From assembly GCF_016861975.1 (NCBI RefSeq), contig NZ_BOMB01000004.1, positions 124,001 to 188,000 of the forward strand: a stretch of 64,000 nt of DNA, in the 5' to 3' direction. Both the position numbers and the translations under genes were made by a program. This document shows, piece by piece, positions 1 through 64,000 of this stretch. The notes under the pieces are model-generated. The model saw only the letters and a list, made by a program, of their open reading frames with translations, made no database searches and had not been told where the DNA came from. How positions within the stretch are numbered: position 1 is the first letter of the stretch; each line of letters begins with the position of its first letter. The stretch is from Actinocatenispora rupis (GTDB lineage: Bacteria > Actinomycetota > Actinomycetes > Mycobacteriales > Micromonosporaceae).

Positions 1-51
1 GTCCAGTGACGTACGAGGGCCGGGTTCGCTTGGTGGACAAGCGGATCCGGC

Positions 52-360
52 TCAGGTACGGCTGCCGGGGCCGACCCGGTCGGCGAGCCAGTCGGTCAGT
101 TCGCGGACCAGCGCGGGCAGGTCGGTGGCGGTGGTGAGCCGCGGCTCCCGGCGGGCCGGGTCGCGCCGCTCCACCTCGTAGGTGCCGTCGGCGAGCAGCG
201 ACACCGAGGCGTACCAGTCGCGTCCGGCGGCGGGCGTGAGCGTGACGAACGTGTTGTGCTCGCGGTCGAGCGCGGCGAGCAACGCCAGCAGGGCCTCCGC
301 GGACGGATCCGCGACGTGGTCGCCGTTCTCGCTGTCGGCGTCGTACCGGTCGGCAGCCAT
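52..360 (-). CDS. Small hypothetical protein (102 aa)
   Basis: The reading frame starts at an ATG (complement of 358-360) and ends at TGA. The product begins MAADRYDADSENG and is acidic at the N-terminus. A helical stretch (about residues 16-30, LLALLAALDREH) follows, then an apparent beta-rich part and a C-terminal helix (LVRELTDWLAD). No signal peptide or membrane segment is visible. I do not recognise the family. A longer frame runs upstream of this start, but its residues are Arg/Pro-rich shadow sequence, so the internal ATG is preferred. It stands alone, with a spacer of about 175 bp to the next gene that shows nothing notable. Confidence 0.6.
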   Translation of the reverse strand: MAADRYDADSENGDHVADPSAEALLALLAALDREHNTFVTLTPAAGRDWYASVSLLADGTYEVERRDPARREPRLTTATDLPALVRELTDWLADRVGPGSRT

Positions 361-536
361 CGCGTCCGCCCCTCGTGCGCTGCGCTGTGGTTTCGAGCAT
401 CGCACGTCCGTGGCCGGGATCGGTCGACCGCCACACGACACCGGGAAGTACGGCAGGTTTCCCGAACCCGACGACGGTCGCCGGTGTCGCGGATCGGGCC
501 GTTTCGGCCGCGGAGCCCCGGCATCCGGACCGCGGG

Positions 537-1064
537 TCAGTGCCGCGCGAGCGCCGCGATGCCGTCGAGGGTGGTCGCCATGGCGGCGCGGAGATCGGCG
601 AGCCGGGTGGCGACGATCTGTTCCGCGCGGTCCGGCCAGCGGTCGATCGCCAGGTCGACGCCGCTGCGCGCGGGCCCGAGTACGACGGACTGGTGGAGCC
701 GGGTGCCGCCGTCCTCGGGCGCCAGCTCGTACCGCCAGGTCGCCATCGGGCGCGCCGGGTCCGACGTGGGCGCGCCGTACCGGCCGTCGGCGTCGGTGAC
801 GGCCCAGGCGAAGACGCGCGGTTCGACCAGCTCCACCACGTACGAGACGGTGCGCCACTCGCCGAGCACGTCGTTGCGGTTGAAGCCCTCGAACCGGGCG
901 TACGGCGCGGCCCGGTCGGCGCCGTCGAGCCACGCGACGCGGTACAGCTCCGGGCTGAGCCGGGCGGGCAGCGCGATGTCGGTGACCAGCTCCCACACCC
1001 GCGACACGGGCGCCGCGACGTGCACGGCGCACGACGTACCCGGACTTTCGACTCGATCGACCAC
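537..1064 (-). CDS. SRPBCC-superfamily (polyketide cyclase/START-like) protein
   Basis: The protein has about 175 aa and a Bet v1-like START fold. It opens with the typical first strand and helix (AVHVAAPVSRVWELVTDIALPARLSPEL) and has the mid-domain pattern RFEGFNRND..GEWRTVSYVVELVEPRVFAWAV. It ends in a long amphipathic helix (AEQIVATRLADLRAAMATTL). Such proteins bind hydrophobic ligands; the ligand cannot be read from sequence. I chose a GTG start at 1064 because a further 31 upstream codons would run through the operator shared with the divergent ArsR regulator. Divergent placement over a common operator suggests it is controlled by that regulator (inference). Family call good, start uncertain. 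Confidence 0.75.
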   Translation of the reverse strand: MVDRVESPGTSCAVHVAAPVSRVWELVTDIALPARLSPELYRVAWLDGADRAAPYARFEGFNRNDVLGEWRTVSYVVELVEPRVFAWAVTDADGRYGAPTSDPARPMATWRYELAPEDGGTRLHQSVVLGPARSGVDLAIDRWPDRAEQIVATRLADLRAAMATTLDGIAALARH

Positions 1065-1122
1065 GCGCCGATCATGCCCGTCCCGCCGGGCCGCGGCAAC
1101 GGAGATCGTCGGCACACCCGCG

Positions 1123-1160
1123 GAGTTGCAAAGGTAGGTTGCAAAGACCCTTTGCAACTC
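1123..1160. promoter_or_regulatory. Three-copy TTGCAAAG operator between SRPBCC gene and arsR-type gene
   Basis: A perfect 12-bp inverted repeat is present: GAGTTGCAAAGG at 1123-1134 and CCTTTGCAACTC at 1149-1160. A third copy of the core TTGCAAAG lies between them at 1139-1146. The site sits in the divergent intergenic space and overlaps the -35 of the regulator gene. This is the usual position for an autoregulatory ArsR-family operator. Binding is inferred from placement and symmetry. Confidence 0.75.
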
Positions 1161-1168
1161 GGTACGGT
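1139..1168 (+). promoter_or_regulatory. Promoter of the ArsR-type regulator
   Basis: A -35-like TTGCAA (1139-1144) and a -10-like TACGGT (1163-1168) are separated by 18 bp. Only six bases separate the -10 from the GTG start at 1175, so the transcript is probably leaderless. The -35 lies inside the inverted repeat, which fits repression by the gene's own product. Confidence 0.5.
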
Positions 1169-1174
1169 GAGCGC

Positions 1175-1738
1175 GTGACCGAGCAGCCGCCCGCCGAGGA
1201 GATCACCGACGCCGCCGCCCTGCGCCTGCTCGCGCACCCGATCCGCCGCCGGATCGAGGCGTGCCTGCGCGACGGCCCGGCCAACTCGGCGCAGGTCGCC
1301 CGCCAGCTCGGCGAGAGCACCGGACTGGTCAGCTACCACCTGCGCCAGATGGCCCGGCACGGCTTCATCGAGGAGGTGCCCGAGCTGGCCAAGGGCCGGG
1401 AACGGTGGTGGCGCCCGGTTCCCGGCGACCGCCGCATCCCGCCGTACAGCCGGCAGGACGCGGCGATGCGGGCGGCCAGCGCGCAGCTCGCCCGGCAACA
1501 CCTCGCCGAGCTGATCGAGCAGTACGAGAGGTTCGAGGCGGGGGCGGCGGACCTCGGCGAGTGGGCGGACGCGTTCGTGTTCTCCCGCGCCACGATCCAC
1601 CTCGAACTGCCCCGCATGAAGGAGTTCTTCGAGGAGTACATCGCCCTGCTCTACCGGTACTCGGAGCCGGCGGACTCGCCCGGCACCCGGGCGGTCGCGC
1701 TGCGGCTGTTCGGTTTCCCGCAGCCGCCGGACGACTGA
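1175..1738 (+). CDS. ArsR-family winged-helix transcriptional regulator
   Basis: The 187-aa protein carries an N-terminal ArsR/HTH_20 winged helix. Helix 1 is AAALRLLAHPIRRRIEACLRDGP, the recognition segment is NSAQVARQLGESTGLVSYHLRQMARHG, and the wing is FIEEVPELAKGRERWWRPV. The C-terminal half is a charged helical region (ELIEQYERFEAG, RMKEFFEEYIALLYRY) typical of the long ArsR subfamily that represses neighbouring genes. No cysteine metal site is visible, so metal sensing is unlikely. The GTG start at 1175 is chosen because the only upstream start lies inside the operator. It probably controls itself, the divergent SRPBCC gene and perhaps the downstream hydrolase. Confidence 0.85.
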   Translation: MTEQPPAEEITDAAALRLLAHPIRRRIEACLRDGPANSAQVARQLGESTGLVSYHLRQMARHGFIEEVPELAKGRERWWRPVPGDRRIPPYSRQDAAMRAASAQLARQHLAELIEQYERFEAGAADLGEWADAFVFSRATIHLELPRMKEFFEEYIALLYRYSEPADSPGTRAVALRLFGFPQPPDD

Positions 1739-1757
1739 TCCACCGCCGCCGCACGGG

Positions 1758-1791
1758 GCCGGGCCGTCGAGTTGCAGCTCGACGGCCCGGC
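1758..1791. terminator. Hairpin terminator after the arsR-type gene
   Basis: A perfect 14-bp stem (GCCGGGCCGTCGAG pairing with CTCGACGGCCCGGC) surrounds a 6-nt loop at 1772-1777. It lies 19 bp past the regulator's stop codon. There is no U-run, as is common for actinobacterial terminators. It separates the regulator from the next gene, which has its own strong ribosome-binding site. Confidence 0.65.
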
Positions 1792-1865
1792 GGCGGAGGC
1801 CCGCACCACCACGCCCGCGGGCGTGTCCTCACGCGTACGACCCTCCACGCAAAGGAGAGCACACC

Positions 1866-3284
1866 GTGCTGTTCGGATTCAAACGGCTGGCCGCCGCCGT
1901 GGCGCTGGCCGTACCGCTGGCCGTGTTGGCACCCGTCCCGGGCGCTAGCGCGGCGCCGACCATGGACCGCGCGGTCACGTTCCGCGGCGCGGGCGGGCTG
2001 ACGCTGCACGGCACGGTGGTCGCGCCGCGCGGCAGCCGTACGCCGACACCCGGGATCGTCCTGGTGGGCGGGTCCGGGCCCGGTCCGCGGGCCGAGTACC
2101 GGGCGGAGGCGGCGGCGTTCGCGCGCGCCGGCATCACCACCCTCGTGTACGACAAGCGCACCGCCGGGTACTCGACGCTGCACCGCGACTTCGGGCTGCT
2201 CGCGGACGACGCGGCGGCGGGGGTGGCGGCGCTGCGTCGGGTGCCGGGTGTCGACCCGGACCGGGTGGGGTTGTGGGGGTTCAGCGAGGGCGGCTGGGTG
2301 GCCCCGCTCGCCGCCGTACGCAGCGGGCACGTCGCGTTCCTGGTGACGCTCGGCGCGCCGGGACTGTCGCCACTGCGTACGCAGACGTGGTATCTGACGA
2401 ACCTGTTGCGGCACAACGGAATCAGCGGTTCGCTGGTCGGCGCGGTCGCCGGTCCGGGGGCCCGACTCGTCGGCGGCGCGGGCCTGTTCCCCGAGGCGTC
2501 GTACGATCCGGTGCCGGTGCTCGCCCGGCTGCGGATGCCGGTGCTGGCGCTGTGGGGCGACCACGACGTGCAGGTGCCGCCCGCCGAGAGCGCCCGGATC
2601 CTGCGCCGCGCGCTGGCCGCCGACCCGTCCGTCACCATCCGGTTCGTGGCCGGCGCCGCGCACAACGGGCGGCGCACCGGCGACGGCTTCGACCGCCTCG
2701 GCGGCCCGACGGTCGCCGGCCACCCGACCGGCACGCTCGCCCCCGGGTACGTGCCGGCGATGACGAGCTGGGTGCACCGGGTCGTCGCCGGCCACCCGCC
2801 GGTCTCCAGCGCGCAACGGTTCCCGGCGCAGGCCGCGGCGAGCCGATCCCCCGGCCACCACCGGTACGACGACGCGCCGGTGCAGGTCGCGCTGATCGCC
2901 GTCCTCGTCGTGGCGTTCGCCGGGAGCCTGGTCGCGGGGCTGGCGCTGCGCCGCCGCCCGCTGCCCGTACCGGCGCGGCGGCTGTCGCGGTGGCTGGCCG
3001 GCTGCGGGCTCGCCACCGTGCTCGGCACCCTCGCGTTCGTCCTGTCCGTGTACGTGACCGGCGGGGCGGCCGCGGCACCCGCCGTCGCGGGCCGGGCCGT
3101 ACCGTGGCTGGCGCTTCAGGTACTGGCGCTGGCCACCGCGGCACTGACCGCGAGCACTGCGGTGGTGATCGTACGCGGACGTGCCACAGTGCTTGGCGCG
3201 CAACGGATCCGCCTCACCGTGCTCGTCGCGGCCGGCGTACTGGTCGCGGTCTGGTCGGCGCGCTGGGGGCTGCTCACGCCCTGA
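1866..3284 (+). CDS. Secreted/membrane-anchored alpha/beta hydrolase
   Basis: This is a 472-aa two-part protein. Residues 1-30 form a signal peptide ending near ASA-AP. Residues 35-310 are an alpha/beta hydrolase of the dienelactone-hydrolase/S9-like type, with strand VGGSGPGPRAEY, nucleophile elbow G-F-S-E-G with Ser140, an acid in ALWGDHDVQVPP and His in AGAAHNG. The last 130 residues contain three or four hydrophobic helices (VALIAVLVVAFAGSLVAGLAL and others), so the hydrolase probably faces outside the membrane. GTG is the start, because AAAGGAG at 1851-1857 is correctly spaced. The substrate is unknown. The gene is convergent with the next gene, whose stop is 3 bp away. Confidence 0.8.
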   Translation: MLFGFKRLAAAVALAVPLAVLAPVPGASAAPTMDRAVTFRGAGGLTLHGTVVAPRGSRTPTPGIVLVGGSGPGPRAEYRAEAAAFARAGITTLVYDKRTAGYSTLHRDFGLLADDAAAGVAALRRVPGVDPDRVGLWGFSEGGWVAPLAAVRSGHVAFLVTLGAPGLSPLRTQTWYLTNLLRHNGISGSLVGAVAGPGARLVGGAGLFPEASYDPVPVLARLRMPVLALWGDHDVQVPPAESARILRRALAADPSVTIRFVAGAAHNGRRTGDGFDRLGGPTVAGHPTGTLAPGYVPAMTSWVHRVVAGHPPVSSAQRFPAQAAASRSPGHHRYDDAPVQVALIAVLVVAFAGSLVAGLALRRRPLPVPARRLSRWLAGCGLATVLGTLAFVLSVYVTGGAAAAPAVAGRAVPWLALQVLALATAALTASTAVVIVRGRATVLGAQRIRLTVLVAAGVLVAVWSARWGLLTP

Positions 3285-3287
3285 CCG

Positions 3288-4547
3288 TCAGGCGATCACC
3301 GTCGAGGTCGGGACCGCGACGACGCCGTCGAACGCGGCGCGCACCGGCGTGTGCACGTACGCGCCCTGGATGCGGATGCGGTCGGGGCCGGCGAGATCCG
3401 CCGGCACCGCCCGCAGATCGGCGTACGCGGGGCCGAGGCCGGCGTCGGCGAACGCGGCCTCCACGCTGCCCGGCTCGGGCGGCGCGAGCGGCGTGTCCTC
3501 GACGGTGAAGCCGAACGGCACCGCCTCGTCCCGCCGCATCTCCGCCGTCCGCCCACCGGTACTCGTCAGGGCGAGGCTGTGGTAGCCGTCGCCGAGCGCG
3601 CGCCGCAGGTACCGGCCCATCGGCAGCCCGGTGAGGCGCCCGCCGAACGAGATCGGTTCCTGCTGGATGTGCGCGTTGTGCGCGGCGAGCACGATCCGCG
3701 CGTCGGGGCCGAGCCGGTTCAGGTGCCACAGCACCGATCCCGCCATGTACGCGTCGCGCGCCGAGGTGTCGGCGGTCAGCCCGCCACCGGCGAACAGCTC
3801 CGCCATCGCGCGGAACCCGTACTCGCCGTGCCGGGCGCCCGCCAGCCGCCGTACGGCCACGTCGTAGCTGTCCTGGTCGCTGCGCTCGACGTACAACGGC
3901 TCCATGGCGCGGAAGCGGACGGCGAGCCGGGACAGTACCGCGGTGAGGGTGTCCTGTTCCGCGGCGGGCAACCGGGACCAGCGCGGTGCGGCCACCGCCG
4001 CCGACCCGCCAGCGAACGACCCGGCGATCCGCACTGCCTCCTCCAACGCCGGCACCACCTCCGGATCCACCAGCCGCAGGTACCGGGCGAGCGGGGTCAG
4101 CGCGGGCAGCAGCGAACCGCCGGCCGCGGGCACGTCGATCCCGGCGAACCCGACCGGCCGCGCCGCATCCCTGTTGTACGAACGGATCCAGCGCAGCGGC
4201 GCGTCGACACCGACCGGGATCGTACCGGCCAGGTGCGCGGCGAGGTCGTTGTCCGCGCCCTCCCCGCGCGCCCAGTCGTCGAGCGGGAACCCCTCGCTGA
4301 AGCCGTACTCGAACGCCAGCGCGGTGAAGCCGCAGCGTTCGACCAGGTACCGCAGGATCCGTTGGCGCAGCAGCGAGAACTCCTCGATGAAGTGCGAGTT
4401 CTCGCCGAGCGCGACGACCCGGGCGGTACCGGTCGCGGCGCCCAACGGCGCCAGGTCGTCCAGCGGCGCCGCGGGGTCGAGGTGGTCGAGCGGCACGGCG
4501 TGACCGCGCAGCCAGCCGGCGAACGGGTCGGTGGGCGCGAGAGGCAT
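3288..4547 (-). CDS. Erythromycin-esterase-like protein (Ere family)
   Basis: The 419-aa protein is of normal length for EreA/EreB-type esterases, which hydrolyse the macrolactone ring of 14-membered macrolides. The family signature motifs are present: LGENSH at 47-52 (Glu49, His52), FEYGFSEG with Glu80, and the distal AAHNAHIQ with His290 and His293. Together these supply the metal/water-activating residues of the fold. There is no signal peptide, so the enzyme is cytoplasmic. The ATG start is clear. Upstream in the same orientation lies a Vat/CatB-type acetyltransferase, separated by a 205-bp repeat-filled spacer. Actual macrolide activity is inferred; many environmental family members have unknown substrates. 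Confidence 0.85.
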   Translation of the reverse strand: MPLAPTDPFAGWLRGHAVPLDHLDPAAPLDDLAPLGAATGTARVVALGENSHFIEEFSLLRQRILRYLVERCGFTALAFEYGFSEGFPLDDWARGEGADNDLAAHLAGTIPVGVDAPLRWIRSYNRDAARPVGFAGIDVPAAGGSLLPALTPLARYLRLVDPEVVPALEEAVRIAGSFAGGSAAVAAPRWSRLPAAEQDTLTAVLSRLAVRFRAMEPLYVERSDQDSYDVAVRRLAGARHGEYGFRAMAELFAGGGLTADTSARDAYMAGSVLWHLNRLGPDARIVLAAHNAHIQQEPISFGGRLTGLPMGRYLRRALGDGYHSLALTSTGGRTAEMRRDEAVPFGFTVEDTPLAPPEPGSVEAAFADAGLGPAYADLRAVPADLAGPDRIRIQGAYVHTPVRAAFDGVVAVPTSTVIA

Positions 4548-4592
4548 GCTGTCGTGTCCGTTTCTTCGGTACGGGGATGGGCGGTGCGGAGC

Positions 4593-4744
4593 GGACCGTC
4601 CACGGTGGACTGTCCTCGGTGGACTGCGTCGGGGACCGTCCTGGTGGACCGTGTCCGAATTGGACCGTCCACGATGGACGGTCCTGGATGGACGGTCCGT
4701 GGATGGACTGTGCTGGATGGACGGTCCTGGGTGGACGGTCCCGA
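4593..4744. repeat. Degenerate tandem array of TGGACNGTCC-type units
   Basis: About 150 bp between the acetyltransferase and esterase genes consists of variants of a 14-15 bp unit resembling ATGGACGGTCCTGG, with roughly a dozen TGGAC half-sites. Several copies are palindromic, e.g. GTCCACGGTGGAC and GTCCACGATGGAC. On the coding (minus) strand the RNA would form alternating hairpins ahead of the esterase start. No other part of the window has such an array. It could be a transcribed regulatory leader, a protein-binding array or a satellite expansion. Confidence 0.8.
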
Positions 4745-4752
4745 CGGAGTGA

Positions 4753-5397
4753 TCAGGAGGCCGGCGCGGCGCGTTCCAGGTCGTCGACCGTGCCGGACAT
4801 GACCGTGGCCAGGTGCCGGGTCAGGTGGTCGAGCGGCCAGTCCCACCAGGCGACGGCGAGCAGCCGCGCGACGTCCGCGTCGTCGTACCGGCGGCGGATC
4901 AGGCGCGCGGGGTTGCCGCCGACGATGCCGTAGTCGGGCACGTCGTCCACGACGACCGAGCCGGACGCGACGATCGCACCGTGCCCGATGCGTACGCCCG
5001 GCATGACCATCGCCCCGTAGCCGAGCCAGACGTCGTTGCCGACCACCGTGTCGCCGCGGCCGGGCAGCCCCGCGATCAGGTCGACGTGCTCCGACCACGA
5101 CCCACCCATGATCGGGAACGGGAACGTCGACGGACCGTCCATCCGGTGGTTCGCGCCGTTCATCACGAACCGGACGCCCGTGCCGAACGCGCAGTACTTG
5201 CCGATCACGAGGCGTTCCGGCCCGTAGTGGTAGAGCACGTTGCGGGTCTCGAACGCGGTCGGGTCGTCGGGGTCGTCGTAGTAGGAGAAGTCGCCGACCT
5301 CGATCAGCGGCGAGGTGACCAGCGGCTTCAGCAGGACCACCCGCGGCTGCCCCGGCACCGGGTGCAGCACGGTCGGGTCGGCGGGAACGAGCGGCAT
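4753..5397 (-). CDS. Vat/CatB-type xenobiotic O-acetyltransferase
   Basis: The 214-aa protein is a left-handed beta-helix acyltransferase of the xenobiotic (streptogramin A/chloramphenicol) acetyltransferase family. Evidence includes the N-terminal FSYYDDPDDPTAFETRNVLYHYG, the catalytic loop NGANHRMDG with His84, and the hexapeptide coils VVGNDVWLGYGAMVMPGVRIGHGAIVASGSVV, ending NPARLIRRRY. Length and motif order match Vat/CatB enzymes, which transfer acetyl from acetyl-CoA to a drug hydroxyl. I chose the internal ATG at 5397, preceded by AGGAAGG, over a longer frame that enters the divergent promoter. It is probably co-transcribed with the downstream Ere-like gene and regulated by the divergent TetR. 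Confidence 0.85.
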   Translation of the reverse strand: MPLVPADPTVLHPVPGQPRVVLLKPLVTSPLIEVGDFSYYDDPDDPTAFETRNVLYHYGPERLVIGKYCAFGTGVRFVMNGANHRMDGPSTFPFPIMGGSWSEHVDLIAGLPGRGDTVVGNDVWLGYGAMVMPGVRIGHGAIVASGSVVVDDVPDYGIVGGNPARLIRRRYDDADVARLLAVAWWDWPLDHLTRHLATVMSGTVDDLERAAPAS

Positions 5398-5456
5398 GGC
5401 GGTGGGGCCTTCCTGGTCCGGTGCACGGGACGCGACCCGGACCAGGGGCGACGCCA

Positions 5457-5480
5457 TTAGTGCGACAACTGCTGCATTAA
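5457..5480. promoter_or_regulatory. Imperfect palindrome, candidate TetR operator
   Basis: The 24-bp element begins TTAGTGC and ends GCATTAA, with about 8 of 12 half-site positions symmetric. It lies in the 125-bp divergent space between the acetyltransferase and the TetR gene, one of the few AT-containing stretches there. Operator function is inferred from position. Confidence 0.5.
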
Positions 5481-5522
5481 GATGGTGACACGACTCCCCC
5501 CGCCGAGCAACCGGACTCGCCT

Positions 5523-6185
5523 GTGACGACCTCCTCACCTGCACCATCACCCGACGACACCCCGCCCGGGCCGCGCCGGCGCCCCGGCGGCCGTACCGCC
5601 CGGATCCGTGCCCTGGTCCTCGACGCCGTCCGCGCCGAACTCGGCGAGCACGGGTACGACGGGCTCACCGTCGACGCCGTCGCCGCCCGCGCCGGCGTAC
5701 ACCGGGCCACGGTGTACCGGCGGTGGACCGACGTGGGCGGCCTGCTCGCCGACGTACTCGACGCGGCCGGTGCCGACGACTGGCAGCCGCCGGACACCGG
5801 CTCGCTGGTGGGCGACCTGGCCGCGCTGAACCACGAGATCCAGGACTCGCTGCTCGCCGAACCGCCGGTCGTCGCCGCGCTGATCGCCGCCTCGTTCCGC
5901 TCCACCAAGGCGAACGAGGCGCAGCAGCGGCTCTGGGACGACCGGTACGCCCGCTGCGAGGTCGTCGTCGAGCGGGCCGTCGCCCGGGGCGAGCTGCCGC
6001 CGGACACGCAGGCGCGGCGGCTGCTGGTCGCCGCGACCGCGCCGCTCTACCACCACCTGGTGATCCTGCGTACGCCGACGGACCCGGACCTGCCCGACCA
6101 CGCCGCCCGTACGGCCGCGCTCGCCGCGTACGCCGGCGCGTTCGCCACCCGGCCCCCGGAACCCCGCCCGCCGTCGACCCCCTGA
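5523..6185 (+). CDS. TetR-family transcriptional regulator
   Basis: The 220-aa protein has a TetR N-terminal HTH at about residues 28-72 (LVLDAVRAELGEHGYDGLTV, then DAVAARAGVHRATVYRRWTD), preceded by an Arg/Pro-rich extension. The C-terminal ligand domain has the TetR_C pattern LAALNHEIQDSLLAEPPVVAALI and DDRYARCEVVVERAVARGE. The start is GTG 5523. It diverges from the acetyltransferase/esterase pair, so it is the obvious candidate repressor of those genes. The inducer may be the antibiotic substrate (inference). Confidence 0.85.
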   Translation: MTTSSPAPSPDDTPPGPRRRPGGRTARIRALVLDAVRAELGEHGYDGLTVDAVAARAGVHRATVYRRWTDVGGLLADVLDAAGADDWQPPDTGSLVGDLAALNHEIQDSLLAEPPVVAALIAASFRSTKANEAQQRLWDDRYARCEVVVERAVARGELPPDTQARRLLVAATAPLYHHLVILRTPTDPDLPDHAARTAALAAYAGAFATRPPEPRPPSTP

Positions 6186-6345
6186 CCGTCCGACACCCGA
6201 GCCCGGAAACCCGTACCGGGCAAGGAAAGGCATGTCCTCCGAGCAGACGCCCTTGCCGGTCCACGCCTCCTTGCCGGGGTCGCGCAAGTCCCGATAGTCC
6301 GACGAGGAACGCCGGCCGGCAACGTCCGGTCGGGCCTTGAATCCC

Positions 6346-6526
6346 TTGCCGCTTCGTGTACGCCAGCGGATCCTCGACGCGGCTCCAACACCGCGCCACC
6401 TTCGTCAACGCCGGACTGGAGCAGGTCCTCGGCCAGCTGCCGGTCCCCCGTCACCAGGTACGCGAACCGGGTCAGCGCGGTCGAGCTGACCGCCACGAAC
6501 TCGGTGAACCCCGCGGGCTCCGTCAC
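6346..6526 (-). pseudogene. Frameshifted 5' remnant of a SigE-type ECF sigma factor
   Basis: From a GTG at 6526 the first frame reads FTEFVAVSSTALTRFAYLVTG then DRQLAEDLLQS, the conserved region 2 start of actinobacterial SigE-family ECF factors. That frame then loses similarity. The neighbouring frame continues the family sequence at 6408-6346 (LTKVARCWSRVEDPLAYTKRQ). A frameshift near 6410 therefore splits region 2, and regions 3-4 are absent. A further unassigned coding-like fragment (SDYRDLRDPGKEAW) lies at about 6200-6300 in a third frame. This is a decayed gene, not a working sigma factor. Confidence 0.75.
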
Positions 6527-6611
6527 ACGCCCACCTCCCTCGACACCCTGTAGAGCGCGGCCGGCCCCGGAAAGGTTGGCACTCCGGCGAACGGGTTCGC
6601 GCGCGGTCGGG

Positions 6612-7127
6612 TCACGGCACGGGTGCGAGGTCGCGGCGCCAGCGGACCTCGCCGTCGTGCGACTCGGCGGTGGGGGTGAGGCCGGCGGCGGAGGCGACGG
6701 CGGCGGAGGCCCGGTTGTCGGGGTGGATGTGCGCGATGACCGCCCGTACGCCGCGGCCGGCGAGCCAGTCGACGAGTCCGCGGGCGGCCTCGGTGGCGAT
6801 GCCCCGACCCTGCCACGGCGTACCGATCACCCAGGCGATCTCGGCGACGCCGTCCGGCCCGACCGTGGCCTGCACCGTACCGGTCAGGCATGATTCGGCG
6901 CGGAGCCGGACGACCCAGTTCAGCCAGGTGACGGCCGGGTCGGGCGAGCCGGCGGTCTGCCGCTCGTACCGGGCGCGCAACGCCGCCACGGACTCCGGCG
7001 CGCCCCCGAGGTACGTGTGCAGCGCCGGGTCGGAGAGCACGGTCGCCATCTCCGCGGCGTACCCGGCGTGCAGGGGGAGCAGATCGAGCCGCGTCGTGCC
7101 GATCGTCTCGGCCACGATCCGGTCCAC
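6612..7127 (-). CDS. GNAT-family N-acetyltransferase (RimJ/RimL type)
   Basis: The 171-aa protein carries the GNAT fold of the Acetyltransf_3/RimJ type. It starts TIGTTRLDLLPLHAGYAAEMATVLSD and contains the motif A pyrophosphate loop WQGRGIATEAARGLVDWL (Q/RxxGxG/A) and the motif B segment VIAHIHPDNRASAAVASAAGL. The GTG start at 7127 is favoured over a longer frame because GGGAGG sits at the right distance and the upstream residues are low-complexity. The substrate (protein N-terminus or small amine) cannot be told. It diverges from the VOC-YCII-sigma operon. Confidence 0.8.
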   Translation of the reverse strand: MDRIVAETIGTTRLDLLPLHAGYAAEMATVLSDPALHTYLGGAPESVAALRARYERQTAGSPDPAVTWLNWVVRLRAESCLTGTVQATVGPDGVAEIAWVIGTPWQGRGIATEAARGLVDWLAGRGVRAVIAHIHPDNRASAAVASAAGLTPTAESHDGEVRWRRDLAPVP

Positions 7128-7306
7128 GCCACCGCCTCCCACTGCCCGGTCGGCGGCCGGCGCCGCCTGTCCACCACGATCCCCCGCCGTGCGCGGGCGT
7201 ACGCGGGCGGCCCCACTGATCGAGGGATTGGTCGCGGCGGTTGTCGGATCGTGGGCCGCGCCGGTCGTCTGTCTGGTAGGAGCAACAACGGAAGCGAGGG
7301 ATTCCG

Positions 7307-7804
7307 ATGGCGACAAAGAAGGCACCAGACCCCATACCGACCACGTACCGGCGGGTCACGCCCTGCCTGGTGGTGAACGACGCGGGCAAGGCGCTGGAGT
7401 TCTACGGCGAGGTGTTCGGCGCGACCGTACGGCTGCGGTTCCCGGGGCCGGACGGCAGCATCGCGCACGCCGAGATGGAGATCGGCGACGCGGTGGTGAT
7501 CGTGGAGGACGCCAGCCCCTTCCTCGGTACGCAGGCGCCGCCGCCCGGTGGCCTGCCCGGCACCCCGGTGTTCCAGTACGTGTACGTCGCGGACGTGGAC
7601 GCCGTCGTGGCGCGCGCCGCCGAGCTCGGCGCGACCGTACGACGGCCGCCGCAGGACCAGTTCTACGGCGCGCGCGACGCGTTCATCCTGGACCCGTACG
7701 GGCAGGCGTGGACGGTCGCGTCGCACATCGAGGACGTCAGTAGCGAGGAGGCGACCCGCCGGATGACGGCCATGGCCGCGCGGACCACCGAGGAGGACCA
7801 GTGA
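7307..7804 (+). CDS. VOC/PhnB-like glyoxalase-fold protein
   Basis: The 165-aa protein shows the VOC fold of the PhnB-like group: VTPCLVVNDAGKALEFYGEVFGAT, AHAEMEIGDAVVIVED and FQYVYVADVDAVVARAAELGATV, ending FYGARDAFILDPYGQAWTVASH. It lacks a clear full metal triad, so catalytic activity is uncertain. It is the first gene of an operon with a YCII protein and an ECF sigma factor; its TGA overlaps the next GTG. Homologous small VOC/DGPF proteins commonly accompany ECF42 sigma genes. Confidence 0.8.
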   Translation: MATKKAPDPIPTTYRRVTPCLVVNDAGKALEFYGEVFGATVRLRFPGPDGSIAHAEMEIGDAVVIVEDASPFLGTQAPPPGGLPGTPVFQYVYVADVDAVVARAAELGATVRRPPQDQFYGARDAFILDPYGQAWTVASHIEDVSSEEATRRMTAMAARTTEEDQ

Positions 7805-8142
7805 AGTACGTGCTGTTGTTCGTGGAGACCGAGGAGTTCGAGGCCGAGCTGGCGGCGCTGGAGGGACCGGACCGGCAGGCCGCGTACGCGAAGGTGCAGC
7901 AGTGGTTCGACGACCACCGCGAGGTGATCACCCACCACACCAAGCTGCTGGCCGGCGACACCGCCACCACGATGCGGCTGGACCGCGACGAGCCGCTGGT
8001 GTCCGACGGCCCGTTCGTGGAGGGCAAGGAGATCGTCAGCGGGTACGCCGAGATCGACGTCGCCGACCTGGACGAGGCGCTGCGCGTCGCCCGGTCCTGG
8101 CCGGCCTGCCCGGTCGTCGAGATCCGGCCGGCGATGGACTGA
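7801..8142 (+). CDS. YCII-related (DGPF-domain) protein
   Basis: The 113-aa protein has the YCII/DGPF fold. The signature SDGPFVEGKEIVSGYAEIDVADLDEAL is present, with the N-terminal strand MKYVLLFVETEEFEA and terminal PVVEIRPAMD. The conserved Asp-Gly-Pro-Phe gives the family its name. The gene begins at GTG overlapping the previous stop by 4 nt and ends one base before the sigma gene's start, so the three are translationally coupled. DGPF proteins are the conserved partners of ECF42 sigma factors; their biochemical role is unresolved. Confidence 0.85.
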   Translation: MKYVLLFVETEEFEAELAALEGPDRQAAYAKVQQWFDDHREVITHHTKLLAGDTATTMRLDRDEPLVSDGPFVEGKEIVSGYAEIDVADLDEALRVARSWPACPVVEIRPAMD

Positions 8143-8143
8143 C

Positions 8144-9340
8144 GTGACCCTGCCGACGCACGCCGAGCTGACCCGGGTGGTCCGCGACCACGCGGGCCGG
8201 CTCGCCGCGTCCCTGGTACCGCTGGTCGGCGACTTCAGCGCCGCCGAGGACCTGGTACAGGACGCGGTGGAGGCGGCGCTGACGCACTGGCCGGTCGAGG
8301 GCATCCCGGACCGCCCGGACGCCTGGCTGTACACGGTGGCGCGGCGGCGCGGCCTCGACCAGCTGCGCCGCCAGCACCGGTACCGGGACAAGCTGGCGCT
8401 GCTGGAGTCGCCGGCCGAGCCGCGGGCCGACGACCGGCTGAAGCTGATCTTCACGTGCTGCCACCCGGCGCTGCCGCGCGCCGCCCAGGTGGCGCTCACC
8501 CTACGGGTCGTGTGCGGGCTGACCACCGCGCAGCTCGCCAAGGCGTTCCTCGTACCGGAGGCCACGATCGGGCAGCGCATCACGCGGGCGAAGCGGAAGA
8601 TCCGCGCGGCGCGCATCCCGTACCGGATCCCGTCGCCGGACGAGCTGGGCGACCGCACCGCCGAGGTACTCGCCGTGGTGTACCTGCTGTTCAACGAGGG
8701 GTACCTGTCGAGCGACGGGGCGCGCACCACGTCCCGGGACCTCACCGACGACGCCGAGTTCCTGGCCGCGCTGCTGCACCGGCTGATGCCGACCGAGCCG
8801 GAACCGGCCGGGCTGCTCGCGCTGATCCGGCTGCACCGCGCCCGCGCCACCGAACGCTTCGACGACAACGACGAGATCGTCCAGTTGCAGCGGCAGGACC
8901 GGTCGCGCTGGGACCACGACCTCATCGCCGAGTCCGGCCGGCTGCTCGCGCGCGCGGCGGCGCAGCGCCGACCCGGCCCGTACCAGGTGCAGGCGGCGAT
9001 CCTGGCCTGCCACGCGGAGGCGCCGCGCTGGGAGGACACCGACTGGACGCAGATCCTCGTCCTGTACGACATGCTGCTGTACCTGGCCCCGTCACCCGTC
9101 ACCCGGCTGCACCGCGCCGTCGCCCTCGGGTACGTGATCGGCCCGGTCGCGGCGCTCGCCGAGGTCGACGCGCTCGCCGCGGACCTCGACGGCTACCACC
9201 TGTACCACGCCACCCGGGCGCACCTGCTGCGCCAGCTCGGCGACCCGGCGGGTGCCCGCGCCGCGGACGAACGCGCGCTCGCGCGTACCGACAACCCGGC
9301 GGAACGTTCGCTGTTGCGGCACCGGATCGACTGGACCTGA
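8144..9340 (+). CDS. ECF42-group RNA polymerase sigma factor with C-terminal extension
   Basis: The 398-aa protein is about twice the size of a classical ECF factor. Sigma region 2 spans about residues 10-80 (FSAAEDLVQDAVEAALTHWP, then DAWLYTVARRRGLDQLRR). Region 4 spans about 110-165 (ALTLRVVCGLTTAQLAKAFLV, then PEATIGQRITRAKRKIRAA). A roughly 220-residue helical, TPR-like extension follows (RTAEVLAVVYLLFNEGYLSS and later repeats). This architecture and the adjacent DGPF gene identify ECF42, which has no obvious membrane anti-sigma; the extension is thought to act as the control module. No anti-sigma gene is adjacent here. Confidence 0.88.
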   Translation: MTLPTHAELTRVVRDHAGRLAASLVPLVGDFSAAEDLVQDAVEAALTHWPVEGIPDRPDAWLYTVARRRGLDQLRRQHRYRDKLALLESPAEPRADDRLKLIFTCCHPALPRAAQVALTLRVVCGLTTAQLAKAFLVPEATIGQRITRAKRKIRAARIPYRIPSPDELGDRTAEVLAVVYLLFNEGYLSSDGARTTSRDLTDDAEFLAALLHRLMPTEPEPAGLLALIRLHRARATERFDDNDEIVQLQRQDRSRWDHDLIAESGRLLARAAAQRRPGPYQVQAAILACHAEAPRWEDTDWTQILVLYDMLLYLAPSPVTRLHRAVALGYVIGPVAALAEVDALAADLDGYHLYHATRAHLLRQLGDPAGARAADERALARTDNPAERSLLRHRIDWT

Positions 9341-9389
9341 CCCACGGGGTGGCGCCGCCCTGCGACGCTCGGGGGTGAAGGAGGTACGC

Positions 9390-9536
9390 ATGGGCATACG
9401 GGGATGGTGGCAACGGGTGTGGCGCCGCCTGCGCAGTACCGGCGACGGCACGACGACCGTGCGCGAGGCACAGCGGAGCAACCGCGAGCAGCTCACCAAG
9501 TACGACACGCGTCACCGCGGCGGCAGCCGCCTCTGA
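9390..9536 (+). CDS. Small basic hypothetical protein (48 aa)
   Basis: ATG 9390 is preceded by a strong GAAGGAGG-like ribosome-binding site at about 9378-9383. The product starts MGIRGWWQRVWRRLRSTGDG and is strongly basic at the N-terminus, with tryptophans that could form an amphipathic membrane-binding helix. A polar tail follows (REAQRSNREQLTKYDTRHR). No family is recognised. It lies 49 bp after the sigma gene and could be the distal member of that operon. Confidence 0.5.
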   Translation: MGIRGWWQRVWRRLRSTGDGTTTVREAQRSNREQLTKYDTRHRGGSRL

Positions 9537-9669
9537 CGTACGTGCAGGTACTCATCCGCCGGGGTGCCGGCCAGCCGTGTCCGAGCAGCGCGGCCCCGGC
9601 GTTCCACGCGCGGCGCGGCTGAGCGCCGGATCGGTTGCGGCGCAACGCTTTCCGTACCGGGATCGGTGG

Positions 9670-10128
9670 TCAGGTCCAGGTGTGGAAGCGGTAGTGCAGG
9701 CCGGTGGTGGACTCCTGCCAGGGGCCGACGGTGTCGGCGGGCCGGCCGACGTCCGGGGCGTACGTGTCGCCGTCGTACGGCTCGCGGATCTCGGTGACGA
9801 CGATCCGGTCCGCGTACGGCAGGGCCGCCCGGTACACGGCGGCGCCGCCCATCACCCACACGTCGCCGGTGGCGGCGGCGAGGGCCTGCGGCAGGTCGGG
9901 GAACGTCTCCGCACCGTCCTGCGGAGTACGCGAGAGGACAAGGTTGCGGCGGCCGGGCAGGGGCCGGAACCGGGCGGGCAGCGACTCCCAGGTGCGCCGG
10001 CCCATCAGGACGGTGGCGCCGGCGGTCAGGGTACGGAAGTGCGCCATGTCCTCGGGCAGATGCCACGGCAGCGCGCCGTCGCGGCCGATCACCCCGGTGG
10101 ACGACTGCGCCCAGACGAGGCCGATCAC
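9670..10128 (-). CDS. folA: Dihydrofolate reductase
   Basis: The 152-aa protein has standard DHFR length and reduces dihydrofolate with NADPH. It opens [20 protein letters not shown] with the conserved PW, and Asp27 in LPEDMAHFR is the catalytic acid. Further motifs are [12 protein letters not shown], the NADPH loop [10 protein letters not shown] and the glycine pair [13 protein letters not shown]. The GTG start overlaps the thyA stop by 4 nt, so the two enzymes of the thymidylate cycle are translationally coupled. It is housekeeping and ungapped against expectation. Confidence 0.95.
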
Positions 10129-10922
10129 ACCGCCACCGGCGCCTTGATGCCGGGATGCGGGTCGTACCCCTCGACGGTGAAGTGCTCGTACGTGTAGTCG
10201 AAGAGGCTGTCGGCGGGCGCGAGCCGCAGCGTGGGGAACGGGCGCGCGTCCCGGGCGAGCTGGGTGCGGACCTGCTCGACGTGGTTGTCGTACACGTGGC
10301 AGTCGCCGCCGGTCCAGACGAAGTCGCCGACGCGCAGGCCGACCTGGTCGGCGATCATGTGGGTGAGCAGCGCGTAGCTGGCGATGTTGAACGGCACGCC
10401 GAGGAACAGGTCGGCGCTGCGCTGATACAGCTGGCAGGACAGCTCGCCGTCGGCCACGTAGAACTGGAAGAACGCGTGGCACGGCGGCAGCGCCATGCGC
10501 GGGATGTCCGCGACGTTCCAGGCGGAGACGATGATCCGCCGGGAGTCGGGATTCTCCCGCAGGGTACGCAGCACGTCGGCGATCTGGTCGACGTGGCCGC
10601 CGTCGGGGGTCGGCCAGGACCGCCACTGCACGCCGTACACGGGGCCGAGGTCGCCGTCGGGCGCCGCCCACTCGTCCCAGATCGTGACGCCGTGCTCGCG
10701 CAGCCAGCCGACGTTGGCGTCGCCGCGCAGGAACCAGAGCAGCTCGTACGCGATCGACCGGAAGTGGACCTTCTTCGTCGTGATGAGAGGGAAGCCCTCG
10801 GACAGCCGGTACCGCAGCTGGTGTCCGAAGATCGACCGGGTGCCCGTGCCGGTACGGTCCGCCTTGTGGGCGCCCGTGTCGAGCACGTGGCGGAGCAGGT
10901 CCTCGTACTGCGTGTCCGGCAT
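10125..10922 (-). CDS. thyA: Thymidylate synthase ThyA
   Basis: The 265-aa protein matches the E. coli-type enzyme in length. It methylates dUMP using methylene-THF. The N-terminus ([23 protein letters not shown]) contains the phosphate-binding Arg region. The catalytic Cys148 sits in [11 protein letters not shown], and [23 protein letters not shown] and [14 protein letters not shown] complete the active site. The start is the internal ATG at 10922; a longer frame has no family similarity. It is the first gene of the thyA-folA pair, and the downstream overlap couples translation. Confidence 0.95.
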
Positions 10923-10974
10923 GCCGCCGAGCCTAGACGGTGCCGCGCGCGGCCGGGCGGTCGGCGTACCACCG

Positions 10975-10985
10975 TCCACAGTGGA
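10975..10985. repeat. Copy of the dispersed palindrome TCCACAGTGGA
   Basis: An 11-bp palindrome lies just upstream of thyA. Exact TCCACWGTGGA copies in the window lie at 10975, 11677, 14209, 17760, 27827, 46798 and 61306. Four of them are inside genes, encoding PSTVD, GPQWT, RPLWT and SPQWS in the S41 peptidase, methyltransferase, AlkZ-like and permease genes. Confidence 0.8.
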
Positions 10986-10997
10986 TGGTGACCCGGG

Positions 10998-11215
10998 TCA
11001 GATCGGCCACTCGGCACAGCCGTCGTCCGGCTCGGCGTCGCCCTCCCAGCGCTCCCGCTCCTCGCGCTCGCGTTCCGGCGCTGGTACAGGTCCCAGCTGC
11101 TGCGCACCGGTGGATCCTCGCGCTCCGCCTGCTCGCGCTCCCACCGCTCCGGCTCGTACCGCCGGCGGCCGTGCGCCGGATCCCAGCCGTACGGCCGGAG
11201 ATCGCGCGTACCCAT
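10998..11215 (-). pseudogene. Possible frameshifted small Arg/Glu-rich protein
   Basis: From an ATG at 11215 the frame reads RDLRPYGWDPAHGRRRYEP and ERWEREQAEREDPPVRSSWD, which looks like genuine charged protein. It then drifts into non-coding composition. A neighbouring frame continues in the same style (PEREREERERWEGDAEPDDG) and reaches a stop at 10998. A single frameshift near 11085 would restore an open frame of about 70 residues. The family is unknown. It may be a decayed gene or a sequencing artefact. Confidence 0.3.
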
Positions 11216-11485
11216 CGGACACTCCCGCATCGTCGAGACCGCACCCGCCCGTATCGGACCATCCGCCCGCGGCACCGTCAAGCCCGATCGCCCGGCCCAG
11301 CTGGCGTCGCGCCGCCGGGCCAGCTCGTCCGCGACGACGTTCTCCGGGATCGCCGGTACCGGGGACGGGCCGGACGTGGGCGCTGGTGCAGCGTCCTGGC
11401 GTGACGCGCCGTGCGCGGGCCACGTCGAATACGGCGGGTGGCTCGGCACCGGCGACCCGCCCCGCACCCGCGATCGAGAAGTACG

Positions 11486-11725
11486 CGTGCCGTGCTCGCC
11501 GCACAGGTCCAGCAGGTCCTGGTCGCCGATGCCGTACCGCTTCTGCACCGCGGTGGGTATCGCCCGCGCCTCGGCGAGCCGCCGCGCGTCCGCAACGTAC
11601 GACTGGGCACTAGGCACCCGGACGGAGTCGTACGGGACGACTTTTCTTGCGTACCAGCCGGAAACGTCCGCGTGCGTCCACAGTGGACTGTTCCGACCGT
11701 GCACTGTGGAGCGCCGGATCGGCAC
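11486..11725 (-). pseudogene. Coding-like fragment, family unknown
   Basis: About 60 residues look protein-like: HADVSGWYARKVVPYDSVRV, then QSYVADARRLAEARAIPTA and KRYGIGDQDLLDLCGEHG. No good start and no natural end are visible, and flanking residues lose protein character. Two palindromic GTCCACAGTGGAC-type sites lie at its 5' side. I read it as a remnant of a larger gene in a decaying interval. A genuine short gene cannot be excluded. Confidence 0.25.
11676..11688. repeat. 13-bp palindrome GTCCACAGTGGAC
   Basis: This is the longest perfect copy of the dispersed palindrome in the window. A related half-copy (GCACTGTGGAG) follows about 13 bp downstream. Confidence 0.75.
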
Positions 11726-11859
11726 CCAGCCGTGCCGACGGCGCGCATGCGTGCGCGACGAGTGGGAGGGAAGCGGTGTCCGTCGGAGCTGCTGCTCGGG
11801 CTCGCGACGGGCGGCCAGCGCCGCACCCTCACCGGCGACCGCCCGCGGGAGCGGCCGTG

Positions 11860-12300
11860 AACGCGCGCGGAGAACTGGTTCGCCTCGTCGTACCCGCTGC
11901 CGGGTGGGATCGCGGCGAATCGTCACCGACGCCGAACTCGCGCGCGCACCATCGCCGACGCCGCGGCGGGCGAGATCGACGTCAACCTGCGCGCAGACGA
12001 GGAGTCGCGGTCAGACTCGGGCACGATGTGCCGCGCTTCGACGCGGCGACCGGTGCGGCCCGTACCTGACGTGGCCGGCGGGTCGTCAACGGCTGGCTCG
12101 CGGAGATGGCCGTCGGCCACCTGCCCGACGGCCTCCTGTACGACCGACGCTCGCCACCGTCCGGCACCCGGCGTGACCCGACTCGAACGCGCCGCGGGCT
12201 TCCCCGTCGCCGACGGCGGGTGCAACGGGTCCGCGAGCACGCCTTCCGCGCCGCTGCCGTTGACCCCGCGCGGCGCCGTCTTCCCATGCACCGACCGCGG
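11860..12300 (+). pseudogene. Decayed coding region with several frameshifts
   Basis: Three different forward frames each hold a short coding-like stretch: IVTDAELARAR-like then GEIDVNLRADEE near 11920-12005, VAVRLGHDVPRFDAATGAA near 12010-12060, and VVNGWLAEMAVGHLPDGLLYD near 12080-12145. Their order suggests a single former gene. No frame remains open for long. The family is not identified. The whole 10.99-12.30 kb interval otherwise holds no convincing gene. Confidence 0.35.
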
Positions 12301-12311
12301 TCCGGCGGGCG

Positions 12312-12659
12312 TCAGTTGCGCAGGAGCGAGCCCATCAACCGGCGATACTCCGCGTACTCCGGCGGCAGCTCAGCGTCCAGCTTCTCCCGGTACCGTTCGG
12401 CGGCGTGCCGTTGCGCGGCCCGGCAGGTGTCCGCGATCCGCTCGGCCAGCGCGCACCGGTCGACCCCGCTCGCCGTGCCGGGCAGCAGGTGGACGTCGAC
12501 GATGCGGCCGTGCAGCGTGGCGGTGACCCGAAGCGTGCCGTCGTCGGACGACACCTCGACGGTCTCCGCCCCGATCTCGGCGGCGCGGGCCCGGTGCTCG
12601 GCCAGCGCGTGCCGCAGCGTCGGGGGCAGCTGCCCGAGCCGCTCGGTGGACTCGGTCAT
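12312..12659 (-). CDS. YbaB/EbfC-like DNA-binding family protein
   Basis: The 115-aa protein shows the YbaB pattern. A first helix precedes the central beta hairpin (VEVSSDDGTLRVTATLHGRIVDVHLLPG), where the VxV..G.v..v.l motif is characteristic. A helical C-terminus follows (LAERIADTCRAAQRHAAERYREKLDAEL). In actinomycetes diverged YbaB paralogues of this size occur in pairs, often near WXG100/type VII loci. None is visible here. The ATG overlaps the preceding stop by 4 nt (ATGA), so the pair is one operon. Confidence 0.6.
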   Translation of the reverse strand: MTESTERLGQLPPTLRHALAEHRARAAEIGAETVEVSSDDGTLRVTATLHGRIVDVHLLPGTASGVDRCALAERIADTCRAAQRHAAERYREKLDAELPPEYAEYRRLMGSLLRN

Positions 12660-12946
12660 GACGACTCTCCGTCCAGCCGGTCGCCGATGGCGTCGACGCG
12701 CAGGGCGTCCGCCGCGTCGATCGCCGCCACCACCGCGGCGCCCACCATCTCGTCCGGGACTCGCGCGACGACAGGGTCGAGTTCGAGCGAGCGTACGGCT
12801 CCGGCGCCGTCGATCCGCGCCCGCGCGATCCCTTCCGGGTCGACCCCCTCGTACTCGACGGACGGGGACGTCGCGTCCGTCAGCTCGGCCACCCGGGCTC
12901 GTGCCGCGGCGAGTGCGGCGCGCCGTGCCTCCGTGTCGAAGGCCAT
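12656..12946 (-). CDS. YbaB-like paralogue, first gene of the pair
   Basis: The 96-aa protein begins FDTEARRAALAAARARVAEL. It has the same hairpin as its downstream partner (VDPEGIARARIDGAGAVRSLELDP) and an alpha-helical end (EMVGAAVVAAIDAADALRVDAIG). The ribosome-binding site GAAGGAGG is strong. The pair probably forms a heteromer, because both have the dimerising YbaB hairpin and are translationally coupled (inference). Function beyond nucleoid binding is unknown. Confidence 0.6.
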   Translation of the reverse strand: MAFDTEARRAALAAARARVAELTDATSPSVEYEGVDPEGIARARIDGAGAVRSLELDPVVARVPDEMVGAAVVAAIDAADALRVDAIGDRLDGESS

Positions 12947-13408
12947 CGGTTGCCTCCTTCCGGCCCGGACCAACCGTCCGGGGCAGACCCCCAAGCCTAT
13001 CGGTCCGCACAACCTCGGCCGACCCCACGCCCCGCCGATCATTGCCGTACGGCAGGCAACTCGACGAACGGTGCGCGAAAACGGCCGCGTACGGCCGAAC
13101 GGGCGCGCCGACCGGCGACGAGCCCGACGCGTCGTGCGGCCGGCGCGGACACACCGCACGAACCGGGTGCGGGCGTGACGCGGAGCCCGGGGCGCGCACC
13201 GGGCCCATGTCGGGCACGGCACCCGGTCGCCGCGCCGGACGGCGGCGCACGCCGCGCGCCGCGCCGGTTCCGGGAGCCCGGGGCGCAGCCGGCGCGTACG
13301 CGACGAAGCGGCCACGAATATCGCCGGAACGCGGCACACCCGGCGCACCCCGCGGCACGCGCGGCGCCGGCACGTACCCGAACGGGTCGGCGGGTGGAGA
13401 CGGTTGGC
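12947..13408. other. Intergenic stretch without a recognisable gene
   Basis: About 460 bp of GC-rich sequence lies between the YbaB-like pair and the S41 peptidase. Frames in it are Arg/Pro-rich and show no family similarity. I see no repeat or RNA structure that stands out. Confidence 0.5.
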
Positions 13409-13414
13409 TACCGT
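13409..13414 (+). promoter_or_regulatory. -10 element of a probable leaderless promoter
   Basis: TACCGT is followed by seven bases and then ATG 13422. The same TANNNT-7-start spacing occurs upstream of the sensor kinase at 32742. This supports 13422 as the real start of the S41 peptidase despite the frameshift that follows. Confidence 0.4.
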
Positions 13415-13421
13415 CACCCGG

Positions 13422-14934
13422 ATGGCGGAGGTGTTCACGCGATCGGCTCGACGCGGATCTCGATCAGCTGGTGCGCTCCCTGGTCGACAGCCACCCGGAT
13501 CCGTACGCGGGATTCGGTGGTGTGATCGGCTTCTGGCGGCGGGTGGCCGAGACCCGGGACGCGCTGCCGGACGGCGGGGCCACCGCTGCCGGGTTCCTGT
13601 CGCTGTTGCGGCCGCTGGTCGCCGGGGTACGTGACGCGCACACGACGATCCTGCCGGCCAATCGCGCGTACGACGCGGAGCCGGCGGCGAGCCTGGGGCT
13701 GGAGTGGGACGTCGACGCCGACGGGCTGCACGTGGCCGCGGCGTACGAGGAGGGGAACCGGGGGCTGCTGGGTGCGCGGCTCCGCGCGGTGAAGGGGGTG
13801 CCGGCCGGGCGGCTCGCGGACCGGATGCGGGAGCTGACGGCCCGCGACAACGAGTACGGGAACCTGGTGAACCTCGCGCGGGCGCTGCGCGATCCGGCCC
13901 TGGTCGCCGAGCTGGCCGGCGACACCGACCCGGTGGTGGTGGCGGTCGAGCCGGGTGGGTCGGTGCCGTTGACGCCGCGGCGGTGGGCGGGGTCGGCGCG
14001 CATCGCCCGACCGTCCACTCTCGACCTGCCGGCGGTGGGGCCGCACGGCATCGCGTGGCGGATGCTCGACGATGTCGGATACCTGCGGTTCGGCCGGTTG
14101 CTCGGCTACCGCGAGGCTTTCGAGTACGCGAGGGCCGCGGGGATCCGGTGGCTGCTGGCCGAGCGGCTCCCGGATACGTTGCGGCGACTGGGAACCGACC
14201 CGATTCCCTCCACTGTGGACGACCAGATCGCCGCGGTACCGACGGCGTGCGGGACGATCGGTGCGCTGGTGTCGGCGATGGCGGCGGCCGGCAGCCGCAG
14301 GCTCGTCGTCGACCTGCGGCACTGTCCGGGCGGCAACTCCCTCGTCGCCACCGTGCTGGCCTTGCTGTTGTACGGCCGGGACGCGCTGCTCGACGTCGAC
14401 GAGGGCTACCAGATCCCGCCCTACTCCCCGCTGTACGCGGCGACCCACGACGGCCGCTCCCCCGCGTACGGGTACGACTTCGGCGCGGAACGCGACTGGC
14501 TGCGCGCCCGTGCCGACCCCGCCGTACGCCGGCGTCGCAACGCGGCCGGGCTGGCCGAGCTGCGCGACGCGTCGCCGAGCCTCGCCGCGTACCCGGAGAG
14601 CCTTGCGGGACAACCACTCCGGCCGACGGTGGCGGTCGTGGTCGACGCGTTCACGTTCTCCGCCGGGGTGGACATCGCGCTCATGGTGCTGCGGCTGGGC
14701 GCGACGCTCGTCGGCGTCCCGCCCGCGCGGGCACCCAACTGCTTCATCGACACGGTGCCGTACCGGCTGGACCACACCGGACCGCACGGCACCGTGTCGT
14801 TCCGGTACAGCCTGGCGTTTCCGGCGGATCCGGCGCGCGGCCGAGTGCTCACGCCGCACCATGCGAAGGAGGCCGGCAACGACCCGGACGGCACCGTCCG
14901 CCAGGCGCTCCGCCACCTGGCGCGATCCGCCTGA
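13422..14934 (+). CDS. S41-family (C-terminal-processing-type) peptidase, apparent N-terminal frameshift
   Basis: The main frame (stop at 14934) encodes about 490 residues of an S41/tail-specific-protease-like enzyme. It has an N-terminal helical domain (LDADLDQLVRSLVDSHPDPY, RDAHTTILPANRAYD), a PDZ-like middle (LLGARLRAVKGVPAGRLADRM) and a catalytic part (SRRLVVDLRHCPGGNSLVATV). The nucleophile serine is in DAFTFSAGVD (codon 14659-14661). No signal peptide is visible. The only in-frame start is GTG 13471, inside the first helix. ATG 13422 lies in another frame and reads MAEVFTR before joining the family sequence if two bases (CG) were lost near 13443. It is either a recent 2-bp deletion, an error, or a shortened protein. 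Confidence 0.7.
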
Positions 14935-14947
14935 CGACGCGGAACCG

Positions 14948-15130
14948 TCAGTCGAAGTCGAAGATCGAGTGCCGGTCGTAGAAGTGCAGGATGTACCGGC
15001 AGCGGGTGCAGATCATCAGCGTCATCTTGTGCGAGGTCACGCCCCACTTGCTGTCCAGGCGCCCCTCCTCCTGCTGGAACTCCTGGTTACGGCACAGCGG
15101 GCACGCGAGTACGGGAATCTCGTTCGTCAT
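14948..15130 (-). CDS. Small zinc-ribbon protein (60 aa)
   Basis: The ATG-initiated protein begins MTNEIPVLACPLCRNQEFQQ. Two CxxC pairs (CPLC and CTRC, about 30 residues apart) form a zinc ribbon, and the tail is ILHFYDRHSIFDFD. Small zinc-ribbon proteins of this type are conserved in actinomycetes but have no assigned role. It is convergent with the peptidase, with stops 14 bp apart. GAGG upstream gives a modest ribosome-binding site. Confidence 0.7.
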   Translation of the reverse strand: MTNEIPVLACPLCRNQEFQQEEGRLDSKWGVTSHKMTLMICTRCRYILHFYDRHSIFDFD

Positions 15131-15260
15131 GATCCTCAGTGTGCCGCTCCCCCGCCACCACCGGACCGCGTTCCCTCGTACGCCCCGCTCCGGCCACGCG
15201 ACGCGCACCGCGCCGATACCTGGAATGGTTGCCGGGTAAGGGATCCGTCGGTGGGCACAC

Positions 15261-15297
15261 CAACGCCCCGGACGAGCCGCAGACGTCCGGGGCGTTG
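15261..15297. terminator. Perfect 13-bp hairpin, terminator-like
   Basis: CAACGCCCCGGAC (15261-15273) pairs perfectly with GTCCGGGGCGTTG (15285-15297) around an 11-nt loop. There is no U-run. It lies in gene-free sequence, about 130 bp upstream of the zinc-ribbon start and 390 bp beyond the TetR stop. It may end the TetR transcript or belong to an unrecognised small RNA. Confidence 0.5.
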
Positions 15298-15688
15298 CTG
15301 TCCCCCTTACTCGTGACGCGGGCGGCCGGCACACGGCCGACGCTCCTGGAACCCCCCGAGCGGCGGCGGTGGCCGCCCCGGCGTCACTCCAATCCGGTAC
15401 CACAGGCCGCATCGCGGTGCCGTCGCACGCGGCGACCAGCGCCGTCTGCGTACCGGAGTGGCCGGTGTGTTGCTCGCCGGCCACGACCACCGCGGTGCAC
15501 CCACCGGAACAGCATCACGATCGCGGGCCGCCGGGGACACCGCCGAACAGCTGATACCGGTCGTCCGAAGGACGATCCGGGCGCGCCCGTTCGGTGGGCC
15601 CGGCCGGCACGTACGGCCGCCGCACGGCCCGCGCCCGTTCCGGGTCGACAGCGGGAAACCCTTGTGCCGCAACCGAAAGCATCGACGG
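15298..15688. other. Gap without a convincing gene
   Basis: About 390 bp follow the hairpin. A minus-strand frame carries a weakly protein-like stretch (AVVVAGEQHTGHSGTQTALV) but has no start or end that can be defended. Nothing else stands out. Confidence 0.4.
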
Positions 15689-16273
15689 TCAGGTACGCCG
15701 GCGGCCCGCGGCGGTGGGCGTGAAGTACCGGCGGACCATGTCGACGAGCGCGTCGACATCGGCGTCGACCATGGGCCGACCGGTCATACCCATTCGATGC
15801 AGGAGGGTGCCGACGACGGTGTCGATGAGGAACAGGACGCGGTGTTCGGGTTCGCCGAGCGCGTCCTGCAACGCGATCCTGTACGGATCCTGGAAGCGGC
15901 TGGCGAGCAGGTCGCGCAGGGCGGGATCGCTGACGGCGTCGCTGAACACGCCGGCGAACGCGTCGCCGACACCCGGTTCGCCGATCTTGCCGGCGATCCA
16001 GCGGACGGCCGTGGAGATCACCTCGTCCCGGTCGTCGCCAGCCAGCGGTACGGGGCCGAACGCGTCGAGGAGGCAGTCGATGATCAGCGCGCCCTTGGAC
16101 GGCCAGCGGCGGTAGACGGTGGTCTTGGCGATGCCGGCCGCGGCGGCGATGCGGTCGACGGTGGCGCGGGCGTACCCGATCTCGTGGACGGTGCGCAGGG
16201 TGGCGGCGAAGACGGCGTCGGTGACACCGGCGCGGGGGCGTCCGGGTGGCCGCCCGGCTGTGGTCGGTGTCAT
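15689..16273 (-). CDS. TetR-family transcriptional regulator
   Basis: The 194-aa protein has an HTH at about residues 15-60 (VFAATLRTVHEIGYARATVD, then RIAAAAGIAKTTVYRRWPSK). A TetR_C-type ligand domain follows (VISTAVRWIAGKIGEPGVGD, LFLIDTVVGTLLHRMGM). ATG 16273 is preferred over a GTG two codons upstream. It diverges from a beta-lactamase-fold hydrolase over a short space containing an inverted repeat, so it most likely represses that gene and itself. Confidence 0.85.
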   Translation of the reverse strand: MTPTTAGRPPGRPRAGVTDAVFAATLRTVHEIGYARATVDRIAAAAGIAKTTVYRRWPSKGALIIDCLLDAFGPVPLAGDDRDEVISTAVRWIAGKIGEPGVGDAFAGVFSDAVSDPALRDLLASRFQDPYRIALQDALGEPEHRVLFLIDTVVGTLLHRMGMTGRPMVDADVDALVDMVRRYFTPTAAGRRRT

Positions 16274-16296
16274 GTGCACACCCTACCCGGGGTTGC

Positions 16297-16326
16297 GCTA
16301 CCTTGAGTATCGAAACCAGAGGTAGC
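16297..16326. promoter_or_regulatory. Inverted repeat GCTACCTT...GAGGTAGC, candidate TetR operator
   Basis: The arms match at 7 of 8 positions and flank 14 bp. The right arm ends 4 bp before the hydrolase ATG at 16330, so bound repressor would block that gene directly. The 56-bp divergent space leaves room for no other control element. Confidence 0.6.
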
Positions 16327-16329
16327 GAA

Positions 16330-17457
16330 ATGGAGTCGACCATGAGCACGCTCGACCCCGCGGCACTCGCGGCCGCCCTCGACGACGTCCACCGCGCCGG
16401 CATGCCCGGCCTGTTCGCGGAGGTACGCGACGGCGACGAGACGTGGCAAGGCGCCGCCGGCGTCGCCGACCTCGACACCGGCCGCCCCGCCACCGCCGAC
16501 CTGCGGCACCGCGTCGGCAGCATCACCAAGACCTTCACCGCCGCCGCCGTACTCCGGCTCGTCGAGCACGGCGCGGTCGGCCTCGACACCCCGATCGGCC
16601 GGTACCTGCCGGCGCTGGTGCCGGGCGCCCGCGGCGACGCGGTGACCGTACGGATGCTGTTGAGCCACACCAGCGGCCTCGCCGAGTACCTGCCGCACGC
16701 GTACCCGTCGCTGCGGGCGTTCCCGGCGATCGGCGGTACGACGCCGGACAGCCTCGTGGACCACCGCCACACCCGGTTCGACCGTACGGAGCTGATCGCG
16801 CTGGGCGTCGCCGCGCCCGCCGTCGGAACCCCCGGCGGCGCGCCCGGCGTCTACTCCAACACCAACTACCTGCTGCTCTGCGCCCTCATCGAGCACGTCA
16901 CCGGCGGCAGCGCCGAGGAGTACATCACCGCGGAGGTCATCGAACGGGCCGGGCTGCGCGACACCTCGCTGCCGACCGGCGCCACGATCGACGCACCGCA
17001 CTCCCGCCTGTACGAGTCCTGGTTCGGGATGTTCGACCCGCCGCGCGACTTCAGCGAGTACGACATGTCCTGGGTGGGCCCGGCCGCCTCGCTGGTCTCG
17101 ACCGTGGCGGACCTCAACCGATTCTTCGGCCTGCTGCTCGCCGGCCGGATCGTCGCGCCGTCGTCGCTCGCGGAGATGCAGCGGGCCGGGCCGGTGATCT
17201 CGTTCGAGGGCACCACGATCGACTACGGCCTCGGCCTGCACCGGTTCGAGATGCCCGGCCGCGGCACGTTCTGGGGCCACGACGGTACGGTCTGGGGCGG
17301 CGGCGCGATCACCATGACCAGCGCGGACGGCCGGCGGCAGCTGGCGGTCGCGGTCAACCTGACGCGACCGAACCCGCTCGGCGCCGACGGCCGACCCGGC
17401 CCGCACCCGCTCGACACCGCGCTGCCCGCCCTGTACCGGACGCTCTGCGGCGCCTGA
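16330..17457 (+). CDS. Serine hydrolase of the beta-lactamase/DD-peptidase (class C) fold
   Basis: The 375-aa protein contains the three family motifs. SxxK is SITK at residues 64-67, followed by TFTAAAVLRLVEHGAVGLD. The YxN motif is VYSNTNYLLL. The third motif is the HxG form GHDGTVWGG. No signal peptide is seen, so it is probably a cytoplasmic esterase/beta-lactamase-related hydrolase rather than a cell-wall enzyme. ATG 16330 is used; another Met lies four codons on. It is regulated by the divergent TetR (inference). Natural substrate unknown. Confidence 0.88.
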   Translation: MESTMSTLDPAALAAALDDVHRAGMPGLFAEVRDGDETWQGAAGVADLDTGRPATADLRHRVGSITKTFTAAAVLRLVEHGAVGLDTPIGRYLPALVPGARGDAVTVRMLLSHTSGLAEYLPHAYPSLRAFPAIGGTTPDSLVDHRHTRFDRTELIALGVAAPAVGTPGGAPGVYSNTNYLLLCALIEHVTGGSAEEYITAEVIERAGLRDTSLPTGATIDAPHSRLYESWFGMFDPPRDFSEYDMSWVGPAASLVSTVADLNRFFGLLLAGRIVAPSSLAEMQRAGPVISFEGTTIDYGLGLHRFEMPGRGTFWGHDGTVWGGGAITMTSADGRRQLAVAVNLTRPNPLGADGRPGPHPLDTALPALYRTLCGA

Positions 17458-17682
17458 CCCACACCGACGTTGACGTACGGCAAACACTGGGTCGATGGAG
17501 TGGCGGGGCGATGTCGGACGGGACGAGCCGGCGCCGCTCACGTACGGCTCCCAGAACCACGCGCCGGCCGCGAACGGCTTCCACTCACCAATCAACCACG
17601 TGCGGGCCGCGGGTACAAGACTTGAATATCGCGCGGTGCGGTCGCAGGCTGGTACCGGCCGATCCGTTGGTGGGAAAGGGAT

Positions 17683-18387
17683 GTGACGATGGGACCGCAG
17701 CGCGGGATGCCGAGCGTCGAGCGGGTGGCCGCGTGCCGGCGACGGCTGGCCCAGGACGGTCCACAGTGGACCCGCGGCCCGGCGGACGACGCCGAACGGG
17801 TCAGCGTACCGGCCCGCGACGGCGACGCCCTGCGCGACCTGCTGATCGCCGAGGGCGCCGGGAGCGTGGTCGAGATCGGCCTGGCGTACGGGAGTTCGGC
17901 GCTGGCGATCGGTGAAGCGCTGGTGTCGGGCGGCGTGCCGGGGCCGGCGCACGTCATCGTGGATCCGTACCAGGGCACGGTGTGGGCGGACGTCGGGTGG
18001 CGGCTGCTGCGTTCCGCCGGGCTCGACGCGTTCGCGATGCTCCTGCGGGAGCCGTCGTCGCAGGCGTTGCCGCGGCTGGTTGCCGCGGGCCGCACCGCCG
18101 ACGCGGCGTTCGTGGACGGCAGCCACCGGTTCCACGAGGTGTTCGTCGACCTCTACTTCCTGCGTACGATCGTGCGGCCGGGCGGGGTGGTCGTCCTCGA
18201 CGACCACCGGTGGCCGGCCGTCGCCACCGCCGCCCGCTACTACGAGACGAACCTCGGCTGGCGGGTCGTCCCCGACGCGCTCGCCGGCGGCACGGTCGAC
18301 GCGGCGGGCCGGCCGCGGATGCGGGCGCTGCGGCTGCCCGACCCGCCGGTCGAGCCGGCGTTCGACGCGTTCCGGCCGTTCGGGTAG
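17683..18387 (+). CDS. Class I SAM-dependent methyltransferase
   Basis: The protein has about 234 aa. The SAM-binding motif is VVEIGLAYGSSALAIGEAL, with the acidic pair on strand 2 (VIVDPYQGT). The later motif DAAFVDGSHRFHEVFVDLYF then VRPGGVVVLDD matches the O-methyltransferase/Methyltransf_24 group. The start is GTG 17683 or ATG 17689. The 225-bp spacer before it contains no gene, although a minus-strand fragment (TWLIGEWKPFAAGAWFW) is protein-like. It is followed after 6 bp by a drug-kinase-like gene, suggesting a two-gene operon of small-molecule-modifying enzymes. A TCCACAGTGGA copy lies in codons 26-30. Confidence 0.8.
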   Translation: MTMGPQRGMPSVERVAACRRRLAQDGPQWTRGPADDAERVSVPARDGDALRDLLIAEGAGSVVEIGLAYGSSALAIGEALVSGGVPGPAHVIVDPYQGTVWADVGWRLLRSAGLDAFAMLLREPSSQALPRLVAAGRTADAAFVDGSHRFHEVFVDLYFLRTIVRPGGVVVLDDHRWPAVATAARYYETNLGWRVVPDALAGGTVDAAGRPRMRALRLPDPPVEPAFDAFRPFG

Positions 18388-18393
18388 GGCGGC

Positions 18394-19002
18394 GTGGCGA
18401 CGGTCGGCCGCGTCGTGATCCTGAACGACGCGCCGCGTTCCGGGAAGTCGAGCATCGCGCGGGCGATGCAGGACCACGTTCCCGGCGTCTGGCTCAACCT
18501 GGGCGTCGACCGGTTCAAACACGCGACGCCGCAACGGTTCCAGCCCGGTATCGGGTTGCGGCCCGGCGGTGAACGCCCCGACCTCGAACCGCTCGTGGCC
18601 ACCCTCTGGACCGCCCTGTACGAGTCGGTCGCCGCACACGCGCGCCTGGGCGTGGACGTGGTCGTCGACGCCGTGCACCACGACGACTACTCGGTACCGC
18701 TGGGCATCCTGCCGGCCGCCGCCCGTACCCTCCACGACCTTCCGGTACTCCTCGTCGGCGTCCGGTGCCCGGTGGACGTCGTCCGGGCGCGGCGCCGCGA
18801 GACCTGGGGCGGCGCCGGGTACCGGCGGGAGGGCACGGTGGTGGACCCGGTGGAGCGGTGGCAGCGCGCCGTCCACACACCCGGCCGGTACGACCTGGAG
18901 GTCGACACCGCGCTGCTGAGCCCGGACGAGTGCGCCGACCGGATCGCCCACCGCCTCCGGTACGGCCCGCCGCCGGCGGCGATGCGGCGGCTCGCGGACT
19001 GA
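18394..19002 (+). CDS. Chloramphenicol-phosphotransferase-like P-loop kinase
   Basis: The 202-aa protein begins at GTG. Its P-loop is LNDAPRSGKSSIARAM (Gly17-Lys18-Ser19), followed by LGVDRF with Asp39. That is where chloramphenicol 3-O-phosphotransferase of Streptomyces venezuelae has its catalytic aspartate. The lid arginines appear in VGVRCPVDVVRARRRETWGG, and DVVVDAVHHDDYS and YDLEVDT complete the pattern. The family phosphorylates drugs or other small alcohols; chloramphenicol itself is not proven. The neighbouring methyltransferase suggests a joint modification role (inference). Confidence 0.78.
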   Translation: MATVGRVVILNDAPRSGKSSIARAMQDHVPGVWLNLGVDRFKHATPQRFQPGIGLRPGGERPDLEPLVATLWTALYESVAAHARLGVDVVVDAVHHDDYSVPLGILPAAARTLHDLPVLLVGVRCPVDVVRARRRETWGGAGYRREGTVVDPVERWQRAVHTPGRYDLEVDTALLSPDECADRIAHRLRYGPPPAAMRRLAD

Positions 19003-19049
19003 CCGCGTGCGGGACATCCCCGGCCCGCGGGCCTCGTACCTGGGGGGCG

Positions 19050-19078
19050 GTGTCAGAGGCGTGTCAGGTGGGTGTCAG
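19050..19078 (+). promoter_or_regulatory. Three GTGTCAG direct repeats with exact 11-bp period
   Basis: GTGTCAG occurs at 19050, 19061 and 19072, i.e. heptamers separated by 4 bp. This is the architecture recognised by SARP/AfsR activators, which bind heptameric direct repeats on one face of the DNA just upstream of the -10. The repeats end 23 bp before the probable start of the ABC transporter gene. A SARP-type regulator gene lies immediately downstream, convergent with the transporter. Confidence 0.6.
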
Positions 19079-19101
19079 ACGGCGCGCCGAACCTGGTCGA
19101 C

Positions 19102-20046
19102 GTGAGTACTTCAGCGATCGCGGTGTCCGGGTTGCGGAAGTCGTTCGGGGACAAGAAGGTCCTCGACGGCATCGACCTGGACGTACCCGAGGGAACCATC
19201 TTCTCCCTGCTCGGCCCGAACGGGGCGGGCAAGACGACAACGGTCAACGTGCTGACCACGTTGACGCGGGCCGATGCCGGCACGGTACGGGTCGCCGGGC
19301 ACGACGTCACCACCGACACCCGTGCGGTACGCGCGGCGATCGGCGTGACCGGACAGTTCGCCGCCGTGGACGAGATGCTGACGGGTCGGGAGAACCTCCA
19401 GCTGATGGCGGATCTCCGGCACGTCGGCGGCGCCGCGGGACGGCGGCTCGTCACGTCCCTGCTGGACCGGTTCGACCTGGCGGACGCGGCGGGCAAGCCC
19501 GCGTCGACCTACTCCGGCGGGATGCGCCGCAAGCTGGACCTGGCGATGACGCTGGTCGGCGACCCGCGGATCATCTTCCTGGACGAGCCGACGACCGGCC
19601 TCGATCCTCGCAGCCGCCGGACGATGTGGGACATCGTCCGCACGCTGGTCGCCGACGGCGTGACCATCTTCCTGACCACCCAGTACCTGGACGAGGCCGA
19701 CCAGCTCGCCGACCGCGTCGCCGTACTGGACCGGGGCCGGCTCGTCGCGGAGGGCACCCCGGCCGACCTCAAGCGCCGGATCCCCGGCAGCCACGTCGAA
19801 CTGCGGTTCGCCGACCTCGCCGACCTCGACACCGCCGCCCGGGTACTGCCCGGCGCCGTGCGCGACGACGGCGACCTGACTCTGCGGGTACCGGATGCGG
19901 GTGGGTCGGCGGCGCTGCGGGGGCTGCTGGACCGGCTGGACGAGCACTCGATCAGCGCCGAGGAGTTCGCCGTGCGTACGCCGGACCTCGACGACGTCTT
20001 CCTCGCCCTGACCGGGCACCCGAACGCGGAGGTGGTGGCACGATGA
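19102..20046 (+). CDS. ABC transporter ATP-binding protein (DrrA type)
   Basis: The 314-aa ATPase belongs to the daunorubicin-resistance (DrrA/CcmA) family. Walker A is GPNGAGKT at residues 38-45, the signature is TYSGGMRRKLDLAM, Walker B is RIIFLDEPTTGLDPRSRR, and the switch histidine is replaced (FLTTQYLDEADQL). The last position, normally H, is Q as in DrrA relatives. A DrrA-specific C-terminal tail (LDEHSISAEEFAVRTPDLDD, VFLALTGH) is present. The GTG start at 19102 is preferred over 19072, which lies within the direct repeats. Its stop overlaps the permease ATG. It exports a drug or metabolite with the next gene. Confidence 0.9.
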   Translation: MSTSAIAVSGLRKSFGDKKVLDGIDLDVPEGTIFSLLGPNGAGKTTTVNVLTTLTRADAGTVRVAGHDVTTDTRAVRAAIGVTGQFAAVDEMLTGRENLQLMADLRHVGGAAGRRLVTSLLDRFDLADAAGKPASTYSGGMRRKLDLAMTLVGDPRIIFLDEPTTGLDPRSRRTMWDIVRTLVADGVTIFLTTQYLDEADQLADRVAVLDRGRLVAEGTPADLKRRIPGSHVELRFADLADLDTAARVLPGAVRDDGDLTLRVPDAGGSAALRGLLDRLDEHSISAEEFAVRTPDLDDVFLALTGHPNAEVVAR

Positions 20047-20786
20047 GCGCCGACTCGATGGTTCTGTTGCGCCGCAACGTGAAGCACACGGTACGGAACC
20101 CGGTCGCGGTGTTCAACGCGGTCCTGTTCCCGGTCGTCCTCATGGTCATGTTCGTGTACGTGCTCGGCGGCGCGTTCAGCGTGGGCGAGCGGTACATCGA
20201 CTACGCGACGCCCGGCATGATCCTGATGGGGATCAGCTACGGGCTCAGCGCCACCGCGCTGTCGGTGAACACGGACATGACGAAGGGGATCATCAACCGG
20301 CTGCGGGTCATGGACGTCTCCCGCGGCGCCGTCCTCACCGGCCACGTCGTCGTCACCGTCCTGCGCAGCCTGCTGGCGATCGGTGCCATCGTCGGGGTGG
20401 CGTTCGCGCTGGGGTTCCGGCCGGCGGCGGGCCTCGTCGACTGGCTCGGCGTCGCCGGACTCGTGCTGGCGGTGGGCATCGCGCTCAGCTGGCTCACCGT
20501 CGCGCTCGGCCTGGCGGCGAAGTCCGCGGAGACGGCCGGCATGCTCACCGTGCCGCTGGTCATGCTGCCGTTCCTCAGCAGCGCCGTCGTACCGGCGGAG
20601 AAGATGGGGCCCGGCGTACGGCAGTTCGCCGAGTACCAGCCGTTCACGCCGATCATCGAGACGCTGCGCGGGCTGCTGGCCGGCACCCCGTCGACCGGTA
20701 CGGCGCTCGCCGCACTCGCCTGGTGCGTCGGCATCGGCCTCGTCGGGTACGTGTGGGCGCTCACCACGTTCAGGCGGCGAGCGTGA
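20043..20786 (+). CDS. ABC-2 type permease (DrrB-like)
   Basis: The 247-aa protein has about six membrane helices, including NAVLFPVVLMVMFVYVLGGAF, LLAIGAIVGVAFALGF, LVLAVGIALSWLTVALGLAA and ALAWCVGIGLVGYVWALTTF. It has the ABC-2 loop FLSSAVVPAEKMGPGVRQFA followed by PFTPIIETLRGLL. It is the membrane half of the exporter formed with the preceding ATPase; the ATGA overlap couples them. The 3' end overlaps the convergent SARP gene by 17 bp. Confidence 0.9.
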   Translation: MSADSMVLLRRNVKHTVRNPVAVFNAVLFPVVLMVMFVYVLGGAFSVGERYIDYATPGMILMGISYGLSATALSVNTDMTKGIINRLRVMDVSRGAVLTGHVVVTVLRSLLAIGAIVGVAFALGFRPAAGLVDWLGVAGLVLAVGIALSWLTVALGLAAKSAETAGMLTVPLVMLPFLSSAVVPAEKMGPGVRQFAEYQPFTPIIETLRGLLAGTPSTGTALAALAWCVGIGLVGYVWALTTFRRRA

Positions 20787-23700
20787 CCTCCACCAGCTGA
20801 GTCCACTCGGCCGTCGTACCCTCCCGCGTCGCCTCGGCGAACACCGTGTCGCCGAGGCGGCGCCGTACCGTGTCCTCGATCCGCATCAGGTCCGGGTTCG
20901 CGTGGTCGGTCAGCCCGTGCAGCGCGGTACTCGCCGCGATCAGCCGCGCCGCCTCCGCGTACTCGTCGCGGCGCAGGGCCAGGTCCGCGACGCCGACGAG
21001 GACCTGCGCGATGATCAGCGGGTTGCCGCCCTCGGCCGCCGCCCGGGAGGCCGCCACCCGGTGCATGTGCGCGTCCCGCGGATCGTCCGCCAGGTAGCCG
21101 AGCAGGTCGTGCCGCGCGGCCCGGACGTTCGCCCGGTCGGCCTCGTCGCCGAACAGCGCGGTCGCCACACCGAGCTGCCGCTGCGCGGTGTCCGGGTCGC
21201 CCGCCAGCCGGGCCAGCACCGCCTTCGTGAACGCCAGCTCGGCCAGCGCCGCCGGCCAGGTGACCCGCTCCGCGCCGCGTTCGGCCTCGGCGAGCGCGGC
21301 CGCGCTGGCGTCCCCGTCCCCGAGCAGCTGGTACAGCTGGGCCTGGCGCGAGCGCATCGGGATCACGTCGTCCAGCGCGCCCAGCTCCGTGACCGCCGCG
21401 ATCGCCTGCTCGTAGTACTCGCAGGCGTCGGTGAACTCGCCGCGCGACGCGACCCGTTCCGCCAGCTCGGTCAGCGCGAGGGAGATCCCGAACCGCTCAC
21501 CCAGCACCCGGAACTCGGCCAGCGCCGCCGCCAGGTACTCGTCGGCGTCCCGGCCGCCGTGCCCGAGCTGGATGCGCATCTTGCCGAGGTGGAACCGGGC
21601 CAGCGCCCGTACCCAGGGGTCGTCGTGGTCCAGCAACGTCTCCCACGCGGGCAGGAACTCGTCCGGCCCCTGCCGCAGCATCCGCTCCAGCGGCGCGGAG
21701 AACGCCAGCCGCTGGTCGCGCGATCCGCTGCGCTGACCCAGCCGGTACGCCTCGTGGATCCACTCCGCGGCCCGCTGCTCGTCGCTGCGGCCGGCGCTCG
21801 CGTAGTGCGAGACCAGCGCGTACAGCACGGCGCGGATCTCGTCGTCGACCTCGCCCGGGGTCTCCGCCGCCGCGGTCAGCATCTCGACGCCCTCGGCGCG
21901 GTGCCCGGCGAGCCACCAGTACCAGCCGGCGCCGGCGGCCAGCCGCGACGCGCCCACCGGCTGCCCCGCCGACAGCGCCCAGCGCAGCGCGGCGGCGATG
22001 TTGTCGTGTTCGGTCTCCACCGCGGCGAGCCATTCGAGCTGCTCGGCCCGGCGCAGGTGCGGGTCCGCGGCCTCGGTCAGGTCGACGAAGTACTCCAGGT
22101 GCGCCAGGCGGGCCAGCTCGGTCTCCCCCGCCTCCGCGAGCTTGAGCGCCGCGTACTCCTTGATGGTGCCGAGCATCCGGTACCGCGGGGCGCTGTCGCC
22201 GGCGGCGACCAGCAGTGACTTCTCCACCAGCGCGGTGAGGACGTCGAGCACCTCGTCCCGGTCGACGGTGTCGCCGGCGCAGACCCGTTCGGCGGCCTCC
22301 AGGCCGGCACCGCCCGCGAACACCGACAACCGGCGCAGTACCAGGCGTTCGGCGTCGGTGAGCAGCTCCCAGCTCCAGTCCACGACCGCGCGCAGCGTAC
22401 GGTGCCGCGGCAGTGCCGTACGGCTGCCGCCGGTCAGCAGGCGGAATCGGTCGTCGAGCCGGTGCGCGAGCTGGTCCACGGACATGCTGCGCAGCCGGGC
22501 CGCGGCCAGCTCGATCGCCAGCGGCATCCCGTCCAGCGCCCGGCAGACCCGGGCCATCGTCGCCAGCGCGGCGGGGTCGTCGGCCGGATCCCGGCGTACC
22601 GCACCGGCCCGGTCGCGGAGCAGCTGGACGGCGGGCGACGCCTCGATCTCGCCGGCAGCGGCGTCCTGTCCGGGCAGCGCCAGCGGCTCCACCGGCCACA
22701 GCTCCTCGCCGGTGATACCGAGCGGTTCGCGGCTGGTGGCGAGGATCCGCAGCCCCCGGCACTCCCCGAGTACGCGGTGGGCGAAGGTCGCCGCCGACTC
22801 GACCAGGTGCTCGCAGTTGTCCAGGATCAGCAGCGCCTCGCGGTCGCGGATCGCGGCGATCAGCCGGTCGACCGGGTCCGCGTTCGGCGCGTCGCCGAGC
22901 AGCGCGTCGCGCAGGCCCAGCGCGGCCAGCGTCGCCTGCGCCACGTCGCCGTCGGCACCGATGGCGGCGAGTTCGACCAGCCACACGCCGTCCGGCAGGT
23001 CGCCGAGCAGGGTACGGCCGGTCTCGGTGGCCAGCCGCGTCTTCCCGGCCCCGCCCGGCCCGATCAGCGTGGTGAGCCGGTGTCGCGCGACGAGGTCGCG
23101 TACCGCGGCGGCGTCGGACTCGCGGCCGACGAAGCTGGTCAGCTCGGCGCGCAGGTTCGTCCGGCGGGTGGTGTCGCGCCGGCCCAGCTCGCCGCGCAGC
23201 AGCGACACGTGCAGCGCCGCCAGCTCCGGCGACGGGTCGACGCCCAGCTCGTCGGCCAGCATCTCCTTCGTACGCTGGTAGACCTTCAGGGCCTCGGTGT
23301 CGCGGCCGGTGGCGACGAGCGCCCGCATCAGCGCGGCGACGAACCGCTCCCGCATCGGGTACGCGGTGACCAGGTCGGTCAGCTCGGTGACGACCTCGGC
23401 GCCGTGCCCGAGGGCGACCTCCGCGTCGTACCGGTCCTCCAGCGCGGCCAGGCGCAGCCCGTCGAGCCGGGTCACCGCCGCGTCGAACGCCGTACTCTCC
23501 CGCAGGCCGACGTCCTGCATCGCCGCCCCGCGCCACAGCGCCAGCGCCTCCCGCAGCCGCCGTACGTCCTCGCCGCCGCGCGCCTCCGTCACGAGCCGCT
23601 CGAACCGTACGGCGTCGACGGCGTCCGGCTCCACGCGCAGCCGGTACCCCTCCGGGTGGCCCTCGACGGCCCCGTCCGGCAGTACCTTCCGGAGCCGGGA

Positions 23701-23901
23701 CACCAGGCGCTGCAAGGCGTTCGCCGCCTCGGCCGGCGGCGCCTCGCCCCAGATCCAGTCGACCAGCGTCGCCTTCGGCACCACCCGGCCCGGTTCGAGC
23801 GCCAGCGCGATCAGCAACCCCCGCAGCCGGGCACCCGGCACGTCGACGGGACCACCGTCGTCGACACGAACCTCGAACGGCCCCAGCATCCCGATCTGCA
23901 C
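20770..23901 (-). CDS. AfsR/SARP-type regulator: OmpR-like DBD, BTAD, NB-ARC ATPase and TPR
   Basis: This is a 1043-aa multidomain regulator. Residues 1-90 form a winged helix (MLGPFEVRVDDGGPVDVPGA, RGLLIALALEPGRVVPKATL). Residues about 95-240 are the bacterial transcriptional activator domain (AVTRLDGLRLAALEDRYDAE, MRERFVAALMRALVATGR). The P-loop GPGGAGKT is at 281-288, with downstream LLILDNCEHLVE and LRILATSREPLGI of NB-ARC/STAND ATPases. The rest is a helical TPR-like sensor region. It starts at GTG 23901. Such proteins activate antibiotic or export genes through heptameric direct repeats. The convergent exporter with GTGTCAG repeats is the natural target (inference). Confidence 0.9.
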   Translation of the reverse strand: MQIGMLGPFEVRVDDGGPVDVPGARLRGLLIALALEPGRVVPKATLVDWIWGEAPPAEAANALQRLVSRLRKVLPDGAVEGHPEGYRLRVEPDAVDAVRFERLVTEARGGEDVRRLREALALWRGAAMQDVGLRESTAFDAAVTRLDGLRLAALEDRYDAEVALGHGAEVVTELTDLVTAYPMRERFVAALMRALVATGRDTEALKVYQRTKEMLADELGVDPSPELAALHVSLLRGELGRRDTTRRTNLRAELTSFVGRESDAAAVRDLVARHRLTTLIGPGGAGKTRLATETGRTLLGDLPDGVWLVELAAIGADGDVAQATLAALGLRDALLGDAPNADPVDRLIAAIRDREALLILDNCEHLVESAATFAHRVLGECRGLRILATSREPLGITGEELWPVEPLALPGQDAAAGEIEASPAVQLLRDRAGAVRRDPADDPAALATMARVCRALDGMPLAIELAAARLRSMSVDQLAHRLDDRFRLLTGGSRTALPRHRTLRAVVDWSWELLTDAERLVLRRLSVFAGGAGLEAAERVCAGDTVDRDEVLDVLTALVEKSLLVAAGDSAPRYRMLGTIKEYAALKLAEAGETELARLAHLEYFVDLTEAADPHLRRAEQLEWLAAVETEHDNIAAALRWALSAGQPVGASRLAAGAGWYWWLAGHRAEGVEMLTAAAETPGEVDDEIRAVLYALVSHYASAGRSDEQRAAEWIHEAYRLGQRSGSRDQRLAFSAPLERMLRQGPDEFLPAWETLLDHDDPWVRALARFHLGKMRIQLGHGGRDADEYLAAALAEFRVLGERFGISLALTELAERVASRGEFTDACEYYEQAIAAVTELGALDDVIPMRSRQAQLYQLLGDGDASAAALAEAERGAERVTWPAALAELAFTKAVLARLAGDPDTAQRQLGVATALFGDEADRANVRAARHDLLGYLADDPRDAHMHRVAASRAAAEGGNPLIIAQVLVGVADLALRRDEYAEAARLIAASTALHGLTDHANPDLMRIEDTVRRRLGDTVFAEATREGTTAEWTQLVEVTLAA

Positions 23902-24141
23902 CCGGCGATTTTGCCACGGGTACGGCGACCCGCCGAGCGCTGGCGCGTCCCGCCGTCCCTTACGTACCGGTCCCGACCGGGTCGTACGCCTCGCCGCCGA
24001 ACGCGCGGGTCCGGCCGGCGACGGCGCCCGGCGCGTTCGGAGCCGGCGCGTTCGGTTCGGGGCGCTGTGGTCCGCACCGGGCTGGATCGCGCAGGGCGAG
24101 CGCGACGCCGGTGTGGTGGACCGTGACCACCGTTACCGCTG

Positions 24142-24170
24142 ACGAACGTGTTCGTTACGAACATGTTCGT
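24142..24170. promoter_or_regulatory. Tandem 14-bp palindromic operators for TetR
   Basis: Two palindromes, ACGAACGTGTTCGT (24142-24155) and ACGAACATGTTCGT (24157-24170), follow each other with one base between, i.e. with a 15-bp period. The second ends 12 bp before the TetR start. Two overlapping dimers could bind on nearly opposite faces of the helix, giving tight autoregulation. Confidence 0.8.
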
Positions 24171-24182
24171 TAGACTGGAGGC

Positions 24183-24872
24183 ATGGCGAAGCACGCAGGC
24201 AGCCGGCGCGAGCGGCCGGCGAAACCGGCACTGTCCCGCGAGTGGATCATCGCGGCGACCATCGAGATCGTGCGTACGGAGGGCCTGGAGAAGGCGACGA
24301 TGCGCCGGGTCGCGCAGGCCCTCGACACCGGCCCCGCCTCGCTGTACGTGTACGTCGCGAACACGGCGGAGCTGCGGGCCGCGGTGCTCGACGAGCTGAT
24401 CGGGCAGTTGCCCCTCGGCCGCGGCCGCAGTGGCTGGCTGGCGCGGATCGAGTCCGCGCTGTCCGCGTACCGGGAGGTGCTGGTGACGTACCCGGGGCTG
24501 GCGCGCTCGGCGCTCGTGCTGCGCCCGACCGGGCCGAACGTGCTCCGGCTGTACGACCGGATCCTGGGGCTGCTGATCGAGGGCGACGTGCCGGCGGACC
24601 GCGCGGCGTGGGGCGCGGATCTGTTGGTACAGCAGGTGACCGCGAGCGCGGCCGAGCACGGGGCCGCGGCGCCGGGCGACGTCGACACGCCGGCGGACCC
24701 GGAGACCGCCCTGACCCGTGCCGTACGGGACGCTGACCCGGAGACCGCGCCACACGTCCACGCGCACGCCGACACCGTACTCGCCGGGCCGCCGGAGGCC
24801 CGGGCCAGTTGGGCGATCCGCGCGCTCGTCGCCGGGATCGCCGCCACGCCGGTGCCGCGGTCCGGGCACTGA
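24183..24872 (+). CDS. TetR-family repressor (TetR_C class) upstream of Tet(X)-like gene
   Basis: The 229-aa protein begins at ATG 24183 after GGAGG. The HTH (WIIAATIEIVRTEGLEKATM, RRVAQALDTGPASLYVYVAN) occupies about residues 20-65 and has the TGPASLYVYV recognition helix of the tetracycline-repressor-like subgroup. The C-terminal domain (ALSAYREVLVTYPGLARSAL and later AVRDADPETAPHVHAHADTV) fits TetR_C. It is followed 26 bp later by an FAD monooxygenase in the same orientation, so the pair resembles an inducible inactivation cassette. Confidence 0.88.
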   Translation: MAKHAGSRRERPAKPALSREWIIAATIEIVRTEGLEKATMRRVAQALDTGPASLYVYVANTAELRAAVLDELIGQLPLGRGRSGWLARIESALSAYREVLVTYPGLARSALVLRPTGPNVLRLYDRILGLLIEGDVPADRAAWGADLLVQQVTASAAEHGAAAPGDVDTPADPETALTRAVRDADPETAPHVHAHADTVLAGPPEARASWAIRALVAGIAATPVPRSGH

Positions 24873-24898
24873 CCGGCACGTACCAAGGGGGAACGGGC

Positions 24899-26056
24899 AT
24901 GACCACGCATCATCCGATCGTCATCCTCGGGGCCGGGCCCGGCGGGCTCGCCGCCGCCCGCGTCCTGCACGTGCACGGCATCGAGGCGGCGGTGTACGAC
25001 CTCGACGCCGACCGGCACGCCCGAGTACAGGGTGGGATGTTGGACATCCACGACGACAGCGGCCAGGTCGCGATCCACGCGGCCGGGCTCTGGGACCGGT
25101 TCGCCGCGATCGTCCACCGCGGCGGCGAGGCCATGCGCATCCTCGACCACACCGGCGCGGTGCTGCACGAGGAGCCGGACGACGGTCGGCTCGGCCGCCC
25201 GGAGGTCGACCGCGGGCACCTGCGCGACCTGCTCCTCGACTCGCTGCCCGACGGCACCGTCCACTGGGGACACAAGGCGACCGCGGTACGGCCGGTCGCG
25301 GGAGTACCGGGGCGGCACGAGATCGTGTTCGGCAACGGGGAGCGGGTCACCACCGACCTGCTCGTCGGGGCGGACGGCGCGTGGTCGACGGTGCGGCCGC
25401 TGGTGACCGACGCGTGGCCGGAGTACACCGGGATCTCGTTCGTGGAAGCGGACCTGTTCGACGCGGACGCGCGGCATCCGGCCGAGGCGGCGGCGATGGG
25501 CGCGGGGATGCTGTTCGCGTTCCGGGGCGACACCGGCGTTCTCGGCCACCGGGAGATCGACGGCAGCCTGCACGTGTACCTGGGCCTCCGGGTACCGGAG
25601 GGGTGGGTCGACACCGTCGACTTCACCGACACGCCCGCCGCGAAGGCCGCGATGCTCAACCGGCTCGACGGCTGGGACGGTGCGCTGCGCGGGCTCGTCG
25701 CGAACGCCGACACGCCGCTGGTTCCCCGTCGTATCAACGCGTTGCCGGTCGGCGTCCGGTGGGACCGGGTGCCGGGCGTGACGCTGCTGGGCGACGCGGC
25801 GCACCTGATGTCGCCGTTCGCCGGCGAGGGAGCCAACCTCGCCCTGTACGACGGCGCGCAGCTCGCGCTCGCCCTCGCCGCCCACCCGGACGACCCCGAC
25901 ACCGCGCTCGCCGAGTACGAGGGGGCGCTGTTCCCGCGGTCGGCGGGATCGGCCGGCGAGTCCGCGGCGAGCCTGGAGCTGCTGTTCCGCGCCGACTCGC
26001 CGCGCGGCCTGGTCGAGATGTTCCAAGGTTTCGCGGACACCCGCACCGCGTCGTGA
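24899..26056 (+). CDS. FAD-dependent monooxygenase, Tet(X)-like
   Basis: The 385-aa protein has the length of Tet(X), a class A flavin monooxygenase. It has the Rossmann GAGPGGL at residues 11-17, the second-strand acid AAVYDLDADRHAR, Arg in VDRGHLRDLLLDSL and the DG motif LLVGADGAWSTVR. GDAAHLMSPFAGEGANLAL starts at 298. The sequence QGGMLDIHDDSGQVAIHAAG is typical of Tet(X) relatives, where it lines the substrate site. The ATG start follows AAGGGGGAA. It probably oxidises a tetracycline-like or aromatic polyketide substrate and is controlled by the preceding TetR; the true substrate is unproven. Confidence 0.88.
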   Translation: MTTHHPIVILGAGPGGLAAARVLHVHGIEAAVYDLDADRHARVQGGMLDIHDDSGQVAIHAAGLWDRFAAIVHRGGEAMRILDHTGAVLHEEPDDGRLGRPEVDRGHLRDLLLDSLPDGTVHWGHKATAVRPVAGVPGRHEIVFGNGERVTTDLLVGADGAWSTVRPLVTDAWPEYTGISFVEADLFDADARHPAEAAAMGAGMLFAFRGDTGVLGHREIDGSLHVYLGLRVPEGWVDTVDFTDTPAAKAAMLNRLDGWDGALRGLVANADTPLVPRRINALPVGVRWDRVPGVTLLGDAAHLMSPFAGEGANLALYDGAQLALALAAHPDDPDTALAEYEGALFPRSAGSAGESAASLELLFRADSPRGLVEMFQGFADTRTAS

Positions 26057-26078
26057 TTCCGGTTCGGGAGGCCGACCC

Positions 26079-26456
26079 TCACCGGTACGGCGGGGCGCCG
26101 AGTGGATCGCCGCGCCGCCAGGCGTACTCCCGCTCGACCCGGCAGATCCGCGCCCGGTACGCCCGGTAGAAGCGCTGCCGTCCGAGCAGCTGCACGCCCA
26201 GGTGTTCGGCGTGCTCGCGCCAGGCGCGCAGCGCGTCCAGATCCCGCCAGTACGACACGGCGACGCCCACCCCGTCCGCCCGCGCGTACTCCAGCCCCAG
26301 GTAGCCGTCCATGGACCGGGCCAGGTCCAGCATGCGTTCGGACGCGGCGTCGTAGCCGGCCAGGTCCTCCGGATCGGTGGCGAGGACGGTGGTGAGGATG
26401 GCCGCGTAGTAGGGCGGGACCGTGTCGCCGACGATCCCGGCCGTGTCGTTGCTCAT
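26079..26456 (-). CDS. Antibiotic-biosynthesis-monooxygenase (ABM) domain protein
   Basis: The 125-aa dimeric alpha/beta-barrel-type protein has the ABM pattern: YYAAILTTVLATDPEDLAGY, then DAASERMLDLARSMDGYLGLEYAR, followed by VAVSYWRDLDALRAWREHAEHLGVQLLGR and FYRAYRARICRVEREYAW. ABM proteins act on polyketide-like substrates or as stress-related heme/quinone enzymes. It is convergent with the Tet(X)-like gene (stops 23 bp apart), so it is not in the same transcript. Confidence 0.8.
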   Translation of the reverse strand: MSNDTAGIVGDTVPPYYAAILTTVLATDPEDLAGYDAASERMLDLARSMDGYLGLEYARADGVGVAVSYWRDLDALRAWREHAEHLGVQLLGRQRFYRAYRARICRVEREYAWRRGDPLGAPPYR

Positions 26457-26757
26457 CCTCCGATGATGCCGCCCCGCCCGCAGCGCCGCGCGGCGGCGAG
26501 CCGGAACCGTTGCGGCGCAGGCAGATCAGGTCAGGTCGAGGGTCCGGCGCTGCCCGGCCGGTACGTGGTGGTGCGGCCCGGTGGGCGTGACGACGCGTAC
26601 TGGTACGTCGCGGTCGTACTCGGGATGCCTTGTCCGGCAAGGTATCCCGGGTCCGCGCCGCGCTTCCCGTGCGGCGGTGCGTCTCCGGCGCGGAGTCATC
26701 GGCGTGGTCGACGGTTGGTGTCTGATCGAGGAAGGCCGGGCCGAGATCGCAGTGCAG

Positions 26758-26979
26758 TCATTTCACGATGACCTTGCCGAAGAGGGAAGCGAAGGCCAGC
26801 AACAGGCCCATCGCAACGAAGATCGGGCCGAGAACGCATCCCATGCCGCGGCCGAAACGCGGTGCGAAGCCCTCGACCGCGCGGGTCCGTTGGAGTTCCT
26901 CGTCGATGGCGGACGGTTTCACGATCGCCACGACTCCGATCCCGATGAGCAGGGCGGCCCCCAGCAAGCCGGTGCGCAA
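26758..26979 (-). CDS. Small membrane protein (73 aa)
   Basis: The product has two predicted membrane helices, TGLLGAALLIGIGVVAIV and MGCVLGPIFVAMGLLLAFAS, joined by a charged loop (KPSAIDEELQRTRAVEGF). The apparent start is TTG 26979. No family is recognised. About 300 bp of gene-free sequence separates it from the ABM gene, and a further 250 bp with nothing notable separates it from the next gene. Confidence 0.55.
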   Translation of the reverse strand: MRTGLLGAALLIGIGVVAIVKPSAIDEELQRTRAVEGFAPRFGRGMGCVLGPIFVAMGLLLAFASLFGKVIVK

Positions 26980-27227
26980 TCATCGGTTGTCCCGCCATTC
27001 ATGGCGCCCCGGCCGACAGGCGCGCCGGACCGTGCCGCGAGATCCGGCGCGGAGGACTATATCGGAGGTTCCGGCTCGACGGTTCGTCCTGTCGGCACCG
27101 GTCCGAGGACGTACCCGGTGGCGAGGCGGTCGTGGGAGGTCATGACCGGGAGCGGCTGTGGCAACCGAATGCCCCTGGCCATACTCGGCGGCGGTGGCGG
27201 GTGGTAGGAAGGCTGGCGGGGGGACGG

Positions 27228-28406
27228 ATGCGGCTGATCGACGACGCGGAGCGGCGGGCCCGGCTGGCGCGCCGGCACGCGCTCGCGCCACGGCACCGGG
27301 TGGCGGACGTACCGGCGGCGGTGCGGGCGATGACGGCGCTGCACGGCACCGAGGCGGCCACGCCGTACCTGTCGTTGTTGGCGCGGGTCGACGGGTTCAC
27401 CCGCGCGGACCTCGACGACGCGCTGTACTCGTCGCGGTCGCTGGTGAAGCAGCTGGCGATGCGCCGCACCCTGTTCGTGTTTCCGCGGGAGCTGCTGCCG
27501 GCGGCGGTGAGCGCCCCGTCGGCGCGGGTCGCCGAGCAGGTGGCCGGCCGGCTGGTCAGGGACCTGGAGGCCGGCGGGGTGACCGACGACGGCGCGGGCT
27601 GGCTGGCCGCCGCCCGGGAGGCGGTGCTGCGGCGGCTGGCCGGCGGCGCCGAGCTGAGCGCGAAGGACCTGCGGGAGGGCCTGGCCGAGCTGTCCGGCCA
27701 GCTGTCCTGGTACGAGCACAAATCGTACGGTGGGGTCGTGCACGTGGCGCCGCGGGTGCTGACCTGGCTGTCGGCGACCGGGGATCTGGTGCGCGGCAAC
27801 AACTCCGGGCGCTGGCGGGTGTCCCGTCCACTGTGGACACGGATGGACGACTGGCTGGGCGCGCCGCTGCCGCGCTGCGAGCCGCCCGCGGCGTACGAGG
27901 TGCTGGTCGAGTCGTACCTGCGGACGTTCGGGCCGGCGACGGAGCGGGATCTGGTGTGGTGGTTCGGCGCGACGAAGGCGGCGATGCGGCGGGCGCTGTC
28001 GGACCTGGCCGCGGTGCGGGTGCAGCTGGAGCGTGACCAGACCGGCTGGGTACTGCCGGACGACGTGGCGCCCGAGCCGCCGGTGGAACCGTGGGCGGCG
28101 CTGCTGCCTGCACTCGACCCGACGACGATGGGGTGGAAGGACCGCGACTTCTACGTCGACCCGGGGTTCGCGCCGGCGATCTTCGACCGCGCCGGCAACG
28201 GCGGCACCACGGTGTGGTGGGACGGCCGCATCGTCGGCGCGTACGTACCGGATGAGGACGGTCGGATCGAGCTGGTCGTGCCGGACGATCCGGGCCGGGC
28301 CGCGCGGTCGGCGCTGCACGCCGAGGCCGAACGGTTGGGCGACTGGCTCGACGGCGAGAAGGTCAGCGCGCTGTACACGTCTCCGCTGGTCACCTGGGGC
28401 CGCTGA
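27228..28406 (+). CDS. Winged-helix (HTH_42/AlkZ-like) DNA-binding domain protein
   Basis: The 392-aa protein belongs to the HTH_42 superfamily of DNA glycosylases (AlkZ, YcaQ). It has tandem winged-helix domains, with RHRVADVPAAVRAMTALHGT, then YLSLLARVDGFTRADLDDAL, then LVKQLAMRRTLFVFPREL, WYEHKSYGGVVHVAPRVLTW and LPALDPTTMGWKDRDFYVD. AlkZ enzymes use a QxQ motif near the first helix to excise alkylated or crosslinked bases. Here the corresponding LHGTEAAT lacks both glutamines. It is either a diverged glycosylase or a DNA-binding non-enzyme. ATG 27228 is used; a longer frame has no similarity. The gene contains a TCCACTGTGGA copy. Confidence 0.75.
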   Translation: MRLIDDAERRARLARRHALAPRHRVADVPAAVRAMTALHGTEAATPYLSLLARVDGFTRADLDDALYSSRSLVKQLAMRRTLFVFPRELLPAAVSAPSARVAEQVAGRLVRDLEAGGVTDDGAGWLAAAREAVLRRLAGGAELSAKDLREGLAELSGQLSWYEHKSYGGVVHVAPRVLTWLSATGDLVRGNNSGRWRVSRPLWTRMDDWLGAPLPRCEPPAAYEVLVESYLRTFGPATERDLVWWFGATKAAMRRALSDLAAVRVQLERDQTGWVLPDDVAPEPPVEPWAALLPALDPTTMGWKDRDFYVDPGFAPAIFDRAGNGGTTVWWDGRIVGAYVPDEDGRIELVVPDDPGRAARSALHAEAERLGDWLDGEKVSALYTSPLVTWGR

Positions 28407-28421
28407 ACCGGCGGCCGGCGG

Positions 28422-29768
28422 TCAGTCGCTGGTGGCGTCGAACTCGACGAGGCCGGCCAGGCACCAGGCGAGCGCGGCCTCCGCGGTCACGAACCGTTCG
28501 GCGGGCGGCAGGTGCTGGTGGCCGACCACGGCGGCGCGGTGCCCGGCCGCGGTCAGTTCGGCGAGGGTACGCCGCAGCATGGTCGCCGCGACCGGGTCGA
28601 GGTGCCGTACCCGGCTGAGGTCCAGCACGATCCAGGTCGGCGGCGGGGTCGGCGCGGTGAGCGCGTGGACGACGCGTTCGGCGCTGGTGAAGTCGAGGCG
28701 GCCCTGCGCGCCGACGAGCCGTACCCGGTCGCCGGCGCGGGCCACGGCGGTGCGTTCGGCGTCGTGCCGGGCGATGCGCCGCAACGTGTCGCCGGCCGCC
28801 CCGTCGGTACGGACGGTCGGCGCGGCGGTCGTGGCGTGCATGAGGTGCAGGCCGAAGCGGGACGACACCTCGCGCAGCGCCGCCACCCCGCGTACCGAGT
28901 TGCCGGTGGTGTCGAGCGGCGGGCTGAACGCGGCGACGCCGAACCGGCCGGGGCTGACGGCGATGATCCCGCCGGACACGCCGCTCTTGGCGGGCAGCCC
29001 GACGCGGACGAGCCAGTCGCCGGACGCGTCGTACATGCCGCAGGTGGCGAGCACCGACAGGACGGCGACCGCGACCGGTTCGGCGACCACCCGTACGCCG
29101 GTCACCGGGTTGACCCCGCCGTTGCCGAGCGTCGCCGCCATGACGGCCAGATCGCTTGCGGTGGCGCGGATCGAGCACTGCCGGAAGTACGTGTCGACGC
29201 TGTCGTCGACCTCGCCGGGCAGCGCGTCCGCCGCCTTCATCAGGTACGCCAGCGCCCGGTTCCGGTCACCGGTCGCCGCCTCCGAGGCGTACACCTCGGG
29301 GTCGATGTCGAGGTCCCGGCCGGCGAACGCGGACAGCACCGCGCGGATGCGCTCGTACCGCTCGGCCGCGTCGTCGCCGGCCACCAGCGCCGTCGCGCAG
29401 ATCGCGCCCGCGTTGATCATCGGGTTGGCGGGGCGGCCCGTCGCCCGGTCCAGGCTGATCGCGTTGAACGCCTCGCCGCTCGGTTCGGTCCGCAGCCAGC
29501 GCGACACCTCGTCGACGCCCCGGTCGGCGAGCGCCAGCGCGTACACGAACGGCTTGGACACCGACTGCAACGTGAACGCCACGTCGGCGTCGCCGGCCTG
29601 GTACCGGTGGCCCTCGGTGCTGGCCATCGCCACCCCGAACAGCGTCGGATCGGCGAGCGCGAGCCGCGGAATGTAGCTGACGATCTCGCCGGCCGACAGG
29701 ACGCCGACCTCCGCGTGCACCTCGGCGAGCGCGCGCGTCACCGCGCCGGCCGTACTCCGCCCGGTCAT
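28422..29768 (-). CDS. glsA: Glutaminase with C-terminal STAS domain
   Basis: The 448-aa protein contains a serine-dependent beta-lactamase-fold glutaminase, about residues 8-310. The motif FTLQSVSKPF gives Ser69 and Lys72, with the substrate loop GRPANPMINAGAI and late motif GLPAKSGVSGGI. The enzyme hydrolyses L-glutamine to glutamate and ammonia. About residues 335-440 form a STAS domain (VRLVGAQGRLDFTSAERVVH, TWIVLDLSRVRHLDPVAATM), a fusion known among actinobacterial glutaminases that may bind nucleotides or partner proteins. ATG 29768 starts it. It is convergent with the AlkZ-like gene. Confidence 0.92.
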   Translation of the reverse strand: MTGRSTAGAVTRALAEVHAEVGVLSAGEIVSYIPRLALADPTLFGVAMASTEGHRYQAGDADVAFTLQSVSKPFVYALALADRGVDEVSRWLRTEPSGEAFNAISLDRATGRPANPMINAGAICATALVAGDDAAERYERIRAVLSAFAGRDLDIDPEVYASEAATGDRNRALAYLMKAADALPGEVDDSVDTYFRQCSIRATASDLAVMAATLGNGGVNPVTGVRVVAEPVAVAVLSVLATCGMYDASGDWLVRVGLPAKSGVSGGIIAVSPGRFGVAAFSPPLDTTGNSVRGVAALREVSSRFGLHLMHATTAAPTVRTDGAAGDTLRRIARHDAERTAVARAGDRVRLVGAQGRLDFTSAERVVHALTAPTPPPTWIVLDLSRVRHLDPVAATMLRRTLAELTAAGHRAAVVGHQHLPPAERFVTAEAALAWCLAGLVEFDATSD

Positions 29769-29936
29769 GAGCCCCCTCCCGCACCACGTCGTGCAGCGAT
29801 TCCCGCCCTATCCTGACCCATCGGTCGTACCGGGCGGTGTGCGGCTCCGGCAACCGACGTCGGCCCGGCGACTTGCGGTCCACCCGGGCCGGTGGTACCC
29901 ACGGGGGTCCGTCGTCGAGAGTGGGGTCCGGAGCGC

Positions 29937-30572
29937 ATGCCCGATGTGATGAGCCTCGCCGGCGACGAGCGGCGCGACCTCGCCGACTTCCTCGCCACGC
30001 TCACCCCGGAGCAGTGGGAACGCCGGTCGCTGTGCGCGGACTGGACGGTCCGCGAGGTCGTGGTGCACGTCGTCAGCTACGAGGAGCTGGGGCCGCGCGG
30101 CACCGTCGCCCGGCTGGTACGCGGGCGGTTCAGCCTGGACCGGACGAACCCGATCGGCGTACGCGCCGGTGCCGACGCCTCGCCCGCCGAGGTGCTCGAC
30201 CACCTCCGGGAGCACCTGCGGCCGCGCGGGATCACCGCCGCGTTCCGTGGCCGGATCGCCCTCACCGACGGGCTGATCCACCACCAGGACATCCGCCGCG
30301 CGCTCGACCTGCCCCGCGAGGTACCGGCGGAGCGGCTGCTGGTGACGCTGCCGTTCGCGTTGCGGGCGCTGGCGTTGCCGAGCCGGCGCGACGCCCGCGG
30401 GCTGCGGCTGGTCGCGACCGACCTCGACTGGACGCACGGGAAGGGCCCCGAGGTACGCGGTACCGGCGAGGCCCTGCTCATGGCGATCGCCGGGCGGCGG
30501 GCCGCGCTCACCGACCTGGACGGCCCCGGCGCCCCGCTGCTCGCCCGGCGCGTCGCCGCCCGCCTCGCCTGA
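29937..30572 (+). CDS. Maleylpyruvate-isomerase/DinB-fold mycothiol-dependent protein
   Basis: The 211-aa protein is of the TIGR03083 (MDMPI N-terminal) type. It is a four-helix DinB bundle with the metal-binding His pattern VVVHVVSYEELG and LTDGLIHHQDIRRAL, preceded by WERRSLCADWTVRE, which is diagnostic of the family. Members use mycothiol as cofactor, which fits an actinomycete. ATG 29937 is chosen because residues upstream do not match the family. The substrate is unknown. It is convergent with the FAD oxidase, with a structured element between them. Confidence 0.85.
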   Translation: MPDVMSLAGDERRDLADFLATLTPEQWERRSLCADWTVREVVVHVVSYEELGPRGTVARLVRGRFSLDRTNPIGVRAGADASPAEVLDHLREHLRPRGITAAFRGRIALTDGLIHHQDIRRALDLPREVPAERLLVTLPFALRALALPSRRDARGLRLVATDLDWTHGKGPEVRGTGEALLMAIAGRRAALTDLDGPGAPLLARRVAARLA

Positions 30573-30611
30573 TTCCCTTGTACTCCAACGGTTCCGGCGC
30601 GTGCCGCGGTT

Positions 30612-30776
30612 AGAGGTCCGGACAGAAGGGCGTCGGATGGCTGGCGAGGCTCGGGGCGGGGCTGCCAAGGCGGAGGTGCAGTCGCACACCGGTGTTGGAT
30701 GCGACTGCTGCCGACAACGTCGGCAGCGTCGTCCTGAGCCCGCCAGGCGCCGACAGTCCTTTCTGTCAGGACCTCT
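30612..30776. repeat. 165-bp nested inverted-repeat element
   Basis: The outer arms of about 44 nt (30612-30655 and 30733-30776) are imperfect inverted repeats sharing AGAGGTCC, GACAGAA, GTCGG and CTGGCG blocks. Inside are two more perfect hairpins: GCAGTCGCA/TGCGACTGC (30678-30686 with 30700-30708) and CTGCCGAC/GTCGGCAG with a 3-nt loop (30708-30726). The right arm runs into the stop codon of the FAD oxidase. No protein is encoded. It could be a MITE-like element or an elaborate bidirectional terminator between convergent genes. Confidence 0.75.
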
Positions 30777-32077
30777 CAGTCCGCGGGGGTGATGTTGTAG
30801 TTGCGCCGGAACACGTTGCCGGGGTCGTACGTGCGCTTCACCGCGGCGAGCCGCCGGCGCGTGGCCGCCGGGTACATGGCCGCCACGTCCGCGGGCCGGT
30901 CCGTACTGGCGAAGTTGGGGTAGGCGCCGGTCACGTACGGGTCGATGCGCCGCATCAGCTCGTCCAGCAACGGTTCGCCGTGCGCGACGGCCAGCTCGTC
31001 GCCCATCGCCACGGCGGTGACCAGCGCGGCGTGCCCGCGGTGCGCGAACGCGGTGGCGTCCGGCGCGACGCGGTCGACGGCGCCGCCGAGCGCGCGGACG
31101 TTCACCGCCACCATGGGCGCGGCGGACGCCGCGACCAGCGCCTCGATCAGCGCCGGGGTGAACTCGCGGACGAACGTGCTGCGCACCGCCATCCGGAAGC
31201 CGGGCGGCAGCCCCGGCAGCTCCGCCAGGATCTCCGGGTACGGCACGGGTCGCAGGTCGTCGCCCAGCTCCGGTACGTCGGGCCGCAGCGGTCGTACGGC
31301 GGTCTCGGCGGCGGCCGGGTCTCCGCCGGCGTAGCAGACCGACAGCATCGCGGGGCCGTCGCCGGGCGCCAGGTCCACCGCGCTGGTCAGCTCGTCCGGC
31401 GCGGCGGCGGCGTGCCGGGCCCAGTGCCGGAGCACGTCCGCGGCCCGCTCCCCCGGGTACCGGACGGTCCCGTACACGACGTCGGTGACGGGCTGCGCGA
31501 CCAGCTCGAACGCGGTGACGACGCCGAGGTTGCCGCCACCGCCGCGCAGCGCCCAGTACAGGTCTTGGTGTTGGGTGGCGCTGGCGCGTACCGGTGTGCC
31601 GTCGGCGAGGACGACGTCGGCGGCGACCACGGCGTCCAGGGCGAGCCCGTACCGGCGGGTGAGCCAGCCGATGCCGCCGCCGAGCAGCAGCCCGCCGACG
31701 CCGACGTTCGCGGTGTCGCCGGAACTCAGCGCCAGCCCGTACCCGGCGAGGGTCTTCGACACCCGGCCCCAGGTGGCGCCGCCACCGATCCGCACCAGCC
31801 GCCGCGCGGGATCCACCACCTCCACCCCGTCCAGGTACGACAGGTCGAGCACGATCCCGCCGTCGTTGGTGGCGAAGCCGGCCGTGTGGTGCCCGCCGCC
31901 GCGTACCGAGACGGTCAGCCCCTCGGTACGGGCGTGGTCGAGTGCCGCCGCGACGTCGCCCGCGCCGCGGCACCGGACCACCAGCGCCGGCCGGCCGGCG
32001 TGCACGAACGTGCGCCGCAGCTCGTCGTACCCGGTGTCGCCCGGTGTGAGGACCTCGCCGTCCAGTCGCCCGATCAT
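30776..32077 (-). CDS. FAD-linked oxidase (berberine-bridge-enzyme-like)
   Basis: The 433-aa flavoprotein belongs to the FAD_binding_4/BBE family. The FAD-binding VRGGGHHTAGFATNDGG holds His63, the usual covalent 8-alpha histidine position. The cysteine partner found in bicovalent members is absent; the GDTANVGVGGLLLGGGIGWL loop has none. The BBE C-terminal motif YPNFASTDRP..YPAATRRRLAAVKRTYDPGNVFRRNYNI is intact. The ATG at 32077 overlaps the upstream gene's stop by 4 nt. No signal peptide is seen. It likely oxidises an alcohol or sugar in a secondary-metabolism-like step; substrate unknown. Confidence 0.88.
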   Translation of the reverse strand: MIGRLDGEVLTPGDTGYDELRRTFVHAGRPALVVRCRGAGDVAAALDHARTEGLTVSVRGGGHHTAGFATNDGGIVLDLSYLDGVEVVDPARRLVRIGGGATWGRVSKTLAGYGLALSSGDTANVGVGGLLLGGGIGWLTRRYGLALDAVVAADVVLADGTPVRASATQHQDLYWALRGGGGNLGVVTAFELVAQPVTDVVYGTVRYPGERAADVLRHWARHAAAAPDELTSAVDLAPGDGPAMLSVCYAGGDPAAAETAVRPLRPDVPELGDDLRPVPYPEILAELPGLPPGFRMAVRSTFVREFTPALIEALVAASAAPMVAVNVRALGGAVDRVAPDATAFAHRGHAALVTAVAMGDELAVAHGEPLLDELMRRIDPYVTGAYPNFASTDRPADVAAMYPAATRRRLAAVKRTYDPGNVFRRNYNITPAD

Positions 32078-32574
32078 GCCTGCCTCCCCGTCTCGATCAC
32101 GACCACCGGCAGCTCCCGTACGGTGCGTGCCTGGTAGCGCGCGTAGCCCGCGTACGTCCGGACGATCCGCGACCACAGCTCGGCCCGTTCGGTACCGGAC
32201 GCGACCCGCGCCACCATCCGGCGGGTCACCCCGCGGAACGTCACCCGGACCGCCGGCTCGGCGCGCAGGTTCAGGTACCAGGACGGGTTGCGGTCGTCAC
32301 CGCCGAACGACGCGACGAGCACGATCCGGTCGGCGTCACTCACCGGTACGGCGAGCATCGTGGCCCGCTCCACCCCGGTACGCCGGCCGACGGTGACCAG
32401 TTCGGCGACCGGCATGCCCATCGCCCGGCCGAGCAGGCGGCCCTTCGTGGCGCGGAAGACCCGCCGGTGCATCCCGGTCGACAGGCGGAACAGCCGGTCC
32501 TTCACCCGCGGTCCCCGTGTTGTGTGGTCGGCCCGGGATCCGCCCGGCGCCGCGTGCATCCCTGCTGTGTTCAT
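32074..32574 (-). CDS. Deazaflavin (F420)-dependent nitroreductase/DDN-family protein
   Basis: The 166-aa split-beta-barrel protein has the DDN pattern: FRATKGRLLGRAMGMPVAEL, then VGRRTGVERATMLAVPV, then IVLVASFGGDDRNPSWYLNL, then EPAVRVTFRGVTRRMVARV. It ends ELWSRIVRTYAGYARYQART. Family members reduce quinones or nitro compounds with F420H2, though some bind FMN or heme. It is the first gene of a two-gene operon with the FAD oxidase. The two could form a redox pair (inference). Confidence 0.88.
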   Translation of the reverse strand: MNTAGMHAAPGGSRADHTTRGPRVKDRLFRLSTGMHRRVFRATKGRLLGRAMGMPVAELVTVGRRTGVERATMLAVPVSDADRIVLVASFGGDDRNPSWYLNLRAEPAVRVTFRGVTRRMVARVASGTERAELWSRIVRTYAGYARYQARTVRELPVVVIETGRQA

Positions 32575-32728
32575 GCCGTCGATGCTGGTGCGGCCACTGC
32601 GCCCCGTCGTCGGTCACCGGATGACACCTGGCGTTGCCACCGCCGTGACAGACGGTGGCGGCGACTACCACGTGGGGCGCAGTCCACACCTCCGTACCGG
32701 GTAGGACGCGGTGGCCCGGACGCTCGGC

Positions 32729-32734
32729 TAGCGT
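32729..32734 (+). promoter_or_regulatory. -10 element of a probable leaderless promoter (sensor kinase)
   Basis: TAGCGT is followed by seven bases and the ATG at 32742. This matches the spacing seen upstream of the S41 peptidase. No convincing -35 is visible. Confidence 0.4.
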
Positions 32735-32741
32735 TCCCGGT

Positions 32742-33881
32742 ATGAGACGAGCGGGTGCCGCCACGGGGCGTCTCCGGGAGGCGGGGCTGGTGGTGGGGGT
32801 CGCCGCGGCGGCGACACTCGCGGGCCTGATCGCGCCGGTCGACCGCACCCACCTCGACCCCCTCGGGTACGCGGTGCCGCTGGTGGGCGCGCTGTCGCTG
32901 CTGGCCCGGCGGCGCGTGCCGAACGTGGTGGTCGTGGTGACCACGGTCTGCGTCGCCGTCTACTACGACCTCGGCTACCCCGGGTACGGCGCGTCCCTGC
33001 CGCTGATCGTCGCCCTGTACACGGCGGTCCTGGCCGGGCACCGGCGGATCGCGCTGGTACCGCTGGCCGGGCTGCTGGTCGGCACCGTCACGCGGGTCGT
33101 GACCGGCAGCCCGCTGCGGGAGTCGTCGCAGAGCGCGTTCCTGCTCGCCGGGTGGCTGGTGGCCGCGGTGGCGATGGGCGCCGGCCATCGTCAGTGGCGG
33201 GCGTACGTGCGGCAGCTGGAGAAGCGCGCGCTCGACGCGGAACGTACCCGGGAGGAGGCGGCGCGTCGCCGCGCCGCCGAGGAACGCCTGCACATCGCCC
33301 GCGAACTGCACGACTCGCTGACCCACAGCATCTCGGTCATCACCATGCAGGCCGGCGTCGCCGTACACCTGGCGAACAAGCGCGGCGAGCCGGTACCCGA
33401 GGCGCTGACCGCGATCCAGGCCGCCGGCCGCGACGCCAACCGCGAACTGCGCGCCACGCTCGGCGTCCTGCGCGCCGAGTCCGACGACCCGGTCACCGGC
33501 GTCGACGCGCTGCCCGAACTCGTCGCCCGCTCCGCCACCGCCGGCATGCCCGCCACCCTCACCCGCTCCGGTACTCCGGTGGCGCTGCCGGCCGCCGTCG
33601 ACCGCGCCGCGTACCGGATCGTGCAGGAGGCGCTGACGAACGCCGGGCGGCACTCGGGCGCCGCGGCCGCCACCGTCGAGGTACGCCACCTGCCGGACGC
33701 GCTCGTCGTCGAGGTGTGCGACGACGGCGGCGCCACCCCGGACTCGCCGCCCGTACCGGGGATCGGGCTGCTCGGCATGCGCGAGCGGGTCACCGCGCTC
33801 GGCGGCACCCTCGACGCCGCGCCCCGCCCCGAAGGCGGCTTCCGGGTACGCGCCGAGCTGCCGCTGCGGGTCACCGCGTGA
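32742..33881 (+). CDS. NarL-type two-component sensor histidine kinase
   Basis: The 379-aa protein has an N-terminal membrane domain of about four or five helices (LVVGVAAAATLAGLI, VPLVGALSLLA, FLLAGWLVAAVAMGAG) and a coiled linker (RQLEKRALDAERTREEAARR). The HisKA_3 box is LHIARELHDSLTHSISVITM with His190. The HATPase_c part contains IVQEALTNAGRHSG and VPGIGLLGMRERVTALGG. It senses at or in the membrane; no extracellular loop of size is seen. The next gene is its response regulator, overlapping by 4 nt. Confidence 0.92.
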   Translation: MRRAGAATGRLREAGLVVGVAAAATLAGLIAPVDRTHLDPLGYAVPLVGALSLLARRRVPNVVVVVTTVCVAVYYDLGYPGYGASLPLIVALYTAVLAGHRRIALVPLAGLLVGTVTRVVTGSPLRESSQSAFLLAGWLVAAVAMGAGHRQWRAYVRQLEKRALDAERTREEAARRRAAEERLHIARELHDSLTHSISVITMQAGVAVHLANKRGEPVPEALTAIQAAGRDANRELRATLGVLRAESDDPVTGVDALPELVARSATAGMPATLTRSGTPVALPAAVDRAAYRIVQEALTNAGRHSGAAAATVEVRHLPDALVVEVCDDGGATPDSPPVPGIGLLGMRERVTALGGTLDAAPRPEGGFRVRAELPLRVTA

Positions 33882-34543
33882 TCCGGGTACTGCTGGTCGA
33901 CGACCAGGCGCTGATCCGCGGCGGGCTGCGCGCGCTGCTGTCCGCCGAGTCCGACATCGAGGTCGTGGCGGAGGCCGCCGACGGCCGTGCCGGTGTCGCG
34001 CTCGCCGCCGAGCACCGGCCCGACGTCGCGCTGCTCGACGTCCAGATGCCGGTCATGGACGGGATCGAGGCCACCCGCCGGATCGTCGCCGACCCGAGCC
34101 TCGCCGACGTGCACGTCGTGATCCTGACCAACTACGGCCTCGACGAGTACGTGTTCACGGCGCTGCGCGCCGGCGCGAGCGGCTTCCTGCTCAAGGACAC
34201 CGAACCCGCCGACCTGATCACCGCGGTACGGGTCGCGGCCCGCGGCGACGCGCTGCTGTCCCCCGCCGTCACCCGCCGGCTCATCGCCGAGTTCGTGGCG
34301 CGGCCGGCGGAGATGCTGCCCCCGGCCGGGCTCGACGTCCTCACCAACCGGGAACGCGAGGTCGTCGAACTCGTCGCGTACGGGCTGAGCAACGACGAGA
34401 TCGCCGCGCGCATGGTGATCAGCCCGGCGACCGCCAAGACGCACGTCAGCCGCGCCATGACCAAGCTCGGCGCCCGCGACCGCGCCCAGCTCGTCGTCGT
34501 CGCCTACCGCACCGGCCTCGTCACCGCGTCCCCACCTCGCTGA
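33878..34543 (+). CDS. NarL/FixJ-type response regulator
   Basis: The 221-aa protein begins at GTG overlapping the kinase stop. The receiver domain has the acidic pocket (VLLVDDQALIRGG), phosphoacceptor Asp54 in VALLDVQMPVMDG, Thr/Ser in ILTNYG and Lys in FLLKDTEP. The LuxR-type HTH is LTNREREVVELVAYGLSN, then DEIAARMVISPATAKTHVSR. It should bind DNA when phosphorylated by the partner kinase. Targets are unknown; neither the divergent DDN gene nor the downstream remnant is obviously linked. Confidence 0.93.
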   Translation: MIRVLLVDDQALIRGGLRALLSAESDIEVVAEAADGRAGVALAAEHRPDVALLDVQMPVMDGIEATRRIVADPSLADVHVVILTNYGLDEYVFTALRAGASGFLLKDTEPADLITAVRVAARGDALLSPAVTRRLIAEFVARPAEMLPPAGLDVLTNREREVVELVAYGLSNDEIAARMVISPATAKTHVSRAMTKLGARDRAQLVVVAYRTGLVTASPPR

Positions 34544-34576
34544 CCCGGAAACGGTGCGGTTGAGCCGATCCGCGAC

Positions 34577-34810
34577 TCACACGTCCCGGCCGTACTGGAG
34601 TTCGGTGCCGCAGGCGCGGTAGCCGAGCCAGGTGAGATCGAGCCGGGAGTACCGGAGGTCGCGGGTGTGGGTGCGGCCGCGCCGCTCGTACCACCGGACG
34701 CTGCCCGGGTCGTCGACGGCGCGGCCGCGGAGCCGCTCCGCGCCGCGGTCGCGCAGGTGCGCCAGGATCGCGTCGTACAGCCGGTTTCCGCCGTACGGCG
34801 TGCCCGCGGC
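34577..34810 (-). pseudogene. C-terminal remnant of a GNAT acetyltransferase
   Basis: The frame ending at 34577 encodes NRLYDAILAHLRDRGAERLR and SVRWYERRGRTHTRDLRYSR, the second half of a GNAT domain (motif A exit, motif B and the C-terminal strand). The acetyl-CoA loop before it (TPYGGNRLY) is degenerate, and no N-terminal half can be found upstream in any frame. The gene is therefore 5'-truncated. Confidence 0.6.
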
Positions 34811-35263
34811 CCCGGTGTCCGGTACACGCCGGCCCGGATGCGTTGCGGCGCACCGCGGTCCCGCGGGCGACGGCGCCCACCGGCACCGCGGCGTTCGTAC
34901 CCAGGGGCGGGAAAGGCAGGCGCTGCAACGGTCTCCGCCCTGCCGCGCGGGATGTCGCAAACTCCCGTCCTGTCATCCCTGATTCCCCGCCGCGGGCCGG
35001 ACAGCCGGCCTAGTCTTCGTGGGGAGGCAAGGTGGGCCCCGGCGGTGGGAGCCGTGGTGTCGGCGTGTGACGGCACGTCGACGGTTCCGGGCGCCGTCGT
35101 GACTCGCCCGTGGCCGCGCACCGGCGCGGTCGCCAAGTTCCTTGTGTACCAAGCGATGCGGGCCGCGCGCGGCGGTCGGGCCGGCATCGGAACCGGGCGA
35201 CGAGCAGGTGGCCCGGGCGCAACGGCACCGTTCCGCGATGCGACGGCGGAAAGGGAACGGACA
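34811..35263. other. Gene-free stretch upstream of the GH15 operon
   Basis: About 450 bp contain no defensible gene. They should hold the promoter of the downstream four-gene operon. I cannot single out a convincing -35/-10 pair. Confidence 0.4.
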
Positions 35264-37099
35264 ATGCTTGATCCCGATCCACCGTTCCGGCGGATCCGGC
35301 GCCACGACGGCTACCTGCCGTTGACGGACCTCGGCCTGATCGGCGACGGTGCGACGGCGGCGCTGGTGGGGCTGGACGGGTCCATCCCGTGGATGTGCCT
35401 GCCGCGCTTCGATTCCCCGCCGCTGTTCTGCGGGCTGCTCGACCAGGCCGACGGCGGCGCGTTCACCGTCGCGCCCGAGGGCGCGGTCGAGGCCCGCCAG
35501 CGGTACGAGCCGGACACCGCGGTCCTGGTGACCGAGCTGGCGAGTACGACCGGGAAGGTGCGGGTCACCGACGCGCTGGCGTTGCGGTCCGGCGCGGACC
35601 TCACCGACGACGCCCCGGCCCAGCGCGCCGAACTCGTCCGTTCCGCCGTCGTACTCGACGGGGACGTGCGGCTGCGCGTGGACGTCCGCCCGCACGGCGG
35701 GGTGCACGTGCGCGCGCTGTTCAGCGGGCTCGAACTCCAGGTGCCCGGCCGGCCGGACCTGCGCCTGCACCTGCGGTCGAGCCGGCCGCTCGACGGGCCG
35801 ACCACCACGTACGACCTGCGCCGGGGGGACCGGGTGGACCTGGTGTTGTCGTGGCGGCGGCAGCACCGGCACCACCGGTTCGACGCGACGACGCTGCTGC
35901 GCGACACGGCCGACGCGTGGCGCCGGTGGATGCGGCGCTGCACGTACGAGGGGCCGGAGGAGGCGCTGGTCCGGCGCTCCGCGATCACCCTGAAGCTCTG
36001 CGACGACTGGGTGAACGGCTCGGTCGTGGCGGCGCCGACGTCGTCGCTGCCGGCACCGATCGGCGGCGTACGCAACTGGGACTACCGGTACGTGTGGATC
36101 CGGGACGCCGCGTTCGCCGTGTTCGCGATGCGCCGGATCGGGTTCGGCGACGAGGCCGACGCGTTCCTCGGCTGGGTGCTCGACGCGTTCGAGCGGAGCC
36201 GCACCCCGCGCATCATGTACGACCTCGACGGTGGCCGGGTGCCCGACGAGGTCCAGGACGCCGCGCTCGCCGGATACCGGAACTCCGCCCCCGTACGGTG
36301 GGGCAACGGCGCGGCCGACCAGCGCCAGCACGACGTGTACGGCGAGGTCCTGGACTGTGCCGACCAGTGGCTGCGCGCCGGCGGCGACCTGGAGCCGGGG
36401 CTCTGGGCCGGCCTGGCCGGGCTCGCCGACACGGCACGGCACGCGTGGCGGCAACCCGACCAGGGCATCTGGGAGGTACGCAGCGAGGGCCGCGTCTTCA
36501 CGTACTCGGCGGCGATGTGTCAGGTGGCGCTGGACCGCGCCGCGGCCATCGGCGAACGGCTGCACCTGTCCGGGCCGGTCGACACCTGGCGCGCCGCCGC
36601 GGACAAGCTGCGCCAGTCGATCCTCGACCAGGCGTGGGACGAGGACGCGCGCACCCTCCGCGAACACCTCGACGGTACGGGTGGCCTGGACGCGAGCCTG
36701 CTCGCGCTGCCGCCGAGGCTGGTCGTACCCGCCGACCATCCGCGGATGATCGCCACCACCGCGGCCGTCGCCGACCGCCTGTCCGCCGGCAACGGCCTGC
36801 TCTACCGGTACCTGCACGACGAGTCGACGGACGGGCTGCCCGGTGACGAGGGCGCGTTCCTGCTGTGCAGCTTCTGGTTGGTGGACAACCTCACCGGCCA
36901 GGGCCGGATCGAGGAGGCCGAGCAGCTGTACGCGTCGCTCTGCGCCCGGGCGAGCCCGCTCGGGCTGCTGTCCGAGCAGGTCCATCCGACGACCGGCGAG
37001 TTCATGGGCAACTTTCCGCAGGCGTTCAGCCACATCGGCGTGATCGCCAGTGGCGTGAACCTCGCGCGGGCGAGGCAACGGAGAGCGGGGACCAGATGA
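35264..37099 (+). CDS. Glycoside hydrolase family 15 (glucoamylase/trehalase-like)
   Basis: The 611-aa intracellular protein has an N-terminal beta-sandwich (LPLTDLGLIGDGATAALVGL, then DGSIPWMCLPRFDSPPLFCG) and an (alpha/alpha)6 barrel. Family motifs include the substrate loop GGVRNWDYRYVWIRDAAF (Asn271-Trp272-Asp273), RQHDVYGEVLDC, a DEGAFLLCSFWLVDNL block with the catalytic acid, and LSEQVHPTTGEFMGNFPQAF near the end. It releases glucose from alpha-glucans or trehalose. There is no signal peptide, so its substrate is internal. ATG 35264 is the start. Its stop overlaps the next gene's ATG, and it leads a sugar-oxidation operon. Confidence 0.92.
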   Translation: MLDPDPPFRRIRRHDGYLPLTDLGLIGDGATAALVGLDGSIPWMCLPRFDSPPLFCGLLDQADGGAFTVAPEGAVEARQRYEPDTAVLVTELASTTGKVRVTDALALRSGADLTDDAPAQRAELVRSAVVLDGDVRLRVDVRPHGGVHVRALFSGLELQVPGRPDLRLHLRSSRPLDGPTTTYDLRRGDRVDLVLSWRRQHRHHRFDATTLLRDTADAWRRWMRRCTYEGPEEALVRRSAITLKLCDDWVNGSVVAAPTSSLPAPIGGVRNWDYRYVWIRDAAFAVFAMRRIGFGDEADAFLGWVLDAFERSRTPRIMYDLDGGRVPDEVQDAALAGYRNSAPVRWGNGAADQRQHDVYGEVLDCADQWLRAGGDLEPGLWAGLAGLADTARHAWRQPDQGIWEVRSEGRVFTYSAAMCQVALDRAAAIGERLHLSGPVDTWRAAADKLRQSILDQAWDEDARTLREHLDGTGGLDASLLALPPRLVVPADHPRMIATTAAVADRLSAGNGLLYRYLHDESTDGLPGDEGAFLLCSFWLVDNLTGQGRIEEAEQLYASLCARASPLGLLSEQVHPTTGEFMGNFPQAFSHIGVIASGVNLARARQRRAGTR

Positions 37100-38475
37100 T
37101 CGACCGACTTGCCATCGTGGGGGCGACCGGCGACCTCACCGCCCGCTACCTCCTGCCGGGACTGGCCGCCCTGTACGCGGCGGGTCAGCTCGGCGACGAC
37201 TTCGAGCTGGTGTGCACCGACCGCAAGGACTGGGACACCGACACGTACCGGTCGTGGGCGGGCGCGCAGCTCGACCGGCTCGGCAGTACGTGGCCGGAGC
37301 ACGCCCGCAAGCAGGTGGTGTCGGCGGCCCGGTTCCAGCAGTGCGACATCACCGACGTCGCCGCGGTGAAGGCCCTCGTCGGCGGTACGGCACCGCTGGC
37401 GGTGTACCTCGCGCTCCCGCCGGCCGTGTTCGCGCCCGCGGTGTCCACATTGGAGCGTGCCGTACTCCCGTCGGGCAGCCGGATCGTCCTGGAGAAGCCG
37501 TTCGGTGAGGACCTGGACAGCGCGGTACGGCTGAACCGGCTGCTGGCCGAGGTCGTACCCGAGGAGGCGGTGTTCCGGGTCGACCACTTCCTGGCCATGT
37601 CGACGGTGGAGAACATCCTCGGCAGCCGGCTCGCCAACCGCGTCCTGGAGGTCATCTGGAACAGCGCGAACATCGCGGCCGTCGACATCGTCTGGGACGA
37701 ACGCCTCACGCTGGAGGACCGCGCCGGCTACTACGACGGCACCGGCGCGCTCAAGGACATGCTGCAGAACCACCTGCTCCAGATCCTGTGCCTGGTGGCG
37801 ATGGAGCCGCCGGTCAGCCTCGGCGAACGCGACCTGCGCGACCGCAAGATGGACATGCTGCGCTCGATCCGGCCGTTCACCGACGCCGACGTCGCCCAGC
37901 GCAGCCGGCGCGCCCGGTACCTCGCCGGCCGGATCGGCGACCGCACCGTGCCCGCGTACGTCGACGAGAACGGTGTCGATCCGACGCGGCGCACCGAGAC
38001 CTTCGCCGAGATCGAGCTGGAACTCGACAACTGGCGGTGGGCCGGCACGCCGTTCCGGTTGCGTACCGGGAAGGCGTTGGGGCGGGACCGGATGGAGGTG
38101 GCCGTACGGTTCCGCGACGTCCCGCACATGCCGTTCGGTCACGCCGGCGAGATCCTGCCCAACGTGCTGCGCTTCGGTCTCGTACCGGAGACGCTGAGCC
38201 TGGACCTGATCGGCAACGGGCCGCAGGCGTTCTCGTTCGCGCCGCTGCGGCTCGCCGCGCAGATGCCGCCGCCCGACCTCCCGCCGTACGGGCGGCTGCT
38301 GCAGGAGGTACTCACCGGCAACGCCGCGCTGTCCATCCGCGGTGACGAGGCGGAGCAGGCGTGGCGCGTGGTCGAACCCGTACTGGCGGCGTGGGACGAG
38401 GGGCGCGTCCCGCTGGAGGAGTACCCGGCCGGGTCGGACGGGCCCGCACCCCGGCGCCGGCCGGACCCGGACTGA
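37096..38475 (+). CDS. Glucose-6-phosphate dehydrogenase-like protein with altered substrate motif
   Basis: The 459-aa protein has the Zwf fold: NAD(P) loop VGATGDLTARYLLPGLAALY, IVLEKPFGEDLDSAVRLNRL, ALKDMLQNHLLQILCLVAM and GRDRMEVAVRF. In true G6PDH the signature is DHYLGKE, whose Lys and His contact glucose 6-phosphate. Here it reads DHFLAMSTVENIL (Asp163, His164), so the lysine is replaced by methionine. The substrate may therefore be a non-phosphorylated or different aldose (inference). The gene lies between a glucosidase and a sugar-acid dehydratase, which supports oxidation of a free sugar to a lactone. Length is slightly short for Zwf. Confidence 0.85.
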   Translation: MIDRLAIVGATGDLTARYLLPGLAALYAAGQLGDDFELVCTDRKDWDTDTYRSWAGAQLDRLGSTWPEHARKQVVSAARFQQCDITDVAAVKALVGGTAPLAVYLALPPAVFAPAVSTLERAVLPSGSRIVLEKPFGEDLDSAVRLNRLLAEVVPEEAVFRVDHFLAMSTVENILGSRLANRVLEVIWNSANIAAVDIVWDERLTLEDRAGYYDGTGALKDMLQNHLLQILCLVAMEPPVSLGERDLRDRKMDMLRSIRPFTDADVAQRSRRARYLAGRIGDRTVPAYVDENGVDPTRRTETFAEIELELDNWRWAGTPFRLRTGKALGRDRMEVAVRFRDVPHMPFGHAGEILPNVLRFGLVPETLSLDLIGNGPQAFSFAPLRLAAQMPPPDLPPYGRLLQEVLTGNAALSIRGDEAEQAWRVVEPVLAAWDEGRVPLEEYPAGSDGPAPRRRPDPD

Positions 38476-38529
38476 CCGAGCCCGACGGACCGGCCGAAGG
38501 CAAGGGGCGCAACAGAAAGGCGAGAGGCG

Positions 38530-40269
38530 ATGGACCGGGACCGACCGCAGCTCCGGAGCCAGCGGCTGCGCCTGGTGAACCACCAGGGCGACGCGCTGCG
38601 CCTCGGCATGAACTGGACCGAGGAGGATCTCGGCAAGCCGCAGGTCCTCGTCGACTCCGCGTACGGGATGGGCCACCCCGGCACGTTCCACTTCCGGGAA
38701 CTCATCGAGGAGGTCAGCAACGGCGTGTACGAGTCCGGCGGCAAGCCGGGGGTGTTCGCGGTCAGCGACATCTGCGACGGCGTCGTCCAGGCCACCAGCG
38801 GCATGAGCTACTCGCTGATCTCGCGCGACATCATGGCCGCGATGGTGGAGATCCACGCCCTCGGGCACCCGCACGACGGCATGGTCCTCATCTCCGGCAA
38901 CGACAAGTCGGTCCCCGCGCACCTGCTTGCCATCGCCCGCTGCAAGCTCCCGGCCATCCACCTGCCGGGCGGTACCCAGCTCAACGCGCCCGACTACGTC
39001 ACCTCGAACAAGATGTGGGAGATGGGCGCCGCGGTCGAACGCGGCGAACTGCCCCGCGAGGACCTGGAGAGCGCGCAACGCGGCGCCTGCCCCACGTGCG
39101 GCGCCTGCCAGTTCATGGGCAGCGCGAGTACCGGGCAGGTGTTGGCGGAGGCGCTCGGGTTGGCACTGCCCGGATCCGCGCTCGTCCCCGCGCCCCTGAC
39201 CAAGCTCCTCCGGTACGCCCGCGCAACCGGCAAGCAGCTCGTCGACATGATCGAGCGCGACCTGACGCCGCAACGGATCCTGACCCGCGAGGCGTTCGAG
39301 AACGCGATCGTGCTGCACGCGGCCATCGGCGGATCCACCAACGCGCTGCTGCACCTGCCCGTCATCGCGCGGGAGGCGGGCGTGGACATCGGGATCGACG
39401 ACTTCGACCGCATCCACCGCCGCGTACCGGTGCTGGCCAACGTCAAGACCACCGGCCGCTACCCCGTCGAGTACTTCTGGTACGCGGGCGGGGTGCCGGC
39501 CGTGATGCTGGAACTGCGCGAGATGCTGCACCTGGACTGCCTGACCGTCACCGGCAAGACGCTCGGCGAGAACCTGGACGAGATCGAGCGCGACCCGTTC
39601 TTCTTCGCCGAACGGTTGGGATACCTCAACAACTTCCGGATCGACAAGGAGGAGATCATCCGGCCGCGGTCCGAACCGTTCGCCACCGACGGCGGACTTG
39701 CCATCCTGTACGGCAACCTCGCACCCGAGGGCGCGATGATCAAGACCTTCTCGGTACCCGAACAGATGCACGTGCACACCGGACCGGCCCGGGTGTTCGA
39801 CTTCGAGGACGAGGCGATCCACGCGCTGCTCCAGCGCCAGATCTCGCCCGGCGACGTGCTCGTCATCCGGTACGAGGGCCCGCGCGCCAACGGCATGCCC
39901 GAGATGTACTACGCCGCCGCGATCCTGTCGTCCGACCGCGTCCTCAACACCACCACCGCGATCGTCACCGACGGCCGGTACTCCGGCGCCATGCGCGGAC
40001 CGTGCATCGGCCACGTGGCGCCCGAAGCACTCGACGGCGGCCCCATCGCGCTGGTGGAGGAGGGCGACCTCGTCTCCATCGACGTACCGGAACGCCGGCT
40101 GGACATCGTCGGCGTCAAGGGCGAACACCGCCCACCGGACGAGATCGACGCCGTACTCACGCAGCGACGCGGCATCTGGCGGCCGCAGGCATCGCGCCAC
40201 GACACCGGAATCCTCTCCCTGTACTCGCGGGTCGCCCGCAGCAGCAGCGACGGAGCCTCCATCACGTAG
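38530..40269 (+). CDS. IlvD/Edd-family dehydratase, probably for a sugar acid
   Basis: The 579-aa Fe-S dehydratase spans the whole family. It has LGMNWTEEDLGKPQVLVDSA, Cys82 in VSDICDGVV, and GMVLISGNDKSVPAHLLAIA. The cluster region is GACPTCGACQFMGSASTG with Cys187, Cys190 and Cys193. Late motifs are EGAMIKTFSVPEQM, RYEGPRANGMPEMY and TDGRYSGAMRGPCIGHVAPE. The CPTCGAC pattern resembles aldonate dehydratases more than biosynthetic IlvD (inference). It would convert an aldonate to a 2-keto-3-deoxy acid. It follows the dehydrogenase gene by 54 bp. Confidence 0.85.
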   Translation: MDRDRPQLRSQRLRLVNHQGDALRLGMNWTEEDLGKPQVLVDSAYGMGHPGTFHFRELIEEVSNGVYESGGKPGVFAVSDICDGVVQATSGMSYSLISRDIMAAMVEIHALGHPHDGMVLISGNDKSVPAHLLAIARCKLPAIHLPGGTQLNAPDYVTSNKMWEMGAAVERGELPREDLESAQRGACPTCGACQFMGSASTGQVLAEALGLALPGSALVPAPLTKLLRYARATGKQLVDMIERDLTPQRILTREAFENAIVLHAAIGGSTNALLHLPVIAREAGVDIGIDDFDRIHRRVPVLANVKTTGRYPVEYFWYAGGVPAVMLELREMLHLDCLTVTGKTLGENLDEIERDPFFFAERLGYLNNFRIDKEEIIRPRSEPFATDGGLAILYGNLAPEGAMIKTFSVPEQMHVHTGPARVFDFEDEAIHALLQRQISPGDVLVIRYEGPRANGMPEMYYAAAILSSDRVLNTTTAIVTDGRYSGAMRGPCIGHVAPEALDGGPIALVEEGDLVSIDVPERRLDIVGVKGEHRPPDEIDAVLTQRRGIWRPQASRHDTGILSLYSRVARSSSDGASIT

Positions 40270-40308
40270 CCGCATCCACCGCCGTCCTCGTCGGGAAGGT
40301 GATCGAGA

Positions 40309-41325
40309 ATGACGCAGCACAACGGGTACACGGTCGTCATCGCCGACTCCGACTTCGGCGACGCCGACATCGAACGCGCGATCGTCGAGGGCGCCGGGCA
40401 CCGGCTGGTCGCCGCGGACTGCCGTACCGAGGACGACGTGATCGCCGCCGCGCGCGACGCCGACGCCGTCCTCGCGCAGTACGCGACGGTCGGGTCACGT
40501 GCCATCGACGCGTTCACCCGCTGCAAGGTCATCGCCCGGTACGGCACCGGTACCGACATCGTCGACGTGGATGCCGCCACCCGCAACGGAATCCTGGTCA
40601 CCAACGTCCCCAACGACTGGTGCCAGAACGAGGTCGCCGACCACGCGATGGCGCTGCTGCTCGCCGCCGTACGCAAGGTCTGCACGTACCACGGCGCCAC
40701 CCGCACCGGCACGTGGCGGTGGCAGACCGGCGAACCGATCCACCGCATGCAGGGCCGTACTCTCGGGCTGTTGTCGTTCGGCGCGATCGCCCAGTCCATC
40801 GCCGCGCGGGCGCACGCGTTCGGGATGCACGTCGTCGCGCACGACCCGTACATGCCGGGCGACGACGTGATCGCGCACGGCGCCATGCCCGTGACGTTCG
40901 ACGAGCTGATCGAGGAGTCCGACTACCTGGTGATCCAGGCGCCGCTCACCAAGGAGACGCACCACCGCATCGGCGCGGCCGAACTCCGCCGGATGAAGCC
41001 CACCACGATCCTCGTCAACACCGCCCGCGGCCCCATCGTCCGCGACGACGCGCTGTACCAGGCGCTCACGGAAGGCTGGATCGCCGGCGCCGGGCTCGAC
41101 GACATCGAGGAGGAACCGGCCAAGGTACGCGACTGGCGGCCCACCAACCCGCTGTTCGGCCTGGACAACGTCCTCATCACCCCGCACGCCGCCTACTACT
41201 CCGAGGAGGCGATCCGCACCGTCCGGGACTTCGCCGCGCACGAGGTCGTCCGGGTACTCGGCGGGCAGCCGCCGCTCTCCCCCGTCAACGCCGCCCAACT
41301 CGCCAGCATCCACCTGCACCACTGA
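40309..41325 (+). CDS. CtBP-like D-isomer-specific 2-hydroxyacid dehydrogenase
   Basis: The 338-aa protein has both 2-hacid_dh domains. The catalytic Arg is in ILVNTARGPIV, Glu in GAGLDDIEEEP and His in ITPHAAYYSEEA. The NAD fingerprint TLGLLSFGAIAQSIAARA deviates from GxGxxG (S-F-G-A-I-A). Overall it is closest in style to the C-terminal-binding-protein-like group. In this operon it could reduce a 2-keto(-3-deoxy) sugar acid or oxidise a hydroxy acid (inference). It is the last gene of the operon; accessory DNA follows. Confidence 0.88.
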   Translation: MTQHNGYTVVIADSDFGDADIERAIVEGAGHRLVAADCRTEDDVIAAARDADAVLAQYATVGSRAIDAFTRCKVIARYGTGTDIVDVDAATRNGILVTNVPNDWCQNEVADHAMALLLAAVRKVCTYHGATRTGTWRWQTGEPIHRMQGRTLGLLSFGAIAQSIAARAHAFGMHVVAHDPYMPGDDVIAHGAMPVTFDELIEESDYLVIQAPLTKETHHRIGAAELRRMKPTTILVNTARGPIVRDDALYQALTEGWIAGAGLDDIEEEPAKVRDWRPTNPLFGLDNVLITPHAAYYSEEAIRTVRDFAAHEVVRVLGGQPPLSPVNAAQLASIHLHH

Positions 41326-41356
41326 GTACGCCCGGCCTCCCCGTCTGGTCAGCCCG

Positions 41357-41480
41357 ATGTACGCGCAGCCCGCACCGAGCTTCGGGATCTCCGAGTCGTG
41401 CTTGTCCAACTGGCTGCGTACCGCGGACGTGGAAGACGGCCAACGTCCCGGGCGTGACCCGCGCGATCGGCAACCCCGAC
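41357..41480 (+). mobile_element. IS3-family transposase OrfA remnant
   Basis: From 41357 one frame reads APSFGISESCLSNWLRTADV then EDG, matching the helix-turn-helix of IS3-type OrfA proteins in actinomycetes (…FGISES.L.NWL..AD.EDG…). The family continuation (VPGVTRA) appears only in the next frame, showing a one-base shift near 41440. Neither the leucine-zipper end of OrfA nor any OrfB is present. It is a short dead fragment marking a former insertion. Confidence 0.6.
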
Positions 41481-41687
41481 ACACGACGGCTTCTCGACGC
41501 TCTCGACCAGGCCACCGGCGACGCTGAGCCACGCCGGCTGAGATCGCGGCAGCAGGTCCGCCGGCATCGTCGGCAGAAACCGTGACAGATACCCCTGGCA
41601 TGTCATGGAATCTGTCGGCAATCCACGTCGACACACCGCAGCTCCCAGCGGAACGACTTCTGAAGGATGCGATGGGGAGGGGCCGCC

Positions 41688-42332
41688 TCAGATGTTCGTC
41701 GAGCACTCCTTGGCCCAGTCAGCGAAGAACACCCGGGTTGCGGCAACATCGGCAGGCGGCAGCGGGATCTCATCGTCTCCGTACCGGGCGATCATCCGCA
41801 TCGTCTCGCCGAGAACGCCCACATCGAACCCCGGGTCGATCTGGGCCGCGCGCCGCAGCAGGGTGTCTTTCCCGAACCGGCGCGCAAGGCGGTACACGTC
41901 GGCGAAGTCGCGGCGTTCCGCCCGCCCGAACAGGGCGAGTAGTTTCCGGCCGGCAAGTTCTTCAGCCTCCAGCGTCGGGCCGAGGACCGTGACAATCGGC
42001 GGCTTGAGCGGCTGGGAGTCGATGGCGATGTCGACAACGGTGTGGGCGTCGCGGCTGGACACGAGCAGGCGGCAAAACGTTGCGCTCTCGCGCCCGACCT
42101 GGACCCCGAAACCGCGGTCTTCGAGTGCCACGACCAGCGACGTTTTGGCTGGCGACACCGACTCGATGGGCGTGGAGGCGAACAGGTCGATGTCGTCGGT
42201 CGTCCGGTCGATGAGGTTGGAGGCCAGCAGTGCTGCGCCACCTGAGACGACGTATCCGCGTGACTCCGGCATCTCGAAGAAGATCTGCGCGACGGTTACC
42301 TGGATGTCGGTGAGGTTGCTGCTGTCGCCCAC
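41688..42332 (-). CDS. AbiEii/AbiGii-type nucleotidyltransferase toxin
   Basis: The 214-aa protein has the minimal nucleotidyltransferase signature: YVVSGGAALLASNLIDRTTD then DIDLFAS, i.e. Gly31-Gly32 and the Asp47-x-Asp49 pair. The helical part (EELAGRKLLALFGRAERRDF, ADVYRLARRFG) is typical of AbiEii/MenT-like toxins that add nucleotides to tRNA. The GTG start overlaps the antitoxin TAG by one base (TAGTG). It carries more AT-rich codons than its neighbours, which suggests recent acquisition. Confidence 0.8.
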   Translation of the reverse strand: MGDSSNLTDIQVTVAQIFFEMPESRGYVVSGGAALLASNLIDRTTDDIDLFASTPIESVSPAKTSLVVALEDRGFGVQVGRESATFCRLLVSSRDAHTVVDIAIDSQPLKPPIVTVLGPTLEAEELAGRKLLALFGRAERRDFADVYRLARRFGKDTLLRRAAQIDPGFDVGVLGETMRMIARYGDDEIPLPPADVAATRVFFADWAKECSTNI

Positions 42333-42856
42333 TACGCGACCTCCCGGTCGCCGGGCTCTCCTGTGACGACTGGGTTCCACGCGTCGCGTACGGCGATCGG
42401 CAGGACGAGTTCGTCCCACAGGTCTGCGAGTAGCGCGCCGTCGATGTAGGTGAGGACGTCGTTGGGGGTGCCTTCGCGGAGAACGATCTCGTACACCCAT
42501 GCGCGGTCTCGGCGGTTCCGCATGTTGAAGCTGCGGCCGGTGTCGGACCAGTTCAGCGACAACGGCAGCACGACCGTGGCGAGCGCCTTCTCGACGGGAA
42601 GTCGCGGCAGCACGTTCGGGACCTCGACGGGCAGCCCACGATAGGTGGCGACCTCTCGAAACTCGACCTTCGGCGCGATGGACAGTTCGTAGCCAGCGGC
42701 GTTGAGGATGCGGCTGGCGACGGCCAGGGTTGGGGAGATGCGGCCGTGTTCGTAGGCGGACAGGTTGGGGCGTGCGGTTCCTGCGGCGGCGGCCACGGCG
42801 GCCTGGGTGAGCCCGGCTGCCTGGCGGGCTTGGGTCAGGAGCGTTGCCGGATCCAT
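42332..42856 (-). CDS. XRE-type HTH antitoxin/regulator
   Basis: The 174-aa protein has an N-terminal Cro/C1 HTH at about residues 5-55 (LLTQARQAAGLTQAAVAAAA, GTARPNLSAYEHGRISPTLA). An about 100-residue C-terminal domain follows (LPLSLNWSDTGRSFNMRNRR, then VYEIVLREGTPNDVLTYIDG). Together with the coupled nucleotidyltransferase it forms an AbiEi/AbiEii-like toxin-antitoxin module, in which the antitoxin also represses the operon. ATG 42856 is preferred over a TTG-type upstream start. Confidence 0.8.
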   Translation of the reverse strand: MDPATLLTQARQAAGLTQAAVAAAAGTARPNLSAYEHGRISPTLAVASRILNAAGYELSIAPKVEFREVATYRGLPVEVPNVLPRLPVEKALATVVLPLSLNWSDTGRSFNMRNRRDRAWVYEIVLREGTPNDVLTYIDGALLADLWDELVLPIAVRDAWNPVVTGEPGDREVA

Positions 42857-43000
42857 ACCCCGAGCGTAGCGGAACATATACCTACCGGCTAGCCGACCGG
42901 CCCGCCCCCTCTCGACGCCCGCGCCGCGTCCACGACCGCCGGGCCATCACCAGGCCACGGGGCCGTGGCAGCGGAGTGCAGCGACAACGCTGAATTATCG

Positions 43001-43017
43001 ATCGTGTCCGACACGAT
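43001..43017. promoter_or_regulatory. 17-bp perfect palindrome, candidate operator
   Basis: ATCGTGTCCGACACGAT is an 8-1-8 perfect inverted repeat. Just beside it a minus-strand GATAAT (about 42993-42998) could be the -10 of the XRE/toxin operon, giving a leader of about 130 nt. On the plus strand the palindrome abuts an ATG at 43016 that opens a short coding-like stretch (TRTLTTETIEAVLAMIDALN). Either reading makes this a control site; which gene it serves is uncertain. Confidence 0.45.
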
Positions 43018-43599
43018 GACGGATACGACACGAACATTGACGACCGAGACGATTGAGGCCGTACTGGCAATGATCGACGCTCTCAACGCCGAGCAACAGC
43101 CGTCGAGGGCGACGATCGGCCCGGAACCAACGGACTTGGGAGCGGGCGGACAGGTTCCCCCGCGTACGAGGTGCCGGCGCGTGAGAAGCGCGCATACGTC
43201 GTGCCGACCCAGCGGGCCCACTGACGTAGCCACCTGGCTCGGGGCACCGGATCGGCTCGACCGGGCGCGATTGCCGGTCCGGCACACGATGGCATCGCGG
43301 TACGCCTGGCGCCACGTGGCCGCGACGCGGATCCCACCGACACTCCGGTACCGACGACAACCGTTGCCGTCAGGCAAGGACGGCCGGGCGCGACCGGTGC
43401 ACCGCAGCCACCTGTACGAGGGTTGGCCGGATTCCTTGCCGCGCCGCCGATCCTCGGGCGATCCGGCTGGTACGTGTGACCGCGTCCCGCCTCGACGATC
43501 CATACCGCCGGTCGGTGACCGCGAACCGGGGGCGGTGGCGCGCCTCGTCTCCCTGTCGCCGGATCCCTGGTGCGGATCGGATCCGTGTCCCACAGCGGG
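43018..43599. other. Accessory interval without a defensible gene
   Basis: After about 30 coding-like residues from ATG 43016 (the frame reads MTDTTRTLTTETIEAVLAMI and on to NAEQQPS), the frame turns Arg/Pro-rich and loses protein character. Both strands were read to 43599 with no recognisable family. It looks like degraded DNA at the end of the toxin-antitoxin island. Confidence 0.4.
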
Positions 43600-45204
43600 T
43601 CACGCCAGTCCAGGACGTACGTGGTCCGGCGGTGGCCAGAGACCGCAGTGGTGTGCGGTCTTCACGTCGACCGGCCGGATGGCGCCCGGAGCGAGTGCGA
43701 GTGCGGTGTTCGCCGCGCCGAGACGGGGCCACCTCTTCCGGTGCGGACCGTTCGGGTCGCCGGTTCTGACGAACCGGGTCCAGTAGGCGATGAGGTGGTC
43801 GGCGAGGTGGCGCTGGGCGGCGGTGAGCCGGGGGCCGTCCGGGAAGTCGAAGAGGGAGAACGTGTCGGCGCCGTGCGCGGTGGCGGGCCGCACGCGGGCC
43901 GGCAGGGGCTGTCCGCTGGGGGTGGGCGCGGACGGGTCGTCGAAGACGTACGCGTAGGTGCGCGCCGTCCTGGCGTGCTCGCGGCCGGACCTCCAGGAGG
44001 GGCAGATCCAGCCGCTGTCGGTGAACACCCGGCTTGCGGCTGCGGTCGGCGAGGGGAACCGTGCCGCCGGGTACCGCCGCTGCACGCTCGGGGCGTCCGG
44101 CCCGAAGGCGGTCCGGAGTATTGCCGCGTACTGGCGGGCGGTGATGCCGTCCGGGTGGACCGCGAGGGTGAACTCGACGTGCTCGTCGTGGGTGTTGCCT
44201 TGCACGAGTGGCACGGCCGCTTCCCGACCGGCGGCGAACACCGCGGCCGGCTCCCGCGGTACGAGGCCGGTGCCGTAGGCGATGAGCGGGAACAGCGTCG
44301 TGTACGGCAGCAGTTCGGCGGCGGTCTTGCGGCGCAGGCAGGCCACGTCGGGGCAGGACAAGTGGCTGGCGACGGCCCGGCCGGTGGCCCGGATCGTTCC
44401 GATGGGATGCCAGGACGAGATCGCGCCGACGCCCTCGCCCATCGCTCCGGCCGGGTGCCGGGTCGAACACGACCCGCTCTGTACGATCGCGCGCTGGAAC
44501 AGGCCGCGAGCGGCGGGTGCGGTCATCAGGGTGCACGTACTCATCGCGCCGGCCGATTCGCCGGCCAGGGTGACCGTGCCGGGGTCGCCACCGAACGCGG
44601 CGATGTTGGCGCGTACCCAGCGCAGCGCCGCGATCTGGTCCTGCAGACCGAAGTTGCTGCTGTCGCCGAGGTCGGGATGGGCGAAGAAGCCGAACACGCC
44701 GAGCCGGTAGTTGACCGTCACGACCACGATGTCCCCGGTGCGGACCAGCCGGGACGGGTCGTGGATCGAGCCGGCGCCGGTGATGAAGCCACCGCCGGGC
44801 ACCCACACCATGACCGGCCGTCCCTCGCCGTGCCGGGTCGGTACGGCGGGCGTGGTCACCTCCAGGGTCAGGCAGTCCTCGCTCTGCGGGGTGCCCTTCG
44901 GCATGTCGGGCGCCTCGGGTTGCAGGCATGCCGGGCCCGCCGTCGTCGCGTCGCGGGTTCCCGTCCACGGGACCACGGGCTGCGGCGGGCGCCAGCGTCG
45001 CGCCCCGACGGGCGGGGAGGCGTACGGGATGTCGCGGAACCGGCGCACCCCAGCGTGGACCGCTCCTCGTACGGCGCCGGACGCGGTCCGGACGACCGGG
45101 TCGGCGGCGTCGTGCGCGGAGGTTGACGTGCCCCCTGGCACTGCCATGGCCACGCTCGCCAGTACGGCGAGAGCGACGGTCGTCGCCGTTGCGCGGCCGC
45201 TCAT
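43600..45204 (-). CDS. Secreted carboxylesterase type B
   Basis: The 534-aa protein begins with a signal peptide (MSGRATATTVALAVLASVAM, with cleavage near TSA-HD). It carries the COesterase domain: FRDIPYASPPVGARRW, the oxyanion loop VMVWVPGGGFITGAG and the nucleophile elbow TLAGESAGAMS with Ser217. DEHVEF and a His in PATAHGADTF may be the other triad residues. The substrate is unknown; the family cleaves carboxylic esters. The ATG overlaps the preceding small membrane protein's stop by 4 nt. The operon is likely repressed by the divergent TetR. Confidence 0.9.
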   Translation of the reverse strand: MSGRATATTVALAVLASVAMAVPGGTSTSAHDAADPVVRTASGAVRGAVHAGVRRFRDIPYASPPVGARRWRPPQPVVPWTGTRDATTAGPACLQPEAPDMPKGTPQSEDCLTLEVTTPAVPTRHGEGRPVMVWVPGGGFITGAGSIHDPSRLVRTGDIVVVTVNYRLGVFGFFAHPDLGDSSNFGLQDQIAALRWVRANIAAFGGDPGTVTLAGESAGAMSTCTLMTAPAARGLFQRAIVQSGSCSTRHPAGAMGEGVGAISSWHPIGTIRATGRAVASHLSCPDVACLRRKTAAELLPYTTLFPLIAYGTGLVPREPAAVFAAGREAAVPLVQGNTHDEHVEFTLAVHPDGITARQYAAILRTAFGPDAPSVQRRYPAARFPSPTAAASRVFTDSGWICPSWRSGREHARTARTYAYVFDDPSAPTPSGQPLPARVRPATAHGADTFSLFDFPDGPRLTAAQRHLADHLIAYWTRFVRTGDPNGPHRKRWPRLGAANTALALAPGAIRPVDVKTAHHCGLWPPPDHVRPGLA

Positions 45205-45422
45205 TCGCCGCGCCCGCCCTGCTTGGCCCGCACGCTGCCCCAGCCGGCCAGGAGTACGCCGACGGCGGCCACCACCGCGTAGCACGCCAGCCGCACCGGG
45301 AACCCGCCTGGCAGCCAGCCGAGGAGCCCGGCGTTGGCGTGGTCGGCCAGTAACCGGATACCGCCCTGCACTCCCAGCGCGAGCAGGACCATGCCGGCGA
45401 TCAGGCCCGTGATGCGTTTCAT
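45201..45422 (-). CDS. Small membrane protein co-transcribed with the esterase
   Basis: The 73-aa protein has two hydrophobic helices (ITGLIAGMVLLALGVQGGIRLL and VRLACYAVVAAVGVLLAGWG) and a short basic tail (RAKQGGRGE). It has no recognised family. It is the first gene after the TetR operator and is translationally coupled to the esterase, so it is probably part of the same response, perhaps at the membrane. Confidence 0.7.
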   Translation of the reverse strand: MKRITGLIAGMVLLALGVQGGIRLLADHANAGLLGWLPGGFPVRLACYAVVAAVGVLLAGWGSVRAKQGGRGE

Positions 45423-45480
45423 GAGTCGACTCCCCGCCCTGACGAGAGGTGATCGCGGAGGGCCCTGGTTCCTCCGCGGT

Positions 45481-45502
45481 TTATGGTTCGATCGAACCAT
45501 AA
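45481..45502. promoter_or_regulatory. 22-bp perfect palindrome, TetR operator
   Basis: The arms TTATGGTTCGA and TCGAACCATAA join without a spacer. It lies between the membrane-protein/esterase operon (start 45422) and the TetR gene (45569). Perfect symmetry and AT-rich ends in GC-rich DNA make it a strong operator candidate for the adjacent TetR. Confidence 0.85.
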
Positions 45503-45568
45503 CACGTGTTGATACGATCGCACCACGACGTACCGCGGGCTCGCCGCACGAGGAGAGACAGGCCGAAC

Positions 45569-46201
45569 ATGCCCCGCCAGGTGGACCACGACGCGCGCCG
45601 CCGCCAGATCGCGGAGGCCGTGTGGCGCCTGGCCGCGCGCGGCGGACTGGAAGACGTGACACTGCGCCAGGTGGCCGCCGAGGCCGGGGTCTCCGCGCGA
45701 CTGCTGCAGTACTACTTCGGAACCCGCCCCCAACTGCTGCTCGGCGCGCTGGAGATCCTCAACACCGAGGGCGAGCAGCGCGCGCGGCAGCGCATCGAGC
45801 TCCTCGGCGACGATCCCGGCACGCATGCGATCGTGCGCGGCGTACTCCTGGAGTTGCTCCCCCTCGACGAGGAGCGACACGACCGGCACCTCGTGTACGT
45901 GGCGTACTTCGTGCGGTTCCTGTCCGACCCCGACCTCGCCCCGGCCGCACGCCAGGCGCCACCCGCGTTGGAGAACCTGGTGACCGGCCTACTGACCCAC
46001 GCCCAGGAACTCGGCGAGGTACGCCCAGACGTCGACGCCCCGGCCGAGGCCGCGTACCTGGTGGCAGGAGCCGAGGGCCTGCAGTCCCGCATGCTGCTCG
46101 GGCAGTACACGCCGGAGCAGGCCGTGGCACTGATCGATCACCAGCTCGCCCGCGTCTTCAACGCCGAGACCGGCGAGCGCCCTCAGCCCGACTCGGCCTG
46201 A
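45569..46201 (+). CDS. TetR-family repressor of the esterase operon
   Basis: The 210-aa protein starts at ATG 45569 after AGGAGAG. The HTH is RRRQIAEAVWRLAARGGLED then VTLRQVAAEAGVSARLLQYY. The LLQYYFGTRPQLL pattern is that of the BetI-like/TetR_C_6 subgroup, whose C-terminal domain follows (VLLELLPLDEERHDRHLVYV, LAPAARQAPPALENLVTGLL). It is likely autoregulated through the 22-bp palindrome. The ligand may be an ester or its product (inference). Confidence 0.88.
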   Translation: MPRQVDHDARRRQIAEAVWRLAARGGLEDVTLRQVAAEAGVSARLLQYYFGTRPQLLLGALEILNTEGEQRARQRIELLGDDPGTHAIVRGVLLELLPLDEERHDRHLVYVAYFVRFLSDPDLAPAARQAPPALENLVTGLLTHAQELGEVRPDVDAPAEAAYLVAGAEGLQSRMLLGQYTPEQAVALIDHQLARVFNAETGERPQPDSA

Positions 46202-46217
46202 CCACGGCCCCGACCGG

Positions 46218-46634
46218 TCACTCTCCCGCGTAGCTGCTGAAGGTCCACACGTGCCGCTCCGGATCGACACACGAGTACTCGCGGACGCCGGCCGGGGAAT
46301 CGTGCACCGGGTTCACGATCCGTGCGCCGGCCGCCTCGGCACGAGCCTGATGCGCGTCGAGCCGTTCGTCGGCGACCCGGACACACAGGTTCTGACTGCC
46401 GCCCTTCAGTACGAGGGGGCTGTGCAGCTCGTACCCGTCGTCGTCGCGGTCGCGGCTGACGAAGATCAGGTCGGAGCCGGCCCGCAGCTGGGCGTGCTCG
46501 ACTTCCCCGTCCGCTCCGGTGACCACGAAGTGCCGTACGAAGCCGAAAGCCTCGGTGAGAAAAGCGACGGCGGCACCCGGCTGCGCGTACCTGAGGTTCG
46601 GGAAAACGCTCTGCTGCGAGGGCATCTCGGACAC
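46218..46634 (-). CDS. VOC/glyoxalase-family protein
   Basis: The 138-aa VOC-fold protein begins near GTG 46634 or ATG 46625. The pattern is FPNLRYAQPGAAVAFLTEAF, then HAQLRAGSDLIFVS, then QNLCVRVADERLDAHQARAE, then REYSCVDPERHVWTFSSY. It resembles bleomycin-resistance-type or PhnB-like binding proteins. The metal residues are not complete, so ligand binding rather than catalysis is possible. It is convergent with the TetR gene. Confidence 0.8.
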   Translation of the reverse strand: MSEMPSQQSVFPNLRYAQPGAAVAFLTEAFGFVRHFVVTGADGEVEHAQLRAGSDLIFVSRDRDDDGYELHSPLVLKGGSQNLCVRVADERLDAHQARAEAAGARIVNPVHDSPAGVREYSCVDPERHVWTFSSYAGE

Positions 46635-46797
46635 GCGGCCAGGTTACCCCGACTGCGGGCAGGCCGGTTGTGATGCCACACGTTCGCGGGTGGATCCGGC
46701 CGGCAGCCGGCAACGAGCGGCCGCTCGGGCACAGACCGGCACGCGACATCGCGACGCGGGCCCCCGCCGCCCAGTCGCCGCGGCCGGACTCGCACCG

Positions 46798-46808
46798 TCC
46801 ACAGTGGA
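46798..46808. repeat. Intergenic copy of TCCACAGTGGA
   Basis: It lies in the 307-bp gene-free space 46635-46941, which otherwise shows nothing recognisable. Confidence 0.7.
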
Positions 46809-46941
46809 TACAGGAGTCGCCGCGAGGCCGGCTGCCCCTTGGCGCGCAGGGCATCGACGGCACCGCCGCCTCGGCACCGCCCGGCGCACCGCACGCCCCG
46901 CGCCGGGCAGCACCGCCGCTGGGGAATTTTCCAACGCCGCG

Positions 46942-47538
46942 TCAGTGATGGAAGGGGCGGGGAACGAACCGGCGGCGGCGCGGCCGTACCGGGGACTCGA
47001 TGCCCAGCGCCCGGCGTCCCCGGGCGGTGGTGGCGACGAGGTACACGGATTCGGCGGAGCCGTCCGTGCCGTCGGCGGCACGCCACCAGTTGAGCGGTTC
47101 GCGTACGGCGCGGCGCGCGTCGGGTTGCCCCAGCAGCAGGAGCGTCGGGCTGTGCAGGTCGTCCTCGTACACGTCGACGAGGCGGCGGGCGAGCAGCGAC
47201 TCGACCGCCGCGGACAGTACCGGGACGGTGGGTTGGGGCTGTTCGTCGTCGCGGCACCAGCGGACGAGCAGGTCGACGAGTTGCGGGTGTTCCAGGGCGC
47301 GGTTGAGGACGAACAGGTCGGGTTCGGGCCGCTCCGCGAAGACCTGGAAGCCGGGCGTGGCGGGGTGGTGGCAGACGCTGCCGTACGCCCCGGGCATCGG
47401 GCCGGGGCTGATCATCCGGAAGCCCGCCCGGCCGGCGCCGAACGGTCGCACGAGCCATCCGGCGGGCTTCATCGCCAGGATCTCGTCCGCCGACAACCCG
47501 GCCATGGAACGCGGATTGGCAAAGTCCCTGTCCGGCAT
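46942..47538 (-). CDS. Hypothetical protein (198 aa)
   Basis: ATG 47538 opens MPDRDFANPRSMAGLSADEI. The product contains WLVRPFGAGRAGFRMISPGP, RALEHPQLVDLLVRWCRDD and SAAVESLLARRLVDVYEDDL, ending in a basic tail (RPRRRRFVPRPFHH). No signal peptide, membrane helix or known motif is seen. The sequence has good codon character throughout, so the gene is real, but I do not recognise the family. The divergent neighbour at 47687 is a small membrane protein. Confidence 0.6.
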   Translation of the reverse strand: MPDRDFANPRSMAGLSADEILAMKPAGWLVRPFGAGRAGFRMISPGPMPGAYGSVCHHPATPGFQVFAERPEPDLFVLNRALEHPQLVDLLVRWCRDDEQPQPTVPVLSAAVESLLARRLVDVYEDDLHSPTLLLLGQPDARRAVREPLNWWRAADGTDGSAESVYLVATTARGRRALGIESPVRPRRRRFVPRPFHH

Positions 47539-47686
47539 ACGACGCAGTATCCCCGGCGCGCGCCACCCGCAGCAGACTCCGAACTCCCGATTGCGCGGAC
47601 CCGGCATCGCCGGTACCGGCCGTTCGGCAGTCGGCGGTCGCGAATCCGCCCAGAAACCGCCCGGCCACGGCGATCCGGAGGCAGCC

Positions 47687-47998
47687 ATGACCACCACCGA
47701 GCCGGTTGCCCCGGCACGTCCCGGCTCCGAGCGGCACGTCATCGAGGCCGACGTACTGCGCCGGCGGCAGCTCCGTGCGGCGCTGCTGCACGGCTCGGAC
47801 CGTACGTGGCGGGACCGGCGCCGCATCTGGCCGGCGGTCGTCGCGGGGATGGCGGCGGTCGCGGTCATCGTCGCCGCCATCGCGGTCGCTGGCGCGTTCG
47901 CCAAGCAGCGCAGCGAGGACGCGAAACAGGACCACGCCGTCGGCCGGTACCTGCCGGCGCGCCACGTGCCCGGACCCCCCCAACCGTCGGATTCCTAG
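47687..47998 (+). CDS. Small single-pass membrane protein
   Basis: The 103-aa protein starts at ATG 47687 after GGAGG. A polar N-terminus with RHVIEADVLRRRQLRAALLH precedes one transmembrane helix (WPAVVAGMAAVAVIVAAIAVAGAF), then a short polar tail ending PPQPSDS. The arrangement (cytosolic basic helix, then one TM) resembles small accessory membrane proteins of type VII secretion loci, but no other such genes are near. The 3' end overlaps the convergent FUSC gene by 4 bp. Confidence 0.65.
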   Translation: MTTTEPVAPARPGSERHVIEADVLRRRQLRAALLHGSDRTWRDRRRIWPAVVAGMAAVAVIVAAIAVAGAFAKQRSEDAKQDHAVGRYLPARHVPGPPQPSDS

Positions 47999-50136
47999 CG
48001 CCACCACGGGATCCGGCGCAGCCGGGCGACCTCGCCGGCCGGTTCGACGAGCGTGTCGAGCGCGGGGCGGATGTGCTGCAGGTGCTGCTCGACCCACAGC
48101 GTGCACGGCAGGGTGGCGGTGGAGGCCGCGGCGGCGACGGGCATCAGGGTCGGGATCCGGGTCGCCACCGCCGGCATCCGGGACGGTCCGGTCGCGCCGG
48201 GCCGGACGAGCAGGTCGGCCAGATCGTCGAACCAGTCGGCGACCTGCGCCGCCTGGCCGCTCAGCGCGTCGCCGACCGGATCCGGCCCGGCGTCGGGCGA
48301 CGGCAGGCTAGCCAACGACTGGGCGGTCAGCCGCAACCGGATCGTACCGCCGACCAGGCGCCACAACTGCTGGGTGGCGAGATGCTGCCGGCCGCGTTCG
48401 GCGAGCAGCCCGCGTACGCCGTCGTCGAGTCGCAGTCCCGCCGCGACGGCGCGCGCCGGCTCGGGTTCCTGGTGGCGCAGCCCGAGCGCCCAGTTCACCG
48501 ACTGCGCAAGGTATCTGCCGCCCTCCCGGAACGCGTCGGCCACGTCGTCGCCGACCACCGCGCTCGCCCCGCGCGGCCAGAACAGCGCGCCGACGGCGAG
48601 GCTCACCGCGCAGCCGATCGCCACGTCCTCGATGCGTACCACGCCGATCGACCAGCCCACCGGTACGAGGAGGTTGAACAGCACGGACACCACGACGGTG
48701 AACGCCGCCTGCCCGGCCGCGAACGGCAACGTGCCCGGCGCGTACGCGGCGACCAGGACGGCGATCGGCAGCGCCACCCAGAGCGCGGCCGGGCCGGTGC
48801 CGACCACGAGCAGCAGCGCGGCGCCGACCACGAACCCGAGTACCGTGCCCAGCAGGGCACGCAGCGCCGTGGAGCCGGTGCCGGCGGCGTTGGTCCGCAG
48901 GACGGAGAGGGTGCCGAGCACGACCCAGAACGCGTGCTGCACACCGACCAGGTCGGCGACGAGGACGGCGGCGGCGAGGGCGAACGCGCCGCGCACGCTG
49001 TTCACGAACCACACCGAACGCAGGTTCGCGTGCCGCCACGCCAGCTCCAGTACGGCGAAGCGGTGCGCCCGCGCCGCCGGCAGACCGTACCAACGGCGCG
49101 CCTGCTCCGCCGCGGTCGCCGGATCCGCGCGGCGGGCGGCGATCAGGGCGTCCACCGCGGCCGCCCGTACCGTCAGGGCACCGGTCTGCGCGTGGAACGC
49201 CAGATGTACCGCGTCGGCGAAATCGCCGTCACCGGCGGGCATCCGGCGCAGCGCGGCCACGCTGGCACGGATCGCGCCGTGCAGTTGAGCCAGATCGGGC
49301 TCCGGCCCGCCGGTGTGGAGCGTCGCGATCCGCCGCAGCGCGTCCCTGGTCGCCGCGAACAGGTCGCGCTCGACCGGCGGCACCGCGCGCAGATCCGGGT
49401 ACTCCCGCAGCCCGTCGCCGATCACCGCGGTCGCCCACTCCAGCATCCCGACCAGGCTGGCGAGCGCCTGGTCCGCCACGGTCAACCCGGTCGGCCGGTA
49501 CGGCGTGGCCGTGAACGCGGCGAGCAGTTCGTGTTTCGCCGTCGCCGCCGCGTCGCGGTCCGCGTCGGTGCCCGCGCCGCGCAGCGCCGCGTCGAGCCGG
49601 TCCGCCAGCGTGGCGGCGCTCGTCGCGACCGCGGCACGCAGCCGGTCGCCGGGCGGACGCGGCGAGAGCAGCAGTACGGCCAGGGTGCCGACGACGCTCG
49701 CCAGCCACCACCCCGCCAGCCGCGAACCGACCATGTCCATCGTGCCCGGCGACGCCGCCGGCAGCACGTACGCCAGCAGCGCGGCCGTACCGCCCGCCGC
49801 CGCGTTGGTTCCGGCGATCCCGGCGAACAGCACCACGAACACCACCGGAAGGGTGACTGCTGCGGCGATCCACGCCGACGAGTTCACCGCCGTGCCGACC
49901 ACCAGCAGCGCGCTGCCCGCCACCGCCAGGCCGCCGTGCGCGACGACCTTGTCCCGCCTCGTACCGGAGAACGACGCCAGCACGAGCGTCGCGAACCCGC
50001 CGAACGCGGCGAACGTGGCCATCTGGAGGTCGCCGATCACCGTGTCCGTGAGCGCGAACAGGCCGGGCACGACCACCATCGCCCGCACCGCGCGCATCGC
50101 CGCCGCCGGCGACCACCACCGCCCCCGCGCCACCAC
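47995..50136 (-). CDS. FUSC-family (aromatic-acid-exporter-like) membrane protein
   Basis: The protein has about 713 aa and two membrane blocks. The first has about six helices at residues 15-160 (MVVVPGLFALTDTV, ATFAAFGGFATLVLASFSG, ALLVVGTAVNSSAWIAAAVTL, VGTLAVLLLS). A cytoplasmic helical domain follows. The second block covers about residues 380-520 (GAFALAAAVLVADLVGVQHA, FWVVLGTLSVLRTNAAGTGS). The FWVVLGTLSVLR segment is the FUSC signature found in AaeB/YccS proteins, proposed to export aromatic acids. The GTG start near 50136 is approximate. No partner membrane-fusion protein is adjacent, as expected in a Gram-positive. Confidence 0.82.
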   Translation of the reverse strand: MVARGRWWSPAAAMRAVRAMVVVPGLFALTDTVIGDLQMATFAAFGGFATLVLASFSGTRRDKVVAHGGLAVAGSALLVVGTAVNSSAWIAAAVTLPVVFVVLFAGIAGTNAAAGGTAALLAYVLPAASPGTMDMVGSRLAGWWLASVVGTLAVLLLSPRPPGDRLRAAVATSAATLADRLDAALRGAGTDADRDAAATAKHELLAAFTATPYRPTGLTVADQALASLVGMLEWATAVIGDGLREYPDLRAVPPVERDLFAATRDALRRIATLHTGGPEPDLAQLHGAIRASVAALRRMPAGDGDFADAVHLAFHAQTGALTVRAAAVDALIAARRADPATAAEQARRWYGLPAARAHRFAVLELAWRHANLRSVWFVNSVRGAFALAAAVLVADLVGVQHAFWVVLGTLSVLRTNAAGTGSTALRALLGTVLGFVVGAALLLVVGTGPAALWVALPIAVLVAAYAPGTLPFAAGQAAFTVVVSVLFNLLVPVGWSIGVVRIEDVAIGCAVSLAVGALFWPRGASAVVGDDVADAFREGGRYLAQSVNWALGLRHQEPEPARAVAAGLRLDDGVRGLLAERGRQHLATQQLWRLVGGTIRLRLTAQSLASLPSPDAGPDPVGDALSGQAAQVADWFDDLADLLVRPGATGPSRMPAVATRIPTLMPVAAAASTATLPCTLWVEQHLQHIRPALDTLVEPAGEVARLRRIPWWR

Positions 50137-50249
50137 CGGAGCATAACGAGCCGCCCGCCCCGCGACCCGTCTTCCTCCGGTACTCGTCGGGTGACGACTG
50201 CGGGCCGGTGCAGCGGCCGGGGCGCCGATGGGACGCGGTCGTCCCGGAC

Positions 50250-50535
50250 AGCCGACCTCGCCGCCAGTTCGTCGAAACGCTGCGGTGCGCACGTCTCAGA
50301 TTCCTCCAGGAATCGCGCCACTACCTCCACCGCGTCAGCCGAGCCCGGGTCGGGTCGCACCGATCGCGAGCCCCGCACGGCGTCGTCGACGCCATAACCG
50401 CGGGCAGGCTGTCCCTCCGCCGGGCCCACAGATCAGAGTCGACCCGGGGTCCGAGCCGAGCATCAGCACGAACCGCGCGAACGGTGCAAGTAGCCGCGAC
50501 AGGTGCCGGGTCGCGGGGAGCCGATAGGTCTGCAG
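50250..50535 (-). pseudogene. Possible frameshifted coding remnant, family unknown
   Basis: One frame reads LQTYRLPATRHLSRLLAPFA then RFVLMLGSDPGSTLICG. The next frame continues GPAEGQPARGYGVDDAVRGS, then ADAVEVVARFLEESE and RFDELAARSA. Both have protein-like composition and would join with a one-base shift near 50427. No start or stop fits. The 580-bp gap 50137-50718 holds nothing else I can name. Confidence 0.3.
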
Positions 50536-50718
50536 TGCCCGAGTCGCCGGCACAGCCCGCAGCCGGCACCTGATCGGATACCGGAACCCGGCAGAAACGC
50601 AAGCCGGGCCCGGCAGAGCACGAAGCGGTACTGGTGGCCGATTCCGGATGCGTCTGCGGCACATGCCGGCTCCGGCGTTCGGCGCGCGCGGTCTTCGGCA
50701 CCCCGGGCTGCTCGTCGA

Positions 50719-52371
50719 TCAGGCGAACGGGGTCGGGCGCGCCGGGGTGTCGACGGCCAGATCGGCCCAGCGCCAGGCGATCGCGTCCGCGCCGTCGTCC
50801 CTTCGTACCGGTGCGTCGGTGTGCGGCTCGGTGGCCGCGTGCAGTTCGACGGCGAACCCGGCCCGCAGTACGGCGTCGTGGAAGTCGACGGTGCGGCGTT
50901 CCCCGGAGTACAGGACGGCCTCGGCCGCGACCTCACCGTCCACCTCGGACAGTGTCCATTCCGCTTGCGTACCAAGGAAGTCGGCCTGTCCGGTGTGGAC
51001 GGTGGCGTGCCGTTCGCCGGCGGCGAGGGTGAATGTGTCGGCCCCGTTCGCGCGGCCGGAGACGCCGGTACCGCGCAGGCTCACCCGCAGGCGCAGGTCC
51101 TCGACGGCGAACAGGCTGTCGGCCGGCTTGTCGAGGTTCGGGTGGAAGTCGCCGGAGTCGTAGCTGAGCCACCAGGCGGACAGCACGCGCGGCCCGTCCT
51201 GCACCTGCCGGCACCAGGCGGCGGTGAGGTCGTGGCCGTTCAGCAGGATCCGGGCGCGCAGCACGACGGCCGGATCCGTTGCGGTACGCCAGTATCCGAG
51301 CAGCGGGCGGCGCTGCGTCCACGCGAACTCCTCGTTCGTCGTACCGAGGCAGGCGTCCGCGGTCAGCCACGTCGTACCGACGAGCTCGACGCCCCGGTTG
51401 CCGATCCCGAATCCCGTCCGTACGACGTGGGGATCCGTTGGGAGACAGGCGAAGCGGGGCGCGAGGTGTGGCGGGCAGGGCAGCGCCGGGGCCACCCGCG
51501 GCGTGGGGTCCTCCGGCACACCGGCGTGCGGCTCCACCGGCGCACCGGTCTGCTCCGCCAGGTACTGCGCGATCCCCGGCCGCAGCCAGTCCTCGTACGC
51601 GCGCGCCTGCGGACCGGCGAGCTGCCCGGTGCCCGGGTGGAAGCGCTCGGCCAGCGCCTCCCACGCCCGCACACGTACCTGTTCGACCAGCGCGGCGACC
51701 TCGGCATCCGCGACGATCACCGCGCTGCGCTCCGCGATGTCGAGCAGGAACGGGCTGTACGTCGGCGAGTTGTACTCCGCGAACCCGCCGTCGGCGTCCA
51801 GCCGCTCCAGGATCCGGGTGAGCCGGATCCGCGCATAGCCCACCAGGTACGGCATCGCGAGCAGTTCGCCGGCGGCGGCACACGTGACCGCGCCGAGCAG
51901 CGCGATGTTGGTGTACGCCGCGCCGACGTTGCGCCGGAAGATGGCCAGCGCCGCGTGCCGCAACCCCTCCTCGACCCTGGTACGCACCGGCGGGTCGAGC
52001 GCCGCGGCGTGTGCGGCGAGCACCTGCGCGAGGCGTACACCGATGAAGTCGGCCCAGTTCCAGTCGGCGGGCGCCATCTGCTCGGCCGGCTCCTCGCGGA
52101 AGTAGCCCCACAGGCCGTAGTGCTCGGCGGTCGGATCGGTGTTCTGCAGGTCCAGCAACGCATCCAGTACGTCGTGGGCGCGGCGGATCCGGTCCGGCGC
52201 ACCGTCGGCGAGCAGTACCAGCGCGTAGTCCGCGGCGCCCCGCGTCTCGTGCACGCGGGTGCCCGCGGGGATCCGGGTGTGGTAGCCGTTGCTGCGCGAC
52301 ACGCTCCACGGCAGCCGTACGTCGGGCTCGTAGTGCTCGTCGCTGTCCGCCAGAAAGCGCTTGTCCTTCAT
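50719..52371 (-). CDS. Putative (alpha/alpha)-toroid carbohydrate-active enzyme
   Basis: The 550-aa cytoplasmic protein begins MKDKRFLADSDEHYEPDVRL. Its first 300 residues are helical hairpins with conserved aromatic/acid residues (HYGLWGYFREEPAEQMAPAD, WNWADFIGVRLAQVL, FAEYNSPTYSPFLLDIAERS), as in heparinase- or unsaturated-hydrolase-like toroids. The second half is beta-rich (TWLTADACLGTTNEEFAWTQ, RPLLGYWRT), suggesting a sandwich domain. The NSPTY motif is found in several uncharacterised lyase/hydrolase-like families. Divergent placement from a secreted glycosidase and a shared operator region support a role in the same polysaccharide pathway. Exact reaction unknown. Confidence 0.6.
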   Translation of the reverse strand: MKDKRFLADSDEHYEPDVRLPWSVSRSNGYHTRIPAGTRVHETRGAADYALVLLADGAPDRIRRAHDVLDALLDLQNTDPTAEHYGLWGYFREEPAEQMAPADWNWADFIGVRLAQVLAAHAAALDPPVRTRVEEGLRHAALAIFRRNVGAAYTNIALLGAVTCAAAGELLAMPYLVGYARIRLTRILERLDADGGFAEYNSPTYSPFLLDIAERSAVIVADAEVAALVEQVRVRAWEALAERFHPGTGQLAGPQARAYEDWLRPGIAQYLAEQTGAPVEPHAGVPEDPTPRVAPALPCPPHLAPRFACLPTDPHVVRTGFGIGNRGVELVGTTWLTADACLGTTNEEFAWTQRRPLLGYWRTATDPAVVLRARILLNGHDLTAAWCRQVQDGPRVLSAWWLSYDSGDFHPNLDKPADSLFAVEDLRLRVSLRGTGVSGRANGADTFTLAAGERHATVHTGQADFLGTQAEWTLSEVDGEVAAEAVLYSGERRTVDFHDAVLRAGFAVELHAATEPHTDAPVRRDDGADAIAWRWADLAVDTPARPTPFA

Positions 52372-52545
52372 CGTCCGTCCACTTCGGATAGTCGGTCGCC
52401 GGTTCGGCGTAGCGGCACGGGATTCCGCGCTGATCGGTGAGCACTGTCGGCAGCTACCGCGGCGTGGTCCGCGCGCGACCCCACCGGCGGCGTCCGCCCC
52501 CGTCCCGCTGTCCCCTCTGTCCCGCGTTCGTCGAGTTGCGCAGCT

Positions 52546-52563
52546 GCATTAAAGCGTTAATGC
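52546..52563. promoter_or_regulatory. 18-bp palindrome GCATTAAAGCGTTAATGC, candidate operator
   Basis: The 7-bp arms GCATTAA/TTAATGC flank AGCG. Extending outward, AGC and GCT also pair one base further on each side (52542-52567). It lies in the divergent space between the toroid enzyme and the secreted glycosidase. It shares the TTAA core with elements inside both sugar-locus promoters. Confidence 0.65.
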
Positions 52564-52616
52564 TGCTCATCGCACAAGGGTCGATCGGTAGCGAACCCGG
52601 GGAAAGCGGTTGCCCG

Positions 52617-52645
52617 TTGACACTTTAATACGCTATTGCTAGCGT
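52617..52645 (+). promoter_or_regulatory. Promoter of the secreted glycosidase gene
   Basis: TTGACA (52617-52622), a 17-bp spacer and TAGCGT (52640-52645) form a near-consensus promoter. The spacer contains TTAATACGCTATT, related to the TTAACACG...TTA element in the promoter of the ABC importer at 58655. The start codon is 56 bp downstream of the -10. Confidence 0.75.
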
Positions 52646-52700
52646 CCGCCGGCAGCGGCCCGCCCACCGGGCAGGCGTTCCCCACAGGGAGGTCGGAGAC

Positions 52701-55394
52701 ATGCAGCTTCGGCACGGACGAGCCAGATGGGGCGCGGTGCTGGCCGCCGCGCTCGCCCTCGCTGCCAGCGGTCTGGCCGCGGCGACCGCACCGGCACACG
52801 CCGCGGCGACCCTCACACTCACCAGTCCGGTCCTCGTGTTCGACCAGGGCAGCACCAGGATCAGCCTCACCACCGACCAGGCGTCCGTGTCGTACCGGGT
52901 GACCGACGAGGCCGGCGCGTCGGTGACATCCGGTACCTCGGCGGTGTCCGGCGGTGCCGGCGCTCTCGACCTCAGCTCGCTCGGCCCCGGCTACTACCAC
53001 CTGTCCGTCACCGCCGGCACGACCACGGTGCCCACCGAGATCGGCGTACTCGGCGGCTTCGCGCCCGGTACGGCCACGCGCGACCAGCGGTTCGGCATGG
53101 ATGTCCACTTCGGACACCAGCCGAACGACGCGACCCTGTTCGCCCTGATGGGTCGGATCGGCTTCACGCACACCCGTTCCGACCTCAACTGGTCCGCGAT
53201 CGAGCAGTCCCCCGGCGAGTACTCGTGGGGCGGTTACGTCACGGACAAGGACGTGCCGCTGGCCGCGCAGAACGGGCTGACGCCGCTGCTGGTCGCCGGC
53301 TACAGCAACAAGAACTACGACGGCGGGTACACGCCGTACACCCAGGCCGGGTGGGACGCCTTCGGACGGTTCATCGACGCCGGGTACGAGCACTTCTCCG
53401 GGTACACCAAGGATGTCGAGGTGTACAACGAGTTCAACGGCGGGTTCGACACCGCGCAGGCGTGCGCCCGGACGGTCGGCGACAAGGTCCGGTGCTACCT
53501 CGGGATGCTGAAGGCGGCGCACCAGGCGGTCAAGGTCGACGGCGGGCACGCCGACGCGAACCTGATCGGGCCGGTGTCAGCCGGCATCGACCAGCCGTGG
53601 ATCACCGGGCTCCTGGACGGCGGCGCGCTCGACTACCTCGACTCGTTCAGCTTCCACCAGTACGCGGGGGCGAATCCGGAAACCGCTTACGCCGCCGTGC
53701 CGTGGCTGCGGCAGCAGATCCGGGATCACCATGGCGGCAAGGACATGCCGCTGTGGATCACCGAGACCGGCGACACCGTGATGCCCGGCGCCGTCACCGA
53801 TGCCGACCAGGCCGACTTCGCGGTACGCCTGCCCGTGCTCGCGTTCGCCGCCGGCGTCGACCGTTACTTCTGGTACGACTTCCTCAACGACGGCAGCGAT
53901 CCCACGAACAAGGAGCACAACTTCGGCCAGCTTCGGCAGCCGACCACCGGTGTCGTCGGCAACGCGCCCAAACCGTCGCTGGTCACCCAGGCGACCGTAC
54001 TGCGCCAGATCGGCGGGCTACCACTGACCGGCAGCGACGACCTCGCCGCACCCGCGTACTCCTACCGGTTCGGCACCACCACCCGCGTCATGTGGGCCAC
54101 CACCCCGACGACGGTACGGGTCGCCGCGACGAAACCGCTTACCGTCACCGACGAGTACGGGCGGGCGTCGACGTACACGCCGGTGGGTGGCTCGGTCACG
54201 CTCGGGCTGGACAAGCACCCCGTGTACGTGCGCGGCGCGTCCGGGGTCTCGGTCACCACGAACCCGGGCGTGACCGCGACGGTGCCCGGCACCTCCAACA
54301 CCGCCGAGACGATCCCGGTGACGGTCACCAACCACGAACGCCACCCGGTGAACGGCACCGTCGGGCACACCGGCTTTACGGTGGCGGCACGCGCATCCAC
54401 GACCGTACAGGTGCCGACGACCGGCAACACGGGCGAACGGAACCTGGTCGCCTCGGCCGGCGTCGGTCCACTTCGGACGGTGCGGATCCCGCTCAGTACC
54501 AGCGTCGTGGCGGCGACCCGGGTCACCGTGGCACCGAAGGTCGCCGGTACCGATCCGGTGCGGAACCAGCTCGCCGTCACCGTCACCAACAACCGCCGTG
54601 CCACCGCTCTCCCGGTCGCCTCGGTGTACTGGCAGCTCACCGACGGCAGCACGTACCTGGGGCGGGGCACCGAGACCGGCGTGCCGGACGTGGCGCCCGG
54701 CAGGAGCGTCACGGTCACCGTGGACGTACCCGCACTGTCCACTTGGGACCAACACTGGTACTACACGAAGGTGACGACCGGCGGCGGCGCCGAGGTGGCC
54801 GCGCAGGGCTGGACGGGGTGGAGTCCGGTCGAGGCGGACGGCGCCGCGCACGCCCCGCCGATCGATCTCGGCCGCCAGGTCGCCCGCACCTATCCCGGCG
54901 GGTACGGTGGCGCCGCCGACCTGTCCGGGACGCTGCGCCCGTCGTACACGGCGGACGGGTTGGTGGTGACCGCGGACGTGACCGACGACGTGTTCCGCCA
55001 GGCGGCCACCGACCCGAGCCAGCTCTGGTCCGGTGACAGCATCCAGTTTGCCGTGACACCAACGCTTCCCGGTCTCTCCACCCAGCGGGTCGAGGTGGGT
55101 GCGGCACTGCTGCCGAACGGTCCCGCGGTGTACACGTGGTCGCCGCCGCCGGGTCAGTCGGCGGGCACGACCCCGGGCGCGACCGCGACCGTGACCCGGG
55201 ACGGCACGACGACGCACTACCGCATCGCCGTACCGTGGGCGTCGCTCGGGCTCGCGGCGCGGCCGACCGCACCGTTCGGGATGTCGGTGGTGGTCAACGA
55301 CAGCGACGGTGCCGCGCGCAACTGGGTGACGTGGGGCGACGGCATCACCACCACCAAGTCCAGCGTACTGCTGCGTCCGGTCCAGATCGTCTGA
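52701..55394 (+). CDS. Secreted clan-A (GH39/GH5-like) glycoside hydrolase with C-terminal sugar-binding domain
   Basis: The 897-aa protein has a signal peptide ending near AHA-AA. A beta-sandwich domain (about residues 40-120) precedes a TIM barrel (about 125-430). The acid/base Glu244 lies in EVYNEFNGG and the nucleophile Glu355 in PLWITETGD; the spacing of 111 residues fits clan A. Two Ig-like modules follow (TVTNHERHPVNGTVGHTGF; AVTVTNNRRATALPVASVYW). The last 170 residues resemble a CBM9/DOMON-type domain (LVVTADVTDDVFRQ..LWSGDSIQFAV). ATG 52701 follows AGGGAGG. It should start extracellular breakdown of a plant-type glycan; substrate unknown. Confidence 0.85.
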   Translation: MQLRHGRARWGAVLAAALALAASGLAAATAPAHAAATLTLTSPVLVFDQGSTRISLTTDQASVSYRVTDEAGASVTSGTSAVSGGAGALDLSSLGPGYYHLSVTAGTTTVPTEIGVLGGFAPGTATRDQRFGMDVHFGHQPNDATLFALMGRIGFTHTRSDLNWSAIEQSPGEYSWGGYVTDKDVPLAAQNGLTPLLVAGYSNKNYDGGYTPYTQAGWDAFGRFIDAGYEHFSGYTKDVEVYNEFNGGFDTAQACARTVGDKVRCYLGMLKAAHQAVKVDGGHADANLIGPVSAGIDQPWITGLLDGGALDYLDSFSFHQYAGANPETAYAAVPWLRQQIRDHHGGKDMPLWITETGDTVMPGAVTDADQADFAVRLPVLAFAAGVDRYFWYDFLNDGSDPTNKEHNFGQLRQPTTGVVGNAPKPSLVTQATVLRQIGGLPLTGSDDLAAPAYSYRFGTTTRVMWATTPTTVRVAATKPLTVTDEYGRASTYTPVGGSVTLGLDKHPVYVRGASGVSVTTNPGVTATVPGTSNTAETIPVTVTNHERHPVNGTVGHTGFTVAARASTTVQVPTTGNTGERNLVASAGVGPLRTVRIPLSTSVVAATRVTVAPKVAGTDPVRNQLAVTVTNNRRATALPVASVYWQLTDGSTYLGRGTETGVPDVAPGRSVTVTVDVPALSTWDQHWYYTKVTTGGGAEVAAQGWTGWSPVEADGAAHAPPIDLGRQVARTYPGGYGGAADLSGTLRPSYTADGLVVTADVTDDVFRQAATDPSQLWSGDSIQFAVTPTLPGLSTQRVEVGAALLPNGPAVYTWSPPPGQSAGTTPGATATVTRDGTTTHYRIAVPWASLGLAARPTAPFGMSVVVNDSDGAARNWVTWGDGITTTKSSVLLRPVQIV

Positions 55395-55401
55395 GCCATC
55401 G

Positions 55402-55431
55402 GGGATCCCGGACATCACGGTCCGGGATCCC
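55402..55431 (+). terminator. Hairpin between glycosidase and esterase genes
   Basis: GGGATCCCGGAC pairs perfectly with GTCCGGGATCCC around the 6-nt loop ATCACG, 8 bp after the glycosidase stop. The stem is followed by TTG but no U-run. It may attenuate rather than end transcription, since the esterase starts only 20 bp later. Confidence 0.75.
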
Positions 55432-55451
55432 TTGACGTGAAAGGAGTTCCC

Positions 55452-56423
55452 TTGAGCGACCTGGGGTTGGACGCGCTGCGGGAGTACCGGCCGGAGATCC
55501 GCGAGCCGGACGACTTCGACGCGTTCTGGGCGGAGACGCTGGCGGTGACGCGCCGGCACCCGCTGGACGCGCGGTTCGAGGAGGTGGCCACGCCGCTGTC
55601 CGGCGTCACCACGTACGACGTGACGTACGCCGGGTTCGGCGGGCACCCGATCAAGGGCTGGCTCACCGTACCGGCGGGCGCGAGCGGCCCACTGCCGACC
55701 GTCGTGCGGTTCCACGGGTACGGCGGTGGGCGCAGCCTCCCGCACTGCTGGGGCCTGTGGCCGCTGGCCGGTTGCGCGCACCTGGTCGTCGACGTACGCG
55801 GGCAGGGCAGTGGCGGAAACGTCGGCGACACAACGGATCCCGTCGGCTCCGGTCCGTCGCAGCCGGGCTTCCTCACCCGCGGCGTCCTCGACCCCGGGCA
55901 GTACTACTACCGCCGCGTCTACGCCGACTCGGTCCGTGCCGTCGAGGCCGCGCGCGCCCATCCGCTCGTCGATCCGGCCCGCGTCGCGGCCGTCGGCGAC
56001 AGCCAGGGCGGCGGCCTGGCCCTCGCCGTCGGTGGCCTGCTGCCGGACCTGGCCGCGATCGCCCCGGATGTACCGTTCCTGTGCCACTTCACCCGGGCCG
56101 TCGAACTCGGCCGCACCGGGTACGCCGAGATCGCGCGGTATCTGGCTGCACACCGCGGCAGCGAGGCGACGGTGTTCCGTACCCTGTCGTACTTCGACGG
56201 GGTGCACTTCGCCGCACGCGGCACCGCGCCCGCGTCGTTCTCGGTGGCGTTGCGCGACGAGAGCTGCCCGCCGTCGACCGTCTTCGCCGCGTACAACGCC
56301 TATTCGGGCAAGAAGACCATCCGGGTCTACCCGTACAACGGGCACGAGGGCGGCGGACCGTTCCAGGAGGCGGTGCAGCTGGGCTGGGTGCCGACGATGC
56401 TGAAGGGCGGACGGTCGTGCTGA
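55452..56423 (+). CDS. CE7-family acetyl esterase (acetyl xylan esterase type)
   Basis: The 323-aa alpha/beta hydrolase is of the AXE1/cephalosporin-C-deacetylase family. Motifs are RFHGYGGGRSLPHCW, HLVVDVRGQGSGG (the RGQ signature), nucleophile VGDSQGGGLALAVG with Ser184, and DESCPPSTVFAAYN plus His in YPYNGHEGGG. TTG 55452 is chosen because AAGGAG lies 5 nt upstream. It is cytoplasmic, so it deacetylates imported oligosaccharides. Its end overlaps the next gene by 7 nt. Confidence 0.88.
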   Translation: MSDLGLDALREYRPEIREPDDFDAFWAETLAVTRRHPLDARFEEVATPLSGVTTYDVTYAGFGGHPIKGWLTVPAGASGPLPTVVRFHGYGGGRSLPHCWGLWPLAGCAHLVVDVRGQGSGGNVGDTTDPVGSGPSQPGFLTRGVLDPGQYYYRRVYADSVRAVEAARAHPLVDPARVAAVGDSQGGGLALAVGGLLPDLAAIAPDVPFLCHFTRAVELGRTGYAEIARYLAAHRGSEATVFRTLSYFDGVHFAARGTAPASFSVALRDESCPPSTVFAAYNAYSGKKTIRVYPYNGHEGGGPFQEAVQLGWVPTMLKGGRSC

Positions 56424-57409
56424 TCGCCGCGGGCGCACACCTGACGTACCCGCACTGTTCGGGGTTCCACGGGAGCGACCGCGTTGCGGTGGTTCGCTAC
56501 GACCGCGACGCGACCCGGATCGTCAGCGTACCGTGGCGTGGCAGTGGTTCGCCCGAGGTGCTGCATTCCCTTGCGCCGCAGGCGAAACCGTTCTGGTTCG
56601 ACGTGTCGCCGACCAACCGCATCGGGTACGTCAGCGGCGGCGCGCTGCACGTCGGTGACCTCGGTGGCGCCGTGACACCGGTGTGGCGCCACGACACCAT
56701 GACGCTTGACGACGACCTGACCGGGCTGTCCGCCGACGGCCGCCGGGCCCTCGTCGCCGCGCACGACGGCCCCCGGTACGCCGGCTTCGAGGTCGACGTC
56801 GCCACCGGCACCGCCACCACCCTGTACGAGGTCGACTGGTGGGCCAACCATCTCCAGTACTGCCGGCACGACGAGCGGTGGATCGGCTTCAGCCACGAGG
56901 GACCGGCGCTCGACGTACCGGACCGGGTGTGGTCGTGGCACGGCGGCCGGATCGCCTGTGTTCTCGACCAACGCGCGGTGTCCGAGGACCGGTCGAGGTT
57001 CGTTGCCGTGGGGCATGAAGTGTGGTGCCGGCACGACGCCGCGGTCCTGGCCGTCGCGTACGGGGACAGCGCGGCGGGGCCGCGCGGGCTGTGGCTGGCG
57101 TACCCGGACGGCCGGCCGGCGCGGCTCGTCAGCCCCGGAAACCGTTACTGGCACTGCGATGTCAGCCCGGACGGCCGGTACGCGGTGGCGGACACGACCG
57201 GGCCGGCGGACGCTCCCGGCCGGGGCTGGCGGAACGCCGCCGGCGTCTCCGACGTGCTGCTGGTCGACCTGGCGGACGGGTCGACGCGCCACCTTGCCCG
57301 TACGACGGCGGCGAACCATCCGTGGCACCCGCACCCGGTGTTCAGCCCGGACGGCAGCGCCGTGTTGTACAACCATCTCGGCCGAGGGACCGTGGTCTGT
57401 CCACTGTAG
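56417..57409 (+). CDS. Oligogalacturonate-lyase-like seven-bladed beta-propeller
   Basis: The 330-aa protein contains repeated propeller blades (FWFDVSPTNRIGYVS, DDLTGLSADGRRALVAA, WHCDVSPDGRYAVAD, PVFSPDGSAVLYNHLGR). Conserved His-rich motifs WWANHLQYCRHDERWIGFSH, VGHEVWCRHD and NHPWHPHPVFSPDG recall PL22 oligogalacturonate lyases, whose metal site is built of such histidines. GTG 56417 overlaps the esterase stop. It is likely to act on acidic or deoxy-sugar oligosaccharides in the cytoplasm. Pectin as substrate is inferred only from family resemblance. It is convergent with the regulator gene, with 4 bp between stops. Confidence 0.7.
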   Translation: MLIAAGAHLTYPHCSGFHGSDRVAVVRYDRDATRIVSVPWRGSGSPEVLHSLAPQAKPFWFDVSPTNRIGYVSGGALHVGDLGGAVTPVWRHDTMTLDDDLTGLSADGRRALVAAHDGPRYAGFEVDVATGTATTLYEVDWWANHLQYCRHDERWIGFSHEGPALDVPDRVWSWHGGRIACVLDQRAVSEDRSRFVAVGHEVWCRHDAAVLAVAYGDSAAGPRGLWLAYPDGRPARLVSPGNRYWHCDVSPDGRYAVADTTGPADAPGRGWRNAAGVSDVLLVDLADGSTRHLARTTAANHPWHPHPVFSPDGSAVLYNHLGRGTVVCPL

Positions 57410-57413
57410 AGGG

Positions 57414-58553
57414 TCAGGTGGTCTCGCCGCCGACCGCCCGGAGGTATCCGGATGTCGCGTCCCGGGTGTGCACGCCGGTCGGCAACGTGACGTGGCGCGG
57501 CCCGTCGGTCGTGCCGGCGATGCGTTCGGCGAGCAGCCGCATCGCCGTCGCGCCCATCTCGTTCGACGGCAGCTCGGCCGCCACCGTCGTCAACCCCAGC
57601 AGGTCGAACGGTCCCGCGTCGTCCATCCCCGCCAGCTCCACGTCCCCCGGTACGGTGCGCCCCAAGGAGACGAGGTCCTTCGCCACGTTCGCCACCACGT
57701 ATCCGTTGGCGCACAAGGCGGCGGTTGGCGGCTCGGCCGAGTCCAGCGCCGATTGCAGCAGTGCCAGCCTGACCGACTCCGGCTGCTCCCCGTACGGCCG
57801 GAGCGCGGTGAGTGCGGGGATGATCGGCAGGCCGCGCTCGCGCAGTGCCTGGACGTGGCCGGTGAGCCGGTCCTGGACGCTGGTCACCTTCGTCTCGCTC
57901 CACAGCGTCAGGATGCGCTCGTGCCCCGCGTCGATCAGGTGTCGTGTCAGCTGGTACCCGATGGCGAAGTTGTCCACGACCACGGCGTCGGTCGGGATGT
58001 CCGTGCGGTACCGGTCGACCAGGACGAGCGGGATGCCGCGACGCTGCACCTCGCCCAGCAGTTCCATGTTGTGCTGTCCCTCCACCGGGTACAGCACGAT
58101 GCCGGCGACGTCGGAGTCGATCGCCTCCTGCAGCGCGCGGGCCTCCCGTCCGGGCGAGGCGTGGACGTCCCGCCGCGCGGTGTCGGCGAGGTACATCCGG
58201 TATCCCAGCTCGGAACAGACCGACTCGACGCCGCTGACGAGGTTCGAGACGTGCGCACCGGGCAGGCCGTGCACGATGCACGCGACCGCGCTCGGCGCAC
58301 CGGATCCCGCCGTACGCTCGGCCTGCTCCGCGACGAACGTGCCCCTGCCGCGCCGGCGCACGAGCAACCCCTCGGCCACGAGGTCGTTGAGCGCCTTCAC
58401 CGCCGTCGTCGTACTCACCCCGTACCGCTCGCACAGTTCGCGTTGCGTCACGAACGGACTGCCCGGCTCGTACTCCCCGCGGCCGACGGCGGCGCGTAAC
58501 TCGGCCTTGATCCGCTGGTACAGCGGGGCACCGCCGTGGTCGTCACCAGTCAT
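57414..58553 (-). CDS. GntR-HTH/LacI-type sugar-binding transcriptional regulator
   Basis: The 379-aa protein is an AraR-like chimera. Residues 8-75 are a GntR winged helix (LYQRIKAELRAAVGRGEYEP, FVTQRELCERYGVSTTTAVK). Residues 85-379 are a periplasmic-binding-protein-like ligand domain of the LacI type (VACIVHGLPGAHVSNLVSGV, VAGIVLYPVEGQ, HLIDAGHERILTLW, DVELAGMDDAGPFDLLGLTT). It should release DNA on binding a sugar. Candidate sites are the TTAA-containing elements in the glycosidase and importer promoters and the palindrome at 52546. It diverges from the importer genes. Confidence 0.9.
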   Translation of the reverse strand: MTGDDHGGAPLYQRIKAELRAAVGRGEYEPGSPFVTQRELCERYGVSTTTAVKALNDLVAEGLLVRRRGRGTFVAEQAERTAGSGAPSAVACIVHGLPGAHVSNLVSGVESVCSELGYRMYLADTARRDVHASPGREARALQEAIDSDVAGIVLYPVEGQHNMELLGEVQRRGIPLVLVDRYRTDIPTDAVVVDNFAIGYQLTRHLIDAGHERILTLWSETKVTSVQDRLTGHVQALRERGLPIIPALTALRPYGEQPESVRLALLQSALDSAEPPTAALCANGYVVANVAKDLVSLGRTVPGDVELAGMDDAGPFDLLGLTTVAAELPSNEMGATAMRLLAERIAGTTDGPRHVTLPTGVHTRDATSGYLRAVGGETT

Positions 58554-58654
58554 GGACTCGCCGACTCATGCTGTGCTCCTCACCGGGTTTGACACGCAAA
58601 ATTGGGGCCGTAGCGCCGCGAGTATGTCCCAGCGCCCCCACCGGCCACCAGTCC

Positions 58655-58683
58655 TTGACATGTTAACACGACGTTACTAGTGT
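58655..58683 (+). promoter_or_regulatory. Promoter of the sugar ABC importer, with embedded operator
   Basis: TTGACA (58655-58660), 17 bp and TAGTGT (58678-58683) give a strong promoter. Its spacer TGTTAACACGACGTTAC includes a partly symmetric GTTAAC...GTTAC element. Aligned with the glycosidase promoter, the two read TTGACA-NN-TTAA-N-ACG and end CTAGNGT, far more alike than two unrelated promoters would be. Confidence 0.75.
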
Positions 58684-58824
58684 TCGGCGCACTGCGGCCG
58701 GCGGCACATATACCGGTCAGCAATCCATGAATCGACTGCCTGCGCCCTCGCGTCGAGGCGAGCGCGCGCCCGCCACATTCCGCTCCGCGCCCGGCGCGCG
58801 GAGCCTCGGAGAGGTAGTGCCGAA

Positions 58825-60189
58825 GTGGACAGTCAGCTCTCGCGCCGCGGCTTCCTGGCGATGGCGGCCGGTGCCGCCGCCGCACCCGCGCTCGCCGCGT
58901 GCTCGTCCGGATCCGGCTCGGACGGCAAGGTCGAGATCACCGTGATGGGCATGCCCCCCACCACCCAGCAGGTCGCACGCAAGCGGTACCAGGCCCGGGT
59001 CAAGGAGTTCGAGAAGCTCAACCCCACCATCAAGGTCACGCCGTCCGACGAGCAGTGGGACGCCCGTACCTTCGCCACAAAGCTCGCCGGCGGCACCGCC
59101 ACCGTCGTCATCGACGTACCGATGACCGAGCCGCCCGGCCTGATCGACCGGGGCCAGGTCGCCGACATCACCGCCGAGGCCAGGAAACTCTCCATCTTCT
59201 CCTCGTACGATCCGCGCGTGCTCGGCATCGTCACCCGCGCCGGCAAGGTGTACGGGCTGCCCCGCGCGGCGTACTCGCTGGGCCTGGCGTACAACCGGGA
59301 GCTGTTCACGAAGGCGGGGCTGGACCCGGACGCGCCACCGTCCACATGGGACGATCTGCGCGCCGCGGCGAAGACCATCACCACGAAGACCGGTGTACCC
59401 GGGTTCGGGGAGATGAGCACCAACAACACCGGCGGCTGGCACCTCACCGCGGCGACGTACACCCGCGGTGGGGTGATGGAACGCAAGCAGGGCAAGGGAT
59501 ACGTGCCCGCGTTCAACGACGCGCCGACCCGGGACGCGCTGTCGTTCCTGTCCTCGATGCGGTGGGACGACAAGTCCATGGGCACCAACCAGCTGCGCAA
59601 CCAGCCCGACCTGATCAAGGCGTTCGCCAGCGGCAAGGTCGCCATGTTCGTCTCCGCGCCCGACCTGTACGGCCTCTATCTCCAGCAGTACAAGGGGGAT
59701 CCGAAGGTACTCGGGATGGGTTCCATGCCGCAGGGCAACGGAAACGCCACCCTGCTCGGCGGTTCGGTGATGATGGTCAACTCGCGTGCCACCCCGCAGC
59801 AGCAGGCGGCGGCCATGAAGTTCATCGACCACATGTCGCTGCGCCCGCTGTACGACACGACGATCGCGGCCGAGAACGCGAAGGCCGACGCCGCGGACAA
59901 GTCGCCGGTCGGCGTGCCCGCCGTGCCGATCTTCAGCAAGTCGGTACAGGCCAAGGTGGACGCGGCAATCAAGCCGTACGTCAACGTGCCGCTGGCGAAC
60001 TTCGCGCCGTACGTGGCCGGCGACGCGAAGCTCAACTACCAGGCCGAACCGCCGGTCGCCGCGCAGGATCTGTACGCGGCGCTCGACAGTGTGGTGCAGG
60101 CGGTCCTCACCAAGCGCGGCACCGACGTCGCCGGCGCGCTCAGCGGCGCCGAGGCCAAGGTCGCCGCGGTACTCAAGAGGCAACAGTGA
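58825..60189 (+). CDS. Sugar ABC transporter substrate-binding lipoprotein
   Basis: The 454-aa extracellular solute-binding protein (family 1) starts at GTG after GGAGAGG. The N-terminus has twin arginines (LSRRGFLAMAAG) and a lipobox with Cys26 (ALAAC), so it is probably Tat-exported and lipid-anchored. Family motifs follow: EFEKLNPTIKVTPSDEQWDA, YGLPRAAYSLGLAYNRELFT, APPSTWDDLRAA and LLGGSVMMVNSRATPQQQAA. It captures the oligosaccharide produced outside. The stop overlaps the first permease start. Confidence 0.92.
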   Translation: MDSQLSRRGFLAMAAGAAAAPALAACSSGSGSDGKVEITVMGMPPTTQQVARKRYQARVKEFEKLNPTIKVTPSDEQWDARTFATKLAGGTATVVIDVPMTEPPGLIDRGQVADITAEARKLSIFSSYDPRVLGIVTRAGKVYGLPRAAYSLGLAYNRELFTKAGLDPDAPPSTWDDLRAAAKTITTKTGVPGFGEMSTNNTGGWHLTAATYTRGGVMERKQGKGYVPAFNDAPTRDALSFLSSMRWDDKSMGTNQLRNQPDLIKAFASGKVAMFVSAPDLYGLYLQQYKGDPKVLGMGSMPQGNGNATLLGGSVMMVNSRATPQQQAAAMKFIDHMSLRPLYDTTIAAENAKADAADKSPVGVPAVPIFSKSVQAKVDAAIKPYVNVPLANFAPYVAGDAKLNYQAEPPVAAQDLYAALDSVVQAVLTKRGTDVAGALSGAEAKVAAVLKRQQ

Positions 60190-61121
60190 CCACCGACGTA
60201 CGCCCGGAGCGTGTCGGCGCACCCGCGCCGGCCGCTCCGCGGCGCCGGTTCCGGAAGGTCAGTCAGCGGAACACGGTGGCAGGACTGGTGTTCCTGCTCC
60301 CCACCCTGCTGATCTTCCTGTACTTCTCGTGGGGCCCGATCGTGCGCAGCCTCGTGATGAGCCTGCAGCACACGAACCTGATCGGCCCGGCGCGGTGGGT
60401 CGGGCTCACCAACTTCACCGACCTGTTCGACGACCCGATGCTGTTCACCGCGGTACGCAACTCGGTCTGGTTCGCCCTGCTGGCACTGGTGATCGGGTTC
60501 CCGGTGCCGTTGCTGCTCGCCGTCGCGATGTCGACGCTGCGCCGGCTCGGCGGACTGTTCCGGGTCCTCGTGTACCTGCCCGTCGTCCTGCCGCCGGTCG
60601 TCTCGGTACTGCTGTGGAAGTGGTTCTACGACCCGGATTCCGGGCTGTTCAACCAGGCGCTGCACGTTGTCGGACTTGGTCCGTACCCATGGTTGCAGTC
60701 CGGCACATGGGCGATGCCGAGCCTCGTCCTCGAAGCGACGTGGGCCGGCGCCGGCGGCACGGTCCTCATCTACCTCGCCGCTCTCACCTCGGTGCCCGCC
60801 GAACTCTACGAGGCGGCCGAACTCGACGGCGCGTCCATCCGCCGCCGCGTCTGGCACATCGCCCTGCCCCAGCTGCGCGGCATCATCCTCATCATGCTGC
60901 TGCTGCAGGTGATCGGCACGCTCCAGGTCTTCACCGAGCCGTACGTGATGACCGACGGCGGCCCGAACGACTCGACCGTCACCGTGCTCCTGCTCATCTA
61001 CCGGTACGCCTTCATCGACGGCAACTTCGGCATGGCCACCGCCCTCAGCGTGCTGCTCGCGGTCGTCCTCGCCGGCCTGTCCGTCGTGTACCTTCGCGCC
61101 ACCCGGAGGTGGAGCTCATGA
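60186..61121 (+). CDS. Sugar ABC transporter permease (MalF/UgpA type)
   Basis: The 311-aa inner-membrane protein has six helices (VFLLPTLLIFLYFSWGPI, ALLALVIGFPVPLLLAVAM, VLVYLPVVLPPVVSVLLW and others). The EAA loop ELYEAAELDGASIRRRVWHI, then ALPQLRG docks the ATPase. It begins at GTG overlapping the binding-protein stop. No ATPase gene is in the cluster, so a shared MsiK-type ATPase is probably used, as is usual in actinomycetes (inference). Confidence 0.92.
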   Translation: MTTDVRPERVGAPAPAAPRRRFRKVSQRNTVAGLVFLLPTLLIFLYFSWGPIVRSLVMSLQHTNLIGPARWVGLTNFTDLFDDPMLFTAVRNSVWFALLALVIGFPVPLLLAVAMSTLRRLGGLFRVLVYLPVVLPPVVSVLLWKWFYDPDSGLFNQALHVVGLGPYPWLQSGTWAMPSLVLEATWAGAGGTVLIYLAALTSVPAELYEAAELDGASIRRRVWHIALPQLRGIILIMLLLQVIGTLQVFTEPYVMTDGGPNDSTVTVLLLIYRYAFIDGNFGMATALSVLLAVVLAGLSVVYLRATRRWSS

Positions 61122-61987
61122 CCGGCCTCGTCACCGCGTCGGACCGCCGGCGCCCACGCATCCGGCTCGCGCTCGGCTCGGTACAGGCGGCGCTGCTGCT
61201 GGCGGTCGTCGTCGAAGGCGCCGGCCCGATCCTGTGGATGGCCAAGGGATCCGTCACCGGTACGCAGGAGTTGCTGCACCACCCGCTCGCGCTGCTGCCG
61301 ACGAGTCCACAGTGGAGCAACCTGGCGCATGCCTGGACCGACCTGCAGATCGGCCACTACCTGTTCAACACGGTCGTCCTCGTCGGCGGATCCTGGCTGG
61401 TACAACTGATCGTCGCCACCACCGGCGGGTACGCGCTTTCCGTCCTGCGCCCCTGGTTCGGCCGGTACGTCTACGGCGCGATCCTCGCGACACTCTTCAT
61501 CCCGGCCACCGTCACGCTGATCGCGCAGTACCAGACGATTCTGCACCTGCCCGTGCTCGGCCTGAACCTGGTGAACACGCCCGCCGCGGTGTGGCTGCCC
61601 GCCGGCGCAAACGCTTTCAACATCCTGCTGGTGAAACGCTTCTTCGACGCCATCCCCCGCGACCTGTACGAGGCGGCCCAGGTCGACGGAGCCGGCCCGT
61701 TCGCCGTGTTCTGGCGGATCGTCCTGCCGATGTCCACGCCGATCCTCGCCGTCGTGTCGCTGCTGACCGTCATGGGTGCGTGGAAGGAGTTCCTGTGGCC
61801 GATGCTCGCGATCAGCGACCCGGCGAAGCAGCCGCTCGCGGTCGCATTGCCGCGGCTCGCGCAGTCGTCCGACCAGGCACTGCTCATCGCCGGCCTGTTC
61901 ATCGCGTCGCTGCCACCGCTCATCGTGTTCCTCATCTTCCAGCGGTACATCATCCGCGGCGTGGCGTTCACCGGCGTCAAGGGGTGA
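61118..61987 (+). CDS. Sugar ABC transporter permease (MalG/UgpE type)
   Basis: The 289-aa protein is the second permease. The EAA motif is DLYEAAQVDGAGPFAVFWRI followed by VLPMSTPILAVVSLLTVMGAW. The C-terminus ends IIRGVAFTGVKG, the typical MalG-like GxxxGAVKG end. The ATG overlaps the preceding stop (ATGA), and GGAGGTGGAG precedes it. A TCCACAGTGGA copy lies in codons SPQWS. It ends the importer operon. Confidence 0.92.
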   Translation: MTGLVTASDRRRPRIRLALGSVQAALLLAVVVEGAGPILWMAKGSVTGTQELLHHPLALLPTSPQWSNLAHAWTDLQIGHYLFNTVVLVGGSWLVQLIVATTGGYALSVLRPWFGRYVYGAILATLFIPATVTLIAQYQTILHLPVLGLNLVNTPAAVWLPAGANAFNILLVKRFFDAIPRDLYEAAQVDGAGPFAVFWRIVLPMSTPILAVVSLLTVMGAWKEFLWPMLAISDPAKQPLAVALPRLAQSSDQALLIAGLFIASLPPLIVFLIFQRYIIRGVAFTGVKG

Positions 61988-62225
61988 CGGTGTCGCGGGG
62001 CGGGCCCGCCCCGCGACCGGTTGTACGGCCCCGAACCTTGGACGCCGAGCCGGATCCCGCCGCGCCCGGCGGGGGCGTACCGACCGGAAGAGCAGACGCC
62101 GAGCCGGATCCGCGCGGCATGGTCGAGTCATTGCTGCTGGGCTGGCGGCGGCTCGTGGACGTTCGCCGCCGGCTCGTCCCGGGTACGGGCGCCGGGGCGA
62201 GCGCGGCAACGCTGGCCGCTCACAT
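61988..62225. other. Gene-free stretch after the importer operon
   Basis: A plus-strand frame (MVESLLLGWRRLVDVRRRLV, ending AAHILFNC) is weakly protein-like and stops inside the AT-rich palindrome. It has no family similarity. No hairpin terminator is obvious. Confidence 0.4.
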
Positions 62226-62270
62226 ATTGTTCAATTGTTGAATTGTTCAACAATTGAACAATTCAACAAT
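62226..62270. repeat. 45-bp AT-rich double palindrome built of TTGTTSAA units
   Basis: Two overlapping perfect palindromes are present. 62226-62242 pairs with 62246-62262, and 62234-62250 pairs with 62254-62270, each with 17-bp arms and a 3-nt centre. The whole is a series of ATTGTTCA / ATTGTTGA octamers followed by their complements (ACAATTGA, ACAATTCA). The GC content is about 25% in a genome above 70%. It is probably a multi-dimer operator or a recombination/hairpin site. Flanking genes on both sides are more than 200 bp away. Confidence 0.85.
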
Positions 62271-62491
62271 CGGGGCTCAAGATCCACTCGGCGCGAACTC
62301 GCATCATCCCACGAAGAACGGTGCGGTTGAGCCAAAGCAGCTCCCCCACCGGCACGCCCGGGATCAGGGACCGGCCTCCATCGCCGCCGCGCTCACCGTT
62401 GACACCGTGGTCGACCTCGCCGAGTGCCCGTCCGGCGTACTCGACTCGGCGTGTGCGCTGCTACGGATCGAGCCCGTATCCCGATTGCGCG

Positions 62492-63466
62492 TCACCCCGG
62501 GCTGGGCTGCCGCCACGTAGCGGGCTTGTCGGCCGCGAACGTCCGGCGGTACGCGTCCGGCCCGGTATCGAACGTGCGGCGGAAGTGTCGCCGCAGCGCC
62601 GCGGCCGTCCCGAAGCCGGCGCGTTGCGCGACGAGATCGACGCTGAGGTCGGTGCGTTCGAGGAGGTGCTGGGCCCGGCGGAGCCGCTGGGTGTGCAGCC
62701 ACTGCAACGGGTTGGTGCCGACCCGGGCGTGGAAGTGCCGGTTGAGGGTACGGGTGCCGAGGTGGGCGCGCGCGGCGAGGTCCTCGACGGTGATCGGGTG
62801 GTCGAGATGGTCGAGCGCCCAGTCGAGTACGGGGGCGAGCTGGTCGTACGACGAGGTCGGCTCGGTGGTCGCCACGTACTGTGCCTGGCCGCCGTCGCGG
62901 TGCGGCGGGGTGACGAGCTGGCGGGCGATCTGGTTGGCGACGGCGGCCCCGTGGTCCCGCCGTACGACGTGCAGGCAGAGGTCGGTGCCGGCCGCCTTGC
63001 CGGCCGAGGTGAGCACCCGGCCCTCGTCGAGGTACAGCACCGCCGGGTCGACGGTGGCCGCCGGGTACCGCGCGGCGAGCGTCGGCGCGTGCCGCCAGTG
63101 GGTGGCGGCGCGCCGGCCGTCGAGCAGGCCCGCCTCGGCGAGGACGAACGCGCCGGTGCAGATGGACATCACGCGGGCGCCGTTGTCGTACGCGGTGCGG
63201 ACGGCGGCGACGAGGTCCGCCGGTGGGCGCAGGTCGCCGTCGTGGCAGGCGGGGACGACGACCGTGTTTGCGCCGACCAGGTCCTCGTACGTGTGCTCGG
63301 TCGCGGCGCGGAACCACCGGTCGACCCGTGCCCCGGCCGGGCCGCACACGCGGAAGTCGTACCAGGTGGTGGCGGTGTCGGGGCGGGGGGCGCCGAAGAT
63401 CGCGCAGGGCGCCGCCAGCTCGTACAGCGGGACTCCGTCGGAGAGGGCGAGGGCCACGGTGTGCAT
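62492..63466 (-). CDS. GlxA-family transcriptional regulator (DJ-1/PfpI + AraC HTH)
   Basis: The 324-aa protein has a class I glutamine-amidotransferase-like/DJ-1 N-terminal domain. Evidence includes HTVALALSDGVPLYELAAPC, the nucleophile-elbow-like ARVMSICTGAFVLAEAGLLD with a Cys, and ATHWRHAPTLAARYP. It has a C-terminal AraC HTH (ITVEDLAARAHLGTRTLNRH, FHARVGTNPLQWLHTQRLRR, AQRAGFGTAAALRRHFRRTF). The Cys suggests a sensor fold. It diverges from an MFS transporter 71 bp away, which it probably controls. Confidence 0.92.
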   Translation of the reverse strand: MHTVALALSDGVPLYELAAPCAIFGAPRPDTATTWYDFRVCGPAGARVDRWFRAATEHTYEDLVGANTVVVPACHDGDLRPPADLVAAVRTAYDNGARVMSICTGAFVLAEAGLLDGRRAATHWRHAPTLAARYPAATVDPAVLYLDEGRVLTSAGKAAGTDLCLHVVRRDHGAAVANQIARQLVTPPHRDGGQAQYVATTEPTSSYDQLAPVLDWALDHLDHPITVEDLAARAHLGTRTLNRHFHARVGTNPLQWLHTQRLRRAQHLLERTDLSVDLVAQRAGFGTAAALRRHFRRTFDTGPDAYRRTFAADKPATWRQPSPG

Positions 63467-63537
63467 GTCCGAAACTGTACGCAGGTCGACTGATCAGACA
63501 CTCGTTCGGGACGCGGCTCTCGACCATCGTGGTCCGC

Positions 63538-64000
63538 ATGGTTGTCACCGAAGCATCGACCCGGGTGGCCGTGTCGCCGCGGGCCTGGTGGGGAGCCGGG
63601 TTCGCCCTCGCCACCGTCGGCTGGGGCGCGAACCAGTTCCCGCCGCTGATCGTGCTGTACCAGTCGCGGCTCGGGCTGTCGGCCACCGTGCTCGACGCCA
63701 TGTTCGGCCTGTACGCGCTGGGTCTGGTGCCCGCGCTGCTGGTCGGCGGCCGGCTGTCCGACCGCGTCGGGCGCCGGCCGCTGGTCCTGCCGGCGCTGGT
63801 CGTGTCGTTCGTGGCGAGCTGCCTGCTGGCCGTCGGTGGCGCCGGCCCCGGCTGGCTGTACGCCGGGCGGCTGCTCGCGGGCGTGGCCAGCGGCCTGGTC
63901 TTCGGTACCGGCGCCGCCTGGGTCAAGGAACTGTCCGCGGGCGCCGGCGACGCCGGGGTCGGGCCGCGGCGCGCGACGGTGGCGATGACCGTCGGTTTCG
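63538..64000 (+). CDS. MFS transporter, 5' part (truncated by window edge)
   Basis: The open frame from ATG 63538 runs off the window with no stop. It encodes at least 154 residues. Four to five membrane helices are visible (WWGAGFALATVGWGANQFPP, LDAMFGLYALGLVPALLVGG, LVLPALVVSFVASCLLAVGG). MFS motif A is present between helices 2 and 3 (GGRLSDRVGRRPL), and the helix-4 to 5 region reads YAGRLLAGVASGLVFGTGAA. It is likely a drug-type exporter under the divergent GlxA regulator (inference). Confidence 0.88.
   Translation, partial: MVVTEASTRVAVSPRAWWGAGFALATVGWGANQFPPLIVLYQSRLGLSATVLDAMFGLYALGLVPALLVGGRLSDRVGRRPLVLPALVVSFVASCLLAVGGAGPGWLYAGRLLAGVASGLVFGTGAAWVKELSAGAGDAGVGPRRATVAMTVGF

Follow-up and report, generated by a model that had tools for sequence, protein, structure and literature searches.

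The AT-rich palindrome at positions 62226–62270 of the window, the 64-kb stretch of DNA that was analysed, probably belongs to a family of small palindromic elements, restricted to one lineage and interspersed at about 70 places in the source genome, which are most likely non-autonomous and selfish. Taken together, the results on distribution, context, copying and function lead us to regard the members of the family as small insertion elements of palindromic build that are probably non-autonomous. Descriptions of interspersed palindromes in bacteria usually take all copies back to a single consensus; what the present family keeps is a grammar, namely a phase of 8 bp, anchors of TGT/ACA, a single change of orientation and, in single chains, a length of 8n+3.

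The window copy holds two interlocked perfect inverted repeats with 17-nt arms (100% complementary) and 3-nt loops, exactly where the preliminary description had reported them, and, as stated there too, it is built solely of TTGTTSAA-type octamers in high-GC surroundings (window GC 72.8%). The first repeat spans 62226–62262, with arms ATTGTTCAATTGTTGAA (62226–62242) and TTCAACAATTGAACAAT (62246–62262), while the second spans 62234–62270, with arms ATTGTTGAATTGTTCAA (62234–62250) and TTGAACAATTCAACAAT (62254–62270); these repeats, and the core that they share, are given without strand. Among perfect inverted repeats with arms of at least 13 and loops of 0–5, they are the top two in the 64-kb window. 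The core is an octamer chain of 43 bp (62227–62269; 8 × 5 + 3), which reads TTGTTCAA, TTGTTGAA, TTGTTCAACAA (the 11-bp switch), TTGAACAA and TTCAACAA. The words abut, since a pattern with a 3-base gap between them, TTGTTSAANNNTTGTTSAA, gave 0 matches. The lowest-GC 43-mer of the window begins at 62224 and has 23% GC, compared to 42% for the next unrelated one, and the segment 62216–62292, treated as single-stranded DNA, has a folding energy of −16.4 kcal/mol, with a z of −5.2 relative to 200 dinucleotide-shuffled sequences. On one side only, at 62278–62288 (+ strand), lies CAAGATCCACT, a variant of the outer cap CCAAGATCAACT that is found 5–14 bp outside some other copies; the motif AAGATCMA/TKGATCTT has a single match in the 64-kb window, at 62279, beside the window copy.

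The copy sits in a gap of approximately 500 bp that separates the end of an operon on the + strand from the end of a gene on the − strand, so both neighbours end toward it. The + side neighbour is an ABC transporter operon, encoding a solute-binding protein and two BPD_transp_1 permeases (Pfam), and further upstream of the operon lies a divergently oriented gene for a GntR/LacI-type regulator; the − side neighbour is a DJ-1/PfpI-AraC type regulator gene, the end of which faces the copy. The earlier statement that no adjacent gene explains the palindrome stands. An 88-aa open reading frame at 62254–62520 gave no Pfam match at E 0.001, no sigma-70-like site was found around the copy, and an Rfam scan gave nothing near the gathering score (E 0.61 and 0.95 on the element, best elsewhere 0.17). 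Immediately 3' of the permease stop codon, a 26-bp perfect GC palindrome with 13-bp arms was observed at 61992–62017, which is possibly the 3' hairpin of the transporter operon; the terminator scan, which requires a T run, passes over it.

The source genome (7.83 Mb, a draft in 81 contigs, completeness 96.81) contains many further arrays. The pattern TTGTTSAATTGTTSAA, with up to 2 mismatches, matched it 113 times on the forward and 107 times on the reverse strand, compared to 0 + 0 for the reversed control pattern, and chance is therefore not the explanation. Similarly, blastn with a 65-bp stretch against the same genome gave dozens of places among the matches listed, to which later searches added further ones. 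Elements were delimited by a chain rule (YTGT in steps of 8, ACAR in steps of 8, one switch of 7), by which the window copy is the sole element in the 64-kb window. The first 60 loci yielded 62 elements, in 59 of the 60, and seven additional places taken from BLAST matches yielded one each, giving at least 69 elements in 66 of the 67 loci fetched, or at least 70 places if the degenerate element at L147, which fails the rule, is included. Over 20 contigs carry copies, and the sequence on either side of them is GC-rich. All 69 elements are distinct, and since no pair is identical, recent bursts are not evident. The statistics on context, flanks, folding and words given below use the first 62 elements, folding being assessed on 47 single chains and word usage on 77 chains. 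By eye, the spread over contigs looks uneven, with 12 of the 62 on C23 (325 kb) and 3 of the 62 on C1 (610 kb).

All elements are chains of 8-bp words that switch once to their reverse complements; YTGTTCAA, YTGTCCAA, YTGTCTCA and YTGTGTCA are examples. Both arms draw on one vocabulary, in the first 62 elements TGTTCAA, TGTCCAA, TGTCTCA, TGTGTCA, TGTTGAA, TGTCGCA, TGTTGAC and TGTGCAC together with rarer words. Single chains are 8n+3 bp long, as a consequence of the chain rule, and range from 27 to 75 bp: 47 of the 62 are single chains of 35–75 bp, and one copy added later has 27 bp. The remaining 15 of the 62 are merged chains, some of which depart from 8n+3. Composition separates the elements from their surroundings (GC 0.354 vs 0.713 in the flanks of the 62 elements).

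The ends recur as well. Position −1 is A in 109 of the 124 flanks and position −2 is G in 75 of the 124, which yields the GATTGT/ACAATC ends, and terminal inverted repeats of the form GATTGTYCAA...TTGRACAATC are common, although this is a weak test since the element body consists of the same words. Further out, the cap TCGATAGG adjoins the core in 7 of the 124 flanks of the first 62 elements, and CAAGATCA occurs at +5 to +14 in 13 of 124, compared to 0.06 expected; the CAAGATCC of the window copy is a variant that falls outside this count. AAGATCMWC points outward in 16 flanks and inward in 3 (18 and 8 when one mismatch is allowed). Because outer caps recur, the repeating unit seems to extend beyond the palindrome in at least part of the copies. 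At L101, L102, L111, L113 and L135 the elements are directly adjoined by a third recurrent motif, either GGTACGACCGATTA or something close to it, in the manner of an alternative cap.

The elements fold better than versions in which words were shuffled within arms, though modestly so (mean z −0.43, Wilcoxon p 0.02, 47 single chains), and at no layer did word identity at mirrored positions reach significance (p 0.96, 0.08, 0.51 and 1.0). The palindromy mostly results from the use of one vocabulary in opposite orientations. This modest pairing beyond word content, together with the non-significant mirrored identity, was counted against the reading of the family as mobile palindromes, and the conserved TGT anchors would fit a binding constraint too.

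The family is confined to one sampled genome. The pattern TTGTYSAAYTGTYSAA matched the source genome 63 + 54 = 117 times and three congeners 0 times, and among 246 other genomes of the taxonomic family it gave one match each in four, while the control pattern matched once, in another genome; no chain formed at any of the four loci. When a 3.5-word pattern was run against a phylum sample of 396 genomes, the source genome was the sole match. Against the genome collection, from which own-genome records may be excluded, a 24-base pattern gave one match, in a Flavobacterium MAG, where the array consists of direct TTGTCTCA/TTGTCCAA repeats; as a looser pattern gave 7 + 0 matches there and 2 + 2 for the control, this case is weak. 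In the phylum of the MAG a 3.5-word pattern matched 4 of 247 genomes and the control 0, and the five Bacteroidota arrays that were read from these genomes are direct repeats without an orientation switch. Four patterns found 0, 1, 3 and 1 stretches in viral contigs, one contig being matched twice, and plasmid records, from which own records may be excluded, gave no match.

Evidence for copying comes from a few sets of elements. The loci L200 (contig C7) and L201 (C25) share 120 bp around the element, 92.5% identical and sharply bounded, which is the sole forward match between the two 5-kb loci, and for this pair the block is therefore a discrete unit in two unrelated surroundings. On account of this unit, the reading as mobile elements gains, while explanations by a binding protein or by termination slightly lose. 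The outer ends of the block (2444–2563 in L200, 2467–2586 in L201), CGGCTSAAACG on the left and CGYTCAGCT on the right, look mutually inverted. Between the siblings L097 and L105 there is a difference of 24 bp inside the element, while the sequences to its left and right are similar. L142 and L143 differ by 8 bp and have stretches of 69 bp (83%) on the upstream side and 22 bp (95%) on the downstream side in common; a third sibling is L120. L121 and L122, approximately 7 kb apart and inverted, have their ends in common and different interiors. Long common flanks are absent in most other copies, so copying is demonstrated only for these few sets. No clear duplication of the target emerged, the mean longest target-site duplication being 1.29, compared to 1.01 (sd 0.17) for shuffled pairings.

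A comparison with the congeners was possible at a site between a glutamine-amidotransferase gene (PF00117), taken to be hisH, and the hisA-type gene (PF00977) beside it. The gap between aligned blocks measures 124 bases in the source genome compared to 29 in two congeners, and 141 compared to 44 in the third. The congeners carry a TCCACTGTGGA palindrome in this gap, and since the element accounts for only part of the additional DNA, the site is not a clean empty one.

The positions of the elements relative to genes were assessed with a home-made gene caller. Among the first 62, 30 lie in tandem gaps, 19 in convergent gaps and 7 in divergent gaps, while 6 overlap a predicted gene, leaving 56 of the 62 outside predicted genes; of the seven elements added later, 4 lie in tandem gaps, 2 in convergent gaps and 1 in a divergent gap. 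Against a background of 139 element-free gaps of more than 50 bp, some of it counted twice since L092 and L093 overlap, convergent gaps hold more elements than expected (19 vs 8.5, p 0.006) and divergent gaps fewer (7 vs 20.5, p 0.0009). The 30 tandem cases are split, with 17 closer to the upstream stop and 13 closer to the downstream start.

Five elements (L101, L121, L131, L136 and L145) lie in-frame well inside predicted genes, with 162–617 codons on either side. Their hosts encode a GAF/PucR-type protein, an aromatic-ring hydroxylase, a sacsin-like protein (a sub-threshold match), an FAD/FMN oxidoreductase and a protein with an endonuclease/exonuclease/phosphatase C-terminal domain. At L101, L121 and L136, the element is either flanked by Pfam domains on each side or spanned by one. 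The element of the sacsin-like protein sits in a linker, which differs in sequence and length in two congeners. The in-gene cores are 43–67 bp long and all different, as are the peptides that they encode, and no peptide conserved across copies was found (69 of 69 elements distinct). The sixth overlap, L142, is at the end of a DJ-1/PfpI-AraC type gene. Mostly intergenic, favouring convergent and avoiding divergent gaps, and tolerated in some coding sequences, the family behaves like REP, RPE or MITE elements.

An element lies within 300 bp upstream of 36 genes. A Pfam scan of 20 of these 36 revealed diverse functions, including histidine and purine biosynthesis, a Nudix hydrolase and a GTPase, and 4 of the 20 encode helix-turn-helix proteins (two GntR/FCD, one TetR and one Ada/AraC type). 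These contexts bear on the main rival explanation, possible though in our judgement unlikely, by which a single lineage-specific protein, such as a global regulator or nucleoid protein, would bind the arrays cooperatively, with one subunit or dimer per word. An analogy is offered by the met boxes for MetJ, 8-bp words that each take one subunit or dimer. The regular 8-bp phase, the small TGT/ACA-anchored vocabulary, the presence of several words per site and the location of most elements outside predicted genes are consistent with such a protein, and the four helix-turn-helix genes could hint at regulation. However, the elements do not appear to lie upstream of co-regulated genes, as an operator array would, given the diversity of the downstream genes (20 of 36 scanned) and the deficit in divergent gaps, and the excess in convergent gaps, the five copies well inside predicted genes and the absence of the pattern from three congeners argue in the same direction. 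The narrower idea that the window copy is a lone operator is not supported, as it is one of about 70 copies and lies between two convergent gene ends; the case also cautions against taking an isolated AT-rich palindrome for an operator when the genome is high in GC.

Hairpin formation and the excess of convergent gaps would suit bidirectional terminators or mRNA-stabilising 3' hairpins, which we nevertheless consider very unlikely: the terminator scan of 61900–62600 gave 0 sites, the likewise unflagged GC palindrome at 61992–62017 already follows the stop of the transporter operon, the tandem cases are divided between upstream stops and downstream starts, and copies occur within genes. A role as cruciform sites for chromosome maintenance or site-specific recombination, suggested by the palindromes and by the apparently uneven spread (12/62 on C23, 3/62 on C1), is likewise very unlikely, as length and word order vary, no two copies are alike and the pattern is absent from three congeners. 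Finally, the preliminary description raised the remnant of a lost regulatory gene and, as a separate matter, an artefact of assembly or contamination; both are scarcely credible, with about 70 copies beside unrelated genes on many contigs in GC-rich sequence, and with five of these copies in-frame within predicted genes.

Under the reading as non-autonomous insertion elements, the AT-rich core, with words in one and then the other orientation, would be able to fold into a hairpin, usually framed by GATTGT/ACAATC and sometimes by the outer caps TCGATAGG and CCAAGATCAACT. An enzyme would move the elements, perhaps through a folded single strand, and copies diverge via gain or loss of whole 8-bp words plus base changes; for the host, the elements would presumably have no function. 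Arrays of this kind are said to accompany GIY-YIG or four-helix-bundle genes. Profile searches for a mobiliser covered PF01797 and PF05635. The Y1/RAYT transposase (PF01797) gave 0 matches in the source genome, compared to profile matches in 5 of 14 control genomes, while the four-helix-bundle profile (PF05635) gave 0 in the source genome and 0 in its control too, which makes this second search uninformative. A recurrent neighbour gene that could serve as mobiliser was not found in an all-against-all comparison of 301 predicted proteins (families ≤5).

In the literature searched, no published description of the present octamer-word family was found, and the known systems REP/REPIN, RPE, BrickBuilt and TAACTGA each match part of the family and each differ in a defining respect. 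According to two papers (PMC3733652, PMC3116915), REP/REPIN sequences, which occur with RAYT, are short, palindromic, mostly extragenic and present in many copies per genome, some REPs lying inside genes. The octamer family is likewise palindromic, high-copy (at least 69 by rule) and mostly extragenic (56/62 outside predicted genes), but position counts over the first 62 revealed no common GTAG/CGTC end tag, the RAYT/Y1 transposase of REP systems was not found in the source genome, and variable 8-bp words take the place of one stem sequence. Rickettsia palindromic elements, as described in a review of MITEs (PMC10969869), are approximately 150 bp long, in-frame in unrelated genes and encode conserved peptides; the octamer elements are also palindromic and in-frame in unrelated predicted genes, though with cores of 43–67 bp in five such genes, none alike.

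The BrickBuilt MITE of Porphyromonas gingivalis (PMC4596501) has a 23-nt unit and is always intergenic, with 19 copies in one strain. It resembles the octamer family in a tandem-repeat core framed by a leader and tail with small inverted repeats, in multiple copies and in a limited host range; the octamer family differs by 8-nt words in two orientations, which give a palindrome. Terminal inverted repeats (by the weak test above) and a discrete unit in unrelated surroundings (L200/L201) are features of MITEs that the octamer family displays. The TAACTGA heptamer arrays of Beggiatoaceae (PMC4679880) are 7-nt direct repeats of a fixed word, non-palindromic and mostly just upstream of start codons; as in the octamer family, one genome holds numerous short-unit arrays, of which some fall within ORFs, and their distribution across phyla is patchy. 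The arrays from the Flavobacterium MAG, other Bacteroidota and viruses (L148, L149, L183, L184, L186–L189 and L196) have the same YTGTNNMA word class and 8-bp phase, but number one or few per genome and are direct repeats of simpler words.

A more speculative proposal, to which we give a rather low probability, is that a moving or copying enzyme as yet undescribed recognises the octamer words as its units. The ends and the body of such a mobile element would form a modular code of interchangeable 8-bp words, which would expand and shuffle word by word and have simpler direct-repeat relatives scattered in Bacteroidota and phages. If this were true, the family would represent a class of mobile DNA defined by a word grammar and not by a fixed sequence. 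Searches for conserved repeats could miss the octamer family because each copy examined has its own sequence. As the family is confined to one sampled genome and is in-frame in few genes, its mobility, its partner enzyme and the gain of new peptides can be tested.

Some minor observations were made alongside. By eye, the direct octamer arrays of the Bacteroidota loci L186 and L187, around position 1500, lie in apparent open reading frames. In the viral contig at L184, runs of the octamers GTGAAACA and CTGTTCAA face opposite ways at 7650–7760, just upstream of a possible start codon. A second palindrome, TCCACWGTGGA, recurs with 7 matches in the window and 8 in 25.8 kb of congener loci (L161–L163 and L169–L171); one of its places is the intergenic stretch that precedes the hisA-type gene in each of three congeners.
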